Shown here: piece after piece, positions 1-47,257 of the stretch | Layout of the letters: each line of letters starts with the position of its first letter | Position numbering within the stretch: the first letter of the stretch is position 1 | DNA from: Vicinamibacteraceae bacterium | GTDB taxonomy: Bacteria; Acidobacteriota; Vicinamibacteria; Marinacidobacterales; Marinacidobacteraceae | Reading direction: 5' to 3' | Assembly (NCBI GenBank): GCA_012271265.1 | Contig: JAAXGQ010000104.1 | Location: 1 to 47,257, forward strand | DNA length: 47,257 nt | Notes under the pieces: model-generated | The model's database searches: none | What the model saw: only the letters and a program-made list of their open reading frames with translations | What the model was told of the DNA's origin: nothing | Made by a program: the position numbers and the translations under genes

Positions 1-113
1 GACAAAGCCTACCGAGCTCGTGCAGGGGGGGGGGGCCAAGTTGCGGAACACTGCCGCGGCAGCGTGCCGGGAAGCCATGGAGCCGCAGTGCGTCGCGCCC
101 CGCCGGCCCTGAA

Positions 114-1094
114 CTAGCGGGTGAGGACGGTGGCCCGCACGGTGGCGCCGTCGAGGAGCAGCGCCTGGCCGACGCCCTTCCGGTTCCGGACGTGGCGCTC
201 CTCGCCGAGGCCGAGTCCCGGCTCCACCCGGCAGACGGCGTGGGTGATGCCGGAAAGCGCCCGCAGGACGTAGTCCGTTGAGGGCCGACCCCGCGCCGTG
301 GGCGGCTCCATGAGATAGGAACGGATCAGCGCCGACCAGTGGGCCCGGAGCAGCTCCGGCGCGCCAAAGATCTCGGTGGCCACGACCCGGGGTCCGTGCG
401 TGACCACGAATCCGCATTGACCTGGAAGCGGACCGAGCCCGCTCAGCTCCTCCACCGCATCGCCGCGCCGGCGGTCCCGCTCAAACACCGCTTCGGCGGC
501 GGCCATCGCGGACGTGGGGGCGGCGGCCGCGACTCCCATGGCGTCGAGGCGCTCCTCCACCCGCGCCCAGACGGCGCCCTGATCGCTCCTCCGGTCCCGG
601 GGCGACCGGCCCGGCGCCATGACTCTTCTCGCGACCGACTCCTCGACGGTGCGGCGCGCCTGCCGGGGGCTGAACGTCTTCGCGTGGGTGAAGTCCCTCC
701 TCCGACCCCAGCGTCCCGCCTCGAGGCAACTGACCGGGATCCGGAGTCTGGCGGCGGCCGGAATCAGGACGTTGACGTTGATCACCCGGTTCTGCTTGCC
801 GCCGACAAACTGCTGACCCTCGAGCAGCAGGATGGGGATCTCCTTGCGGTTCAGGACCTGGAGCGCGCTCACCTCGGCGTGGTCGAGCTCGTCGACCTCC
901 CACGCGGCTTCACCTCCGGTCGCGATGGGCGGAAGCTCGTTGCCGGGCAGGTAGATGGGGAAGAACGAGATCCCAAGTCGGGTGATCGGCCTCCCCACCG
1001 GAGCGTGCTCGAGGTTCACGAAGCCGGTGCGCTCTCCCCCTGACGCTTCCCCGCCGTCCGTGTGTTCGCTGTGATTGGTGGTTCTGTCTGTCAT
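114..1094 (-). CDS. ARPP-1 / DUF6569-like family protein
   Basis: 326 aa ORF with ILLLEGQQFVGGKQNRVINVNVLIPAAARLRIPVSCLEAGRW, characteristic of ARPP-1-type proteins; GGAGGGG Shine-Dalgarno-like sequence upstream of the start. Confidence 0.75.
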   Translation of the reverse strand: MTDRTTNHSEHTDGGEASGGERTGFVNLEHAPVGRPITRLGISFFPIYLPGNELPPIATGGEAAWEVDELDHAEVSALQVLNRKEIPILLLEGQQFVGGKQNRVINVNVLIPAAARLRIPVSCLEAGRWGRRRDFTHAKTFSPRQARRTVEESVARRVMAPGRSPRDRRSDQGAVWARVEERLDAMGVAAAAPTSAMAAAEAVFERDRRRGDAVEELSGLGPLPGQCGFVVTHGPRVVATEIFGAPELLRAHWSALIRSYLMEPPTARGRPSTDYVLRALSGITHAVCRVEPGLGLGEERHVRNRKGVGQALLLDGATVRATVLTR

Positions 1095-1209
1095 GTTGCT
1101 GCCCCTCCGTGCCGGGCCTGGAGCAATCGTGGCGCAGACATGTCACAGAAAATGTCACTATGACGGCCAGCGCACGAAAGAGTCCTCCCCACGCCTAGAA
1201 TCGCCCCGC

Positions 1210-2250
1210 ATGTCCGAGACCGGCCCGGCCACCCCGCCGAAAGCGACCGTCGCCCGAGGCGAACGCCGCCGGCTGCTCTCCGGGATGCGGCCCACCGGCA
1301 GTTCCCACCTCGGCCACCTGGTGGGCGCCTACCGCAACTGGGTCGCCATGCAGGACGAGTTCGACGCGTTCTACTGCATCGTGGACTGGCACGCACTCAC
1401 CACCGACTATCGCGACACGAGCGGCCTGCCCGCCAGCACGCTGGAGATCGCCACCGACTGGCTCGCGGTCGGGCTCGACCCCGATCGCTGCACGCTTTTC
1501 GTCCAGTCGGAAGTCAAGGAGCACGCCGAGCTCCACCTGCTGCTCTCGATGGTGGTTCCGATCCCCTGGCTCGAGCGGGTTCCGACCTACAAGGAGATCA
1601 TCAGGCAGCTCGTCGAGCGGGATCTCCACACCTACGGCTTCCTCGGCTACCCGGTGCTGCAGGCTGCGGACATCCTCATTTATGACGCCGCGGTCGTCCC
1701 GGTCGGGGAGGACCAGGAGCCGCACATCGAGCTCACCCGGGAAATCGCCCGGCGCTTCAACGCCATCTTCGGCGATGTGCTCACCGAGCCGGAGGTCCGC
1801 CTCACCCCCTCGCCCCGGCTTCCCGGCACGGACGGACGGAAAATGTCCAAGAGCTACCGGAACGTGATCGGTCTCGCCGAGGAGGAGAAAGTGATCCGCT
1901 CCCGGCTGCGGACGATGATGACCGACCCGGCCCGGAAACGGCTCAAGGATCCGGGCGATCCCGCCAAGTGCCCGGTCTTCGATCTGCACCGCATCTTTTC
2001 CGACGAGGCGACCCGAAGCTGGGCCTCGGCAGGCTGCCGCTCGGCGGGAATCGGCTGCATCCAGTGCAAGGGCGCCCTCGCCGACCACCTGGTGGAAGAG
2101 CTCGCCCCGATCGCCGAGCGGCGGAAGGAGTTCGCCGCGCGGCCCGACGATGTGCGGGACGTGCTCGCGGCCGGCCGCGCGCAGGCCGCCGAAGCCGCCG
2201 CGGCGACGATGGAGCGGGTGCGCGAGGCGGTCCGGCTGCCCTCCGGATGA
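1210..2250 (+). CDS. trpS: tryptophan--tRNA ligase
   Basis: SGMRPTGSSHLGHLVGAYRNW (HIGH-like), KMSKSYRN (KMSKS) motif, class I aaRS layout; start set at the ATG at 1210, not the upstream ORF start at 1075. Confidence 0.95.
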   Translation: MSETGPATPPKATVARGERRRLLSGMRPTGSSHLGHLVGAYRNWVAMQDEFDAFYCIVDWHALTTDYRDTSGLPASTLEIATDWLAVGLDPDRCTLFVQSEVKEHAELHLLLSMVVPIPWLERVPTYKEIIRQLVERDLHTYGFLGYPVLQAADILIYDAAVVPVGEDQEPHIELTREIARRFNAIFGDVLTEPEVRLTPSPRLPGTDGRKMSKSYRNVIGLAEEEKVIRSRLRTMMTDPARKRLKDPGDPAKCPVFDLHRIFSDEATRSWASAGCRSAGIGCIQCKGALADHLVEELAPIAERRKEFAARPDDVRDVLAAGRAQAAEAAAATMERVREAVRLPSG

Positions 2251-3074
2251 GGGCCCGGCTCTACCTCTCCGAAACGGCCGGCACGGCCGCAGACTTCCAC
2301 CTCCGTTTCGGCGACCGCGGCGCCGATCCCCGGCGCGCCTTCGACGGGCCGCTGGAGGCGCTGCTCCGCCGGGTCCGCCGCGGAAGCGCCGACCCGCTGG
2401 AACTCGAGGTCTCGGCGATCACCGGGCAGTTCCTCGACCTGCTGGAGGCGATCGGGGAGGCCGACCTGCGGGCGGAGTCGGAGTTCGTCAAGCTGGCGAC
2501 CGCCCTCCTGCGGCTCAAGGCGCGGCGGATGCTGCCGGAACTCGCCCCCAGCGAGGCCGCTGCCCTCGACGAATCGCTGGCTCAACTGGAGGCGCGGCTC
2601 GCGGAAATCGCGCTCTACCGGGGAGCGGTGGGCGCGCTGCGGAAGCGGCTGGAGGAACGGCGTGACGTCTGGGTGCGCCCGCTCCCGACCCCGCCGATCA
2701 GCACGGACGACGCCGCGCCGGCGGCGGCACGCCCCTTCGCGGGCGTGGACCTCGTGGACGTGGTGGAGGCGTTCCGCCGGGTGGTGGAGCGCGCCCGCTC
2801 CCGGCCCCCGGTCCCGGTCCCCGAGCGGCGGGTTTCCCTGCGGCGGCTGATCCAGCGGATGGACCGCGCCCTGGCGCCGGGAAGGCGCTGCCTCCTGGAG
2901 GACCTCGTCGCCGAGCTGCTCGACGGCGCGGCGGAGCGCGCGGAGCTGGTCGCAGCCTTCCTGGCGGTGCTCGAACTGGTCCGACGGGGGCGGATCGCGG
3001 TCTTCCAGGAGCAGATCTTCGCCCCCATCGAGGTGGAGGGGAAGCCGGCTGGCGCGGCCGGCCTGGCCAGCTGA
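2247..3074 (+). CDS. scpA: segregation and condensation protein A
   Basis: FDGPLEALL, EFVKLATALLRLKARRMLP motifs; ATGA overlap with the trpS stop; followed by scpB. Confidence 0.92.
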   Translation: MRARLYLSETAGTAADFHLRFGDRGADPRRAFDGPLEALLRRVRRGSADPLELEVSAITGQFLDLLEAIGEADLRAESEFVKLATALLRLKARRMLPELAPSEAAALDESLAQLEARLAEIALYRGAVGALRKRLEERRDVWVRPLPTPPISTDDAAPAAARPFAGVDLVDVVEAFRRVVERARSRPPVPVPERRVSLRRLIQRMDRALAPGRRCLLEDLVAELLDGAAERAELVAAFLAVLELVRRGRIAVFQEQIFAPIEVEGKPAGAAGLAS

Positions 3075-3078
3075 GTCC

Positions 3079-3774
3079 GTGCCCTCCGAGGACGCGCCGG
3101 CGCCGGCGCTCCGGATCTGGACGCCGGACGGCGCAAAAGCGGGACCTGACGGCCGGGCCGGTTCCGACGCCGACCGGCTGGCCGCCGGGGTGGAAGCGCT
3201 CCTCTTTTCCTCCGGCGTTCCGGTTTCGCTGCAGCGGCTCGCGGCCGCGCTCGAGGTCGAGCCGGCCGGAATCCGTCAGGCGATCCGGCGACTGGAGCAG
3301 CGGCGGGGCCGGGACGCCTCGGGCCTCCGCCTCGCCCGCATCGCCGGCGGCTTCCAGCTCACCACGGCGCCGGCGTTTCGCGGCGCCATCGAGCGGCTGC
3401 TGTCCCCGAAGGGCGATCGGCGCCTCTCCGAGGCCGCGCTGGAGGCCTTGTCGGTGATCGCCTACCGCCAGCCGATCACCGTGCCGGAGCTGAACGCGCT
3501 CCGCGGCGTGCGCTCGCAGGGGGTGGTCGCCACCCTGCTGCAACGCCGCCTCATCCGGATCCGCGGCCGGAAGCGCGTCGTCGGCCGACCTCTCCTCTAC
3601 GGCACCACCCCCGCCTTCCTGGACCGGTTCGGGCTCTCCGCCCTCGACGATCTGCCCGAGCTCTCCGAGGTCGAAGGTCCGGACGCAGCGGCGCAGGTCA
3701 TCCCGGGTCTCGAAGCGTCCGCCGCGGGGGGAACCGAGCGGGACGCGGCGCCGCAGCCGGGGGAGGACGCCTGA
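3079..3774 (+). CDS. scpB: segregation and condensation protein B
   Basis: EALLFSSGVPVSLQRLA ... LSEAALEALSVIAYRQPITVPELNALRGV ... RIRGRKRVVGRPLLYGTT; GTG start. Confidence 0.93.
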   Translation: MPSEDAPAPALRIWTPDGAKAGPDGRAGSDADRLAAGVEALLFSSGVPVSLQRLAAALEVEPAGIRQAIRRLEQRRGRDASGLRLARIAGGFQLTTAPAFRGAIERLLSPKGDRRLSEAALEALSVIAYRQPITVPELNALRGVRSQGVVATLLQRRLIRIRGRKRVVGRPLLYGTTPAFLDRFGLSALDDLPELSEVEGPDAAAQVIPGLEASAAGGTERDAAPQPGEDA

Positions 3775-3776
3775 AC

Positions 3777-5306
3777 ATGGCAGCCGAGCGACTTCAGAAG
3801 GTCATCGCCGCCGCCGGCATCGCGTCCCGCCGCGCTGCGGAGCGGCTGATCGCGGAGGGCCGGGTGAAGATCGACGGCCAGGTCGTGCGTCGGCCGGGAG
3901 TCAAGGCCGATCCGCAGGTCAGCGAGATCCGGGTGGACGGCCAGCGGCTGCGCCCCCGGCAGCGGCCCCGGCGCTACGTCATCCTCAACAAACCGATCGG
4001 CTGCCTCACGACCCGGTCCGATCCGAAGCGGCGCCCGACGGTGATGGATCTGGTGCCGGCCGGCTTCCGCTCGCTCGTCCCGGTGGGCCGCCTCGACGGC
4101 AACAGCTCGGGACTGATCCTGCTCACCGACGACGGCGAGCTCGCCTACCGCGTCACCCACCCCCGCTTCCGGCTGCCCAAGGTGTACCTGGCGACGGTGC
4201 GGGGCCTACCGGAGGAGAAGGTGCTGGACCGCGCCTGCCGCGGCATCCGGGTGGACGGGCAGCACCTCCGCCTTGACCGGGCCGAGGTCCTGACCCGCTT
4301 CCCCCACCGCTCGGAGGCGAAGCGGCGCTCCCGGCTCATGGTCACCCTGCGCGGGGGCAGGAACCGGGAGATCCGCCGGGTGCTGAGCGTCCTGGGGCAT
4401 CCGGTGCTGGAGCTTCACCGCACCCGGATCGGGAGCCTGGTGGACACCGGGCTGGCCCCGGGCCGCTGGCGCAGGCTGGCGCCGGCGGAGGTGGAACGGC
4501 TGCGCGAGGCGATCCGTCTGGCGACCGGACGGAAGAAGGCGACGGCGGCGATTCGGGATGGCGGACCGGTCGTTCCGGCGACAACCACGGAGCCGGGGGC
4601 GCGGGGGCGCGGGACGGCTTCCGGGGTGACGCCGGCGTTCGTGGTGGCGGTGGACGGCCCGGCGGGATCGGGCAAATCCTCGGTCGCCAGGGGGTTGGCG
4701 GAGCGCTTCGGTCTCCCCTGGTTCAACACCGGGGCGTCGGTGCGGGCGGTGGCCCTCGCGGGGATGCGGGCGGGGGTGAACCTCGACGACGGGCCCGAGG
4801 TGCGGGGGCTGGCCTACCGGGTGGTGCTGGACCCGGCAGGAGGGGTCTACCTCGACGGCGAGGAAGTGTCGCGGGCGGTGCGGGCGCCGGAGGTTTCCCG
4901 GGGCGCCTCCCGCGTGGCCGTCCATCCCGAACTGCGCGAGGTCCTCGTCGGGCAGTGGCGTCGGGCCGGCTCAGGCGGCGGCGTCATGGAGGGACGGGAC
5001 ATCGGCACCGTGGTGTTCCCCGACGCCCCGGTCAAGATTTTCCTCGACGCCCGACCCGAGGTGCGGGCGGCGCGGCGCTCGGTGGACGAGGGGGACCGGG
5101 ATGTCGGCGCGGTCGCCGCCGAGATGCGCCGCCGCGACCGGACGGATTCCGGCCGCGCCGCCGCCCCGCTGCGGCGCGCCGCCGACGCCCATCACCTCGA
5201 CACCAGCGACTGGACCCTCGAGGAGACCATCCACCGCGCCGCCGCCCTTGTCGCCGCCGCCCCCGGGGCGCCCCCGCCCAAGGGATCGCGCGAGATCTCC
5301 CGGTAG
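3777..5306 (+). CDS. Fused rRNA pseudouridine synthase (RluB/RsuA type) and cytidylate kinase
   Basis: N-terminal S4 domain plus VGRLDGNSSGLILLTDDGELAYRVTHP (PSUS); C-terminal AVDGPAGSGKSSVARGLAERFG ... GRDIGTVVFPDAPVKIFLDA ... RRRDRTDSGRAAAPLRRAADA (CMP kinase) in one uninterrupted frame. Confidence 0.9.
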   Translation: MAAERLQKVIAAAGIASRRAAERLIAEGRVKIDGQVVRRPGVKADPQVSEIRVDGQRLRPRQRPRRYVILNKPIGCLTTRSDPKRRPTVMDLVPAGFRSLVPVGRLDGNSSGLILLTDDGELAYRVTHPRFRLPKVYLATVRGLPEEKVLDRACRGIRVDGQHLRLDRAEVLTRFPHRSEAKRRSRLMVTLRGGRNREIRRVLSVLGHPVLELHRTRIGSLVDTGLAPGRWRRLAPAEVERLREAIRLATGRKKATAAIRDGGPVVPATTTEPGARGRGTASGVTPAFVVAVDGPAGSGKSSVARGLAERFGLPWFNTGASVRAVALAGMRAGVNLDDGPEVRGLAYRVVLDPAGGVYLDGEEVSRAVRAPEVSRGASRVAVHPELREVLVGQWRRAGSGGGVMEGRDIGTVVFPDAPVKIFLDARPEVRAARRSVDEGDRDVGAVAAEMRRRDRTDSGRAAAPLRRAADAHHLDTSDWTLEETIHRAAALVAAAPGAPPPKGSREISR

Positions 5307-5412
5307 GGGGACCTGTCCTCACCGACCTGCGCTCCGAGCCGGCGAGGGAGGCGCACGGCGAGAGCGCCGCGTGGGCGCTCTCCGACGGGTCGCCCTTCTG
5401 CCGAGGCGCCGG

Positions 5413-5514
5413 CGGTGCGGCGCAGGCCGGCGAGGACGCCGGCGCTCCATGGGGCCGGCGCTCCATGCGGCCGGCGCTCCATGCGGCCGGCGCTCCATGG
5501 GGCCGGCGCTCCAT
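5413..5514. repeat. Palindromic element: hairpin GCCGGCG-AGGA-CGCCGGC followed by four tandem 16-nt units (GNGGCCGGCGCTCCAT)
   Basis: Direct reading; 16-nt units at 5451, 5467, 5483 and 5499. Confidence 0.9.
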
Positions 5515-5642
5515 GGGGGTTCGAGAACGGATCGCGGCAGTGCGCGCCTACAGGCGCGCGGCCGCCTGTTCGTTGGTCAGGAACAGGTTCTGGACGAGTC
5601 CTTCCGGCGAGTGCTGCGGTGTGCGGCCGTTACGGCGCGGCT

Positions 5643-6572
5643 CTACCGGGCGGAGCGGAAGGCGTCCACGCAGCCTCGATAGTTGTCGGCGATCTGACGG
5701 ATGGCGGCGGCGTCCTCGATGCGGCCCGCAAGCCAGTCGGCAAGGGCGGCGCTGAAGTTCGTGCGCCCCACCGCGAAGCCGATGAACCCGTCCACCGGCG
5801 CCGCGACCCGCAGCCATGCGTGGACCTGGACCGCGTCCGAACCACGCCCAAGCACGATCGCGCCCACCCGCGCCCGCTCCGGACGCCGACGAATCACCGC
5901 CGCAATCCGGGCGGCGTCCTCCCGACGGTCCACGCCCTCGATCTTCCAGATGTCCGGCTCCACGCCGAAGTCCTGGATCTGGCGGATGGCCCGCACCATG
6001 TGTCCGGGCCGGATCTCGCTGTCGTAAGCGGCTCCCGCCTCCCGATCCGCATCCGTCGTGGCCGGCACCAGCAGCTCGAACATGAAGAGCCGCCGCTCCG
6101 GGCCGTGCAGGTAGTCGGAGACGAGCTTCAGCCGCGTGAGCTGTTCGACGTTCGTCGCGACGTCGTCGTCAGGATGGAGTCGCACCAGCACCTTGACGAT
6201 GTCCGGCCGGGCAAAGCGAATGTGGTTCACCCACCCGGGCCCGTACTCGAAGTCGAAGGTCGGCTGCCCCGACCGCTCGATGCAGACCGCGCGGGGGATG
6301 CCCCGGCCGGCGGCGTCGGTGAGCACCTGGCTCCCGAACTGGCTGTCGACCAGAATGCCGACCTGGCGGCGGTCCAGTCCGTCCTCGATCGCCTGGAGCA
6401 GGCCCCGGTAGATAAGGGATTTCGCCTCGGAGATCGAAGCGAAGGCATCGTCGCCGGGGCTGATCTTCGGATCTCCGGAGAACCCGAAGAACTTCTTCGT
6501 GAAGCTCCCCCGGTGGTCGAACGGCTGGATGAAGAGGGGCCGGTCGTAGCCGAGAGCGGAGTCGCTGTGCAT
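5643..6572 (-). CDS. DUF2090 / IolC C-terminal-like aldolase-fold protein
   Basis: 309 aa; RPLFIQPFDHRGSFTKKFFGF, LVDSQFGSQVL, MFELLVPAT, DIWKIEGVDRREDAARIA, GFIGFAVGRTNF match the DUF2090 / 2-deoxy-5-keto-gluconate-6-P aldolase-like domain. Confidence 0.8.
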   Translation of the reverse strand: MHSDSALGYDRPLFIQPFDHRGSFTKKFFGFSGDPKISPGDDAFASISEAKSLIYRGLLQAIEDGLDRRQVGILVDSQFGSQVLTDAAGRGIPRAVCIERSGQPTFDFEYGPGWVNHIRFARPDIVKVLVRLHPDDDVATNVEQLTRLKLVSDYLHGPERRLFMFELLVPATTDADREAGAAYDSEIRPGHMVRAIRQIQDFGVEPDIWKIEGVDRREDAARIAAVIRRRPERARVGAIVLGRGSDAVQVHAWLRVAAPVDGFIGFAVGRTNFSAALADWLAGRIEDAAAIRQIADNYRGCVDAFRSAR

Positions 6573-6705
6573 GGGTGGTTCGCCGCCTTTCGCCCCTGAA
6601 TTCTACGGAGAACCGGCCGCCCGCAACCGGTGCGGCCCGAGCCGCGACACAACCGGATCGCCTCCGCCGCCCCCACCTGAGGCTCGCCTAGACTTCCAGC
6701 GTCCG

Positions 6706-9585
6706 ATGGAGCCCGACCACATCGTGGTGCGGGGCGCCCGGCAACACAATCTCAAGAACATCACGGTTCGGATTCCGAAGAAGCGCCTCGTCGTCCTGAG
6801 CGGGGTCTCGGGGTCGGGGAAGTCGTCGCTGGCGCTCGACACCCTCTACGCCGAAGGACAGCGACGCTACGTGGAGTCGCTCTCCAGCTACGCCCGACAG
6901 TTCCTCGGGCAGATGGACAAGCCTCTTTACGACACCATTCAGGGGCTCTCGCCGACGATCTCGGTCGACCAGAAGTCCTCGAGCCACAACCCCCGCTCCA
7001 CGGTGGGGACGATCACCGAGATCAGCGACTATCTGCGGGTGCTCTTCGCCCGGGCAGGCGAGGCCCACTGCCCCCGGTGCGAACGGCCGGTCCGCCCGCA
7101 GAGCGCGCAGGAAATCGTGGACGAACTGGCCGCCCTCCCGGCGGGCGCCCGCTTCGTGCTGCTCGCGCCGGTCCTCCAGAACCGGAAGGGCGAGTTCCGG
7201 GGGGTGCTGGAGTCCATCCTCCGCCGGGGCTTCTCGCGGGCGCGGATCGACGGGAGCATCCGGCTGGTCGAGGAGGTGGAGGCGCTCGACAAGCGGAAGA
7301 AGCACACGATCGAGATCGTGGTGGACCGGCTGATGCGGCGGGACCCGGTGGACGAGGATTGGCGGGAGCGGGCCACCGACTCGGTGGAAACGGCGCTCCG
7401 GGAGGGGGACGGGATCCTTCTGGCCAGCGTGGAAACCCGCCCGGAGGACGGAGGGACGCCGACCTGGGAGGACCGGGTCTTCTCGGAAAAGAACGGATGC
7501 CCCGCGTGCGGGATCGGGTTCCCGGACCTCATCCCGCAACTGTTTTCCTTCAACAGCCCCCAGGGCATGTGCGAGAAATGCAACGGCCTCGGCGGCCGCG
7601 CCGAAGTGGACGAGGACCTCGTCGTGCCGGACCCCTGGCTGAGCGTGAACGGCGGCGCCGTGGCCCCCTGGGGCGCGATCGCGGAGAAGGACTCCTGGGA
7701 GTCCGCGGTCGTGCGGGCCGCCGGCGAGCACTTCCGGATCGATCTGAACCGGCCCTTCCGGAAGCTGACCCCGGCGAAGCAGCGGATCCTGCTCTGGGGA
7801 GAGGGGCGCGACCGGAAGCCGAAGTGGGTTCGGGTGCCCTGGCAGCGGGGCGTCCGCCATGCCGCCTGGGAAGGCGTGATGAACCAGCTCCGCCGGCGGA
7901 TGCGGGACACCCACTCCGGGCGGGCGCGCCGCTACTACGGCCGCTTCTTCTCGACCCGCACCTGCCGCGCCTGCGGGGGCAGCCGCCTTCGGCCGGAGGC
8001 GCTCGCGGTGCGCGTGGGCGGGCGGACGATCGCCGAGCTCTCGGCGCTGGCGATCGACGAGGCCCTGGCCTTCGTCGAAAGCCTGCGCCTGGAGGGAGCG
8101 GCGTTCGTGATCGGCGCCGAGCTGCTCAAGGAGATCGGCAACCGCCTCCGCTTCCTGACCGACGTGGGGCTCGGCTACCTCTCGCTCGCGCGCCTGGCTC
8201 CGAGCCTTTCCGGCGGGGAGTCGCAGCGGATCCGCCTGGCGAGCCAGATCGGCTCCGAGCTCACCGGGGTGATCTACATCCTCGACGAACCGTCCATCGG
8301 ACTCCACCCCCGCGACGGCGGCCGGCTGCTCGCGGCGCTGCGGCGGCTGCGGGACGTGGGCAACACCGTCGTCGTGGTGGAACACGATCGGGAGACGATC
8401 GAAGCCGCCGACCACGTCGTGGACTTCGGACCCGGCGCCGGCATCTACGGGGGCGAAGTGGTGGCCGAGGGGTCCCCGGAGGCGATCCGAGGCTGCCGGG
8501 AGTCGCTGACCGGGCGCTACCTCGCCGGGGAACTGGAAATCCCGGTCCCGGAGGAACGCCGCCGGAGTGCGAAGCGCCTCTGGATCCGCGGCGCCCGCGC
8601 CAACAACCTGAAAAATGTGGATGCGGCGATTCCGCTGGGAACCTTCATCGCCGTGACCGGCGTGTCCGGGGCCGGGAAGAGCACGCTGGTCTACGAGGTG
8701 CTCTACCGGGCGGTGGCCCGGGCGCTCCACCGTTCGGAGAAGCCGGTGGGCGCCCACCGCCGCATCGAAGGGCTCGATCAGGTCAACCGCGTCGTGGATA
8801 TCGACCAGTCCCCCATCGGACGGACCCCCCGTTCGAACCCGGCGACCTACACCAAGGTGTTCGACGGCATTCGCCAGCTCTTCGCGGCGCTCCCGGCGTC
8901 GCGGGCCGCCGGCTACAAGCCGGGGCGGTTCTCCTTCAACGTCGCCGGCGGCCGCTGCGAGCACTGCTCCGGCGACGGGGTGATCCGGGTCGAGATGCAC
9001 TTTCTCGCCGATGTCTTCGTCGCCTGCGAGGTGTGCGGCGGCCGCCGGTTCAACGACCAGACGCTGACCGTTCGCTATCAGGGGCTCTCCATCGCCGAGG
9101 TCCTCGACCTCAGCGTGCGGGAAGCGGTGGAGGTGTTCCGCGCCCAGCCGGGGATCGCGCGGATCCTCCACACGCTGCTCGACGTCGGGCTCGGATACAT
9201 CCGTCTCGGGCAACCCTCACCGACCCTTTCCGGGGGCGAGGCGCAGCGGGTGAAGCTGTCGCGGGAGCTGGCGAAGCGCGCCACCGGCGACACGCTCTAC
9301 ATTCTCGACGAGCCGACCACCGGACTTCATTTCGACGACATTTCCCGGCTGCTGCAGGTCCTCCACCGGCTGGTCCGCGCGGGCAACACCGTGGTCGTGA
9401 TCGAACACAACCTCGACGTCATCAAGACCGCCGACCACGTGCTCGATCTCGGTCCCGAAGGGGGGGGCGCGGGAGGCCGGGTCGTGGCCGCCGGAACCCC
9501 CGAAGAAGTCGCCGAGGTCCCTGAGTCCCAGACCGGGCGCTACCTCCGGGACATCGTCCTGCCGGCGGCGCGCCGGGTCTCCTGA
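6706..9585 (+). CDS. uvrA: excinuclease ABC subunit UvrA
   Basis: [14 protein letters not shown], two Walker A motifs, zinc-binding CxxC pairs, [17 protein letters not shown] and [18 protein letters not shown] signatures; start at ATG 6706. Confidence 0.97.
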
Positions 9586-10307
9586 TGATTTTCCAGCGAG
9601 GGGCCGCGCCCGCATTCGGGGGCGCCCTGACCCCCGCCACGAAGCGCCTCATCTACATCACCGGCGGGGTCTACCTGCTCCAGGCGCTGGCGCCCACGGT
9701 GACGTCCATCTTCGGGCTGATTCCCCCGGCCGTCTTCCGCTTCGAGGTATGGCGCCTCTTCACCTACATGTTCCTCCACGGGGGCCTCTGGCACCTGCTG
9801 CTGAACATGCTGGTGCTCTACCTGTTCGGGTCCCAGCTCGAGGCGCTCTGGGGCGCCCGGCGGTTCACCCGCTACTACCTGCTCTCGGGCGTGGGAGCGG
9901 GGCTCTTCACCCTGATTCCGCTGGAAGCGTTCTTCCACGCGAACCACATCGGCGCCTCCGGAGCCATCTACGGTCTGCTGCTGGCCTTCGGCATGCTGTT
10001 CCCCGAAGCCCGGGTCTACGTCTTCCTGGTGCTGCCGATGAAGGCCCGCCATCTGGTGGTGGTGCTGGGCTTCATCGCCCTCGCGAGTTCCATTTCGGCA
10101 ACGGGCGACGGCATCTCCCACATCGCCCACCTGGGGGGGCTGGCCGCGGGGTACGTGCTGCTGCGCCGGGAGCGGCTGCTTCCGCCCGGAGGCTTCCGCT
10201 TCGGATTCCGCCGGCTTTGGGCGGACCTCCGCCGGCGGCAGCAGCGCCGGCGGTTCGAGCGCTTCTACGAAGAAGAGCGGCGGCGCCGGCGCGAAACGCT
10301 GCACTGA
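9585..10307 (+). CDS. rhomboid family intramembrane serine protease
   Basis: Multi-TM; FTYMFLHGGLWHLLLNMLVLYLFG, GASGAIYGLL (catalytic Ser), HIAHLGGLAAGY (catalytic His). Confidence 0.92.
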   Translation: MIFQRGAAPAFGGALTPATKRLIYITGGVYLLQALAPTVTSIFGLIPPAVFRFEVWRLFTYMFLHGGLWHLLLNMLVLYLFGSQLEALWGARRFTRYYLLSGVGAGLFTLIPLEAFFHANHIGASGAIYGLLLAFGMLFPEARVYVFLVLPMKARHLVVVLGFIALASSISATGDGISHIAHLGGLAAGYVLLRRERLLPPGGFRFGFRRLWADLRRRQQRRRFERFYEEERRRRRETLH

Positions 10308-10337
10308 CCGGGGATCAGGACCCCGGTCGAAGCGGAA

Positions 10338-10739
10338 TCAGGAACGTGCGTCCACGCTGCACTTTCCGGCGCCGGTCATCGCGATGAAGAGGAACAGGAA
10401 GCAGTAGACCACCGCGAGTTCGCCCCGGTTCTCGATCGGCCACCAGCCCAGCATGGCGCCGGCCTCGTCGGTCCGGAACTGGTGCGCCATGAAGTAGGCC
10501 ACCGCCATCTGGCCGCTGCTGATAAGGGCGGCGAGGCCGGTCATGAAGCCGACCATGATCAGGAGGCCGCCGACGGTTTCGACGATGCCGGCGAGTCCCA
10601 TCAGGGAGAAGAGCTCGCGCTGCGTGCCGCCCATCACGCCGAACAGCTTCTGGAAGCCGTGGCAGGCGAACAGGAAACCGGCGACGATCCGGAGCGCCGC
10701 GTACGCGGTGTCCTTGTGCTGGGAAAGCAGGGTCTGCAT
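10338..10739 (-). CDS. DoxX family membrane protein
   Basis: RIVAGFLFACHGFQKLFG ... GIVETVGGLLIMVGFMT ... AYFMAHQ; AGGAG SD upstream of the chosen start. Confidence 0.88.
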   Translation of the reverse strand: MQTLLSQHKDTAYAALRIVAGFLFACHGFQKLFGVMGGTQRELFSLMGLAGIVETVGGLLIMVGFMTGLAALISSGQMAVAYFMAHQFRTDEAGAMLGWWPIENRGELAVVYCFLFLFIAMTGAGKCSVDARS

Positions 10740-10779
10740 TTCGTGGTTTCTCCTTTCCCGTCGGCGACGGGAGTCGAAG

Positions 10780-13035
10780 TCAGAAGTCCACCAGGATGGT
10801 GTACTTGGCAATCAGGGCCCGGTCGTTCGGTCCGCCCATCACGTGCCGCCGGTCGTTCAGCACGATGAAGAAGTCCGACAGCGGCCGGTGGATGAGATTG
10901 AACCGGATGTTCGTGTCCCACTCCTCGGTGATGCTGTTGAACTGGATGAGCGCCGCAAGGAACATCCGGGTGGTGAAGGTGTGGGTGAACCGCAGGGTCA
11001 GCAAGTCCGACACGAAGGCTCCGCCGGGGAGCACGATGTCGTTGCGCGTCCACGCAGCGAAGGCGGTGAACCTCGGCGCGACCCGAACCACCGCGCCCAG
11101 ATTCACCCCCTTCCGGTCGCCGCCGTAAAACGGCCCCTGGTCGTAGCGCGCGTTGATGGACAGCGGGCGGCTCGGGTCCGAGAACAGCATCGCGAACCAC
11201 GCCTCGTGCTCGTAGTCCCCCGCCAGAATCCGTGTCGTGGGGTGGATGTCGAAGGGCGCCGAGGTGTTCTCGAGGCTGTGGTCGTAGCCGAGCTCGAGCA
11301 TCGCTCCGTTCTGGTGGCGGAACAGCAGGTGGACGTTCGTGTAACGGCTCACCGGATTCCCCGCGGCGTCCACGTAGTCGTTGAACTCGACGTGGGGATT
11401 GAACTCGCGCAGGAAGTGGCTGAAGCGCTCCGGACGGTGGTGGTAGCCGACGTAACCGCGCATCCGGCGGACGCCGAGCCGGGGGGCGAACCCCATCTCG
11501 GGGTTGAAGTCCTCGCCGAGACGGGACCACGCCGCGCGCAACTGCCAGAGCCGGCCGTCGTAGTTCGCGGCGAAGCGGCCCGCGTTCTGATCGCCGGTGC
11601 GGCCCGGGCTCGAAGTCCGCGCCCAGTACGAGTTCAGCTCGAGCTCGGGAGTGAGTCGAAGGTTCGCGTCGGCGCCCACCGAGCGGTTGAAGTGGTCGCT
11701 CCCTGACCCGGATTCCCGGTTCAGGAAAATCGCGCCCACGTCCGAGTTCGCTCCGACGTTCCGGCGGACCCGCACCGCGGAAAAGTTCTCCCCCGGTCCG
11801 GTCTCGTGTGCCCCGGTCTGGAGGTTCATCACGCCGAGCTCGTAGGCGCCGGCGCGTCCGGTGAGCCGGCCGCCGCCGAGGACCGGGATCGGGAGGCCGT
11901 CCTCCGAGAGCCCGATCCGGCGGCTGAAGAAGAGGTAGAGATCGTCGCCGCGGCTCTGGGTCGCGCGCAGGATGGCAGGGTTGAACGCCTGCCCGAAGTC
12001 GGCGCGGAACTGGTTCTCGACCGGGTCGGGCGCAACCCCGAACCGGAAGATCCCCGAGTTCTCGATGAAGAAGTCCCGCTTTTCGGGGAAGAAGAGACTG
12101 AACCGGGTCAGGTTCGTCTGCTGGACGTCGGCCTCGACCTGCGAGAAGTCCGTGTTCGCAGTGAGATCGAGGTTCAGCCCGGTGCCGACGAGGACCTTGG
12201 CGTCGAGGCCCCCGGTCACGTAGTCGAGGGCGCCGGCGGCGTCTCCCTCGCCGGGCTTCGACGTGGCCGAGGCGTAGGGAGTCACCTTGTAGCGGCCGCC
12301 GGGGCGCAGTCCACGGAGCCCCTCGAGGGTCCCGGAGTAGGAAATCCGGGCAAAGTTGAAGAACCGGGGGATCGGCGCCCAGAACGAGTCCTCGTTCAGC
12401 CGGCGGATCCGGCGGAGAAAGTTGATCCCCCACACCTGCTCCGGGCTTTCGCGGAAGCGCAGCGTCCGGAACGGGATCTCCATCTCGATCTCCCAACCCT
12501 CGGCGGTCGTGCGGGTCTCGACGAACCACACGCCGTCCCAGTCACGGTTGAACTCGCGGCTGTCGTTGAAGACCTGCCCGTCGAACTTCGCCCCCGCCTG
12601 GTTCGTCTCGAACATGTAGCCGTTCCGGCGGTCGTGGAAGGTGTCCACCACAACGCCGAAGATGTCTCCCGCCCGGGTCGAGAAGTCGCGAGACATGTCA
12701 TTCACGATGAACGCCCCGGGGTCGTCGTCGAAGGCCTTCGCCCCGATATAGAGCGACTCGTCGTCGTAGAGGACGCGGACCTCGGTCACGAAGGTCGCCG
12801 GCATCCCCTCGAACGGGTTCCCCTGGGTGAACGAGGTGGCGACCGGAGCTCCGGCCCATTCGGCATCGTCCACGACCCCGTCCACGACGATCGGTCCCGA
12901 GGCCCGCACCGCGGGGAGACGTCGGTCGAAGCGGGCTGTCTCGAAGTCCACCGGCCGGGGCGGCGGCGGCTGTTCCTGCGCCGCGCCCGGCGCCGCCAGA
13001 ACCGCGACGATCCATGCGGTCGCGATTCGCTTCAC
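10780..13035 (-). CDS. DUF5916 / CBM9-like domain outer-membrane-associated protein
   Basis: GPIVVDGVVDDAEW ... TEVRVLYDDESLYIGAKAFD ... followed by long beta-rich C-terminus ending in a terminal F; signal peptide if started at the GTG at 13035. Confidence 0.8.
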   Translation of the reverse strand: MKRIATAWIVAVLAAPGAAQEQPPPPRPVDFETARFDRRLPAVRASGPIVVDGVVDDAEWAGAPVATSFTQGNPFEGMPATFVTEVRVLYDDESLYIGAKAFDDDPGAFIVNDMSRDFSTRAGDIFGVVVDTFHDRRNGYMFETNQAGAKFDGQVFNDSREFNRDWDGVWFVETRTTAEGWEIEMEIPFRTLRFRESPEQVWGINFLRRIRRLNEDSFWAPIPRFFNFARISYSGTLEGLRGLRPGGRYKVTPYASATSKPGEGDAAGALDYVTGGLDAKVLVGTGLNLDLTANTDFSQVEADVQQTNLTRFSLFFPEKRDFFIENSGIFRFGVAPDPVENQFRADFGQAFNPAILRATQSRGDDLYLFFSRRIGLSEDGLPIPVLGGGRLTGRAGAYELGVMNLQTGAHETGPGENFSAVRVRRNVGANSDVGAIFLNRESGSGSDHFNRSVGADANLRLTPELELNSYWARTSSPGRTGDQNAGRFAANYDGRLWQLRAAWSRLGEDFNPEMGFAPRLGVRRMRGYVGYHHRPERFSHFLREFNPHVEFNDYVDAAGNPVSRYTNVHLLFRHQNGAMLELGYDHSLENTSAPFDIHPTTRILAGDYEHEAWFAMLFSDPSRPLSINARYDQGPFYGGDRKGVNLGAVVRVAPRFTAFAAWTRNDIVLPGGAFVSDLLTLRFTHTFTTRMFLAALIQFNSITEEWDTNIRFNLIHRPLSDFFIVLNDRRHVMGGPNDRALIAKYTILVDF

Positions 13036-13415
13036 AACGGGAGGCGTCGCGCGCCGGCGACGGCGGTGCCGCCGGCTCAACACGCGCGGGGAAGAGCCGC
13101 AGGCATTCCGAAACGGAAAAGGTACCACCGCCTCCCTTCCCCGCGCCTTCAGGCGCTGAGCTCCGGCCTGCCGAGAGGCAGCGCCGGCCCAGCCAGCCCT
13201 ACTGGCCCCGCGGAGCCCTTCTTCGCACCCTCGGCAGGTGGGTCAGGAGAGGAGTTGCTCCGCCGGACCAACTTCATGGACCGGGGCTTCGGCGACGTGG
13301 ACGAGCGGCATGCAGAACCTGTTGGGATGACCTGTTGGCCGGCATGGACCTCGGGATCGAACCGGCCTCGGAGGACGGGAGCCGGGAGGCGGTGCTCCCG
13401 GGGACGCCTCGCCCC

Positions 13416-14444
13416 TCAGTTCCCGATGAGATCCGTCAGGAACCTCACAGCATCGGGCGTGTTCCAGTCCACCGCGCCCACGTGGCGGAACACGATCCGG
13501 CCCTCCCGGTCCACGATGAAGGTCGTCGGGATGCTCGGGGCGGCGTAGGGCGCCGGGGCGTCGCTCAGCGCCACGTAGAGCGGCAGTTCCCACGCCTGCT
13601 CGCGGGCGAACTCCACCACCGTCGGCAACGGCTCGTCCGAGATGGGCAGCCAGGCCACGTCCTCATCGGGGACCCACCGGGTGAGTTCCTCGATTCCCGG
13701 CATCTCGAGGACGCACGGCGCGCACCAGGTCGCCCAGCGATTCACGAAGAGCACCTTGCCGCGCAGATCGGACGCCGGGACCTCGCGGCCGTCCAGCCCC
13801 ACGAGCTCCCAGTCGAAGTCCCCCACCGACTCGAGGGAGGGAACCGGCGCCGGACGAAGCCCGCTGGCCTCCGAAGGCTGCGGCGGGGGTGTCCGGGACC
13901 AGGCGAAGTGGAACTGCAGGAACGCGGCGAGGGGCACGAGAAGGATCATCCCGAAAGCGGCGCCCAGGACGAACGTCCGGATCTTTTCGGGAATGACGCG
14001 GATCCGAAGGGGCGGATCCACTTCGCCACCGGCCTCCGCCGGTTCGGGACCGGTCGGACTCTCGCCGCGCAGCTCGCGCATCCGGACCGCGCCCAGCCAG
14101 CCTCGTTTCTTCAGCGCCTCCGCGACGGTGGCCTCCCAGACGGACGAGAGAGTCGCCGCGAGCGGGAGCGCGAGCAGGGAGACGACCGGACCGGAGACCT
14201 GGAAGAGAACCGCGCCGCCCAGCGCGCCCACACCGGCCTCGGCAAGCGGCTGCCCGCGGACCCGCAACACGCACATCAGCCCGCCCAGCAGCATCGCCGC
14301 GGGGAGGACCCAGAGCCCCGGTTCGATCCAGAGCAAACCGGACAGCCCGGCAATGAGGGCCACCTTCCCCATCCTGCTCTTCGGGAACATCGGTCCCGCC
14401 AGGCTGCCGCCGCGGCCGCCGATGCGCCCGCCCCCGGAATCCAT
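13416..14444 (-). CDS. TlpA/ResA-like thioredoxin-fold protein with N-terminal membrane region
   Basis: SDLRGKVLFVNRWATWCAPCVLEMPGIEEL ... IPTTFIVDREGRIVFRHVG; N-terminal hydrophobic helices; start uncertain (14444 or 14390). Confidence 0.82.
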   Translation of the reverse strand: MDSGGGRIGGRGGSLAGPMFPKSRMGKVALIAGLSGLLWIEPGLWVLPAAMLLGGLMCVLRVRGQPLAEAGVGALGGAVLFQVSGPVVSLLALPLAATLSSVWEATVAEALKKRGWLGAVRMRELRGESPTGPEPAEAGGEVDPPLRIRVIPEKIRTFVLGAAFGMILLVPLAAFLQFHFAWSRTPPPQPSEASGLRPAPVPSLESVGDFDWELVGLDGREVPASDLRGKVLFVNRWATWCAPCVLEMPGIEELTRWVPDEDVAWLPISDEPLPTVVEFAREQAWELPLYVALSDAPAPYAAPSIPTTFIVDREGRIVFRHVGAVDWNTPDAVRFLTDLIGN

Positions 14445-14578
14445 CCTGCGTTCGATACTAATCGCTGCCGATCCGCCGCACCGCGTCACGCCTCTCCGTC
14501 GCGAACGGCGGGACCCCGGGCACTTCGCGGCCCGCCTCTCGCGGCCTCCCCGCCCGTGGAATCTCCTGCCGGCCCCTC

Positions 14579-15493
14579 CTACCGGGCGGCGCCCGACCGA
14601 AGCAGCCGGGCGACGGCGCGTCGGTAGGCGCGAAGACCGCGGAGCGTGATCGGCCCGGGCCGGCCGCTTCCGACCGGCCGCCTTCGGAGCGGGGCGCCGC
14701 CCGCCGAGGCTGCCTTCGACGTCCAGGTGACCGGCAGGACCTCCCGCGACGAGCTGGTGATGAACGCCTCGTCGGCCGACTCCAGGTCCGCCGGAACGAG
14801 CGGCGCCTCCTCGCAGCGAACCCCCAGCTCGCCGTACACCTGGAAGACCAGCCGGCGCGTGATGCCCGGCAACAGCCCGCTCTCCAGCGGCGGGGTCAGC
14901 ACCCGCTCCCCGCGCACCGCGAACAGGTTCGAGGTCGCGCCCTCCGACAGCTCGCCCGACTCGTTGGTGAGGAGCCCCTCGTGAGCGCCCACGGCCTGCG
15001 CCTCCCGCGTGGCGAGCCGCGCGATGAGCAGGTTGTTCGTCTTCACCTCGGGGGGAAGCCCGCCGGGAGCCGCCCGGCGCCAGCCGGTGAACCGCACCCC
15101 CACGCCTTCCCGCTCGGGATCCACCGGCAGCGGAGGAAGCGGACGCACGATGACCAGCAGCGACGGCGGCCCACCCTCCGGTCCGGCAGTCAGGATGACG
15201 CGGAGCGAGTGCTCCGAGCCGAGGCCCACCGTGCGCCGCGCCGCCTCGAGCCGCGCGGTGATTTCGGCGTCGGAAACAGGCACCGGGATCCCGAGGAAGG
15301 CGGCGGAGCGCCGCAGCCGCTCCAGATGCTGGTCGAACAGCAGCGGCTCCCCGCCGTAGGTCCGCAGGTTCTCGTACACCGCCTCCCCGAACAGGAACCC
15401 CCGGTCCAGCGGCGAGATCAGCCCCGACTCCGCCGGCAGCACCCGCCCGTCGCAGTTCACGACCGCGCCCCCGCCGCCGCGTTCTCTTCGCAT
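14579..15493 (-). CDS. class IV aminotransferase (BCAT / aminodeoxychorismate lyase-like)
   Basis: PLDRGFLFGEAVYENLRTYGG ... LLTNESGELSEGATSNLFAV ... LPGITRRLVF; PLP fold IV motifs. Confidence 0.85.
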   Translation of the reverse strand: MRRERGGGGAVVNCDGRVLPAESGLISPLDRGFLFGEAVYENLRTYGGEPLLFDQHLERLRRSAAFLGIPVPVSDAEITARLEAARRTVGLGSEHSLRVILTAGPEGGPPSLLVIVRPLPPLPVDPEREGVGVRFTGWRRAAPGGLPPEVKTNNLLIARLATREAQAVGAHEGLLTNESGELSEGATSNLFAVRGERVLTPPLESGLLPGITRRLVFQVYGELGVRCEEAPLVPADLESADEAFITSSSREVLPVTWTSKAASAGGAPLRRRPVGSGRPGPITLRGLRAYRRAVARLLRSGAAR

Positions 15494-15896
15494 CACGTGC
15501 TCCCCCCGGCCATGGTTCCGGGAAGTCTCCCTCCCCGCCACTGCGCGGGCTGCTCGCCGGGCTCGATGCCAAGCCTCCCCGAAGTCCGCCGAAGAGGCGC
15601 GATTGAGGACGCCGCCGATGGAGGTTCGGGCACGCTCCCGGTGGAGTTCAGCCCGTCTGCCGGCCGAGGCGAGCGAATCCGGCGCGCCAGCGGTGACCGT
15701 ACCCCGCGATGTATCTTGACGCTGACGCCCTCCTTCATGGTGCGGCTCGCGGACCAGCCAATTGCGGCGTGACGGTTCCTTCCTGATGCGCCGTACCGTT
15801 CCTCGACCTGTGACCCGCCAAAGCGACGCGAACATGGACTCGACCGGCGAGGACCTCGCGGACTTCGCCACCCGGACCTGACAGCGCCCGGCCAGC

Positions 15897-17093
15897 GTGC
15901 CCCGAGAACCAGCGGCAGCCGCCAGCCCGCCGCGCCCCGCCGCCGCGCGGATCCACTCGCTGGATGCGCTGCGCGCGGTGATGATGCTGCTCGGGCTCGT
16001 CCTCCACACCGCCCTCGGCTACGTCCCGTCCCTGCCCCTCGCCGAGTGGCCCTACCAGGACCCGCAGGCGCACCTGGGGTTCGGGTGGCTGGTCAGCCTC
16101 ATCCACACGTTCCGGATGCCGGCGTTCTTCGCGGTGGCCGGATTCTTCGCGTCGTACCTGGTCGCACGGCGCGGAACCGGCGCGTTCCTGCGGCACCGCC
16201 TGCACCGGATCGGCATTCCGCTGGTCGTTGGCTGGATCCTCCTCTACCCGCTGGGCGCGGGCGTCTGGGCCTTCGCGCGGTCCCGTTCCGTCGTTCCGCC
16301 AGCGCTGCCGTCCGGATTCGAATTCGACTGGATGCACCTCTGGTTCCTGTACCACCTGCTGATCCTTTCGGCCATCGCCGCGCTGTTCCGGTCCGGACGG
16401 TTCCGGTCGACGGGAGCGGGCCGGCGGTGGCTGGTTCCGGTGCTGGCGGGTGTCACCGCGCTGACGCTGCTTCCCATGGACGACTGGCATCTGGAAACCG
16501 ACACCTCGCTGTTCCCGCCGGTCCGGCTGCTGGCGTTCCACGGGGTGTTCTTCGTCTTCGGCTGGCTGGAGCACGGCCGCGGCGGCAGCTTCGGCCATCT
16601 GCGCGACCGCTGCCTCGCGCTCCTCGGCAGCGGCCTCCTCTTCCACACCCTCTACCTGGCGGTGGTCGTGCCGCACCAACGGATGGCGCCCGCGGAGGCG
16701 CCCTTGGCGCACGGTGGAGGCATGGTCCTCCTCGCCGTCTCGATGTGGCTCTTCGTCCTCGGATTCCTCGGTCTGTTCCGCCGCTGGCTGGACGCTCCAA
16801 GCCCCGGCTGGCGCTATCTCTCCGACGCCTCCTACTGGATGTACCTGGTCCACTTGCCGCCCGCCGTCGCGCTGCCCCCGCTCCTGGCCGGCTGGGACGT
16901 GCCCGGCTTCATCAGGTTCGCTCTGGCCCTCGGCGCGGTCGTCGCCATCACCCTGGTCTCCTACCACTACGGGGTGCGCTCCACCTGGGTGGGGAAGCGC
17001 CTCAACGGCCGCCGCTATCCCCGGGTCTTCCCCTGGCGGACGCCTCGCGGGGAACGGGCCGAGCGCTCCGCGAGCCGCGCCGGGAGCGGCTGA
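15897..17093 (+). CDS. acyltransferase family (Acyl_transf_3) membrane protein
   Basis: RIHSLDALRAVMMLLGLVLHTAL ... FRMPAFFAVAGFFASYLV ... multi-TM. Confidence 0.85.
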   Translation: MPREPAAAASPPRPAAARIHSLDALRAVMMLLGLVLHTALGYVPSLPLAEWPYQDPQAHLGFGWLVSLIHTFRMPAFFAVAGFFASYLVARRGTGAFLRHRLHRIGIPLVVGWILLYPLGAGVWAFARSRSVVPPALPSGFEFDWMHLWFLYHLLILSAIAALFRSGRFRSTGAGRRWLVPVLAGVTALTLLPMDDWHLETDTSLFPPVRLLAFHGVFFVFGWLEHGRGGSFGHLRDRCLALLGSGLLFHTLYLAVVVPHQRMAPAEAPLAHGGGMVLLAVSMWLFVLGFLGLFRRWLDAPSPGWRYLSDASYWMYLVHLPPAVALPPLLAGWDVPGFIRFALALGAVVAITLVSYHYGVRSTWVGKRLNGRRYPRVFPWRTPRGERAERSASRAGSG

Positions 17094-17102
17094 CTGCTGA
17101 CG

Positions 17103-17252
17103 CTAACGGAGGACGGTGAAGGCGATCTGGCGCCGGGGGTCGTAGCGAAACACGGCGAAGCCGCGGTCGAACGACACCACTCTGGAAATGCCGAGGCGGT
17201 CGCGCGTCTGGGCCGCCGCAAACCAGGCGGAGGTGTGGATGAAGACGCTCAC
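17103..17252 (-). pseudogene. Decayed PIN-domain (VapC-like) toxin remnant
   Basis: Own translation (below the ORF-track cutoff): VSVFIHTSAWFAAAQTRDRLGISRVVSFDRGFAVFRYDPRRQIAFTVLR*. N-terminal (F-I-D-T-S-A-W-like) and C-terminal (LGIxRxxSFDRGF) PIN segments are joined directly; GTGA overlap with the antitoxin stop. Confidence 0.7.
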
Positions 17253-17515
17253 CGCTTGGCGTAGCCGTCACCGGACGCGCCCGACGCGGCCACGGCTTCG
17301 GCGATCAGGCGATCCTTGTCCGCCGATATGTCCGTTGGGGCGCCACCTCCGAGATCGAAGACGACGGAACGATCCACCGTCCGGGGCGGCCGCGCGACAT
17401 CCTGCTCCACCAGGCGCCGCATGTACTCGGCAAGCGAAACGCCGAGATCCGCCGCGCGCGCCCGCGCCTGGGCGTGACGCTCCGGATCGAGCGGAGTCTG
17501 CGTTCGAATCGTCAT
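17249..17515 (-). CDS. ribbon-helix-helix (CopG/VapB-like) antitoxin
   Basis: MTIRTQTPLDPERHAQARARAADLGVSLAEYMRRLVEQDVARP; small ORF overlapping the PIN remnant by 4 bp. Confidence 0.75.
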   Translation of the reverse strand: MTIRTQTPLDPERHAQARARAADLGVSLAEYMRRLVEQDVARPPRTVDRSVVFDLGGGAPTDISADKDRLIAEAVAASGASGDGYAKR

Positions 17516-17618
17516 TCCATGACACCAGAGTGAAGTCAACTGTAGTTCGCTCTCCTCGGATCGCAGTACCGGGGGCGAGGGGCGCGCGGCGGGCGCCACT
17601 GTTACAGTGGCCAACCGG

Positions 17619-18887
17619 ATGATGCAGCGGCAATCCCTCTCCGGCTTCCTCCTCGGCGCGGCCCTCGCCGGGGCCGGCTGTACCGCTCCCGAACAGCCCG
17701 GGCTGATCGCGATCACCGGCGGCCTGGTCTACCCCGTCACCAGCGAGCCGATTCCGGGCGGGACCGTGCTGATCCGGGACGGCAAGATCGAGGCGGTGGG
17801 CGGGGACGTCGCCGTTCCCCGGGGCGCGCGGGTCGTCGACGCGTCCGGGATGAGCGTCATCCCCGGCATCATCGAGACCCACTCCCACATGGGCTTCAAG
17901 GTCCTGAACCTGCCGGCCACGGGCACGAACAACAACGAGCTGGCCAGCCCGATCAACGCCCACGTACGGGCGCTCGACGGGCTGGATTCGAACGATCCGG
18001 CATTCGCCATCGCCCTCGCCGGAGGGGTCACCACCCAGAACGTCACCACCGGCAGCCGGAGCCCCAACAGCGGGCAGGCGGCGCTGGTGAAGATGCGCGG
18101 GGGGACGATCGGGGACATGCTGTTCGGCCATGCCGGAATGAAGATGGCGATCCGCGCCACGACGCCGTATCCCGGCTTTCCCGAGACCGAGGACGAGGTC
18201 TTCGAGCTGCTGCGCGGAGCCCTTGAAGCTGCGCAGGACTACCTCGAACAGCTCGCCGCCCACCACGCCGATCCGGCGGCGAACCCGCGCCCGCCCCGCA
18301 ACCTGACCCACGAAGCGCTCGGCAAGGTGCTGACCCGCGAATGGGTCCTCGGCATCCATTCCCACAGCGAAGCCCAGATGCGCCACGCGATGCAGCTGAA
18401 GCGCCTGTTCGACCTCGATGCCTACATCCACCACGGCAGCGCCACGAACATCCTGGCGGAGGAACTGGCCGAGCTGGAGATGCCGGTCAGCTACGGACCG
18501 ATCCTTCCGTTCGACGGCCGCGAGAACGAGGAGCTCGAGGGCCCGGTGCGGCTGGCCGAACTCGGCGGCCTGGTCGCCTTCCACCAGGACCATCCCGACG
18601 GCCACCAGTACTTCCTCCGCCACACCGCCTCGATGTTCGTGCGTCGGGGCATGCCGCCGGAGGAGGCGCTCAAGGCACTGACCTGGAACGGAGCGCGGAT
18701 CTTCCACATCGAGGACCGGGTGGGCAGCCTCGAGCCGGGTAAGGACGCCGACGTGGTGCTGCTCCGGGGAGACGACCCGCTCGCCTACGAGGCGCTCGTC
18801 GAGCGGGTGTTCGTGGACGGCGTGGAGGTGCTGCACCGCGCCGCCGGCTACAACGTGTTCGGCGATCGGGTCGCGGAGGGCTGGTGA
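17619..18887 (+). CDS. amidohydrolase family protein, probable lipoprotein
   Basis: LAGAGC lipobox-like; VIPGIIETHSHMG, IHSHSEAQ, IHHGSA, FHQDHPDG, EDRVGSLEPGKDADVVL. Confidence 0.88.
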   Translation: MMQRQSLSGFLLGAALAGAGCTAPEQPGLIAITGGLVYPVTSEPIPGGTVLIRDGKIEAVGGDVAVPRGARVVDASGMSVIPGIIETHSHMGFKVLNLPATGTNNNELASPINAHVRALDGLDSNDPAFAIALAGGVTTQNVTTGSRSPNSGQAALVKMRGGTIGDMLFGHAGMKMAIRATTPYPGFPETEDEVFELLRGALEAAQDYLEQLAAHHADPAANPRPPRNLTHEALGKVLTREWVLGIHSHSEAQMRHAMQLKRLFDLDAYIHHGSATNILAEELAELEMPVSYGPILPFDGRENEELEGPVRLAELGGLVAFHQDHPDGHQYFLRHTASMFVRRGMPPEEALKALTWNGARIFHIEDRVGSLEPGKDADVVLLRGDDPLAYEALVERVFVDGVEVLHRAAGYNVFGDRVAEGW

Positions 18888-20089
18888 TGGATTCGATGCT
18901 GTTCCGCAAACGGGCCCGCCCCGTCACCGGGCTTGCCGTCGCGGCCCTCCTCACCCTCGCCACAGCTCCTGCGCCTGCCCAGACCATCGCCATCGTCGGC
19001 GGCCGGGTGCACACCGGCGACGGCCAGGTCCACCCCGGCGGCACGGTGGTCATCGAGGACGGCCGGATCACGGCGGTCGGAGTGGACGCGGCGACGCCCG
19101 GGAACGCCCAGATCATCGACGCCGCCGGCATGGTGGTGACCCCCGGGCTGATCGACGCGCTCACCCTCGTCGGCCCCGGCGGCGCGCCGACGCACATGCA
19201 CGGCGAGGTCGAACCGGACATCCAGCCCACGGCGCGGGCCCGGGAGCGGTTCCGGGAAGGGATGGCCCCCGGCTGGCTGCACGACGGCGTCACTGCGGTC
19301 TACATGGCCCCGGACCCCAGCCGGCTCATCGGCGGCATCGGCGCGGTGGTGAAGCTCGCCGGCGGCGCCGAAACAGCGGTCGTCGCGGAAACGGCGGCGA
19401 TGGCGGCGTCGTTCGGGGAATCCGTCGTGGGCGACCAACCGCCCGGCGCCGAGGCCCCGACGCAGCAGACGACCCGGCAGGGGATGATCTACCGGCTCCG
19501 CCAGACGCTGGTGCGGGCCCAGGAAGACGCTTTCACCGGAGAGATGGCGCGCGTCTTCGGCGAGCTGCTCTCCGGCGAGCTGCCGCTGAGGATGCTGGCC
19601 AACAACCCGGACGACATCGAAACCGCGCTGCGCCTCGCCGGAGAGTTCGAGCTGCGCCTCGTCGTCGATCAGGGCGCGGGCGCGGCGCTGGTCGCCACCC
19701 GCCTCGCGGAAGCCGGGGTCCCGGTCGTGATCGGGCCGGCCATCCTGGGGATCGGCGACGGGGGCCCGATGGAGCTCTATGCCCACACTCCGGCGACACC
19801 GGCCCGGCTTCATGAAGCCGGCGTGCGCCTGGCGCTCTCGACATTCTCCCAGGGCGGCCGGTCGGTCACGATGGAGGCGGCGATCGCCTGGGCCCACGGC
19901 CTGCCGCGCGAGGCCGCCCTCCTCGCGGTCACCGGCCACGCCGCGGCCATTCTGGGCGTGGAGGACCGGATCGGCACTCTGGCGCCGGGTCGGGACGCCG
20001 ATGTGGTCATCTGGGACCAGCACCCGATCAGCACCTATGGCAAGGCCATGCGGGTGCTGGTCGACGGAAGGACGGTGTTCGAACGATGA
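18887..20089 (+). CDS. amidohydrolase-fold protein lacking canonical metal ligands
   Basis: Signal peptide; VTPGLIDALTLVGPGG (no HxH), EDRIGTLAPGRDADVVIWD; overlaps the preceding gene. Confidence 0.82.
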   Translation: MDSMLFRKRARPVTGLAVAALLTLATAPAPAQTIAIVGGRVHTGDGQVHPGGTVVIEDGRITAVGVDAATPGNAQIIDAAGMVVTPGLIDALTLVGPGGAPTHMHGEVEPDIQPTARARERFREGMAPGWLHDGVTAVYMAPDPSRLIGGIGAVVKLAGGAETAVVAETAAMAASFGESVVGDQPPGAEAPTQQTTRQGMIYRLRQTLVRAQEDAFTGEMARVFGELLSGELPLRMLANNPDDIETALRLAGEFELRLVVDQGAGAALVATRLAEAGVPVVIGPAILGIGDGGPMELYAHTPATPARLHEAGVRLALSTFSQGGRSVTMEAAIAWAHGLPREAALLAVTGHAAAILGVEDRIGTLAPGRDADVVIWDQHPISTYGKAMRVLVDGRTVFER

Positions 20090-21555
20090 ACAGCTGGAAC
20101 AGCTTCCCCCGCGCGCCGCTGGCGCTCACGGCTCTCGCGGCCCTGGGCCTTCTCCTGACGGCAGCCCCTGTCCCGGCGGTGGAGGAGGACGCGGACAACC
20201 CCGAACTCCGCGCCGGGCTCACCCTGCTCGACGAATGGATCCAGGCTCGCGTCGAGTACAGCGGGCTCCCCGGCCTGGTGATCGGCATCGTCCACGACCA
20301 GGAGGTCGTCTGGACGAAGGCCTACGGCCTCGCCTCGCTCGATCCGCCGGTCCCGATGACCGAGGACTCGATCTTCCGCATTGCCTCCCACTCGAAGCTG
20401 TTCACCTCGATCGCGGTGCTGCGGGCGCGCGACGCCGGCAAGGTCCGGCTCGACGATCCGATCACCGGGCTCCTGCCCTGGTTCGACATCGAGAACCGGC
20501 ACCCCGAAGCGCGCGCGGTGACGGTCCGCCACCTGCTGACCCACACCGCCGGTCTGCCCCGGGAGTCCATCCACCCGGCCTGGACCGACTTCGAGTTCCC
20601 GGAAGCCGGGGCGCTCCGCGACACCGTCTCCGACCAGGAAACGACCTACGCCACCGAGACGAAGTGGAAGTACTCGAACCTCGGCTTCACCCTGGCGGGG
20701 ATGGTGGCGGAGGCGGCTTCGGGAAGGTCCTTCGCCGAGCTCGTCGAAGAGGAGATTCTGGGGCCGATCGGCATGGATTCGACCAGCGTCGGCCCGGTTC
20801 CGGCCGACCAGAAGGTCCGTCTGGCCACCGGCTATGGGCGCCGGATGCCCGATGGCAGCCGCTTGGCGATGCCCTTCGTCGACGCCCACTCCTTCGATCC
20901 GGCGACCGGGCTCTCCAGCACGGTGCCCGACATGCTCCGCTTCCTCAAGTGGCAGATGCGGGTCCGGGACCGCCGCAGCGAGGAGGTGCTGGCGACGAAC
21001 ACGCTGCTCGAGATGCAGCGGGTGCATTGGCTCCAGCCCTCCTGGACGAGCGGCTGGGGGCTCGGCTTTTCGATCCGGCATACCGACGACCGCGACCTGA
21101 TCGGCCACGGCGGCTCCTACCCCGGCTACCGGACGCAGACGCAACTGAGTCCGGAAGAGAAGGTCGGGGTGGTCGTGTTCACGAACGGGGGCGACGGCAA
21201 CCCCGGCCAGTACCTGGAGAAGGCCTTCGAGTGGGTCGCGCCGCACCTGCCGACGCCGGAGAAGGAGCCGGCGGTCTGGACGACGGACTGGGAGCGCTAC
21301 CTGGGCAAGTACCGGAACCGCTGGGGCGACACGAGCGTTCTGCGGCTGGGGAATGAACTGGTGGTCCTCTCACCGCTCTCGGAGAACCCGGACAGCTCGA
21401 AGGGCATCCTGCGGCCGACGGACAAGGAGCACGAATTCCGCATGGAGAGCGACGGTTTCGGCGCCCACGGCGAGATCGTCCGCTTCGACATGGACGCCTC
21501 GGGCCAGCCGACGAGGATCTACGTAGGGGTCAACTACTCCGAGAGAGTGCGCTGA
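20086..21555 (+). CDS. serine hydrolase (beta-lactamase / class C PBP family)
   Basis: FRIASHSKLFTSIAV (SxxK), WKYSNLGFTLAG (YxN), HGGSYPGY; signal peptide. Confidence 0.92.
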   Translation: MNSWNSFPRAPLALTALAALGLLLTAAPVPAVEEDADNPELRAGLTLLDEWIQARVEYSGLPGLVIGIVHDQEVVWTKAYGLASLDPPVPMTEDSIFRIASHSKLFTSIAVLRARDAGKVRLDDPITGLLPWFDIENRHPEARAVTVRHLLTHTAGLPRESIHPAWTDFEFPEAGALRDTVSDQETTYATETKWKYSNLGFTLAGMVAEAASGRSFAELVEEEILGPIGMDSTSVGPVPADQKVRLATGYGRRMPDGSRLAMPFVDAHSFDPATGLSSTVPDMLRFLKWQMRVRDRRSEEVLATNTLLEMQRVHWLQPSWTSGWGLGFSIRHTDDRDLIGHGGSYPGYRTQTQLSPEEKVGVVVFTNGGDGNPGQYLEKAFEWVAPHLPTPEKEPAVWTTDWERYLGKYRNRWGDTSVLRLGNELVVLSPLSENPDSSKGILRPTDKEHEFRMESDGFGAHGEIVRFDMDASGQPTRIYVGVNYSERVR

Positions 21556-21556
21556 G

Positions 21557-22153
21557 GTGAGGGGCGGACCGCTGGGCGGACGGCGCTTCGTCCTGCACTG
21601 GATCGTCGCCAGCGGCGTCGGCATGGCGGTCGCGGCGACCTTCGCGCGGCCGCTCTCCTACGCCGCCGGCGCGGTCGCCGGAATGGGCGGCCCGGCGCTG
21701 GTGGAGGCGGTCATCGGCCTCGTGGCCGGGGGCGGAGCGCTGGGCGGGATGGCGCTCGCGCAGTGGTTCGTCCTGCGCCGTCGGGTGGCGTGGGCCGCCC
21801 GCTGGCCGATCGCGCTCGCGGCAGCCGGGGCGGCGGGCGCGGCGACGGGCTTCGTAGCCGACGAGCTCCTGCTCCCCGGGGCGCCGCCGCCGCTGCCGCT
21901 CGCGGTGGGCGCCTCGGCCTTCGTCCTGGTGCTCTGGCGCGTCCTGCGTCCGGTAGCCGCCCGGCCGGCCCTGCTCGCGTTGGCCACCGCCGGCAGCTTC
22001 CTGCTCGCCGCCACGCTGAGCGCCGGCACGGCGGCGCTGGGCGACTTCACCGGCGCCAGCCCGCTCTTCGCCGCCCTGTTTGGCGCGCTCTTCGGCGCCG
22101 CCACCGCTTTTTCTCTCCAGCGAACCCAGTCCTCCTCCGCTTCCTCGACCTGA
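21557..22153 (+). CDS. hypothetical multi-TM membrane protein
   Basis: 198 aa, hydrophobic Ala/Leu/Gly-rich helices; directly follows the serine hydrolase; GTG start. Confidence 0.55.
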   Translation: MRGGPLGGRRFVLHWIVASGVGMAVAATFARPLSYAAGAVAGMGGPALVEAVIGLVAGGGALGGMALAQWFVLRRRVAWAARWPIALAAAGAAGAATGFVADELLLPGAPPPLPLAVGASAFVLVLWRVLRPVAARPALLALATAGSFLLAATLSAGTAALGDFTGASPLFAALFGALFGAATAFSLQRTQSSSASST

Positions 22154-22200
22154 TCCGAAGGTCGGAGGCGGCATGGAGTCCGCAGCCATGGAGCCCCCTG

Positions 22201-22912
22201 ACGCATGGAGCAGTGGCCCCATGGAGCGCCGGCGTCCTCGCCGGCCTGCGCCGCACCTCCACTCCCCCAAGCAGGCTCCTGCCGACCGCGACGACCTGCC
22301 GACCGACCGTGCGCCGGCACCCCCACGGTCCATGCCCGCCTGCGGCGGTGGCCGGCGTGGACGCCGGCGCTCCCGGTGGGCGGTGCCCGGTGAGAGCGCC
22401 GGCCCTATGGAGCGCCGGCCCTATGGAGCGCCGGCGTCCTCGCCGGCCTGCGCCGCACCGCCAGTCCCCCAAGCAGTCTCCTGCCGGCCGCGACGACGGG
22501 CCGACCGACCGTGCGCCGGCACCCCCACGGTCCATGCCCGACTGCGGCGGTGGCCGGCGAAGACGCCGGCGCTCCCGGTGGGCGGTGCCCGGTGAGAGCG
22601 CCGGCCCCATGGAGCGCCGGCGTCCTCGCCGGCCTGCGCCCCACCGCCAGTCCCCCAAGCAGTCTCCTGCCGGCCGCGACGACGGGCCGACCGACCGTGC
22701 GCCGGCACCCCCACGGTCCATGCCCGACTGCGGCGGTGGCCGGCGAAGACGCCGGCGCTCCCGGTGGGCGGTGCCCGGTGAGAGCGCCGGCCCTATGGAG
22801 CGCCGGCCCTATGGAGCGCCGGCGTCCTCGCCGGCCTGCGCCCCACCGCCAGTCCCCCAAGCATCTCCTGCCGGCCGCGCCGCTACGCGTCCCGGCAGGG
22901 TCATGGAGCGTC
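22201..22912. repeat. Composite tandem array of palindromic elements, unit about 186/202 bp
   Basis: ATGGAGCGCCGGCGTCCTCGCCGGCCTGCGCC at 22221, 22423, 22609 and 22811 (spacings 202, 186, 202); the 16-bp difference is an extra GGCCCTATGGAGCGCC copy. Confidence 0.92.
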
Positions 22913-22916
22913 GGCT

Positions 22917-23165
22917 ATGCCGGATGACTGCGCGTGGCGCGCGGCCCGCGCTCTCGTGGCGCTCGTCACGTTCCAGATCGCGCTCGGCCTTACCGCGTAC
23001 CTGGTCACCCTCGACGGCGCCGGCATGCTGCAACCGGGTACGGGCCAGGTGATCGTGAACACCACCCACGCCGTCATGGGCGCCGTCCTGACCGCCGCCA
23101 CGGTCGCCGCCGTCCTCACCATCCCCCGGCCAGCCCGGCCGGAGGCGCCTGGAGACGCCTCCTGA
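22917..23165 (+). CDS. Short two-TM protein resembling the C-terminal part of heme A synthase (COX15/CtaA); possibly truncated
   Basis: FQIALGLTAYLVTLDG ... GQVIVNTTHAVMGAVLTAATVAAVL resembles Q-x-LG ... VTTAHxAxGxLxLATS in CtaA-like proteins; the 5' end abuts the repeat array. Confidence 0.4.
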   Translation: MPDDCAWRAARALVALVTFQIALGLTAYLVTLDGAGMLQPGTGQVIVNTTHAVMGAVLTAATVAAVLTIPRPARPEAPGDAS

Positions 23166-23243
23166 CCTCCGCCGAAGGCGGCGCCCGACGCCCCAGCCAC
23201 GCACCCCTCTTGCCCCCGGCGGACCGCGTTCTACACTGATCCC

Positions 23244-23633
23244 ATGAAGGAGAGCTTCGGAATCGACCTGGACCAGGCCCGGCGGTTCCAGGCGGCAAGG
23301 GAGCGGCGGCGGCAGGCCCGGATCGAGGCGCGCTTCGAGCAGGCCACCCGGGACGCGGCCGCGATCATCGCCGCCATCGTCCGCGAGGTGAACCCGCGCC
23401 GCATCTACCAGTGGGGTTCGCTGCTCGACCGGTCGCGCTTCAGCGAGATCTCGGACATCGATGTGGCCGTGGAGGGGCTTTCGGGACCGGAGGAGTTCTT
23501 CCGCGCGCTGGGGATCGCGATGGACGGAACGACCCTGCCGGTGGACCTGATCGAGCTGGAGAAGGTTCCCGAAGAAATCGCCGAACGCATCCGGACGCGG
23601 GGCGCGCTGGTTCATGAACGCCCGAATTCATGA
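23244..23633 (+). CDS. MNT-type nucleotidyltransferase domain protein (MntA-like)
   Basis: YQWGSLLDRSRFSEISDIDVAVEG (GSx10DxD nucleotidyltransferase motif), then LPVDLIELEKVPEEIAERIRTRGALVHE. Confidence 0.85.
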   Translation: MKESFGIDLDQARRFQAARERRRQARIEARFEQATRDAAAIIAAIVREVNPRRIYQWGSLLDRSRFSEISDIDVAVEGLSGPEEFFRALGIAMDGTTLPVDLIELEKVPEEIAERIRTRGALVHERPNS

Positions 23634-24112
23634 ACGCCCGGATCCCTGAACTGGCGGCCGCCGTGGCCCTGCATCGCCGGCGGCTGGACGCCGTTCGGGA
23701 CACGCTGGAAAAGACGCTCGTCGAAGAGATTCCCCGGCTCGGCAGAACTCCGGTCTCGGCTCTCATCGTCGTCGGCCTGCTGGAGAACTGGTACACCTGC
23801 CTGGAGACCATTCTGCTGCGGATTTCCCAGCATTTCGAGAACCGCCTCGCCCCCAGCCGCTGGCATCGGGATCTGCTGGAAAGGATGGCGCTGGACATCG
23901 AGGGCGTCCGGCCGGCGGCGGTCTCCGAGGCGGCCTTCCCTCCGCTGATGGAACTGCTTCGGTTCCGCCACTTCAAGCGCTATTACTTCGAACTGGATTA
24001 CGACTGGGACCGCCTGGACTTCCTGGTGGCCAAGCTGCGCCAGGCCCACCCACTGGCAGCTCGCGACCTCGAGCGCTTCGAGCGTTTCCTGAGCACGCTG
24101 GATTCGCCCTGA
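23630..24112 (+). CDS. HepT-like (HEPN-fold) partner protein
   Basis: LLRFRHFKRYYFELDYDWDRLDFLV, HepT-like family motif; ATGA overlap with the MNT gene. Confidence 0.78.
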   Translation: MNARIPELAAAVALHRRRLDAVRDTLEKTLVEEIPRLGRTPVSALIVVGLLENWYTCLETILLRISQHFENRLAPSRWHRDLLERMALDIEGVRPAAVSEAAFPPLMELLRFRHFKRYYFELDYDWDRLDFLVAKLRQAHPLAARDLERFERFLSTLDSP

Positions 24113-24116
24113 CCCT

Positions 24117-24231
24117 TGGGGACCGTGGGCCGGGAGGCCCACGGTCCAAGCCCGCCTGCGGCGGTGGCCGGTGAGAGCGGCGGCCCCATGGAGCGCCGGC
24201 GTCCTCGCCGGCCTGCGCCGCACCGCCGCTC
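24117..24231. repeat. Palindromic element copy downstream of the MNT/HepT pair
   Basis: CATGGAGCGCCGGCGTCCTCGCCGGCCTGCGCCGCACCG with an associated CACGGTCCAAGCCCGCCTGCGGCGGTGGCCGGTGAGAG module shared with the 22.2-22.9 kb array. Confidence 0.85.
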
Positions 24232-24265
24232 CCTCAGTCGCGCCCCTTGACCGGATCGCGAGAGA

Positions 24266-27157
24266 TCAGGTCCTGGAGAGACGAGTGCGGGGGAGGAAGC
24301 GGGCGAGAAACTCGGCCGGGTGGTGGGGTCTGCGGCCCACGGCGTCCCCCAGCTGATGGCGGCAGGAGGTTCCTGCGGCAACCAGGGCGTCCTCCGGGGG
24401 AAGGGCGCGGGCGGCGGGGAAGAGGCGCCGCTCGCCGACGGCCCAGGAGATGTCGTAGTGGTCCTTCGTGTAGCCGAAGCTCCCGGCCATCCCGCAGCAA
24501 CCCGAGTCCGCCACCTCGATCGCCGCGCCCGCCGCCTCCAGAGCCGTCTGGAGCGGGCCAACACCGCAGAAGGCCTTCTGGTGGCAGTGCCCGTGCGCCA
24601 GGGCGCGGGTTCCCCGGCCCCGACCGCCGAGCAGTGACCGCAGCCGCTCGGCCCGGGCTTGAAGGAACTCGTCGAAGAGGACCGCCCGACCCGCTACGCC
24701 CTCCGCGGCGCTCCGCTCGCTCTCGGGGACCAGTTCGGGGATTTCGTCGCGGAAACTGAAGAGGCACGACGGCTCCAATCCCACGATCGGAGCGGTGCCG
24801 CCGCCTGCCCCGGAGAGGGCGCGAACGCTGCCCTCGGCGAGCTTCCGGGCGCGGTCGAGACGTCCCCGCGAAATGGCCGGCCGGCCGCAGCACGCCGGCG
24901 GCGAGAGCGTCACTCGATAACCGAGCGCCCACAGCACGCGGCAGGCGGCAACCCCGATGCCCGGCTCGAACCAGTTCGTGAAGGTGTCCGGGAAGACGAC
25001 GACCTCTCCGCGCGGCTCCAGGGGCTGACCCGCTTCGCCGCGCCGGGCGAACCAGCGCCGGAACGGCTCGCGGGCCAGGGCCGGCAGGCTCCGCCTCGGG
25101 TCGAAGCCGGCGAACCGGGTCATCAGCGCCTTCGTGATCCCCGCACGGTCGAGAAGGCGGCCCACCGGTCCGAGGCGGCTGCCCCAGCGGGCGAGGAGGT
25201 CCGGCGCCGCGAAGACGAAGTCAGCGAGCGGACGTCGGCGATTGCGGTAGGCGTAGTGGAGGAAGTCGGACTTCAGCCGGGCCATGTCCACGCCCGACGG
25301 GCACTCGGCCTTGCACGCCTTGCAGCCGAGGCAGAGGTCGAGCGCGGCAAGCACCCGGTCCTCGGCCTCCTGCCCGGGTTCGAGCCGTCCATCGAGGAGC
25401 GCCCGCAGCAGGTTCGCCCGGCCCCGGGTGGAGTGCTCCTCCTCGTGGGTGACCATGAACGACGGGCACATCGTCCCCGCGAGTTCCTTCCGGCAGACCC
25501 CGGCGCCGTTACAGAGCTCGACCGCCCGGGCAAAGCCGTTCTCGCGCGGATAAGGGAAGACGACCGGCAGCTCGGCGGGGGCGTAACCCGGCCCGTAGCG
25601 GAGGTTCTCGGTCATCGCCGGAGCGTCCACGACCTTGCCCGGATTCATGATCCCGGCGGGATCGAAGGCCGCCTTGAGCCGGCGGAAAGCCTGGTAGATG
25701 CTCGGGCCGAAGATCTTCTCGTTGAAGTGGCTGCGGGCGAGTCCGTCGCCGTGCTCCCCGCTCATGGCGCCGCCGAAGTCGAGCACCAGTTCGCAGACCT
25801 CGGCGGCGAGAGCCTCCATCTTGCGGACCTCCGCCGGGTCCTTGAGGTTGATCAGCGGGCGGATGTGGAGGCAGCCGGCGCCGGCGTGGGCGTAGAAGCA
25901 GCTCTCGGTATCGCGCTTCGCCAGGATCTCCTCGAACCGCCGAATGAACTCCGGAAGCCGGTCCGGTTCGACCGCGGTGTCCTCCACGAAGGCAATCGGC
26001 TTGTGGTCTCCGGGGATGCTCAGGAGGAGTGGCAGCGCGGACTTCCGCACCTGCCAGACATTCAACTGCTCCGCCGGGTCGAAGATCCGGAGCATGGGCC
26101 GGCCGCGGCCGCGAAGGAGCCGCTCCAGCCGGTCGAACTTCGCATCCACCGCGGCCCGGCTCTCCCCGGTGAACTCGACCAGGATCAGGGCCTCCGGCTG
26201 GCCCTCGACGAACCCCAGCCGGCGGGAGTACTCGAGGGACTCGCGGGCGAGCCGCAACACCATGCTGTCCGCGAGCTCGACCGCCGACGGCCCGAGTTCG
26301 AGCGCCTCCACGCCCGTCTCGAGGGCGAGGAGCAGGTCGTCGAAGTGGAGGACGGCAAGACCGGCCGCCGGGGGCAGAGGGTGGAGGTGCAGCCGGGCCT
26401 CGACCACCGTCGCCAGCGTGCCTTCCGACCCCACCACGAGGTGGGCGAGGTTCACGCCCGCCGGGTCCAACAGCTCGTCCAGGTTGTAACCGGAGACCCG
26501 GCGCGGGATCCGCGGGAACTGCTTCCGGATGTCCGCGGCGTACTCGGCGCGGATCGCCAGCACTTCGCGGAGAAGCCGGCCCAACGCGCCTCCGGCAGGC
26601 GCCTTCCGCCGCATCTCCTCCCAGCTCATCCAGCCCAGCCGGGCGGTGCTGCCGTCGGGGAACACGACGTCCAGGTCGAGCACGTTCTCGGCTGTCTTGC
26701 CGTAGATCAGCGAGCGCGAGCCGGCGGAGTTGTTGCCGATCATCCCCCCCAGGTTGGCCCGGTTCGAGGTGGAGGTCTCCGGCCCGAATCGCAGGCCCAG
26801 CGGCGCCAGCTGCGCGGCCAGCGCCGCCTGGACCACCCCCGGCTGCACCCGGGCCCACATCTCCTCGCGATTGATTTCGAGGACCGAGCGGAAATGGGCG
26901 GAGAGGTCGAGCACCACCGCCTCGCCCACCGCCTGCCCCGCGAGCGAGGTGCCCCCGCCCCGGGGCAGCACCGGAGCACCGGCGGCGGCGGCCGTGCGGA
27001 CGGCCTCCTCCACGTCGCCGGCGTGGCGCGGGATGACGACCCCCAACGGCTCGATCTGGTACATGCTGGCGTCCGTCGAGTAGAGGATCCGGGACGCCCG
27101 GTCAAAGCGGACATCCCCCTCGATCCGGGACGCCAGGTCCCGCGCCAACTCCGCCAT
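24266..27157 (-). CDS. FAD-linked oxidase with C-terminal Fe-S (4Fe-4S, CCG) domain; D-lactate/glycolate dehydrogenase type
   Basis: PRGGGTSLAGQAVGEAVVLDLS, GPETSTSNRANLGGMIGNNSAGSRS, ALDLCLGCKACKAECPSGVDM, HGHCHQKAFCG, DSGCCGMAGSFGY. Confidence 0.92.
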   Translation of the reverse strand: MAELARDLASRIEGDVRFDRASRILYSTDASMYQIEPLGVVIPRHAGDVEEAVRTAAAAGAPVLPRGGGTSLAGQAVGEAVVLDLSAHFRSVLEINREEMWARVQPGVVQAALAAQLAPLGLRFGPETSTSNRANLGGMIGNNSAGSRSLIYGKTAENVLDLDVVFPDGSTARLGWMSWEEMRRKAPAGGALGRLLREVLAIRAEYAADIRKQFPRIPRRVSGYNLDELLDPAGVNLAHLVVGSEGTLATVVEARLHLHPLPPAAGLAVLHFDDLLLALETGVEALELGPSAVELADSMVLRLARESLEYSRRLGFVEGQPEALILVEFTGESRAAVDAKFDRLERLLRGRGRPMLRIFDPAEQLNVWQVRKSALPLLLSIPGDHKPIAFVEDTAVEPDRLPEFIRRFEEILAKRDTESCFYAHAGAGCLHIRPLINLKDPAEVRKMEALAAEVCELVLDFGGAMSGEHGDGLARSHFNEKIFGPSIYQAFRRLKAAFDPAGIMNPGKVVDAPAMTENLRYGPGYAPAELPVVFPYPRENGFARAVELCNGAGVCRKELAGTMCPSFMVTHEEEHSTRGRANLLRALLDGRLEPGQEAEDRVLAALDLCLGCKACKAECPSGVDMARLKSDFLHYAYRNRRRPLADFVFAAPDLLARWGSRLGPVGRLLDRAGITKALMTRFAGFDPRRSLPALAREPFRRWFARRGEAGQPLEPRGEVVVFPDTFTNWFEPGIGVAACRVLWALGYRVTLSPPACCGRPAISRGRLDRARKLAEGSVRALSGAGGGTAPIVGLEPSCLFSFRDEIPELVPESERSAAEGVAGRAVLFDEFLQARAERLRSLLGGRGRGTRALAHGHCHQKAFCGVGPLQTALEAAGAAIEVADSGCCGMAGSFGYTKDHYDISWAVGERRLFPAARALPPEDALVAAGTSCRHQLGDAVGRRPHHPAEFLARFLPRTRLSRT

Positions 27158-27271
27158 CGGGGCGCGAGAATAGCCGCGCTTGTCCACCCCGGGCGGCGGC
27201 GTCCGCCCGATCCGCGAGACCGCCACCCGTTCGGCGCCGACCGCTACGTGGCGGCGCAGCCCCGAGAGAAG

Positions 27272-27706
27272 CTACGCGGCGGCGCGGTGGCGGTCCACCA
27301 GGCCGAGAGCGGTGGCGATGAGGATGATGATCAGCGGAAACGTCCCGCCGGCGAGGCCGTGGGTCACCCCGAGGAAGGGAATTCGCAGCAGGACCACCCC
27401 GGCGTTCACCAGGCTCGCCGCCACGATCCACCCGAAGGCCCGGCGCTCCTTCCGGTAGGCGAGCACCGCTCCGAGCAGCAGGATCCCGTAGCCGAGTCCG
27501 AACGCGGCAGCGGTGCCGCGCCGGGCCGACAGCGCTGCGGCGACGGCTTCGTCACCGTTCGCGACTTCCGCCGGGGTGAACCGGCCGGCGATGAGATCCC
27601 CGGAGGGATTCACGTAGGAGTGGACGACGGAGAGCAGGGACAGCGCGATATAGATGACGGCGAGCAGCCCGAAGAGGATCCAGCTGATCCGGTGTGCGTG
27701 CTTCAT
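27272..27706 (-). CDS. hypothetical membrane protein
   Basis: 144 aa with several predicted TM helices; GGAGGAG SD upstream. Confidence 0.6.
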   Translation of the reverse strand: MKHAHRISWILFGLLAVIYIALSLLSVVHSYVNPSGDLIAGRFTPAEVANGDEAVAAALSARRGTAAAFGLGYGILLLGAVLAYRKERRAFGWIVAASLVNAGVVLLRIPFLGVTHGLAGGTFPLIIILIATALGLVDRHRAAA

Positions 27707-27784
27707 GTTGGCTCCTCCGGGGTGGTCGGCTTCGAGGGCAGTGGCGAAGAGCCGGGGCCGCGCCTGGGTCCGGCCGGCGCCGCT

Positions 27785-29092
27785 TTATTGCGTCCAGCCG
27801 GCGCTGAGCCCCTCGCGGTCCACCCTGTCACCGCGCAGGTAGACCGACTCGATCTGGCGGGTGTTCGTGATGTCGTCGAGCGGGTTCGCGGTCAGAACGA
27901 CGAAGTCGGCGCTCTTCCCGGCAGCGATCGTGCCGAGGTCGTCCCGCTCCAGGAATTCCGCCGCCGCCCCGGTGGCGGAGACGAGCACATCGTGCGGGGA
28001 CACCCCCGCCGCCACCATGTCGGCCATCTCGATGTGGGGCCGGAAGGCGCCGTTGCCGTCGGTCCCCATGGCGATCTTCATCCCCGCGTCGCTGAGACGC
28101 TTCAGGTTGCGCGCCTCGATTCCGAAGGGCTCGTCGCGGGCCGGGTTGTCCTGGTAGCCGGCCTGAAGCGCTTCGATCTCCTCCGGGGTCCGGGTTCCGG
28201 AAAGCCAGGAAAGATCCACCGCCGCGCCCCGGCTGCCCATGTTGGGCACGAGCCACACATTCGGCCGCTCGGCGACGAGCTCCATCAACTCGTCGTCCAC
28301 GTCCATCTCGCGGACGCCGTGGGCGAAGGCGTCGATTCCGGCCCGCAGCAGCCCCTTCGCGTCCTCCAGGTCGTAGATGTGCGCGGTGACCCGCAGGCCA
28401 TGCTGGTGCGCTTCTTCGATGACCGGGCCGTACAGCTCGGGCGTCATCTTTTCGTACTGGCCGTTCCGGTCATCGACCCAGATCTTGACCAAATCGACCT
28501 CCTGCGCCGCCAGCTCCCGGACCGCCGCCCGGCCCTCTTCCTCGGTGTCGATCCAGTACGGGACCTCGGAGCGCCCCGGTTCGTGGCGCGTGATGCCGCG
28601 GCCTGCCGTCATGGACCGTGCCGCGCCGGCGATCTCCTCGTCGCGCAGGGCGAACGTGGCGTCCCCTTCGTCGTGCCCCAGGCTGACGGCCATGGAGACG
28701 CCGTACCATGCCCGCCGCTGCAGGTCCTCGATGCGGGCTTCGCGCTCCACCGAGAGGTGGACGTGGGTGTCGAGGAGCGCGGGGATCACCGTGCGGCCGG
28801 AGAGATCCACCCGGCTCGCCCCTTCCGGCGCTTCCACCTCGCCGGAGGCGCCGACCGCAACGAAGGCGCCGCCATCCACCACGAACGCCGCGTCTTCGAT
28901 CGGATCGCTGCCGTCACCGACGATCACCGTGGCCCCTTCGTAGACCACCGCGGTGCTCAGCGCCACGTCCGCCGTCCCCCCGCATCGGACAAGGATTGCG
29001 GCGGCAAGCAGCGACCCGACAATGACGGTGGGGCGCCTCATCGCGGCCGGCGCCAGCCCGAACGGATTCTGCTTCTCGCTGCTGCGGAACAT
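27785..29092 (-). CDS. amidohydrolase family protein with signal sequence
   Basis: VIPALLDTHVHLSVE, VTAHIYD, DAFAHGV, MGTDGNG, LGTIAAGKSADFVVL. Confidence 0.88.
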   Translation of the reverse strand: MFRSSEKQNPFGLAPAAMRRPTVIVGSLLAAAILVRCGGTADVALSTAVVYEGATVIVGDGSDPIEDAAFVVDGGAFVAVGASGEVEAPEGASRVDLSGRTVIPALLDTHVHLSVEREARIEDLQRRAWYGVSMAVSLGHDEGDATFALRDEEIAGAARSMTAGRGITRHEPGRSEVPYWIDTEEEGRAAVRELAAQEVDLVKIWVDDRNGQYEKMTPELYGPVIEEAHQHGLRVTAHIYDLEDAKGLLRAGIDAFAHGVREMDVDDELMELVAERPNVWLVPNMGSRGAAVDLSWLSGTRTPEEIEALQAGYQDNPARDEPFGIEARNLKRLSDAGMKIAMGTDGNGAFRPHIEMADMVAAGVSPHDVLVSATGAAAEFLERDDLGTIAAGKSADFVVLTANPLDDITNTRQIESVYLRGDRVDREGLSAGWTQ

Positions 29093-29234
29093 TTTCGGCT
29101 CCCTCCACGCGTCGAGGCAGCCACCCCGTCCGCCCCGCGCGAACTGCCGAAAATATCAGCCCCTTCCCGAATCCGGATCGACACCCATCCCCAGCGACGG
29201 AAGGCACGGAACAGGCCAGTCAAGGAACCCAGGA

Positions 29235-29975
29235 TGCGGCGCAGGCCGGCGAGGACGCCGGCGCTCCATGCAGCCGACGCTCCATGCGTCGGGGCGCGCC
29301 AGGCCTGGAGCGCCGGTGTCCTCACCGGCCACGGTCCATCGGGACGGCGGCGCGGTCGGCAGGAGACTGCCTGAGGGGCCGACGGTGCGGCGCAGGCCGG
29401 CGAGGACGCCGGCGCTCCATAGGGCCGGCGCTCCATAGGGCCGGCGCTCCATGGGCCCCGCGCTTCATACGTCGGGGTGCGCCAGGCCTGGAGCGCCGGT
29501 GTCCTCACCGGCCACTGCCTGTCGGCACGGCGACGCGGTCGGCAGGAGACTGCCTGAGGGGCCGACGGTGCGGCGCAGGCCGGCGAGGACGCCGGCGCTC
29601 CATAGGGCCGGCGCTCCATGGGCCCCGCGCTTCATACGTCGGGGCGCGCCAGGCCTGGAGCGCCGGTGTCCTCACCGGCCACGGTCCATCGGCACGGCGG
29701 CGCGGTCGGCAGGAGACTGCCTGAGGGGCCGACGGTGCGGCGCAGGCCGGCGAGGACGCCGGCGCTCCATAGGGCCGGCGCTTCATGGGGCCGGCGCTTC
29801 ATGGGGCCGGCGCCGCTTCATACGTCGGGGCGCGCCAGGCCTGGAGCGCCGGTGTCCTCACCGGCCACGGTTCATCGGCACAGCGGCGCGGTCGGCAGGA
29901 GACTGCCTGAGGGGCCGACGTGCGGCGCAGGCCGGCGAGGACGCCGGCGCTCCATGGGGCCGGCGCTCCATGGCG
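29235..29975. repeat. Composite tandem array of palindromic elements, unit about 152-185 bp
   Basis: GCGGCGCAGGCCGGCGAGGACGCCGGCGCTCCAT at 29235, 29387, 29570, 29737 and 29922, alternating with GAGCGCCGGTGTCCTCACCGGCC variants. Confidence 0.92.
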
Positions 29976-30033
29976 GCGGAGAGGGGGATGCGGCGGAAGC
30001 GGGGGTGGGGCCCCTAGACTTCCTGCGGCTGCG

Positions 30034-31086
30034 ATGACGGACGACCGCTACTCCCGGCAGGCGCTGTTTTCGGGGATCGGTGCGGACGGACAGGCGCGGA
30101 TCGGGCAGCGGCGGGTCCTCGTGGTCGGCGCCGGGGCGCTCGGCTCGGCGGCTCTGGACATGCTGGCGCGGGCCGGGGTGGGTCGGATCCGGTTCGTGGA
30201 CCGGGACACGGTCGAACTCTCGAACCTCCAGCGGCAGTGCCTCTACGACGAGGCCGACGCCCTCGAAGGCGCGCCGAAGGCCGAGTGCGCCCGGCGGCGG
30301 CTCGCCGCGGTGAACCGCGACGTGGGGCTCGAACCCCTCGCCCTCGACCTCCACGCCGGGAACGTCCGCGCCGTGACCGAGGGCGTGGATCTGATCCTCG
30401 ACGCCACGGACAACTTCGAGACGCGCTACCTCCTCAACGACGCCTCGGTCGCTTTCGGCATCCCCTGGATCTACGCCGCCGTCGTGGGCAGCTACGGCAT
30501 GACCTTCACCATCCTGCCCGGCCGGACGGGCTGCCTTCGCTGCGTCATTCCCGACCTCCCGCCGCCGGGCTCCTCGCCGACCTGCGACACCGCCGGAGTC
30601 ATCGCGCCGGCGGTCGCCGCCGTCTCCGCGTACGCGGTGGCCGAGGCGCTCAAGATCCTCGCCGGCAAGGAGGACGCCCTGCAGCCGGGCATCTGGCATC
30701 TCGACGTCTGGGAACGGAGCGGCTACCGGATGGAAGTGGGCAGTCCCGACCCGGGTTGTCCCGCCTGCGCCCGCCAGGAGTTTCCGTTCCTCGCCGGTGA
30801 TGGCGCCGGCGCCGCGCTCACGCTCTGCGGCCGGAACGCCGTGCAGGTGCGGCCGGCGCCGTCGAGGAACGGGTCGGAAGCGCCGGAGGCGCTGCTGCCG
30901 TCCCTCGCGGCGCGCCTCAGGCGGCTTCCCGAAATCCGGGGGTCGCTGCGGGTCACCCCCCACATCCTCCAGTTCGAGACCGGGGACCGGCGGCTCGTCG
31001 TCTTTCCCGACGGCCGCACGATCGTCCACGGCGGGAGCGACCCGGCGGAGGCGCGCAGCCTAGTCGCCCGCTACATCGGCGCCTGA
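30034..31086 (+). CDS. ThiF/MoeB-type adenylyltransferase (E1-like)
   Basis: RYSRQALFSGIGADGQARI, VLVVGAGALGSAALDMLARAGVGRIRFVDRDTVELSNLQRQ, CLRCVIPDLPPPG, CPACARQEFPFL; C-terminal TPHILQF ... VVFPDGRTIVHGGSDPAEARSLVARYIG. Confidence 0.92.
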   Translation: MTDDRYSRQALFSGIGADGQARIGQRRVLVVGAGALGSAALDMLARAGVGRIRFVDRDTVELSNLQRQCLYDEADALEGAPKAECARRRLAAVNRDVGLEPLALDLHAGNVRAVTEGVDLILDATDNFETRYLLNDASVAFGIPWIYAAVVGSYGMTFTILPGRTGCLRCVIPDLPPPGSSPTCDTAGVIAPAVAAVSAYAVAEALKILAGKEDALQPGIWHLDVWERSGYRMEVGSPDPGCPACARQEFPFLAGDGAGAALTLCGRNAVQVRPAPSRNGSEAPEALLPSLAARLRRLPEIRGSLRVTPHILQFETGDRRLVVFPDGRTIVHGGSDPAEARSLVARYIGA

Positions 31087-31104
31087 CCGATCGCGAGGCG
31101 CAAG

Positions 31105-32232
31105 GTGACGGAAACCGACTCCATCCTCCGGGCGCCCCCCGGAGCCGTCACGCTGCGGGGGGACGAAGTGCGCCGCCGCCGCCGCGTCGAGGCCGGCGCC
31201 GCCGAGGTCTTCGCCGGCTGGGGCTACGAGGAGATCCTGCTGCCGCTGTTCGACCACGCCTATGTCTTCGCCCGCGGGGGAGGACGGTGGTCGGAACGGT
31301 CGAGCTACCGCTTCACCGAGGGCGGAGACCTCCTCGCTCTCCGCGCCGACTTCACCGCGCTGGCGGCGCGGGCGGCGTCGGTCCTGCTGCCGGCGGGCCT
31401 GGACCGCCTCTCCTACCGGGGAGAGGTCGTCCGCCGCCCGGCGCGGAGCCTCGGCCCCGCGGCGTCGCGCGAGGTGGGGCTGGAACACTTCCGCGCCGGG
31501 GTCGGGGCCGACCTGGAGGTCCTGCTCGTCGCGCTGGAAGTGCTCGAACGGCTGGACATCGGCGGCTTCGTCTTCACGCTCGGGCACGCCGGATTCCCGT
31601 TGGGCCTCCTCGACGACGCCCTCGCCGGAAATCCCGAAGGCGGCGACTGTGAGCGGCGGCGGGCCGAGACCCTGCGGGGGCTCTGGCGGCGGGACCGGGG
31701 CCGGATTCGGGCCGCCCTCGGGGACGCCGCCCCCGCGGTGACCGCCGCCCTCGACTTGACCGGAGGACCGGAGGCGCTCGAAGCGGCCGCGGCGCTCGAG
31801 CTGCCGGCGCGGGCCCGACAGGCCGTCGAACGGCTCCAGGAACTCGCCGCGCTCCTCGACGGGCTGGGGCTCGCCGACCGCTTCCGCTTCGACCTCGCCG
31901 AGCTGCGCGGCTTCGACTACTACACCGGGCTCATCTTCGAGATCCATGCGCCCGGCGCCGGCTCCGAGATCGGCGGCGGAGGCCGCTACGACGACCTTCT
32001 CGCCCGGTTCGGGGACGCTCGCCCGGCCGTGGGCTTTTCACTCTCGGTCGACCGCATCGCTCCCCTGCTCCCCGCCGCCCCGCACCCGCCAGCAAGCGCC
32101 AGCCTGTCGGCAGGAGACGGCCCGAGGGACCGAAGGCGCCGCCGAGGCCGGCGAGGAGCCCCCACCGGGAGAACTGGCCGGCGCTCCATGGGGCTTCTCG
32201 CCGAGCGTTTTCGGGCCATGCGCCTCGACTGA
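31105..32232 (+). CDS. hisZ: ATP phosphoribosyltransferase regulatory subunit HisZ with a repeat-derived C-terminal segment
   Basis: HisRS-like fold: FDYYTGLIFEIHAPG, EIGGGGRYDDLLARFG; adjacent short-form hisG. Confidence 0.85.
   Translation: MTETDSILRAPPGAVTLRGDEVRRRRRVEAGAAEVFAGWGYEEILLPLFDHAYVFARGGGRWSERSSYRFTEGGDLLALRADFTALAARAASVLLPAGLDRLSYRGEVVRRPARSLGPAASREVGLEHFRAGVGADLEVLLVALEVLERLDIGGFVFTLGHAGFPLGLLDDALAGNPEGGDCERRRAETLRGLWRRDRGRIRAALGDAAPAVTAALDLTGGPEALEAAAALELPARARQAVERLQELAALLDGLGLADRFRFDLAELRGFDYYTGLIFEIHAPGAGSEIGGGGRYDDLLARFGDARPAVGFSLSVDRIAPLLPAAPHPPASASLSAGDGPRDRRRRRGRRGAPTGRTGRRSMGLLAERFRAMRLD
32106..32193. repeat. Palindromic element copy inside hisZ coding sequence
   Basis: GTCGGCAGGAGAC...CCGAGGGACCGAAGG...GAGGCCGGCGAGGA-(20 nt)-CCGGCGCTCCATGGGG matches the modules in the 29 kb array; the reading frame stays open. 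Confidence 0.8.
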
Positions 32233-32238
32233 CGCGCC

Positions 32239-32883
32239 ATGCCGCACCCGCCCCTGGTCGCCGTCCTGCCCACCGGACGCCTCCTCCGCGCGGCGGCGGG
32301 GGTGCTGCGCCGAGCCGGGCTGCCCCTTCCCGAGCCCGGGGAGGCCGATCGTCGGCTCCGCATCCGGGGCGGGCCGGTGGACCTCCTGTTCGCCAAGGAC
32401 CGTGATGTTCCGATCTACGTCGAGCACGGCGTCGCCGATTTGGGCGTCGTCGGGCGGGACGTGCTCGAAGAGCAGCCCGCCCACATCTACTGGCCGGTCG
32501 ACCTCGGGGTGGCCCGCTGCCGGATGGCGGTCGCGCGTCCCGCCGACCGGCCGCTTCCCGAGCCGCCGTTCCGGATCGCGACGAAATACACCCGCGCGGC
32601 CGCCCGGCACTTCCGCTCGCGAGGCATCCCGGTGGAACTCATCCCCCTCCACGGCGCGATCGAGCTCGCTCCCGCCCTCGACCTCGCCGACGCGATCGTG
32701 GACATCGTGGAGACCGGAAGCACCCTTCGGGACAACGGCCTCGTCGAGGAGGAGACGCTCTTCGAGAGCAGCGCCCGGGTCGTGGTGAACCGGGCCTCCT
32801 TCCGGCTTCGGGCGGACGTTCTCGGCCCGATGCTCGAGCGGCTCGAAGCCGCCGCGAAGGCGAAGGCAGCGCCGCGCCCGTGA
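32239..32883 (+). CDS. hisG: ATP phosphoribosyltransferase (short form)
   Basis: DVPIYVEHGVADLGVVGRDVLEE, ATKYTRAAARHFRSRG, GAIELAPALDLADAIVDIVETGSTLRDNGL. Confidence 0.95.
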   Translation: MPHPPLVAVLPTGRLLRAAAGVLRRAGLPLPEPGEADRRLRIRGGPVDLLFAKDRDVPIYVEHGVADLGVVGRDVLEEQPAHIYWPVDLGVARCRMAVARPADRPLPEPPFRIATKYTRAAARHFRSRGIPVELIPLHGAIELAPALDLADAIVDIVETGSTLRDNGLVEEETLFESSARVVVNRASFRLRADVLGPMLERLEAAAKAKAAPRP

Positions 32884-34265
32884 CCCCGGCGACCACCGGC
32901 GACGTCCGGATTCCCGTCTTCGCCAGCGTCGCGGCCTGGCGAGCCGATCCGCGCCGCGCCGAGGACGGCGCCGGGACCGCCCGTCCCTCGGTGCGCGAGG
33001 CGACCCGGGCGATCATCGAGCGGGTCCGGCGCGAGGGCGATCGAGCGCTGGTGGACCTCGCCGCCCGCTTGGACAGGGTCCAGCTGGATCCACCCAGCCT
33101 GCGGGTCACCCCCGACGAACTCGCGGCCGCCGCCTCCGGCGCGTCTCCCGACGCCCGCGCCCTCCTCGCCCGCACCCGGGACCGCATCGCCGCCTACCAC
33201 GAGCGGCAGCGGGAAGCGTCGTTCGAGATGGAGATCGGGCCCGGCGCGACCCTTGGCTGGCGGGTGCTGCCGGTCGTATCCGTGGGCGTCTACGTGCCCG
33301 GCGGCAGGGCCGTCTATCCCTCGACGGTGCTCATGAACACGGTCCCGGCGGCGATCGCCGGGGTCCCGCGCATCGCGCTGACCACCCCGCCGGGCGCCCT
33401 GGAGCGAAGCCCCATCCTTGCCGCGGCGGTCGAAATCGCCGGCGTGACCGAGGTCTACCGGGTGGGCGGCGCCCAGGCGGTCGCGGCCTTCGCCTTCGGG
33501 ACGGGCGTCGTGCGGCGCGTCGACAAGGTCGTGGGTCCCGGCAACGCGTTCGTGGCCGAGGCGAAGCGGCAGCTCGGGGACGTGATCGGAACGGACGCCG
33601 TCGCCGGACCCTCGGAGGTCGTGGTGCTGGCCGACGGGACGGCATCGCCGGCGTGGGTGGCGGCGGACCTCCTCGCCCAGGCCGAGCACGGCTCCGGAGA
33701 GGAGAGGGCCATCCTGGTGACGACCTCGCCGGAGGTGGGGCGGGCGGTCGCCGCCGAGATCACCCGCCAGGCGGCCGACCAGCCGAACCGGGCCACGATC
33801 GCCGCCGCGCTCGACCGCCACGGCGCCGTCATCGTCACCCGCGATCTGAACGAAGCCGTCGCCGTCTGCGAGGAGCTCGCCCCGGAGCACCTCGAGGTGA
33901 TGACCCGGGACCCGGACGCGCTGGCCGCGCGCCTTCCCGCCGCCGGCGCGCTGCTGCTCGGCCCGTGGTCCGCAGTGGCTGCCGGCGACTACGGGGTCGG
34001 GCCGAACCACGTCCTCCCCACCGGGGGCACGGCGCGCTTTTCCTCTCCACTCTCGGTCGCCGATTTCCAGAAGCGGCAGAGCGTGGCCCGGCTGAGCCGG
34101 GCTGCTCTCGCAGCCCGCCGCGCCGATTTCGAGGCCTTCGCCCGGATCGAGGGCTTCGAGGCCCACCGGCGCTCGATCAGCATCCGCTTTCACGGCTCTC
34201 CCGGCGACCCGGACCGACCGGATCCCGGTCCGTCGCCCTCCGCCGCCAACCACGAGACTCCCTGA
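32880..34265 (+). CDS. hisD: histidinol dehydrogenase
   Basis: VGVYVPGGRAVYPSTVLMNTVPA, VDKVVGPGNAFVAEAKRQL, AGPSEVVVLAD, LAQAEHG, APEHLEV. Confidence 0.96.
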   Translation: MTPATTGDVRIPVFASVAAWRADPRRAEDGAGTARPSVREATRAIIERVRREGDRALVDLAARLDRVQLDPPSLRVTPDELAAAASGASPDARALLARTRDRIAAYHERQREASFEMEIGPGATLGWRVLPVVSVGVYVPGGRAVYPSTVLMNTVPAAIAGVPRIALTTPPGALERSPILAAAVEIAGVTEVYRVGGAQAVAAFAFGTGVVRRVDKVVGPGNAFVAEAKRQLGDVIGTDAVAGPSEVVVLADGTASPAWVAADLLAQAEHGSGEERAILVTTSPEVGRAVAAEITRQAADQPNRATIAAALDRHGAVIVTRDLNEAVAVCEELAPEHLEVMTRDPDALAARLPAAGALLLGPWSAVAAGDYGVGPNHVLPTGGTARFSSPLSVADFQKRQSVARLSRAALAARRADFEAFARIEGFEAHRRSISIRFHGSPGDPDRPDPGPSPSAANHETP

Positions 34266-34341
34266 ACGCCCGCCCCCGGGGCGGCGTCGCTACCATCCGG
34301 CGCTTCCGACCGGGCCTCGCCCGACCACCACCTGACCCGCC

Positions 34342-35472
34342 ATGCGAACTCCCATCCCCCGCGCCGCGCTCCGGCCGGCGCTTCAGGAACTGTCCCCGGA
34401 CATCGGATCCCGTCCGGACGTCCCGATCTACCTCGACTGGAACGAGAGCCGCTGGCCGCTCCCCGAGTCGCTCACGCGGAAGATGACCGAAGCGGTCACG
34501 TCGGTGGATCCGAGGCCCTACCCGGACCGCTCCTATCCGGCGGTGCGGGAAGCGCTCGGCCGCCTGGCCGGCTGGGACCCCGAGGGCATCGCCTTCGGAA
34601 ACGGCGGCGACGACATGTTGGCGCTGATCGGCGTCGCCGCCACCGGCCCCGGGCGCACCGGCATCTACCCCTCCCCCGGCTTTTCGATGTACCCGTGGGC
34701 AATCCGCCGCGCCGGAGCGCGCCCGGCGCCGGTCCCCCTGGGCGAGGACCTTGCCTACGACGTGGACGGGCTGATCGCGCGCATCGGGGAAGAGCAGCCT
34801 TCGCTCGTCTTTCTCACGAGCCCCCACAACCCCACCGGACAGCAGTTGCCGCTGGACGAGATTCGACGCATTGCCGAGGCGGCGCCGGGGTTCCTGCTGG
34901 TGGATGAGGCGTATCACGAGTTCAGCGAGTTCACCGCCCGCCCGCTGCTCGACGAGTTCGGGAACGTGATCCTGCTGCGGACCTTCTCGAAGGCGATGGC
35001 CCTGGCGGGCGGGCGGCTCGGCTATCTCCTCGGAGCGCCGGAGGCGATCCTGAGCATCCGCCGGGCGCAGCCGCCGTTCCCGGTGGGGATCTACACCTGC
35101 CGGGCGGGAGCCGCCGCGATGAACGAGCGGGCGGCGCTGTTCGAGCTCACCGCACGCATCGTGGCGGAACGGGACTCGCTCAGAAAGCGCCTCGCGGACA
35201 TTCCCGGCATCCGCGTCTGGCCGTCGCAGACGAACTTCCTGCTGTTCCACACTCCGGCCGACAGCACCGTCCTGGCCCGGCGGCTCCTCGCCCGGGGGGT
35301 TGCTCTCAGGGACTTCTCCCGCCACCCGATGCTGGCCGGCACGCTTCGGGTGACGGTCGGGACGCCGGAAGAGAACGAGGTCTTCCTCGGCGCGCTCCGC
35401 GACTCGCTCGCGGCGCCGATCCTGCCGGAAGAGCTCGCCGGGGTCGGAGCCGCGGCGTCACCCGTCGCCTGA
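34342..35472 (+). CDS. hisC: histidinol-phosphate aminotransferase
   Basis: LDWNESRWP, PHNPTGQQL, LLRTFSKAMALAGGRLGYLLG; his operon context. Confidence 0.93.
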   Translation: MRTPIPRAALRPALQELSPDIGSRPDVPIYLDWNESRWPLPESLTRKMTEAVTSVDPRPYPDRSYPAVREALGRLAGWDPEGIAFGNGGDDMLALIGVAATGPGRTGIYPSPGFSMYPWAIRRAGARPAPVPLGEDLAYDVDGLIARIGEEQPSLVFLTSPHNPTGQQLPLDEIRRIAEAAPGFLLVDEAYHEFSEFTARPLLDEFGNVILLRTFSKAMALAGGRLGYLLGAPEAILSIRRAQPPFPVGIYTCRAGAAAMNERAALFELTARIVAERDSLRKRLADIPGIRVWPSQTNFLLFHTPADSTVLARRLLARGVALRDFSRHPMLAGTLRVTVGTPEENEVFLGALRDSLAAPILPEELAGVGAAASPVA

Positions 35473-35489
35473 GTCTTCCGGAAACCGAC

Positions 35490-36113
35490 ATGAGCGAGAC
35501 AACCTCGACAACCCTCGCCCGCCCCCGGCGGTCTTCGCGGCGCGAGCGGAACACCAGGGAGACCCGGATCCGGGTGGCGCTGGATCTCGACCCGGCCGCG
35601 CCCGAGGCGGCCATCGCCACCGGTGTCGGCTTCTTCGACCACATGCTGGAGTCCTTCGCGAAACACGCGGCGATTTCGCTGAGCGTCGAGGCGGAGGGGG
35701 ATCTCCACGTGGACGCCCACCACACCGTGGAGGACGTCGGCCTCACCATCGGCGCCTGCCTTCTCGAGGCGCTCGGCGATCTGAAGGGCGTGCGCCGCTT
35801 CGGGAGCGCCCACATCCCGCTTGACGAAGCCCTCTCCCGGGTCGTGGTGGACCTCTGCGGGCGGCCGTTCCTCGCCTGGCGGGTGCGCTTCCCCGCCGAA
35901 CGGGTCGGTGCCATGCCGACCGAGCTGTTCGAGGACTTCTTTCGCGCGCTGACGGATCGGGCGCGGATGACCGTCCACGTGGACAACCTGATCGGCACGA
36001 ACAGCCACCACATCGCCGAGACGATCTTCAAGGCCTTCGCCCGCGCCTTCTTCGAAGCGCGGGAACGGGTCGGGGAGGCGGTTCCTTCGACGAAGGGCAC
36101 GCTCTCCGAGTGA
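35490..36113 (+). CDS. hisB: imidazoleglycerol-phosphate dehydratase
   Basis: TGVGFFDHMLESFAKHAAISL, HVDAHHTVEDVGLTIG, GTNSHHIAETIFKAFARA. Confidence 0.96.
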   Translation: MSETTSTTLARPRRSSRRERNTRETRIRVALDLDPAAPEAAIATGVGFFDHMLESFAKHAAISLSVEAEGDLHVDAHHTVEDVGLTIGACLLEALGDLKGVRRFGSAHIPLDEALSRVVVDLCGRPFLAWRVRFPAERVGAMPTELFEDFFRALTDRARMTVHVDNLIGTNSHHIAETIFKAFARAFFEARERVGEAVPSTKGTLSE

Positions 36114-36838
36114 GCGGCGGGCGAGAGGCGGAGACCGGCCCGCTCGCGGAGTTCCCCCCGGCACCCGCTCCGAGCGAGCGGGAACCGGTGGCAGCCGGGC
36201 GCGTCCGGGGGGATTCTCCCGTCGTCACCGTCGTCGATCACGGCGCCGGAAACCTCGCGAGCGTCGTCCGGGCGCTCGGGCGCGAAGGCGCGGCCGCGCG
36301 GCTCTCCCGCGACCCGGAGGAGGTCGCGGCGGCCACGCGGCTCGTGCTCCCCGGCGACGGGCACTTCGGGGAAGCCATGCGGGGTCTGCGGCGGCGCAAC
36401 CTCGAAGCGCCGCTCTCGCGGGCGATCGAAAGGGGCGCCAGCCTTCTCGGGATCTGCGTCGGGCTCCAGATGCTCTTTCCGGAGAGCGAGGAAGCCCCGG
36501 AGGTTCCAGGCCTCGGCCTCCTGCCCGGGCGTGTGCGCCGTTTCGGCCCGGGGCTGGTCGTCCCGCACATCGGCTGGAACCAGCTCGAGGCAATTGCGCC
36601 CGGCCTCCTCTTCGAGGGCATTCCGGAAGGCGGTTACGCCTACTTCCTCCACTCGTTCTTCGTGGCGCCGGCGCGGACGAGGGACTGGCTGACGCGCACG
36701 GACTACGGGATCCCGTTCGCTTCGGCGGCCGGCGCCGGGAGGATCGCCGGGATCCAGTTCCACCCGGAGAAGAGCGGACGACTCGGCGCGCGGGTGCTGC
36801 GGAACTACCTGAGCTGGGCGGGAGGCAACGGGAGATGA
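36110..36838 (+). CDS. hisH: imidazole glycerol phosphate synthase, glutamine amidotransferase subunit
   Basis: DHGAGNLASVVRAL, LLGICVGLQMLF, GIQFHPEKSGRLGARVLRNYL; about 35 aa N-terminal extension in the annotated frame. Confidence 0.93.
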   Translation: MSGGREAETGPLAEFPPAPAPSEREPVAAGRVRGDSPVVTVVDHGAGNLASVVRALGREGAAARLSRDPEEVAAATRLVLPGDGHFGEAMRGLRRRNLEAPLSRAIERGASLLGICVGLQMLFPESEEAPEVPGLGLLPGRVRRFGPGLVVPHIGWNQLEAIAPGLLFEGIPEGGYAYFLHSFFVAPARTRDWLTRTDYGIPFASAAGAGRIAGIQFHPEKSGRLGARVLRNYLSWAGGNGR

Positions 36839-37683
36839 ACGACGCGGCCCGAGCGCCCATCCTGCCGATTCCGGCGATCGATCTCTCCGGAGGCCGCGTG
36901 GTGCGGCTCTTCCGCGGCGAGCGGGATCGGGAGACGGCGTACCCGGTTCGTCCGGTCGCGATGGCCGAGGAATTCGCTGCCGCCGGGGCTGCCTGGCTCC
37001 ACGTGGTGGACCTCGACGGGGCGTTCGGCGACGGCGGCAACCGGGACACCGTCGGGGAGCTCCTGGCTGCGGCGCCGCTGGCGGTGCAGGTGGCCGGAGG
37101 GGTGCGCACGGTGCGGGAATACGCCCGGCTGCGCGAGGCCGGCGCCGCCCGGGTGGTCTTCGGCACGATCGCCGTCGAGGCGCCCGAAGTCGTGGAGGAA
37201 GCCATCCGCCTCGACCCGGACGGCGTCGCGGTGGCGCTCGACGTGAAGGGCGGCCGGCTGGCCACGCGAGGGTGGGTCGAGACCGCCGCCGGCCCGGCGT
37301 GGGCTTCGTCCGCCCCCGCCGCGGCGCGCCGGTGGGGCAGGCGCGGCGCCGCGGCAGTGATCTACACCCGCGTCGAGAAGGACGGCACCCTCGAAGGCCC
37401 GGACGAAGCCGGAGCTCTCAAAGTGGCGAGAGCCGCCGGAGTCCCCACCATCCTCGCCGGGGGGGTGGGGTCCCTCGACCACCTCCGCGCGCTCGCCGCC
37501 TCGGAGGCCGTTCCGCGCCTGAGCGGCGTCATCCTTGGCCGCTCGCTCTACGACCGGCGGTTCACCTTCGCCGAAGCCCTCGCCACCCTTGCGGGGCAGG
37601 CCGGCGGGGACGCCGGCGCTTCAAGGGGCCGGCGCGCCATGGGTTCTGGTTGTCGGCGTGGGCCACGTGGATCGCGCCGTTGA
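36835..37683 (+). CDS. hisA: phosphoribosylformimino-5-aminoimidazole carboxamide ribotide isomerase HisA with repeat-encoded C-terminus
   Basis: IPAIDLSGGRVVRLFRGE, WLHVVDLDGAFGD, VQVAGGVRTV, GVILGRSLYDRRFTFAEAL. Confidence 0.92.
   Translation: MNDAARAPILPIPAIDLSGGRVVRLFRGERDRETAYPVRPVAMAEEFAAAGAAWLHVVDLDGAFGDGGNRDTVGELLAAAPLAVQVAGGVRTVREYARLREAGAARVVFGTIAVEAPEVVEEAIRLDPDGVAVALDVKGGRLATRGWVETAAGPAWASSAPAAARRWGRRGAAAVIYTRVEKDGTLEGPDEAGALKVARAAGVPTILAGGVGSLDHLRALAASEAVPRLSGVILGRSLYDRRFTFAEALATLAGQAGGDAGASRGRRAMGSGCRRGPRGSRR
37591..37643. repeat. Palindromic element copy overlapping the hisA 3' end
   Basis: GCAGGCCGGCGGGGACGCCGGCGCTTCAAGGGGCCGGCGCGCCATGGG. Confidence 0.85.
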
Positions 37684-37747
37684 TCGTGCGCTTCACCCCT
37701 CCCGGTTCAGGTTCAGGGCCATAGCCGGGGCTCCCGCAACCCGACCG

Positions 37748-38404
37748 TCAGGTCGGGAAGCGGCGGGCCAGCTCGGCGGCGACCTCGGTCGCATCCACTT
37801 CCCGACTCTCGAGCAGGACCAGCAGGTGGTAGAGAAGGTCCGCCGCCTCACTGACCAGTTCCCGGTCGTCTCCGGCCGCGCCGGCAAGCGCGGTCTCGAC
37901 CCCCTCCTCGCCGACCTTCTGGGCGATCCGCCGAGGACCGGCGAAGAGCAGCTTCGCGGTGTAGGAACCTTCCGGCCGCGCCGCGGCGCGCGACTTCACG
38001 ATCCCCGCCAGCCGCTCCAGCACCCGGTCCAGATCAGGATCGTCCGGCTGGTCCGCCTCCCCCCCGGCGATCCTCCGGAAGAAGCACGAGACCTCCCCGC
38101 TGTGGCACGTGGGTCCTACCGGCGCCGCCCGGACCAGAAGCGCGTCCCGGTCGCAATCCGCCGCGAGCGAAACGAGCCGCAATTCGTTCCCCGAGGTCTC
38201 CCCCTTGCGCCAGAGCGTCTGGCGGCTCCGGGAGAAGAAGTGCACCCGGCGCGTCTTCAGCGTCAGGTCGAGCGCCTCGCGGTTCATCCACCCCAGCATG
38301 CGCACGCGCCCGCCGGCCGCATCCTGCACAATCGCCGGAATCAGCCCGGCGTCGTTCCAGGCGAGCCGGGACGACCCCTCCGGACCGGCGGCGACGGCGC
38401 TCAC
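37748..38404 (-). CDS. hisIE: bifunctional phosphoribosyl-AMP cyclohydrolase / phosphoribosyl-ATP diphosphatase
   Basis: [55 protein letters not shown]-terminal [33 protein letters not shown]. Confidence 0.95.
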
Positions 38405-39207
38405 GCCCGGACCTCCGCTCCATTCATCGGGCCGAACAGGTCGGCTTCCGGGGTGCGCACCGGAATCCCCCGCTCTGCGAGATAGTGCTTCGCCTCGGCC
38501 ACGGTGTGGATCCGGCGGTGGAAGATCGTTGCCGCGAGCGCGGCGCTGGCCCGGGTCTTCTCGAAGACTTCCGCCACGTGCTCCAGCCCGCCGGCCCCGC
38601 CCGACGCGATGATCGGGATCGAGACCGCCTCGGCCGCCTGCCCCACCTGGTCGAGGTCGTAGCCGAGGTTCGTGCCGTCGCGGTCCATGCTGGTGAGGAG
38701 GACTTCCCCGGCTCCCAGCTCCTCACCGCGCCGGATCCACTCCAGCGCGTCGAGCCCGGTGGCGATCCGGCCCCCGGCCACGACCACCTCGAATCCCCCG
38801 CCCTCCCGGCGGCGGGCGTCGACCGCGAGCACCAGGCATTGCGACCCGAACTGGCGGCTCGCCTCCCGGAGAAGGTCCGGCCGACGCACCGCGGCGCTGT
38901 TCATCGAGACCTTGTCCGCCCCGGCCCGCAACAGTTGATCGATGTCCTCCACCGTGCGCACCCCGCCGCCCACCGTGAACGGAATCGTGAGTTCTTCCGC
39001 CACCCGCCGCACCGTCCGGAACGCCGTGCCGCGTTCCTCCCAGGTGGCGGTGATGTCGAACAGGCAAAGCTCGTCCGCCTCGCCAGCGTTGTACGCGAGG
39101 GCGCATTCCACCGGGTCCCCCTCGTCCGTGAGGTTGACGAAGTTCACCCCCTTGACCACCCGCCCGTTCTTCACGTCGAGACAGGGGATGATCCGCCGCG
39201 CCAGCAC
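38401..39207 (-). CDS. hisF: imidazole glycerol phosphate synthase cyclase subunit
   Basis: [63 protein letters not shown] start; ATGA-type overlap with hisIE. Confidence 0.96.
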
Positions 39208-39235
39208 GCGCGGAGTCTACGCAGCCCCACGCCGG

Positions 39236-39910
39236 CCATGGAGCGCCGGTGTCCTCACCGGCCCGCATGGAGCGCCGGTGTCCTCACCGGCCCGCATGGA
39301 GCGCCGGAGGGACCGAAGGTGACGCGTAGGCCGGCGAGGACGCCGGCGCTCCATGGGGGCGGCGCTCCAGAAGACTTGGACGGCGGCGCGCTCGGCGCGA
39401 AACTGACTGAGGGGCCGAAGGTGAGGCGTAGGCCGGAGAGGACGCCGGCGCTCCATGGGGGCGGCGCTCCAGAAGGCTTGGACGGCGGCGCGCGCGGCGC
39501 AAGACTGCCGGAGGGACCGAAGGTGAGGCGTAGGCCGGCGAGGACGCCGGCGCTCCATGGGGGCGGCGCTCCAGAAGGCTTGGACGGCGGCGCGCGCGGC
39601 GCGAAACTGACTGAGGGGCCGAAGGTGAGGCGTGGGCCGGCGAGGACGCCGGCGCTCCATGGGGGCGGCGCTCCAGAGACTTGGACGGCGGCGCGCTCGG
39701 CGCGAGACTGCCTGAGGGACCAACGGCGGCGCGTAGGCCGGAGAGGACGCCGGCGCTCCATGGGGGCGGCGCTCCAGAGACTTGGACGGCGGCGCGCTCG
39801 GCGCGAAACTGCCTGAGGGGCCGAAGGTGAGGCGTGGGCCGGCGAGGACGCCGGCGCTCCATGGGGGCGGCGCTCCGTGGGGGCGGCGCTCCATGGGGGC
39901 GGTGCTCCTG
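39236..39910. repeat. Composite tandem array, period about 101-102 bp, of palindromic elements
   Basis: GCGTAGGCCGG/GCGTGGGCCGG at 39324, 39426, 39528, 39630, 39731 and 39832; preceded by two GAGCGCCGGTGTCCTCACCGGCC copies. Confidence 0.92.
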
Positions 39911-39928
39911 GAGACTTAGACTGCCCCG

Positions 39929-40687
39929 ATGCCGAAGGACCTGCCCCTTCACCCCGCCGCCGCGGCCCCTCCGGCAGGCCCCGGGCAGGAGCTCCGGGCG
40001 CGGCGGGACGCAATCCGGGGCCGCATCGGTCCGGTGGCGTGGGTCGGCGGGAGCCGCGCGCTGCTCGTGGACGCCGCCCGGGCCACGTTGGAACTCACCG
40101 GGTCGTCACCATCTCCCGAGGAAATGGAGGCCGCCCGGAGAGACGGAGCGCGCGGCGCCCCTGCCTTTGCCGGAACGCTCGGCGCGCTGGGCCTCATCGA
40201 ACGGGCCGTCGCCGAACGCGACCCGACCGCCCCGCTGCTCGGCCAGATCCATCAGGTCTCCACCGGGTCGGCGGAGGAATCGGGATTCCGGTCGGTGCAG
40301 ATCGAGCCCCAGTTCCCCGGCGCGAGCCTGTCGCCGCCGCAGACGATTCCCCTGCGGCTCGGCGACCTGCTGGGGTGGATTTCGGGCGAGAGCGGCCGCG
40401 ACCTGGAGACGGCCCCGCGAGCGGCGCTCTTCTTCGCCCGCTTCCTTGAGATCTCGCCGTTCGCCAAAGCGAATTTCCGGGTCGCCCACCTCATGCTGAG
40501 CTTCTTCACCCTCGCGGACGGGCAGCCGCCGATCTGGTTCGAGCTCGACGACGCCGCCGGAATCCGGGAGGACGTGTCGCGGGCGTTCCGGTTCGATACC
40601 GCCCCGCTCACCGGGCGGATCGAGGCGGCCATCGCGGCCTCGCACGAGAGGATCGACCGGGAGGCCGGGAACCCGGAGCGCCGCTAG
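39929..40687 (+). CDS. Fic-like fold protein with degenerate Fic motif
   Basis: LLGQIHQVSTGSAEESGFRSVQIEPQFPGASLSPPQTIPLRLGDLLGWI ... FFARFLEISPFAKANFRVAHLMLSFF resembles the Fic flap and HPFxxGNGRxxR helix. Confidence 0.6.
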   Translation: MPKDLPLHPAAAAPPAGPGQELRARRDAIRGRIGPVAWVGGSRALLVDAARATLELTGSSPSPEEMEAARRDGARGAPAFAGTLGALGLIERAVAERDPTAPLLGQIHQVSTGSAEESGFRSVQIEPQFPGASLSPPQTIPLRLGDLLGWISGESGRDLETAPRAALFFARFLEISPFAKANFRVAHLMLSFFTLADGQPPIWFELDDAAGIREDVSRAFRFDTAPLTGRIEAAIAASHERIDREAGNPERR

Positions 40688-40782
40688 CGCCAGCCGGCGC
40701 GCGACGCCCCCCCGCCGCCGTTCTACAATCGGGGGTCCCCCCCGCCGGCGCGGGCTCTTCCACTCCCAGCCCCTCCGGATCC

Positions 40783-41067
40783 ATGCTCGCTTCGCTTCAA
40801 CTCCTCCCGGCCAGCCTGGCCTCGGCTCTCCTCCAGCAGCGGCAGGTCGTCGAGTTCATCACCCTGCCGAACCCCGAGCCGGAACGCGGCATCCTGGCGG
40901 TGATCCTCGATTCCTTCGTGATGGTCGGGGTGTTTCTCGGCGCCACGGTCGTCGTGGGGATCGGGATCGGGGTGCTTCGCCTGTGGCTGCTGCGGAGGTA
41001 TCCCGACAACCGGTTCAACGGCCGGGGCAAGGACCTTTCCCGCCTCGACCTGAGCTGGCGCCGGTAG
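40783..41067 (+). CDS. hypothetical small single-TM protein
   Basis: 94 aa; AVILDSFVMVGVFLGATVVVGIGIGVLRLWLLRRYPDNRFNG; TACAAT box upstream at 40724. Confidence 0.6.
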   Translation: MLASLQLLPASLASALLQQRQVVEFITLPNPEPERGILAVILDSFVMVGVFLGATVVVGIGIGVLRLWLLRRYPDNRFNGRGKDLSRLDLSWRR

Positions 41068-41468
41068 CCGGGGGACCCACGCTCATCTACGACGGCGGCT
41101 GCGGGGTCTGCAGCCGGCTGGCGACGTACGCGGCGCGCTTCGCCGAGGACCGGGTGGAGCGCTTCGCCGCCTTCCAGGAGCTGACGCCGGCGGAACTCCG
41201 GACGCTGGGGCTTTCCCGCGAGGACTGCGCCCGGAGCCTGCGCTTCCGCGACGCGGGGGGCCGGGTCCACGGGGGCGCCTTCGCGGTGAACCGGTTTGTG
41301 CTCGCGGCCGCCCCGGGGAACTGGCGCGGCGCGCTGATCCGCATCGCGGTGGCGATGTTCTACGTCCTGCCGCCGCTGCTGCTTGTCGAGATCGCGGCCT
41401 ACGAAGCCTTCGCGCGAAACCGCAACCGGATCAGCGCCTGGGTCGGGATGCCCTGCGCCCGTCCCTGA
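40983..41468 (+). CDS. thiol-disulfide oxidoreductase DCC family (DUF393) protein
   Basis: PTLIYDGGCGVCSRLATYAARF (DxxCxxC), RSLRFRDAGGRVHGGAFAVNRF; true start uncertain, probably nearer 41040-41070. Confidence 0.8.
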   Translation: MAAAEVSRQPVQRPGQGPFPPRPELAPVAGGPTLIYDGGCGVCSRLATYAARFAEDRVERFAAFQELTPAELRTLGLSREDCARSLRFRDAGGRVHGGAFAVNRFVLAAAPGNWRGALIRIAVAMFYVLPPLLLVEIAAYEAFARNRNRISAWVGMPCARP

Positions 41469-41534
41469 TTCCGTTTCCCGACCGGGACCTCAGGATCGGA
41501 TTGGTACTCTCGCCGGTCCCACGGAGGCTGCCCG

Positions 41535-42446
41535 ATGACCCGATCCCGTTCCCTTTCCTTCCCCGGTTTCCCGCTCCTCGCCGCCGTCGCCCCGGCCCTC
41601 GCACTTGCGATCGGCTGCGACCGTGGAGCCGGCGGCGCCGCGGCGCCCGAGGGGCCGATGCCGGTGGCGGCGTCTGACCAGCAGCCCGCCGGGGAATACG
41701 TCCGCTTCGCCGGAATGGACGGCGCGGCCCACTGGGGGCGGATCGAAGGCGAGGAGATCGTCGCGCTCCACGCCGCCCCCTGGGACGGCGGGGCGCCGAC
41801 CGGGGAGCGGATGGCGCGGGACGGCGCCACGCTGCTCGCCCCGGCGGACCCGGGGAAGGTCATCGCCATCGGCCTGAACTACGCCTCGCACCTCGGCGGC
41901 AACGAGCCGGCGCCGTATCCGGGCGTCTTCGCGAAGCTCCCGACGAGCATCGTGGGCCCCGGCGACGCGATCGAGATGACCGAAGACGCCGGCAACGTCC
42001 ACTACGAGGGCGAACTCGTGCTGGTCGTGGGCAAGGAAGCCCGCGATGTTGGGGTGGAGGACGCGCAGGACTACATCTTCGGGGTCACCGCCGGGAACGA
42101 CGTGAGCGAGCGCGACTGGCAGAGCGCCGATCTGCAGTGGTTCCGCGCCAAGGCGTCGGACACCTACGGTCCCATCGGACCGGTGATCTCACGAGGGGTG
42201 AACTACGACGACCTGGAGCTCACCACCCGGCTGAACGGCGAGATCGTCCAGCAGCAGCGCACCAGCGACCTCATCTTCGACACCAGCGACATCATCAGCT
42301 ACGTCAGCCGCTACGTGACCCTGATGCCCGGTGACGTCATCTTCACCGGCACCCCCGGCACGACGCAGGCCATGAACGCGGGAGACACGGTCTCCGTCGA
42401 GGTCGAAACCGTCGGCCTCCTCGAGAACCCCGTCGCCACCCGCTGA
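41535..42446 (+). CDS. fumarylacetoacetate hydrolase family protein with N-terminal export signal
   Basis: VIAIGLNYASHLGG, VHYEGELVLVVGKEARDV, FGVTAGNDVSERDWQ, GDVIFTGTPGTTQAM; N-terminal hydrophobic segment ending in a lipobox-like ALAIGC. Confidence 0.88.
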   Translation: MTRSRSLSFPGFPLLAAVAPALALAIGCDRGAGGAAAPEGPMPVAASDQQPAGEYVRFAGMDGAAHWGRIEGEEIVALHAAPWDGGAPTGERMARDGATLLAPADPGKVIAIGLNYASHLGGNEPAPYPGVFAKLPTSIVGPGDAIEMTEDAGNVHYEGELVLVVGKEARDVGVEDAQDYIFGVTAGNDVSERDWQSADLQWFRAKASDTYGPIGPVISRGVNYDDLELTTRLNGEIVQQQRTSDLIFDTSDIISYVSRYVTLMPGDVIFTGTPGTTQAMNAGDTVSVEVETVGLLENPVATR

Positions 42447-42482
42447 CCGGACGGGCCCCGCCCGCCCGGCCCGCGCCTCGGG

Positions 42483-42791
42483 TCAGGCGGTTGCGGCGGC
42501 CTTCCGGAGTCGCCGGTCGAGGTGCTCTTCGATCGCGGAGCAGGGCACGAACATCGGCTTCGACTCGATGTCGATCCGCACGGCGCAGGCATCCGGCCCG
42601 TCGCCGGTGACTTCCCAGGTTCCGGTGAACTCTCCGAGCGGCGTGGGCAGGGCGAACTCCCCGAAGCCGGTCGCGCTCCCCGGGTCATCCCCGGTCACCT
42701 CCCCACCGAAGCGGGCGAAGTCCGAACGCAGCGCGCGGAGCAGCCGCGCGGGGGTGGTGGCGAGATGGAAGTCGAACCGACAGGCGGACAT
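42483..42791 (-). CDS. hypothetical protein, weakly like PHA-granule-region (PHA_gran_rgn) small proteins
   Basis: 102 aa; LGEFTGTWEVTGDGPDACAVRIDIESKPMFVPCSAIEEHLDRRLRKA; weak pattern similarity only. Confidence 0.45.
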   Translation of the reverse strand: MSACRFDFHLATTPARLLRALRSDFARFGGEVTGDDPGSATGFGEFALPTPLGEFTGTWEVTGDGPDACAVRIDIESKPMFVPCSAIEEHLDRRLRKAAATA

Positions 42792-42821
42792 GAACGGATC
42801 TCCCCGGTCTCCTGACCTGAC

Positions 42822-44126
42822 CTACAGCTCGAGGGCGGCTTCGGCCAGCACCAGCAGCATCGCCCTGTGGATGCCGAGGTGGCCGTCCCGGTTCGCCCAC
42901 CACTCGCCGAGCGAGTGGGCGCCGAAGCCCTCGCCGCCGCTGCCGATTGTCGTCGCCGGAATTCCCAGAGCAATGGCAACGTTCGAGTCGGTGGAGCCCA
43001 TGCTCAACTCCGGTTCGAAGCCCACCGCGCGCGTCGCCGCGAAGGCCCGCTGGATGAGCGGCGTCTCCACCGGGACCAGGCCCGAGGGGCGGTTGCCGAT
43101 CATGTCGATCTCCACCGTCAGCTCTTCCCCGTCGCGCCGGAGCCCGTTCTGCTCGGCGAGGGCTTCCTCCATCGCCGCCTGGAAGATCTCGTCGATTTCC
43201 AGCAGGCGCTCCGGCTCCATGGATCGCATGTCCACTTCCATCCAGCTCTCGAACGGGATCGCGTTCACCGAGGTTCCGCCGCCGATGCGGCCGATGTTGT
43301 AGGTCGTCCTGGCGCCCCCGGTCACATACTCGCCGGCGCGGTCGTCGAACAGCCTGATCGCGCGGGCCATCGCGTGCGCCGGGTTGCCGAGGCCGAAGGC
43401 GCCCCATGAATGTCCGCCGGGGCCGATGAACGTCACCCGGTAGCGGTGCGAGCCGATCGCGTGGTTCAGCACCCGGGTGCTGCCGGTTCCGTCGATCGCG
43501 ATGAACGCATCGATCGTCGGGCCTCCGTCGCGGAAGAGGTGCTTCACGCCGCGCAAATCGCCGAGACCTTCCTCGCCCACGGATCCCACGAACAGGATGT
43601 CGTCGCGCGTCGTCAGGCCGTGCCGGCCCATGAGCTCCATGATGGTGAGGATCGTGACCAGGCCCCGGGTGTCGTCGGCGATTCCCGGCGCCATGAGCCG
43701 GTCGCCGTCCCGGCGCACGGTGACGTCGGTGCCCTCGGGGAACACCGTGTCGAGGTGGGCCACAACGGCGACCGTCCGCTCCCCCGAAGACCCGGGAATC
43801 CGCGCCAACACGTTGCCGATGCCGTCAAGCTCGGCGTCGAGGCCGAGCCCCCGGATCATGCCCAGGTAGTGAGCTGCGCGCTTTTCCTCCTTGAACGGCG
43901 GCGCCTCGATCTCGGTGAGTTCAATCAGCCGCTGCTCGTTCTCCGGGTCCATCGCCAGAACATCGTCGAGAGCCGCCTTCACGCGGGGATCGGCGGCGAT
44001 GGCGTCGAGCTCCGCCTGGTACTCGGGCAGGACGTCCAGATTCTGGGCCGAAGTCAGGCTCCACCCGAGGAGAGCGGCCGCGGTAACGAGCAAAGGGAGG
44101 GCGCGTTTCGAGAAAGACTGCGGCAT
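42822..44126 (-). CDS. M20-family metallopeptidase with signal peptide
   Basis: VAVVAHLDTVFPEG, MAPGIADDTRGLVTILTIMEL, VGSVGEEGLGDLRGVKHL, GPGGHSWGAFG. Confidence 0.9.
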   Translation of the reverse strand: MPQSFSKRALPLLVTAAALLGWSLTSAQNLDVLPEYQAELDAIAADPRVKAALDDVLAMDPENEQRLIELTEIEAPPFKEEKRAAHYLGMIRGLGLDAELDGIGNVLARIPGSSGERTVAVVAHLDTVFPEGTDVTVRRDGDRLMAPGIADDTRGLVTILTIMELMGRHGLTTRDDILFVGSVGEEGLGDLRGVKHLFRDGGPTIDAFIAIDGTGSTRVLNHAIGSHRYRVTFIGPGGHSWGAFGLGNPAHAMARAIRLFDDRAGEYVTGGARTTYNIGRIGGGTSVNAIPFESWMEVDMRSMEPERLLEIDEIFQAAMEEALAEQNGLRRDGEELTVEIDMIGNRPSGLVPVETPLIQRAFAATRAVGFEPELSMGSTDSNVAIALGIPATTIGSGGEGFGAHSLGEWWANRDGHLGIHRAMLLVLAEAALEL

Positions 44127-44178
44127 GGCCGGCGGATCCTACGCGAACCCGGGGCGGCGGGGGTAGGCTCCGCACGGC

Positions 44179-46404
44179 ATGCGACCAGGCGATCGGAAGG
44201 TTCCCGGACCCGGGCGCCGGCCGCGGCCGTTCCTTGTCCTCGCCGCCGCGTCCTTCCTCGGCGTGTTCGCGCTCGCGGCGGCGGCCGAAGTCCCGGCCGA
44301 ACGCGTGGTGGTGCTGGGGTTCGACGGGGCCGATCCGGACGAGATCACCGCGATGATCGCGGAAGGGGAGCTTCCGAACCTCGCCCGGCTGGGCGCGGAG
44401 GGGACCCTGGCGCCGCTCGGCACCACCCGGCCTTCCGAGTCGCCGGTCGCCTGGGCGACGTTCGCTACCGGGATGAACCCGGGCCGCACCGGCATCTTCG
44501 ACTTCCTGGAGAAGGGCGAGGCCGGCTACACGCCGCAGATCGCGCTGGTCCGGGAGGGGACCCGGCGTATCTCCCCGGCGCTTCGCTGGTCCCTCCTGTT
44601 GCTCGTCATCGCGGTCATGGGCTGGTTGACACGGGTCGCTGCCGCTCGCTGGCTCCCCGAAGTGAAGGTTGCCGGCGGGGTCCCTTCCCGTCGGGTCATC
44701 AACCCGTACTGGTTTGTGGGAACGGTGGTGGTTCTCACCGGTTTCGCGGGTCACATGGTGTTGCAATGGATTCCGGAGGAGTTGCCGCAGGCAATCCGCG
44801 CGCGGCAGGGAGATTCGTTCTGGAAGATCGCCGGCGGGGCCGGGGTCCCGACGGTGGCGCTCCAGGCGCCGATGGACTTCCCGGTGGAGGAATCCCCGGG
44901 GGCCCGCGTTCTCGCCGGCTTCGGGGTTCCGGACGTGCGGAAGTCGTTCGGCCTCTGGTCCATCTACTCGACGGACCTGATCGAGGAGGAGTCCACGGAG
45001 ACCGGCGGCACCCGCTATCCGCTCCGCTTCGAGAACGGGATCGCGGCCAGCGTGGTCCGCGGGCCCCGCGACTTCACCGCGGCGACGGACGAGGCGGATC
45101 AGCCGGAAGTCGGGATTCCGGTGCTGTTCCGCAAGAGCGGCGAGCGGCTCGAAATCGAGACCGCCGGGCGGAGCTTCCATCTCGCCGTCGGCGAGTGGTC
45201 CGCCATGGTCCCCATCACCTTCACCCTGAACCCGCTGGTGCGCCTTTCCGGCTTGCTGCGCTTCCGGCTGCTGTCCCTCGAACCGAACGTCGAGGTGTTC
45301 ATGGAGCCGGTGAACTTCGATCCGGAGCGGCTGCCGCCCATCGTGGACCTCTCCTGGCCGCGCGACTTCGCCGGCGATATGGCGCGGCACGCCGGCCCCT
45401 TCGAGACGATCGGCTGGAAGATCATCACCAATCCGCTGCGGGACGGGGTCGTGGACTTCGACGCCTTTCTCGAGGACGCCCGCTTCGCCCGGGAATCGAA
45501 CGAGCGCCTGCTGCGGGAAGCCGTCCGGGCGGATGACTGGCGCCTGCTCGTCGCGGTCTTCCTCTTCCCGGACCGCATCCAGCACATGCTCTACCGGTTC
45601 GCCGATCCCGAACACCCGAACCACGATGCCGAACTCGCCGTTCTCTACGGCGACGAAATCCGCCAGACCTACCGCGAGATGGACCGCATCGTGGGGGAGA
45701 CGGTCGCGGCCGCGCCGCCGGGGACGCGGTTCATCGTGCTCTCCGACCACGGCTTCCACTCGTTCCGCTATCAGTTCAACGTGAACACCTGGCTGGCCGA
45801 GCACGGCTATCTGCGGTCCTCCGGGGGCGGAGGCGAGCGGCGGCTGGAGGACCTGTTCGACCCCCACGCGGTGTTTTTCCCGGGCGTGGACTGGGGTCGC
45901 AGCGAAGCGTTCGCTCTCGGCCTCTCCGGGATCTACTTCAACCAGGAGGGACGGGAACCGCAGGGGATCGTGGCGCCTGGCGCCGAACGCGAGGCGCTGG
46001 CGGAACGGCTGATCGCCGACCTGCTCGCGTATCGCGATCCGGAGAACGGGCAGCAGGTCGTGCGGGTCGTCCACCGAAGGGAAGACATCTACGAAGGCGA
46101 GTTCGTGGACGAGGCGCCGGACCTCATCCTGGGTCTGGAGCCCGGCTACCGGATCGGCTGGCAGAGCACCCTCGGCGGGTTCCCCGAGGCGGCGGTCACC
46201 CCGAACCTGGACAACTGGAGCGGCGACCACTGTTCCATGGAGGACACCGACGGCGTCCTCATCGCGAACTTCGATCTCGAAGGTCCGGCGAACCTGCGGG
46301 ACATGGCCCCCACGATCCTCCAACTCCTCGGTGTGGGGGTTCCGTCGGACATGGACGGGGCGTCCCTGGTGCCGGGCGCGCCCGACCCGGAGCTGGGGGA
46401 ATAA
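44179..46404 (+). CDS. alkaline phosphatase / type I phosphodiesterase family protein
   Basis: VVVLGFDGADPDEITAMIAEGELPNLARLGAEGTLAPLGTTRPSESPVAWATFATGMNPGRTGIFDF ... FIVLSDHGFHSF. Confidence 0.88.
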   Translation: MRPGDRKVPGPGRRPRPFLVLAAASFLGVFALAAAAEVPAERVVVLGFDGADPDEITAMIAEGELPNLARLGAEGTLAPLGTTRPSESPVAWATFATGMNPGRTGIFDFLEKGEAGYTPQIALVREGTRRISPALRWSLLLLVIAVMGWLTRVAAARWLPEVKVAGGVPSRRVINPYWFVGTVVVLTGFAGHMVLQWIPEELPQAIRARQGDSFWKIAGGAGVPTVALQAPMDFPVEESPGARVLAGFGVPDVRKSFGLWSIYSTDLIEEESTETGGTRYPLRFENGIAASVVRGPRDFTAATDEADQPEVGIPVLFRKSGERLEIETAGRSFHLAVGEWSAMVPITFTLNPLVRLSGLLRFRLLSLEPNVEVFMEPVNFDPERLPPIVDLSWPRDFAGDMARHAGPFETIGWKIITNPLRDGVVDFDAFLEDARFARESNERLLREAVRADDWRLLVAVFLFPDRIQHMLYRFADPEHPNHDAELAVLYGDEIRQTYREMDRIVGETVAAAPPGTRFIVLSDHGFHSFRYQFNVNTWLAEHGYLRSSGGGGERRLEDLFDPHAVFFPGVDWGRSEAFALGLSGIYFNQEGREPQGIVAPGAEREALAERLIADLLAYRDPENGQQVVRVVHRREDIYEGEFVDEAPDLILGLEPGYRIGWQSTLGGFPEAAVTPNLDNWSGDHCSMEDTDGVLIANFDLEGPANLRDMAPTILQLLGVGVPSDMDGASLVPGAPDPELGE

Positions 46405-46494
46405 CGGGTCCGAGCTGGGGAAATAGCGGCGCGCGAGCTGGGGGAATAACGGCCCGAGCTGGGGGAATAACGGTCCGCGAGCTGGGGGAATGTG
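46390..46494. repeat. Short tandem repeat GAGCTGGGGGAATAACGGTCC(GC), 5 copies, 21-23 bp spacing
   Basis: Copies start at 46390, 46412, 46435, 46456 and 46479; first copy contains the stop codon of the upstream CDS. Confidence 0.92.
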
Positions 46495-46547
46495 AGCTTG
46501 CCCCGTTTTCGTGGACGGTTCTTCGTTTGGGATCAGCGCTGATCCCG

Positions 46548-46655
46548 GCAGTGGCCGGTGAGGACACCGGCGCTCCAGGTGGCAGTGGCCGCGGCCCCTC
46601 GCAGTCTCGCGCCGAACCCTGGCCCCATGGAGCGCCGGCGTCCTCGCCGGCCTGT
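46548..46655. repeat. Two divergently oriented palindromic elements (GTG/CAC-stem and GCG/CGC-stem variants)
   Basis: GTGGCCGGTGAGGACACCGGCGCTCCAG near 46550 and ATGGAGCGCCGGCGTCCTCGCCGGCC near 46626. Confidence 0.85.
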
Positions 46656-46717
46656 TCTTCCCCCGGCTCCGGTGAGGGCGCGCGGCGGTGGCGCCGCTCG
46701 AACCGCCATCCGCTACG

Positions 46718-46825
46718 GAGCCGGGGAAACAGCGGGTCCGAGCTGGGGGAATAGCGGGTCCGAGCTGGGGGAATAAGCTGGGGAAATAACGCCGGAGCTG
46801 GGGAAACAGGCTGGGGGAATAGGAG
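46718..46825. repeat. Second cluster of GAGCTGGGG(G/A)AATA(A/G) repeats, 5-6 degenerate copies
   Basis: Copies near 46718, 46740, 46762, 46776, 46795 and 46809. Confidence 0.85.
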
Positions 46826-46894
46826 AACGCTCCCGGTCCCCGTCCTTCCCGCTGGTCGGCAACGAGCAGACGGAGCGCAGGCTGACGCACGAAC

Positions 46895-47257
46895 GTGTGG
46901 CGCAGGCCGGCGAGGACGCCGGCGCTCCATGGTGCCTCAGGGATCGAACGTGCGGCGCAGGCCGGCGGGGACGCCGGCGCTCCATGGTGCCTCAGCGGGC
47001 GACGGTACGGCGCGGGCCGGCGAGGACGCCGGCGCTCCATAGTGCCTCAGGGGGCGACGGTACGGCGTAGGCCGGCGGGGACGCCGGCGCTCCATGGGGC
47101 CTCAGGGATCGAACGTGCGGCGCAGGCCGGCGAGGACGCCGGCGCTCCATGGGGCCTCAGCGGGCGACGGTACGGCGTAGGCCGGCGGAGACGCCGGCGC
47201 TCCATGGGGCCTCAGCGGGCGACGGTACGGCGTAGGCCGGCGGGGACGCCGGCGCTC
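46895..47257. repeat. Regular 55-bp tandem array of palindromic elements, at least 7 units, truncated by the window end
   Basis: CGYRGGCCGGCG starts at 46901, 46956, 47011, 47066, 47121, 47176 and 47231; every spacing is exactly 55 bp. Confidence 0.95.

What the first reader, a model, noticed from the sequence alone, without database searches (positions are those of the whole stretch)
32106..32193. Palindromic element inserted in frame near the end of hisZ
After the conserved HisZ fold (GGGGRYDDLLARFG...FSLSVDRIAPLL) the frame runs through sequence homologous to the intergenic arrays (GTCGGCAGGAGAC...GAGGCCGGCGAGGA...CCGGCGCTCCATGGGG), encoding SAGDGPRDRRRRRGRRGAPTGRTGRRSMG before LLAERFRAMRLD. 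The reading frame survives, as described for Rickettsia palindromic elements in proteins. About 20 nt separate the two arms here, so this copy is rearranged.
Basis: partly seen in the sequence, partly recalled or inferred. Interest (0 to 1): 0.7.

Follow-up and report, generated by a model that had tools for sequence, protein, structure and literature searches.

The report
REP repeat inserted inside hisZ gene
A piece of one of this bacterium's own very abundant short repeats (about 1,400 copies, probably spread by a single-copy transposase) has landed in the tail of a histidine-biosynthesis gene and is still read through in frame, an event of a known kind that happened in at least two other genes of the same genome.

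Summary
hisZ (31105-32232, +) carries at 32106-32193 a piece of a dispersed repeat with 1,437 core copies in the 3.4-Mb Acidobacteriota MAG, and the frame stays open into a conserved C-terminal helix. Relatives in the same family have no such segment in HisZ. The repeat is best read as a REP/REPIN: a foot (GGAG) plus hairpin, paired as inverted doublets about 64 nt apart and arrayed in tandem. The only Y1/HUH REP transposase (RAYT) found in this genome lies inside an array of the same repeats. The hisZ copy is the 3' half of a REPIN: half a spacer plus the right REP. The "20 nt between the arms" is not a local rearrangement. A family-specific 20-mer replaces 2 nt; the same variant occurs at five other places in this genome and the 20-mer in all nine relatives. 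The HisZ insertion is not demonstrably precise, because the native linker diverged and the tail is shortened. Two other genes (a ResIII helicase, a DUF5916 protein) carry the same repeat in frame; the helicase case is a clean 62-aa insert. Inferred, not shown: RAYT mobility, translation, near-neutrality. It works like Rickettsia RPEs but belongs with REP/REPIN-RAYT: a new member of a known kind. The nested 20-mer is the oddest part.

The parts
31105..32232 (+). hisZ (ATP phosphoribosyltransferase regulatory subunit), 375 aa, carrying the repeat-derived segment
   Evidence: PF13393 and TIGR00443; 69-73% identical to HisZ of same-family genomes
32106..32193 (+). REPIN-derived insert, residues S335-G363 (positions 50-113 of the 113-nt consensus REPIN plus ATGGGG)
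32106..32145 (+). Second part of the REPIN spacer (GTCGGCAGGAGAC...)
   Evidence: the 52-nt match beginning here is 88% identical to a genomic REPIN; upstream 32057-32105 does not match the left half of the REPIN above chance
32146..32187 (-). Right (inverted) REP, GGCCGGCGAGGA...CCGGCGCTCC, interrupted by the 20-mer
32158..32177 (+). Nested 20-mer GCCCCCACCGGGAGAACTGG in place of the dinucleotide CG
32194..32232 (+). Native hisZ resumes: LLAERFRAMRLD*, matching GLAERFRAAR of relatives; relatives continue ~17 aa further
   Evidence: modelled as a helix, residues 359-374
29257..29973 (+). Tandem REPIN array (unit 167-186 nt) upstream of the ThiF/MoeB-like gene; source-type repeats
37599..37622 (+). 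REP overlapping the 3' end of hisA (36835-37683) and encoding its divergent C-terminus

Best explanation
The segment is a 5'-truncated REPIN: half of the spacer plus the right REP, already carrying a 20-nt nested block. It came from the genome's own REP/REPIN family and entered the flexible linker between the HisZ core and its C-terminal helix, in the lineage of this genus. The repeats were most likely spread by the resident RAYT acting on single-stranded hairpins. The hisZ copy probably survives because the linker tolerates it, the repeat is stop-free at 71% GC and the frame was kept, not because the Arg-rich peptide has a job. Shown: repeat homology, REPIN architecture, RAYT within the repeats, open frame, absence in relatives, parallel in-frame insertions elsewhere. 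Inferred: RAYT-driven movement, the 5' truncation, translation, near-neutrality.
For: 103 matches in the own genome. 1,437 core copies against 0 for the reversed pattern. Inverted doublets peaking at 64-65 nt apart, with a 113-nt consensus that folds at z -7.6. One RAYT (NF047646 above cutoff; PDB 4er8 TnpA-REP E=7e-6) embedded in the same array in G000, and tag repeats facing inward in several relatives' RAYT loci. HisZ of eight same-family relatives lacks the segment, and seven of them keep the downstream LAERFRAAR helix. AlphaFold gives pLDDT about 31-37 over residues 329-360, then a helix. Parallel in-frame inserts: ResIII helicase, a clean 62-aa insert between well-conserved flanks; DUF5916 protein, with an uninterrupted neighbouring paralogue.
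Against: No genome of the same genus was found, so the exact empty site of hisZ is not available. The net length gain (~19 aa) is less than the 29 aa of repeat, so something was also lost or the linker drifted. RAYT mobility was not tested, and other routes (recombination, gene conversion) could place a truncated repeat. The genome is a MAG, 88% complete.
Confidence: 0.87

Rival explanations
1. The insert is kept by selection: the Arg-rich peptide has a role in HisZ, for example in binding HisG or RNA.
For: The segment is open and positively charged, and the genome-wide rarity of intragenic copies shows that most insertions are not tolerated.
Against: It is predicted disordered and absent from all relatives examined. 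The same peptide type appears in unrelated proteins, as expected of a passenger repeat.
Confidence: 0.06
2. hisZ is decaying: the insertion plus loss of the last ~17 residues made it a pseudogene.
For: The tail beyond LAERFRAMR is missing and the gap to hisG is 6 nt, against a longer gap in most relatives.
Against: The core is intact at about 70% identity, the frame is open, the his genes around it are intact, and a short HisG normally needs HisZ (established knowledge).
Confidence: 0.06
3. Assembly artefact: contigs joined at a repeat.
For: Other contigs of this MAG carry repeats at their ends, and hisZ holds a repeat.
Against: Native hisZ resumes in frame after the insert and runs into hisG, the same order as in most relatives. 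Collapsed repeats would not give this.
Confidence: 0.03
4. Chance: a GC-rich linker that resembles the repeat.
For: 71.6% GC and an Arg/Gly/Pro-rich peptide.
Against: Score 104 against a shuffle maximum of 55 and at most 46 elsewhere in the his operon; E about 1e-13 to 1e-15; 20-mer variant identity.
Confidence: 0.01

Closest known systems
REP/REPIN (BIME) elements with RAYT/TnpA-REP (Bertels & Rainey 2011, PMC3116915; PMC6006769)
   Same: Short hairpins with a 5' foot, inverted doublets, tandem REPIN clusters, hundreds of copies, a single RAYT within or beside the same repeats
   Different: The foot is GGAG/GGAA, not GT[AG]G or CGTC; copy number (about 1,437 cores in 3.4 Mb) is very high; many copies lie in long arrays; a family-specific 20-mer interrupts some hairpins
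Intragenic, REP-decorated proteins (Di Nocera 2013, PMC3733652)
   Same: REPs or REP dimers inside ORFs, mostly encoding 20-30 extra residues, a minority at the ends of coding regions
   Different: Here in an uncultured Acidobacteriota family, in hisZ, a ResIII helicase and a DUF5916 protein; the hisZ copy is a truncated dimer
Rickettsia palindromic elements, RPE (Ogata 2000; described in PMC2229807 and PMC3733652)
   Same: A dispersed repeat read in frame in conserved genes, extra residues in tolerant places
   Different: Unrelated sequence, host and length class; here a RAYT is present and only a few intragenic copies were found
Small dispersed repeats, SDR, of Nostoc (Elhai 2008; citation seen in PMC3116915, content from memory)
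   Same: The nested 20-mer is in the same size class (20 nt against 21-27 nt), sits inside other repeats and is confined to one clade
   Different: Different sequence and phylum; here it usually replaces about 2 nt inside REP-like hairpins

Membership tests
REP/REPIN associated with a RAYT | Short palindrome able to form a hairpin with an unpaired foot | tested here: met
   GGAGC + 7-bp stem/4-nt loop, z -2.9; the hisZ copy itself has lost it
REP/REPIN associated with a RAYT | Inverted doublets at a preferred spacing | tested here: met
   135 FR pairs, peaks at 64-65 and 102-104 nt; 113-nt consensus folds at z -7.6
REP/REPIN associated with a RAYT | High copy number, mostly extragenic | tested here: met
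   1,437 cores; 3 internal in-frame insertions recognised among 229 clusters in 1.33 Mb
REP/REPIN associated with a RAYT | RAYT gene flanked by the same repeats | tested here: met
   C268 RAYT inside the array; inward-facing tags clear in 3 and partial in 2 of 7 relatives' loci, none in 2
GTAG or CGTC REP super-family | GTAG or CGTC tag at one end | tested here: not met
   The foot is GGAG in G000 and GGA[AG] in relatives
REP/REPIN associated with a RAYT | Movement catalysed by the RAYT | not testable with these tools
   Needs cleavage or excision assays
Rickettsia RPE | Rickettsia-specific sequence family of 105-146 bp | tested here: not met
   Acidobacteriota host by the titles of the closest relatives; 113-nt REPIN with GGAG foot; RPE definition from PMC2229807
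Rickettsia RPE | In-frame location inside conserved protein genes | tested here: met
   hisZ, helicase, DUF5916 protein: resemblance, not membership
HisZ | HisZ profile and neighbouring short HisG | tested here: met
   PF13393 7e-59; TIGR00443 best hit at 200.6 bits, below its 271.65 cutoff; hisG of 214 aa
SDR-like nested 20-mer | Very short (about 20-27 nt) dispersed repeat embedded in other repeats, confined to one clade | tested here: met
   10/10 family genomes, 0/50 others; occupied/empty orthologous pair
SDR-like nested 20-mer | Moves as a unit of its own | tested here: inconclusive
   Presence/absence with about 2 nt exchanged; gene conversion between repeats is not excluded

The most novel reading that the evidence does not exclude
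The 20-mer NCCCCCACCGGGAGRACTGG inside the hisZ REP is itself a minimal mobile element: it enters hairpins of many unrelated palindromes in this Acidobacteriota family, swaps about 2 nt for 20 (net +18, frame-neutral in hisZ), and may use the RAYT's single-strand chemistry.
Probability: 0.3. Interest if true: 0.65.

Novelty: new member of a known kind. Interest (0 to 1): 0.4.

Why it matters
It extends REP-decorated proteins to an uncultured Acidobacteriota family with about 1,400 REP copies, and shows with occupied/empty comparisons that conserved genes absorb REPINs in frame. The intact versus interrupted paralogues and homologues make the cost of such inserts directly testable. The nested 20-mer, if mobile, would be among the smallest mobile sequences known.

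Tried and rejected
Upstream 32057-32105 as the degenerate left half of the REPIN: no better than shuffles. Rfam on the whole window: no match. The survey's other ORF hits (e.g. aminotransferase, transporter and ABC-permease-like ORFs at 5 mismatches) look like native sequence resembling the core, not inserts. 20-mer copies examined for coding context: none passed in the ten loci tested. One search's '42 of 42 empty sites' is an artefact of matching occupied copies to themselves; one search returned nothing; one search is the valid run. The 20-mer locus shared by G001 and G004 turned out to be carried in a larger insertion. Literature on REPs in sponge-type Acidobacteria: nothing useful.

Full report
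Observation. Window 31105-32232 (+) is hisZ. It is preceded by a ThiF/MoeB-like gene and followed by a short-form hisG (214 aa) and hisD; translations further on look like hisC, hisB, hisH and hisA, with hisI and hisF on the other strand (hisA by PF00977). The segment 32106-32193 (residues S335-G363) is homologous to a dispersed repeat. It has 103 matches at E<=0.001 in the own genome G000, including four array copies at 29355-29973. Against the repeat consensus it scores 104; shuffles average 34 with a maximum of 55, and other windows in the his operon reach at most 46. The finding is real and not chance.

What the repeat is. The 24-nt core GGCCGGCGAGGACGCCGGCGCTCC (<=3 mismatches) occurs 1,437 times in 3.4 Mb; the reversed control pattern occurs 0 times. 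Read on the other strand it is GGAGC followed by a hairpin (7-bp stem, 4-nt loop; z -2.9). In the sequence fetched, neighbouring copies form inverted doublets with spacing peaks at 64-65 and 102-104 nt. The commonest is a 113-nt unit that folds at z -7.6. The window's arrays are tandem copies of such units. This is REP/REPIN architecture as described for Pseudomonas (PMC3116915).

The transposase. G000 has one Y1/HUH match. Its ORF reaches the NCBIfam REP-associated tyrosine transposase model above cutoff, and its best PDB match is TnpA-REP 4er8. It lies inside an array of the same repeats. Of seven relatives' RAYT loci examined, three show GGA[AG]CGCCGG tags clearly facing the gene from both sides, two show a partial pattern and two show none. 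The foot is not GTAG or CGTC, so the family does not fit either tagged super-family of PMC3733652. PMC6006769 reports atypical feet in some classes, including class 3, which is found in Acidobacteria; the RAYT here has NHVH and YIRRNP motifs, closer to class 2 as tabulated there.

The hisZ copy. It starts at position 50 of the REPIN consensus (32106): half a spacer, then the right REP, then ATGGGG. The left REP is missing and the sequence upstream does not resemble it above chance. Inside the right REP, GCCCCCACCGGGAGAACTGG stands where CG is expected. This is not a rearrangement of this copy: five other places in G000 have the same 42-nt variant, and the core 20-mer occurs in 10 of 10 genomes of the family and 0 of 50 others. 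With the 20-mer the hairpin is not stable, so this copy is palindromic by descent only.

Relatives' HisZ. Seven relatives of one genus read ILP-(22 aa)-LAERFRAARAARASG..VRF, with no Arg-rich segment. G002, of a third genus, has another linker, without repeat. Order- and class-level relatives also lack it. The window has ~41 aa in the linker, 29 of them repeat-derived, then LLAERFRAMRLD and a stop. The downstream helix is therefore kept in frame, but ~10 aa of linker and ~17 aa of tail are missing or diverged, so a precise insertion cannot be claimed for hisZ. AlphaFold (12 sequences, mean pLDDT 73) leaves residues 329-360 disordered and ends in a helix at 359-374.

Is hisZ alone? A codon-usage and ORF survey of 1.33 Mb (39% of G000) held 845 repeat hits in 229 clusters. 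Three conserved genes carry the repeat internally and in frame. A ResIII helicase on C245 has a clean 62-aa insert between flanks that align without gaps to three relatives (62-77% identity). A DUF5916 protein on C195 has ~41 extra residues, absent from the neighbouring paralogue and seven relatives. hisZ is the third. hisA ends in a repeat-encoded tail, and a helicase at the end of contig C268 may do so too. In the three internal cases the right REP is read in the same frame (GRRG...RRSMG); in hisA it is read in another frame. Most clusters are outside recognisable genes, so most gene insertions appear to be eliminated (inference; the survey is a heuristic and would miss out-of-frame copies).

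Mechanism. Most likely a REPIN fragment entered the linker and was kept because it is stop-free, in frame and in a disordered place. The RAYT as the mover is inferred from architecture and from the known activity of TnpA-REP (PMC6006769). REPs and REP dimers inside ORFs, mostly encoding 20-30 aa, are known (PMC3733652), and Rickettsia RPEs are the classic in-frame case. The finding is a new member of that kind: it works like an RPE but is not one.

The nested 20-mer. At many sites in the family, comparison with sequences lacking it shows about 2 nt exchanged for 20 (19 of 39 best matches; others 0 to 5 or -1). Only some of those matches are orthologous; most are other copies of the same repeat. 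One orthologous pair, G001:C17 against G007:C195, is occupied versus empty. In about a third of 31 sites it sits 3-5 nt to one side of a hairpin apex. It resembles the small dispersed repeats of Nostoc (Elhai 2008; cited in PMC3116915; details from memory). Movement of its own is not proven.

Noticed in passing
32158-32177; L225 ~318-337 versus L226; all family-f1 genomes: A 20-nt block NCCCCCACCGGGAGRACTGG, confined to one Acidobacteriota family, sits inside many different palindromes and usually replaces about 2 nt; one orthologous occupied/empty pair was found.
   Followed up: partly
L233 3108-4295 (G000:C268): The genome's only detected RAYT (Y1/HUH REP transposase) lies inside an array of the repeats; every same-family genome searched has one or two.
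   Followed up: partly
L108 3887-6985 (G000:C245): ResIII-type helicase with a clean 62-aa in-frame REPIN insert absent from three relatives.
   Followed up: yes
L103 2707-5073, with paralogue at 140-2272 (G000:C195): DUF5916 protein with ~41 repeat-encoded residues; the adjacent paralogue has none.
   Followed up: yes
37599-37683: The hisA C-terminus is encoded by a REP between the convergent hisA and hisI genes.
   Followed up: partly
L188-L195: HisA homologues of most relatives show a stop inside the aligned region because the query's repeat-encoded tail is aligned past their real stop; apparently not a recoded codon.
   Followed up: partly
L222 (G002:C50): In G002 the hisZ frame runs without a stop into a sequence resembling a branched-chain aminotransferase, where other family members have hisG: a possible fusion or frame error.
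   Followed up: no
46386-46775: A different tandem repeat (GAGCTGGGGGAATAACGGGCCC, 22-44 nt units) near the end of the window, unrelated to the REPs.
   Followed up: no
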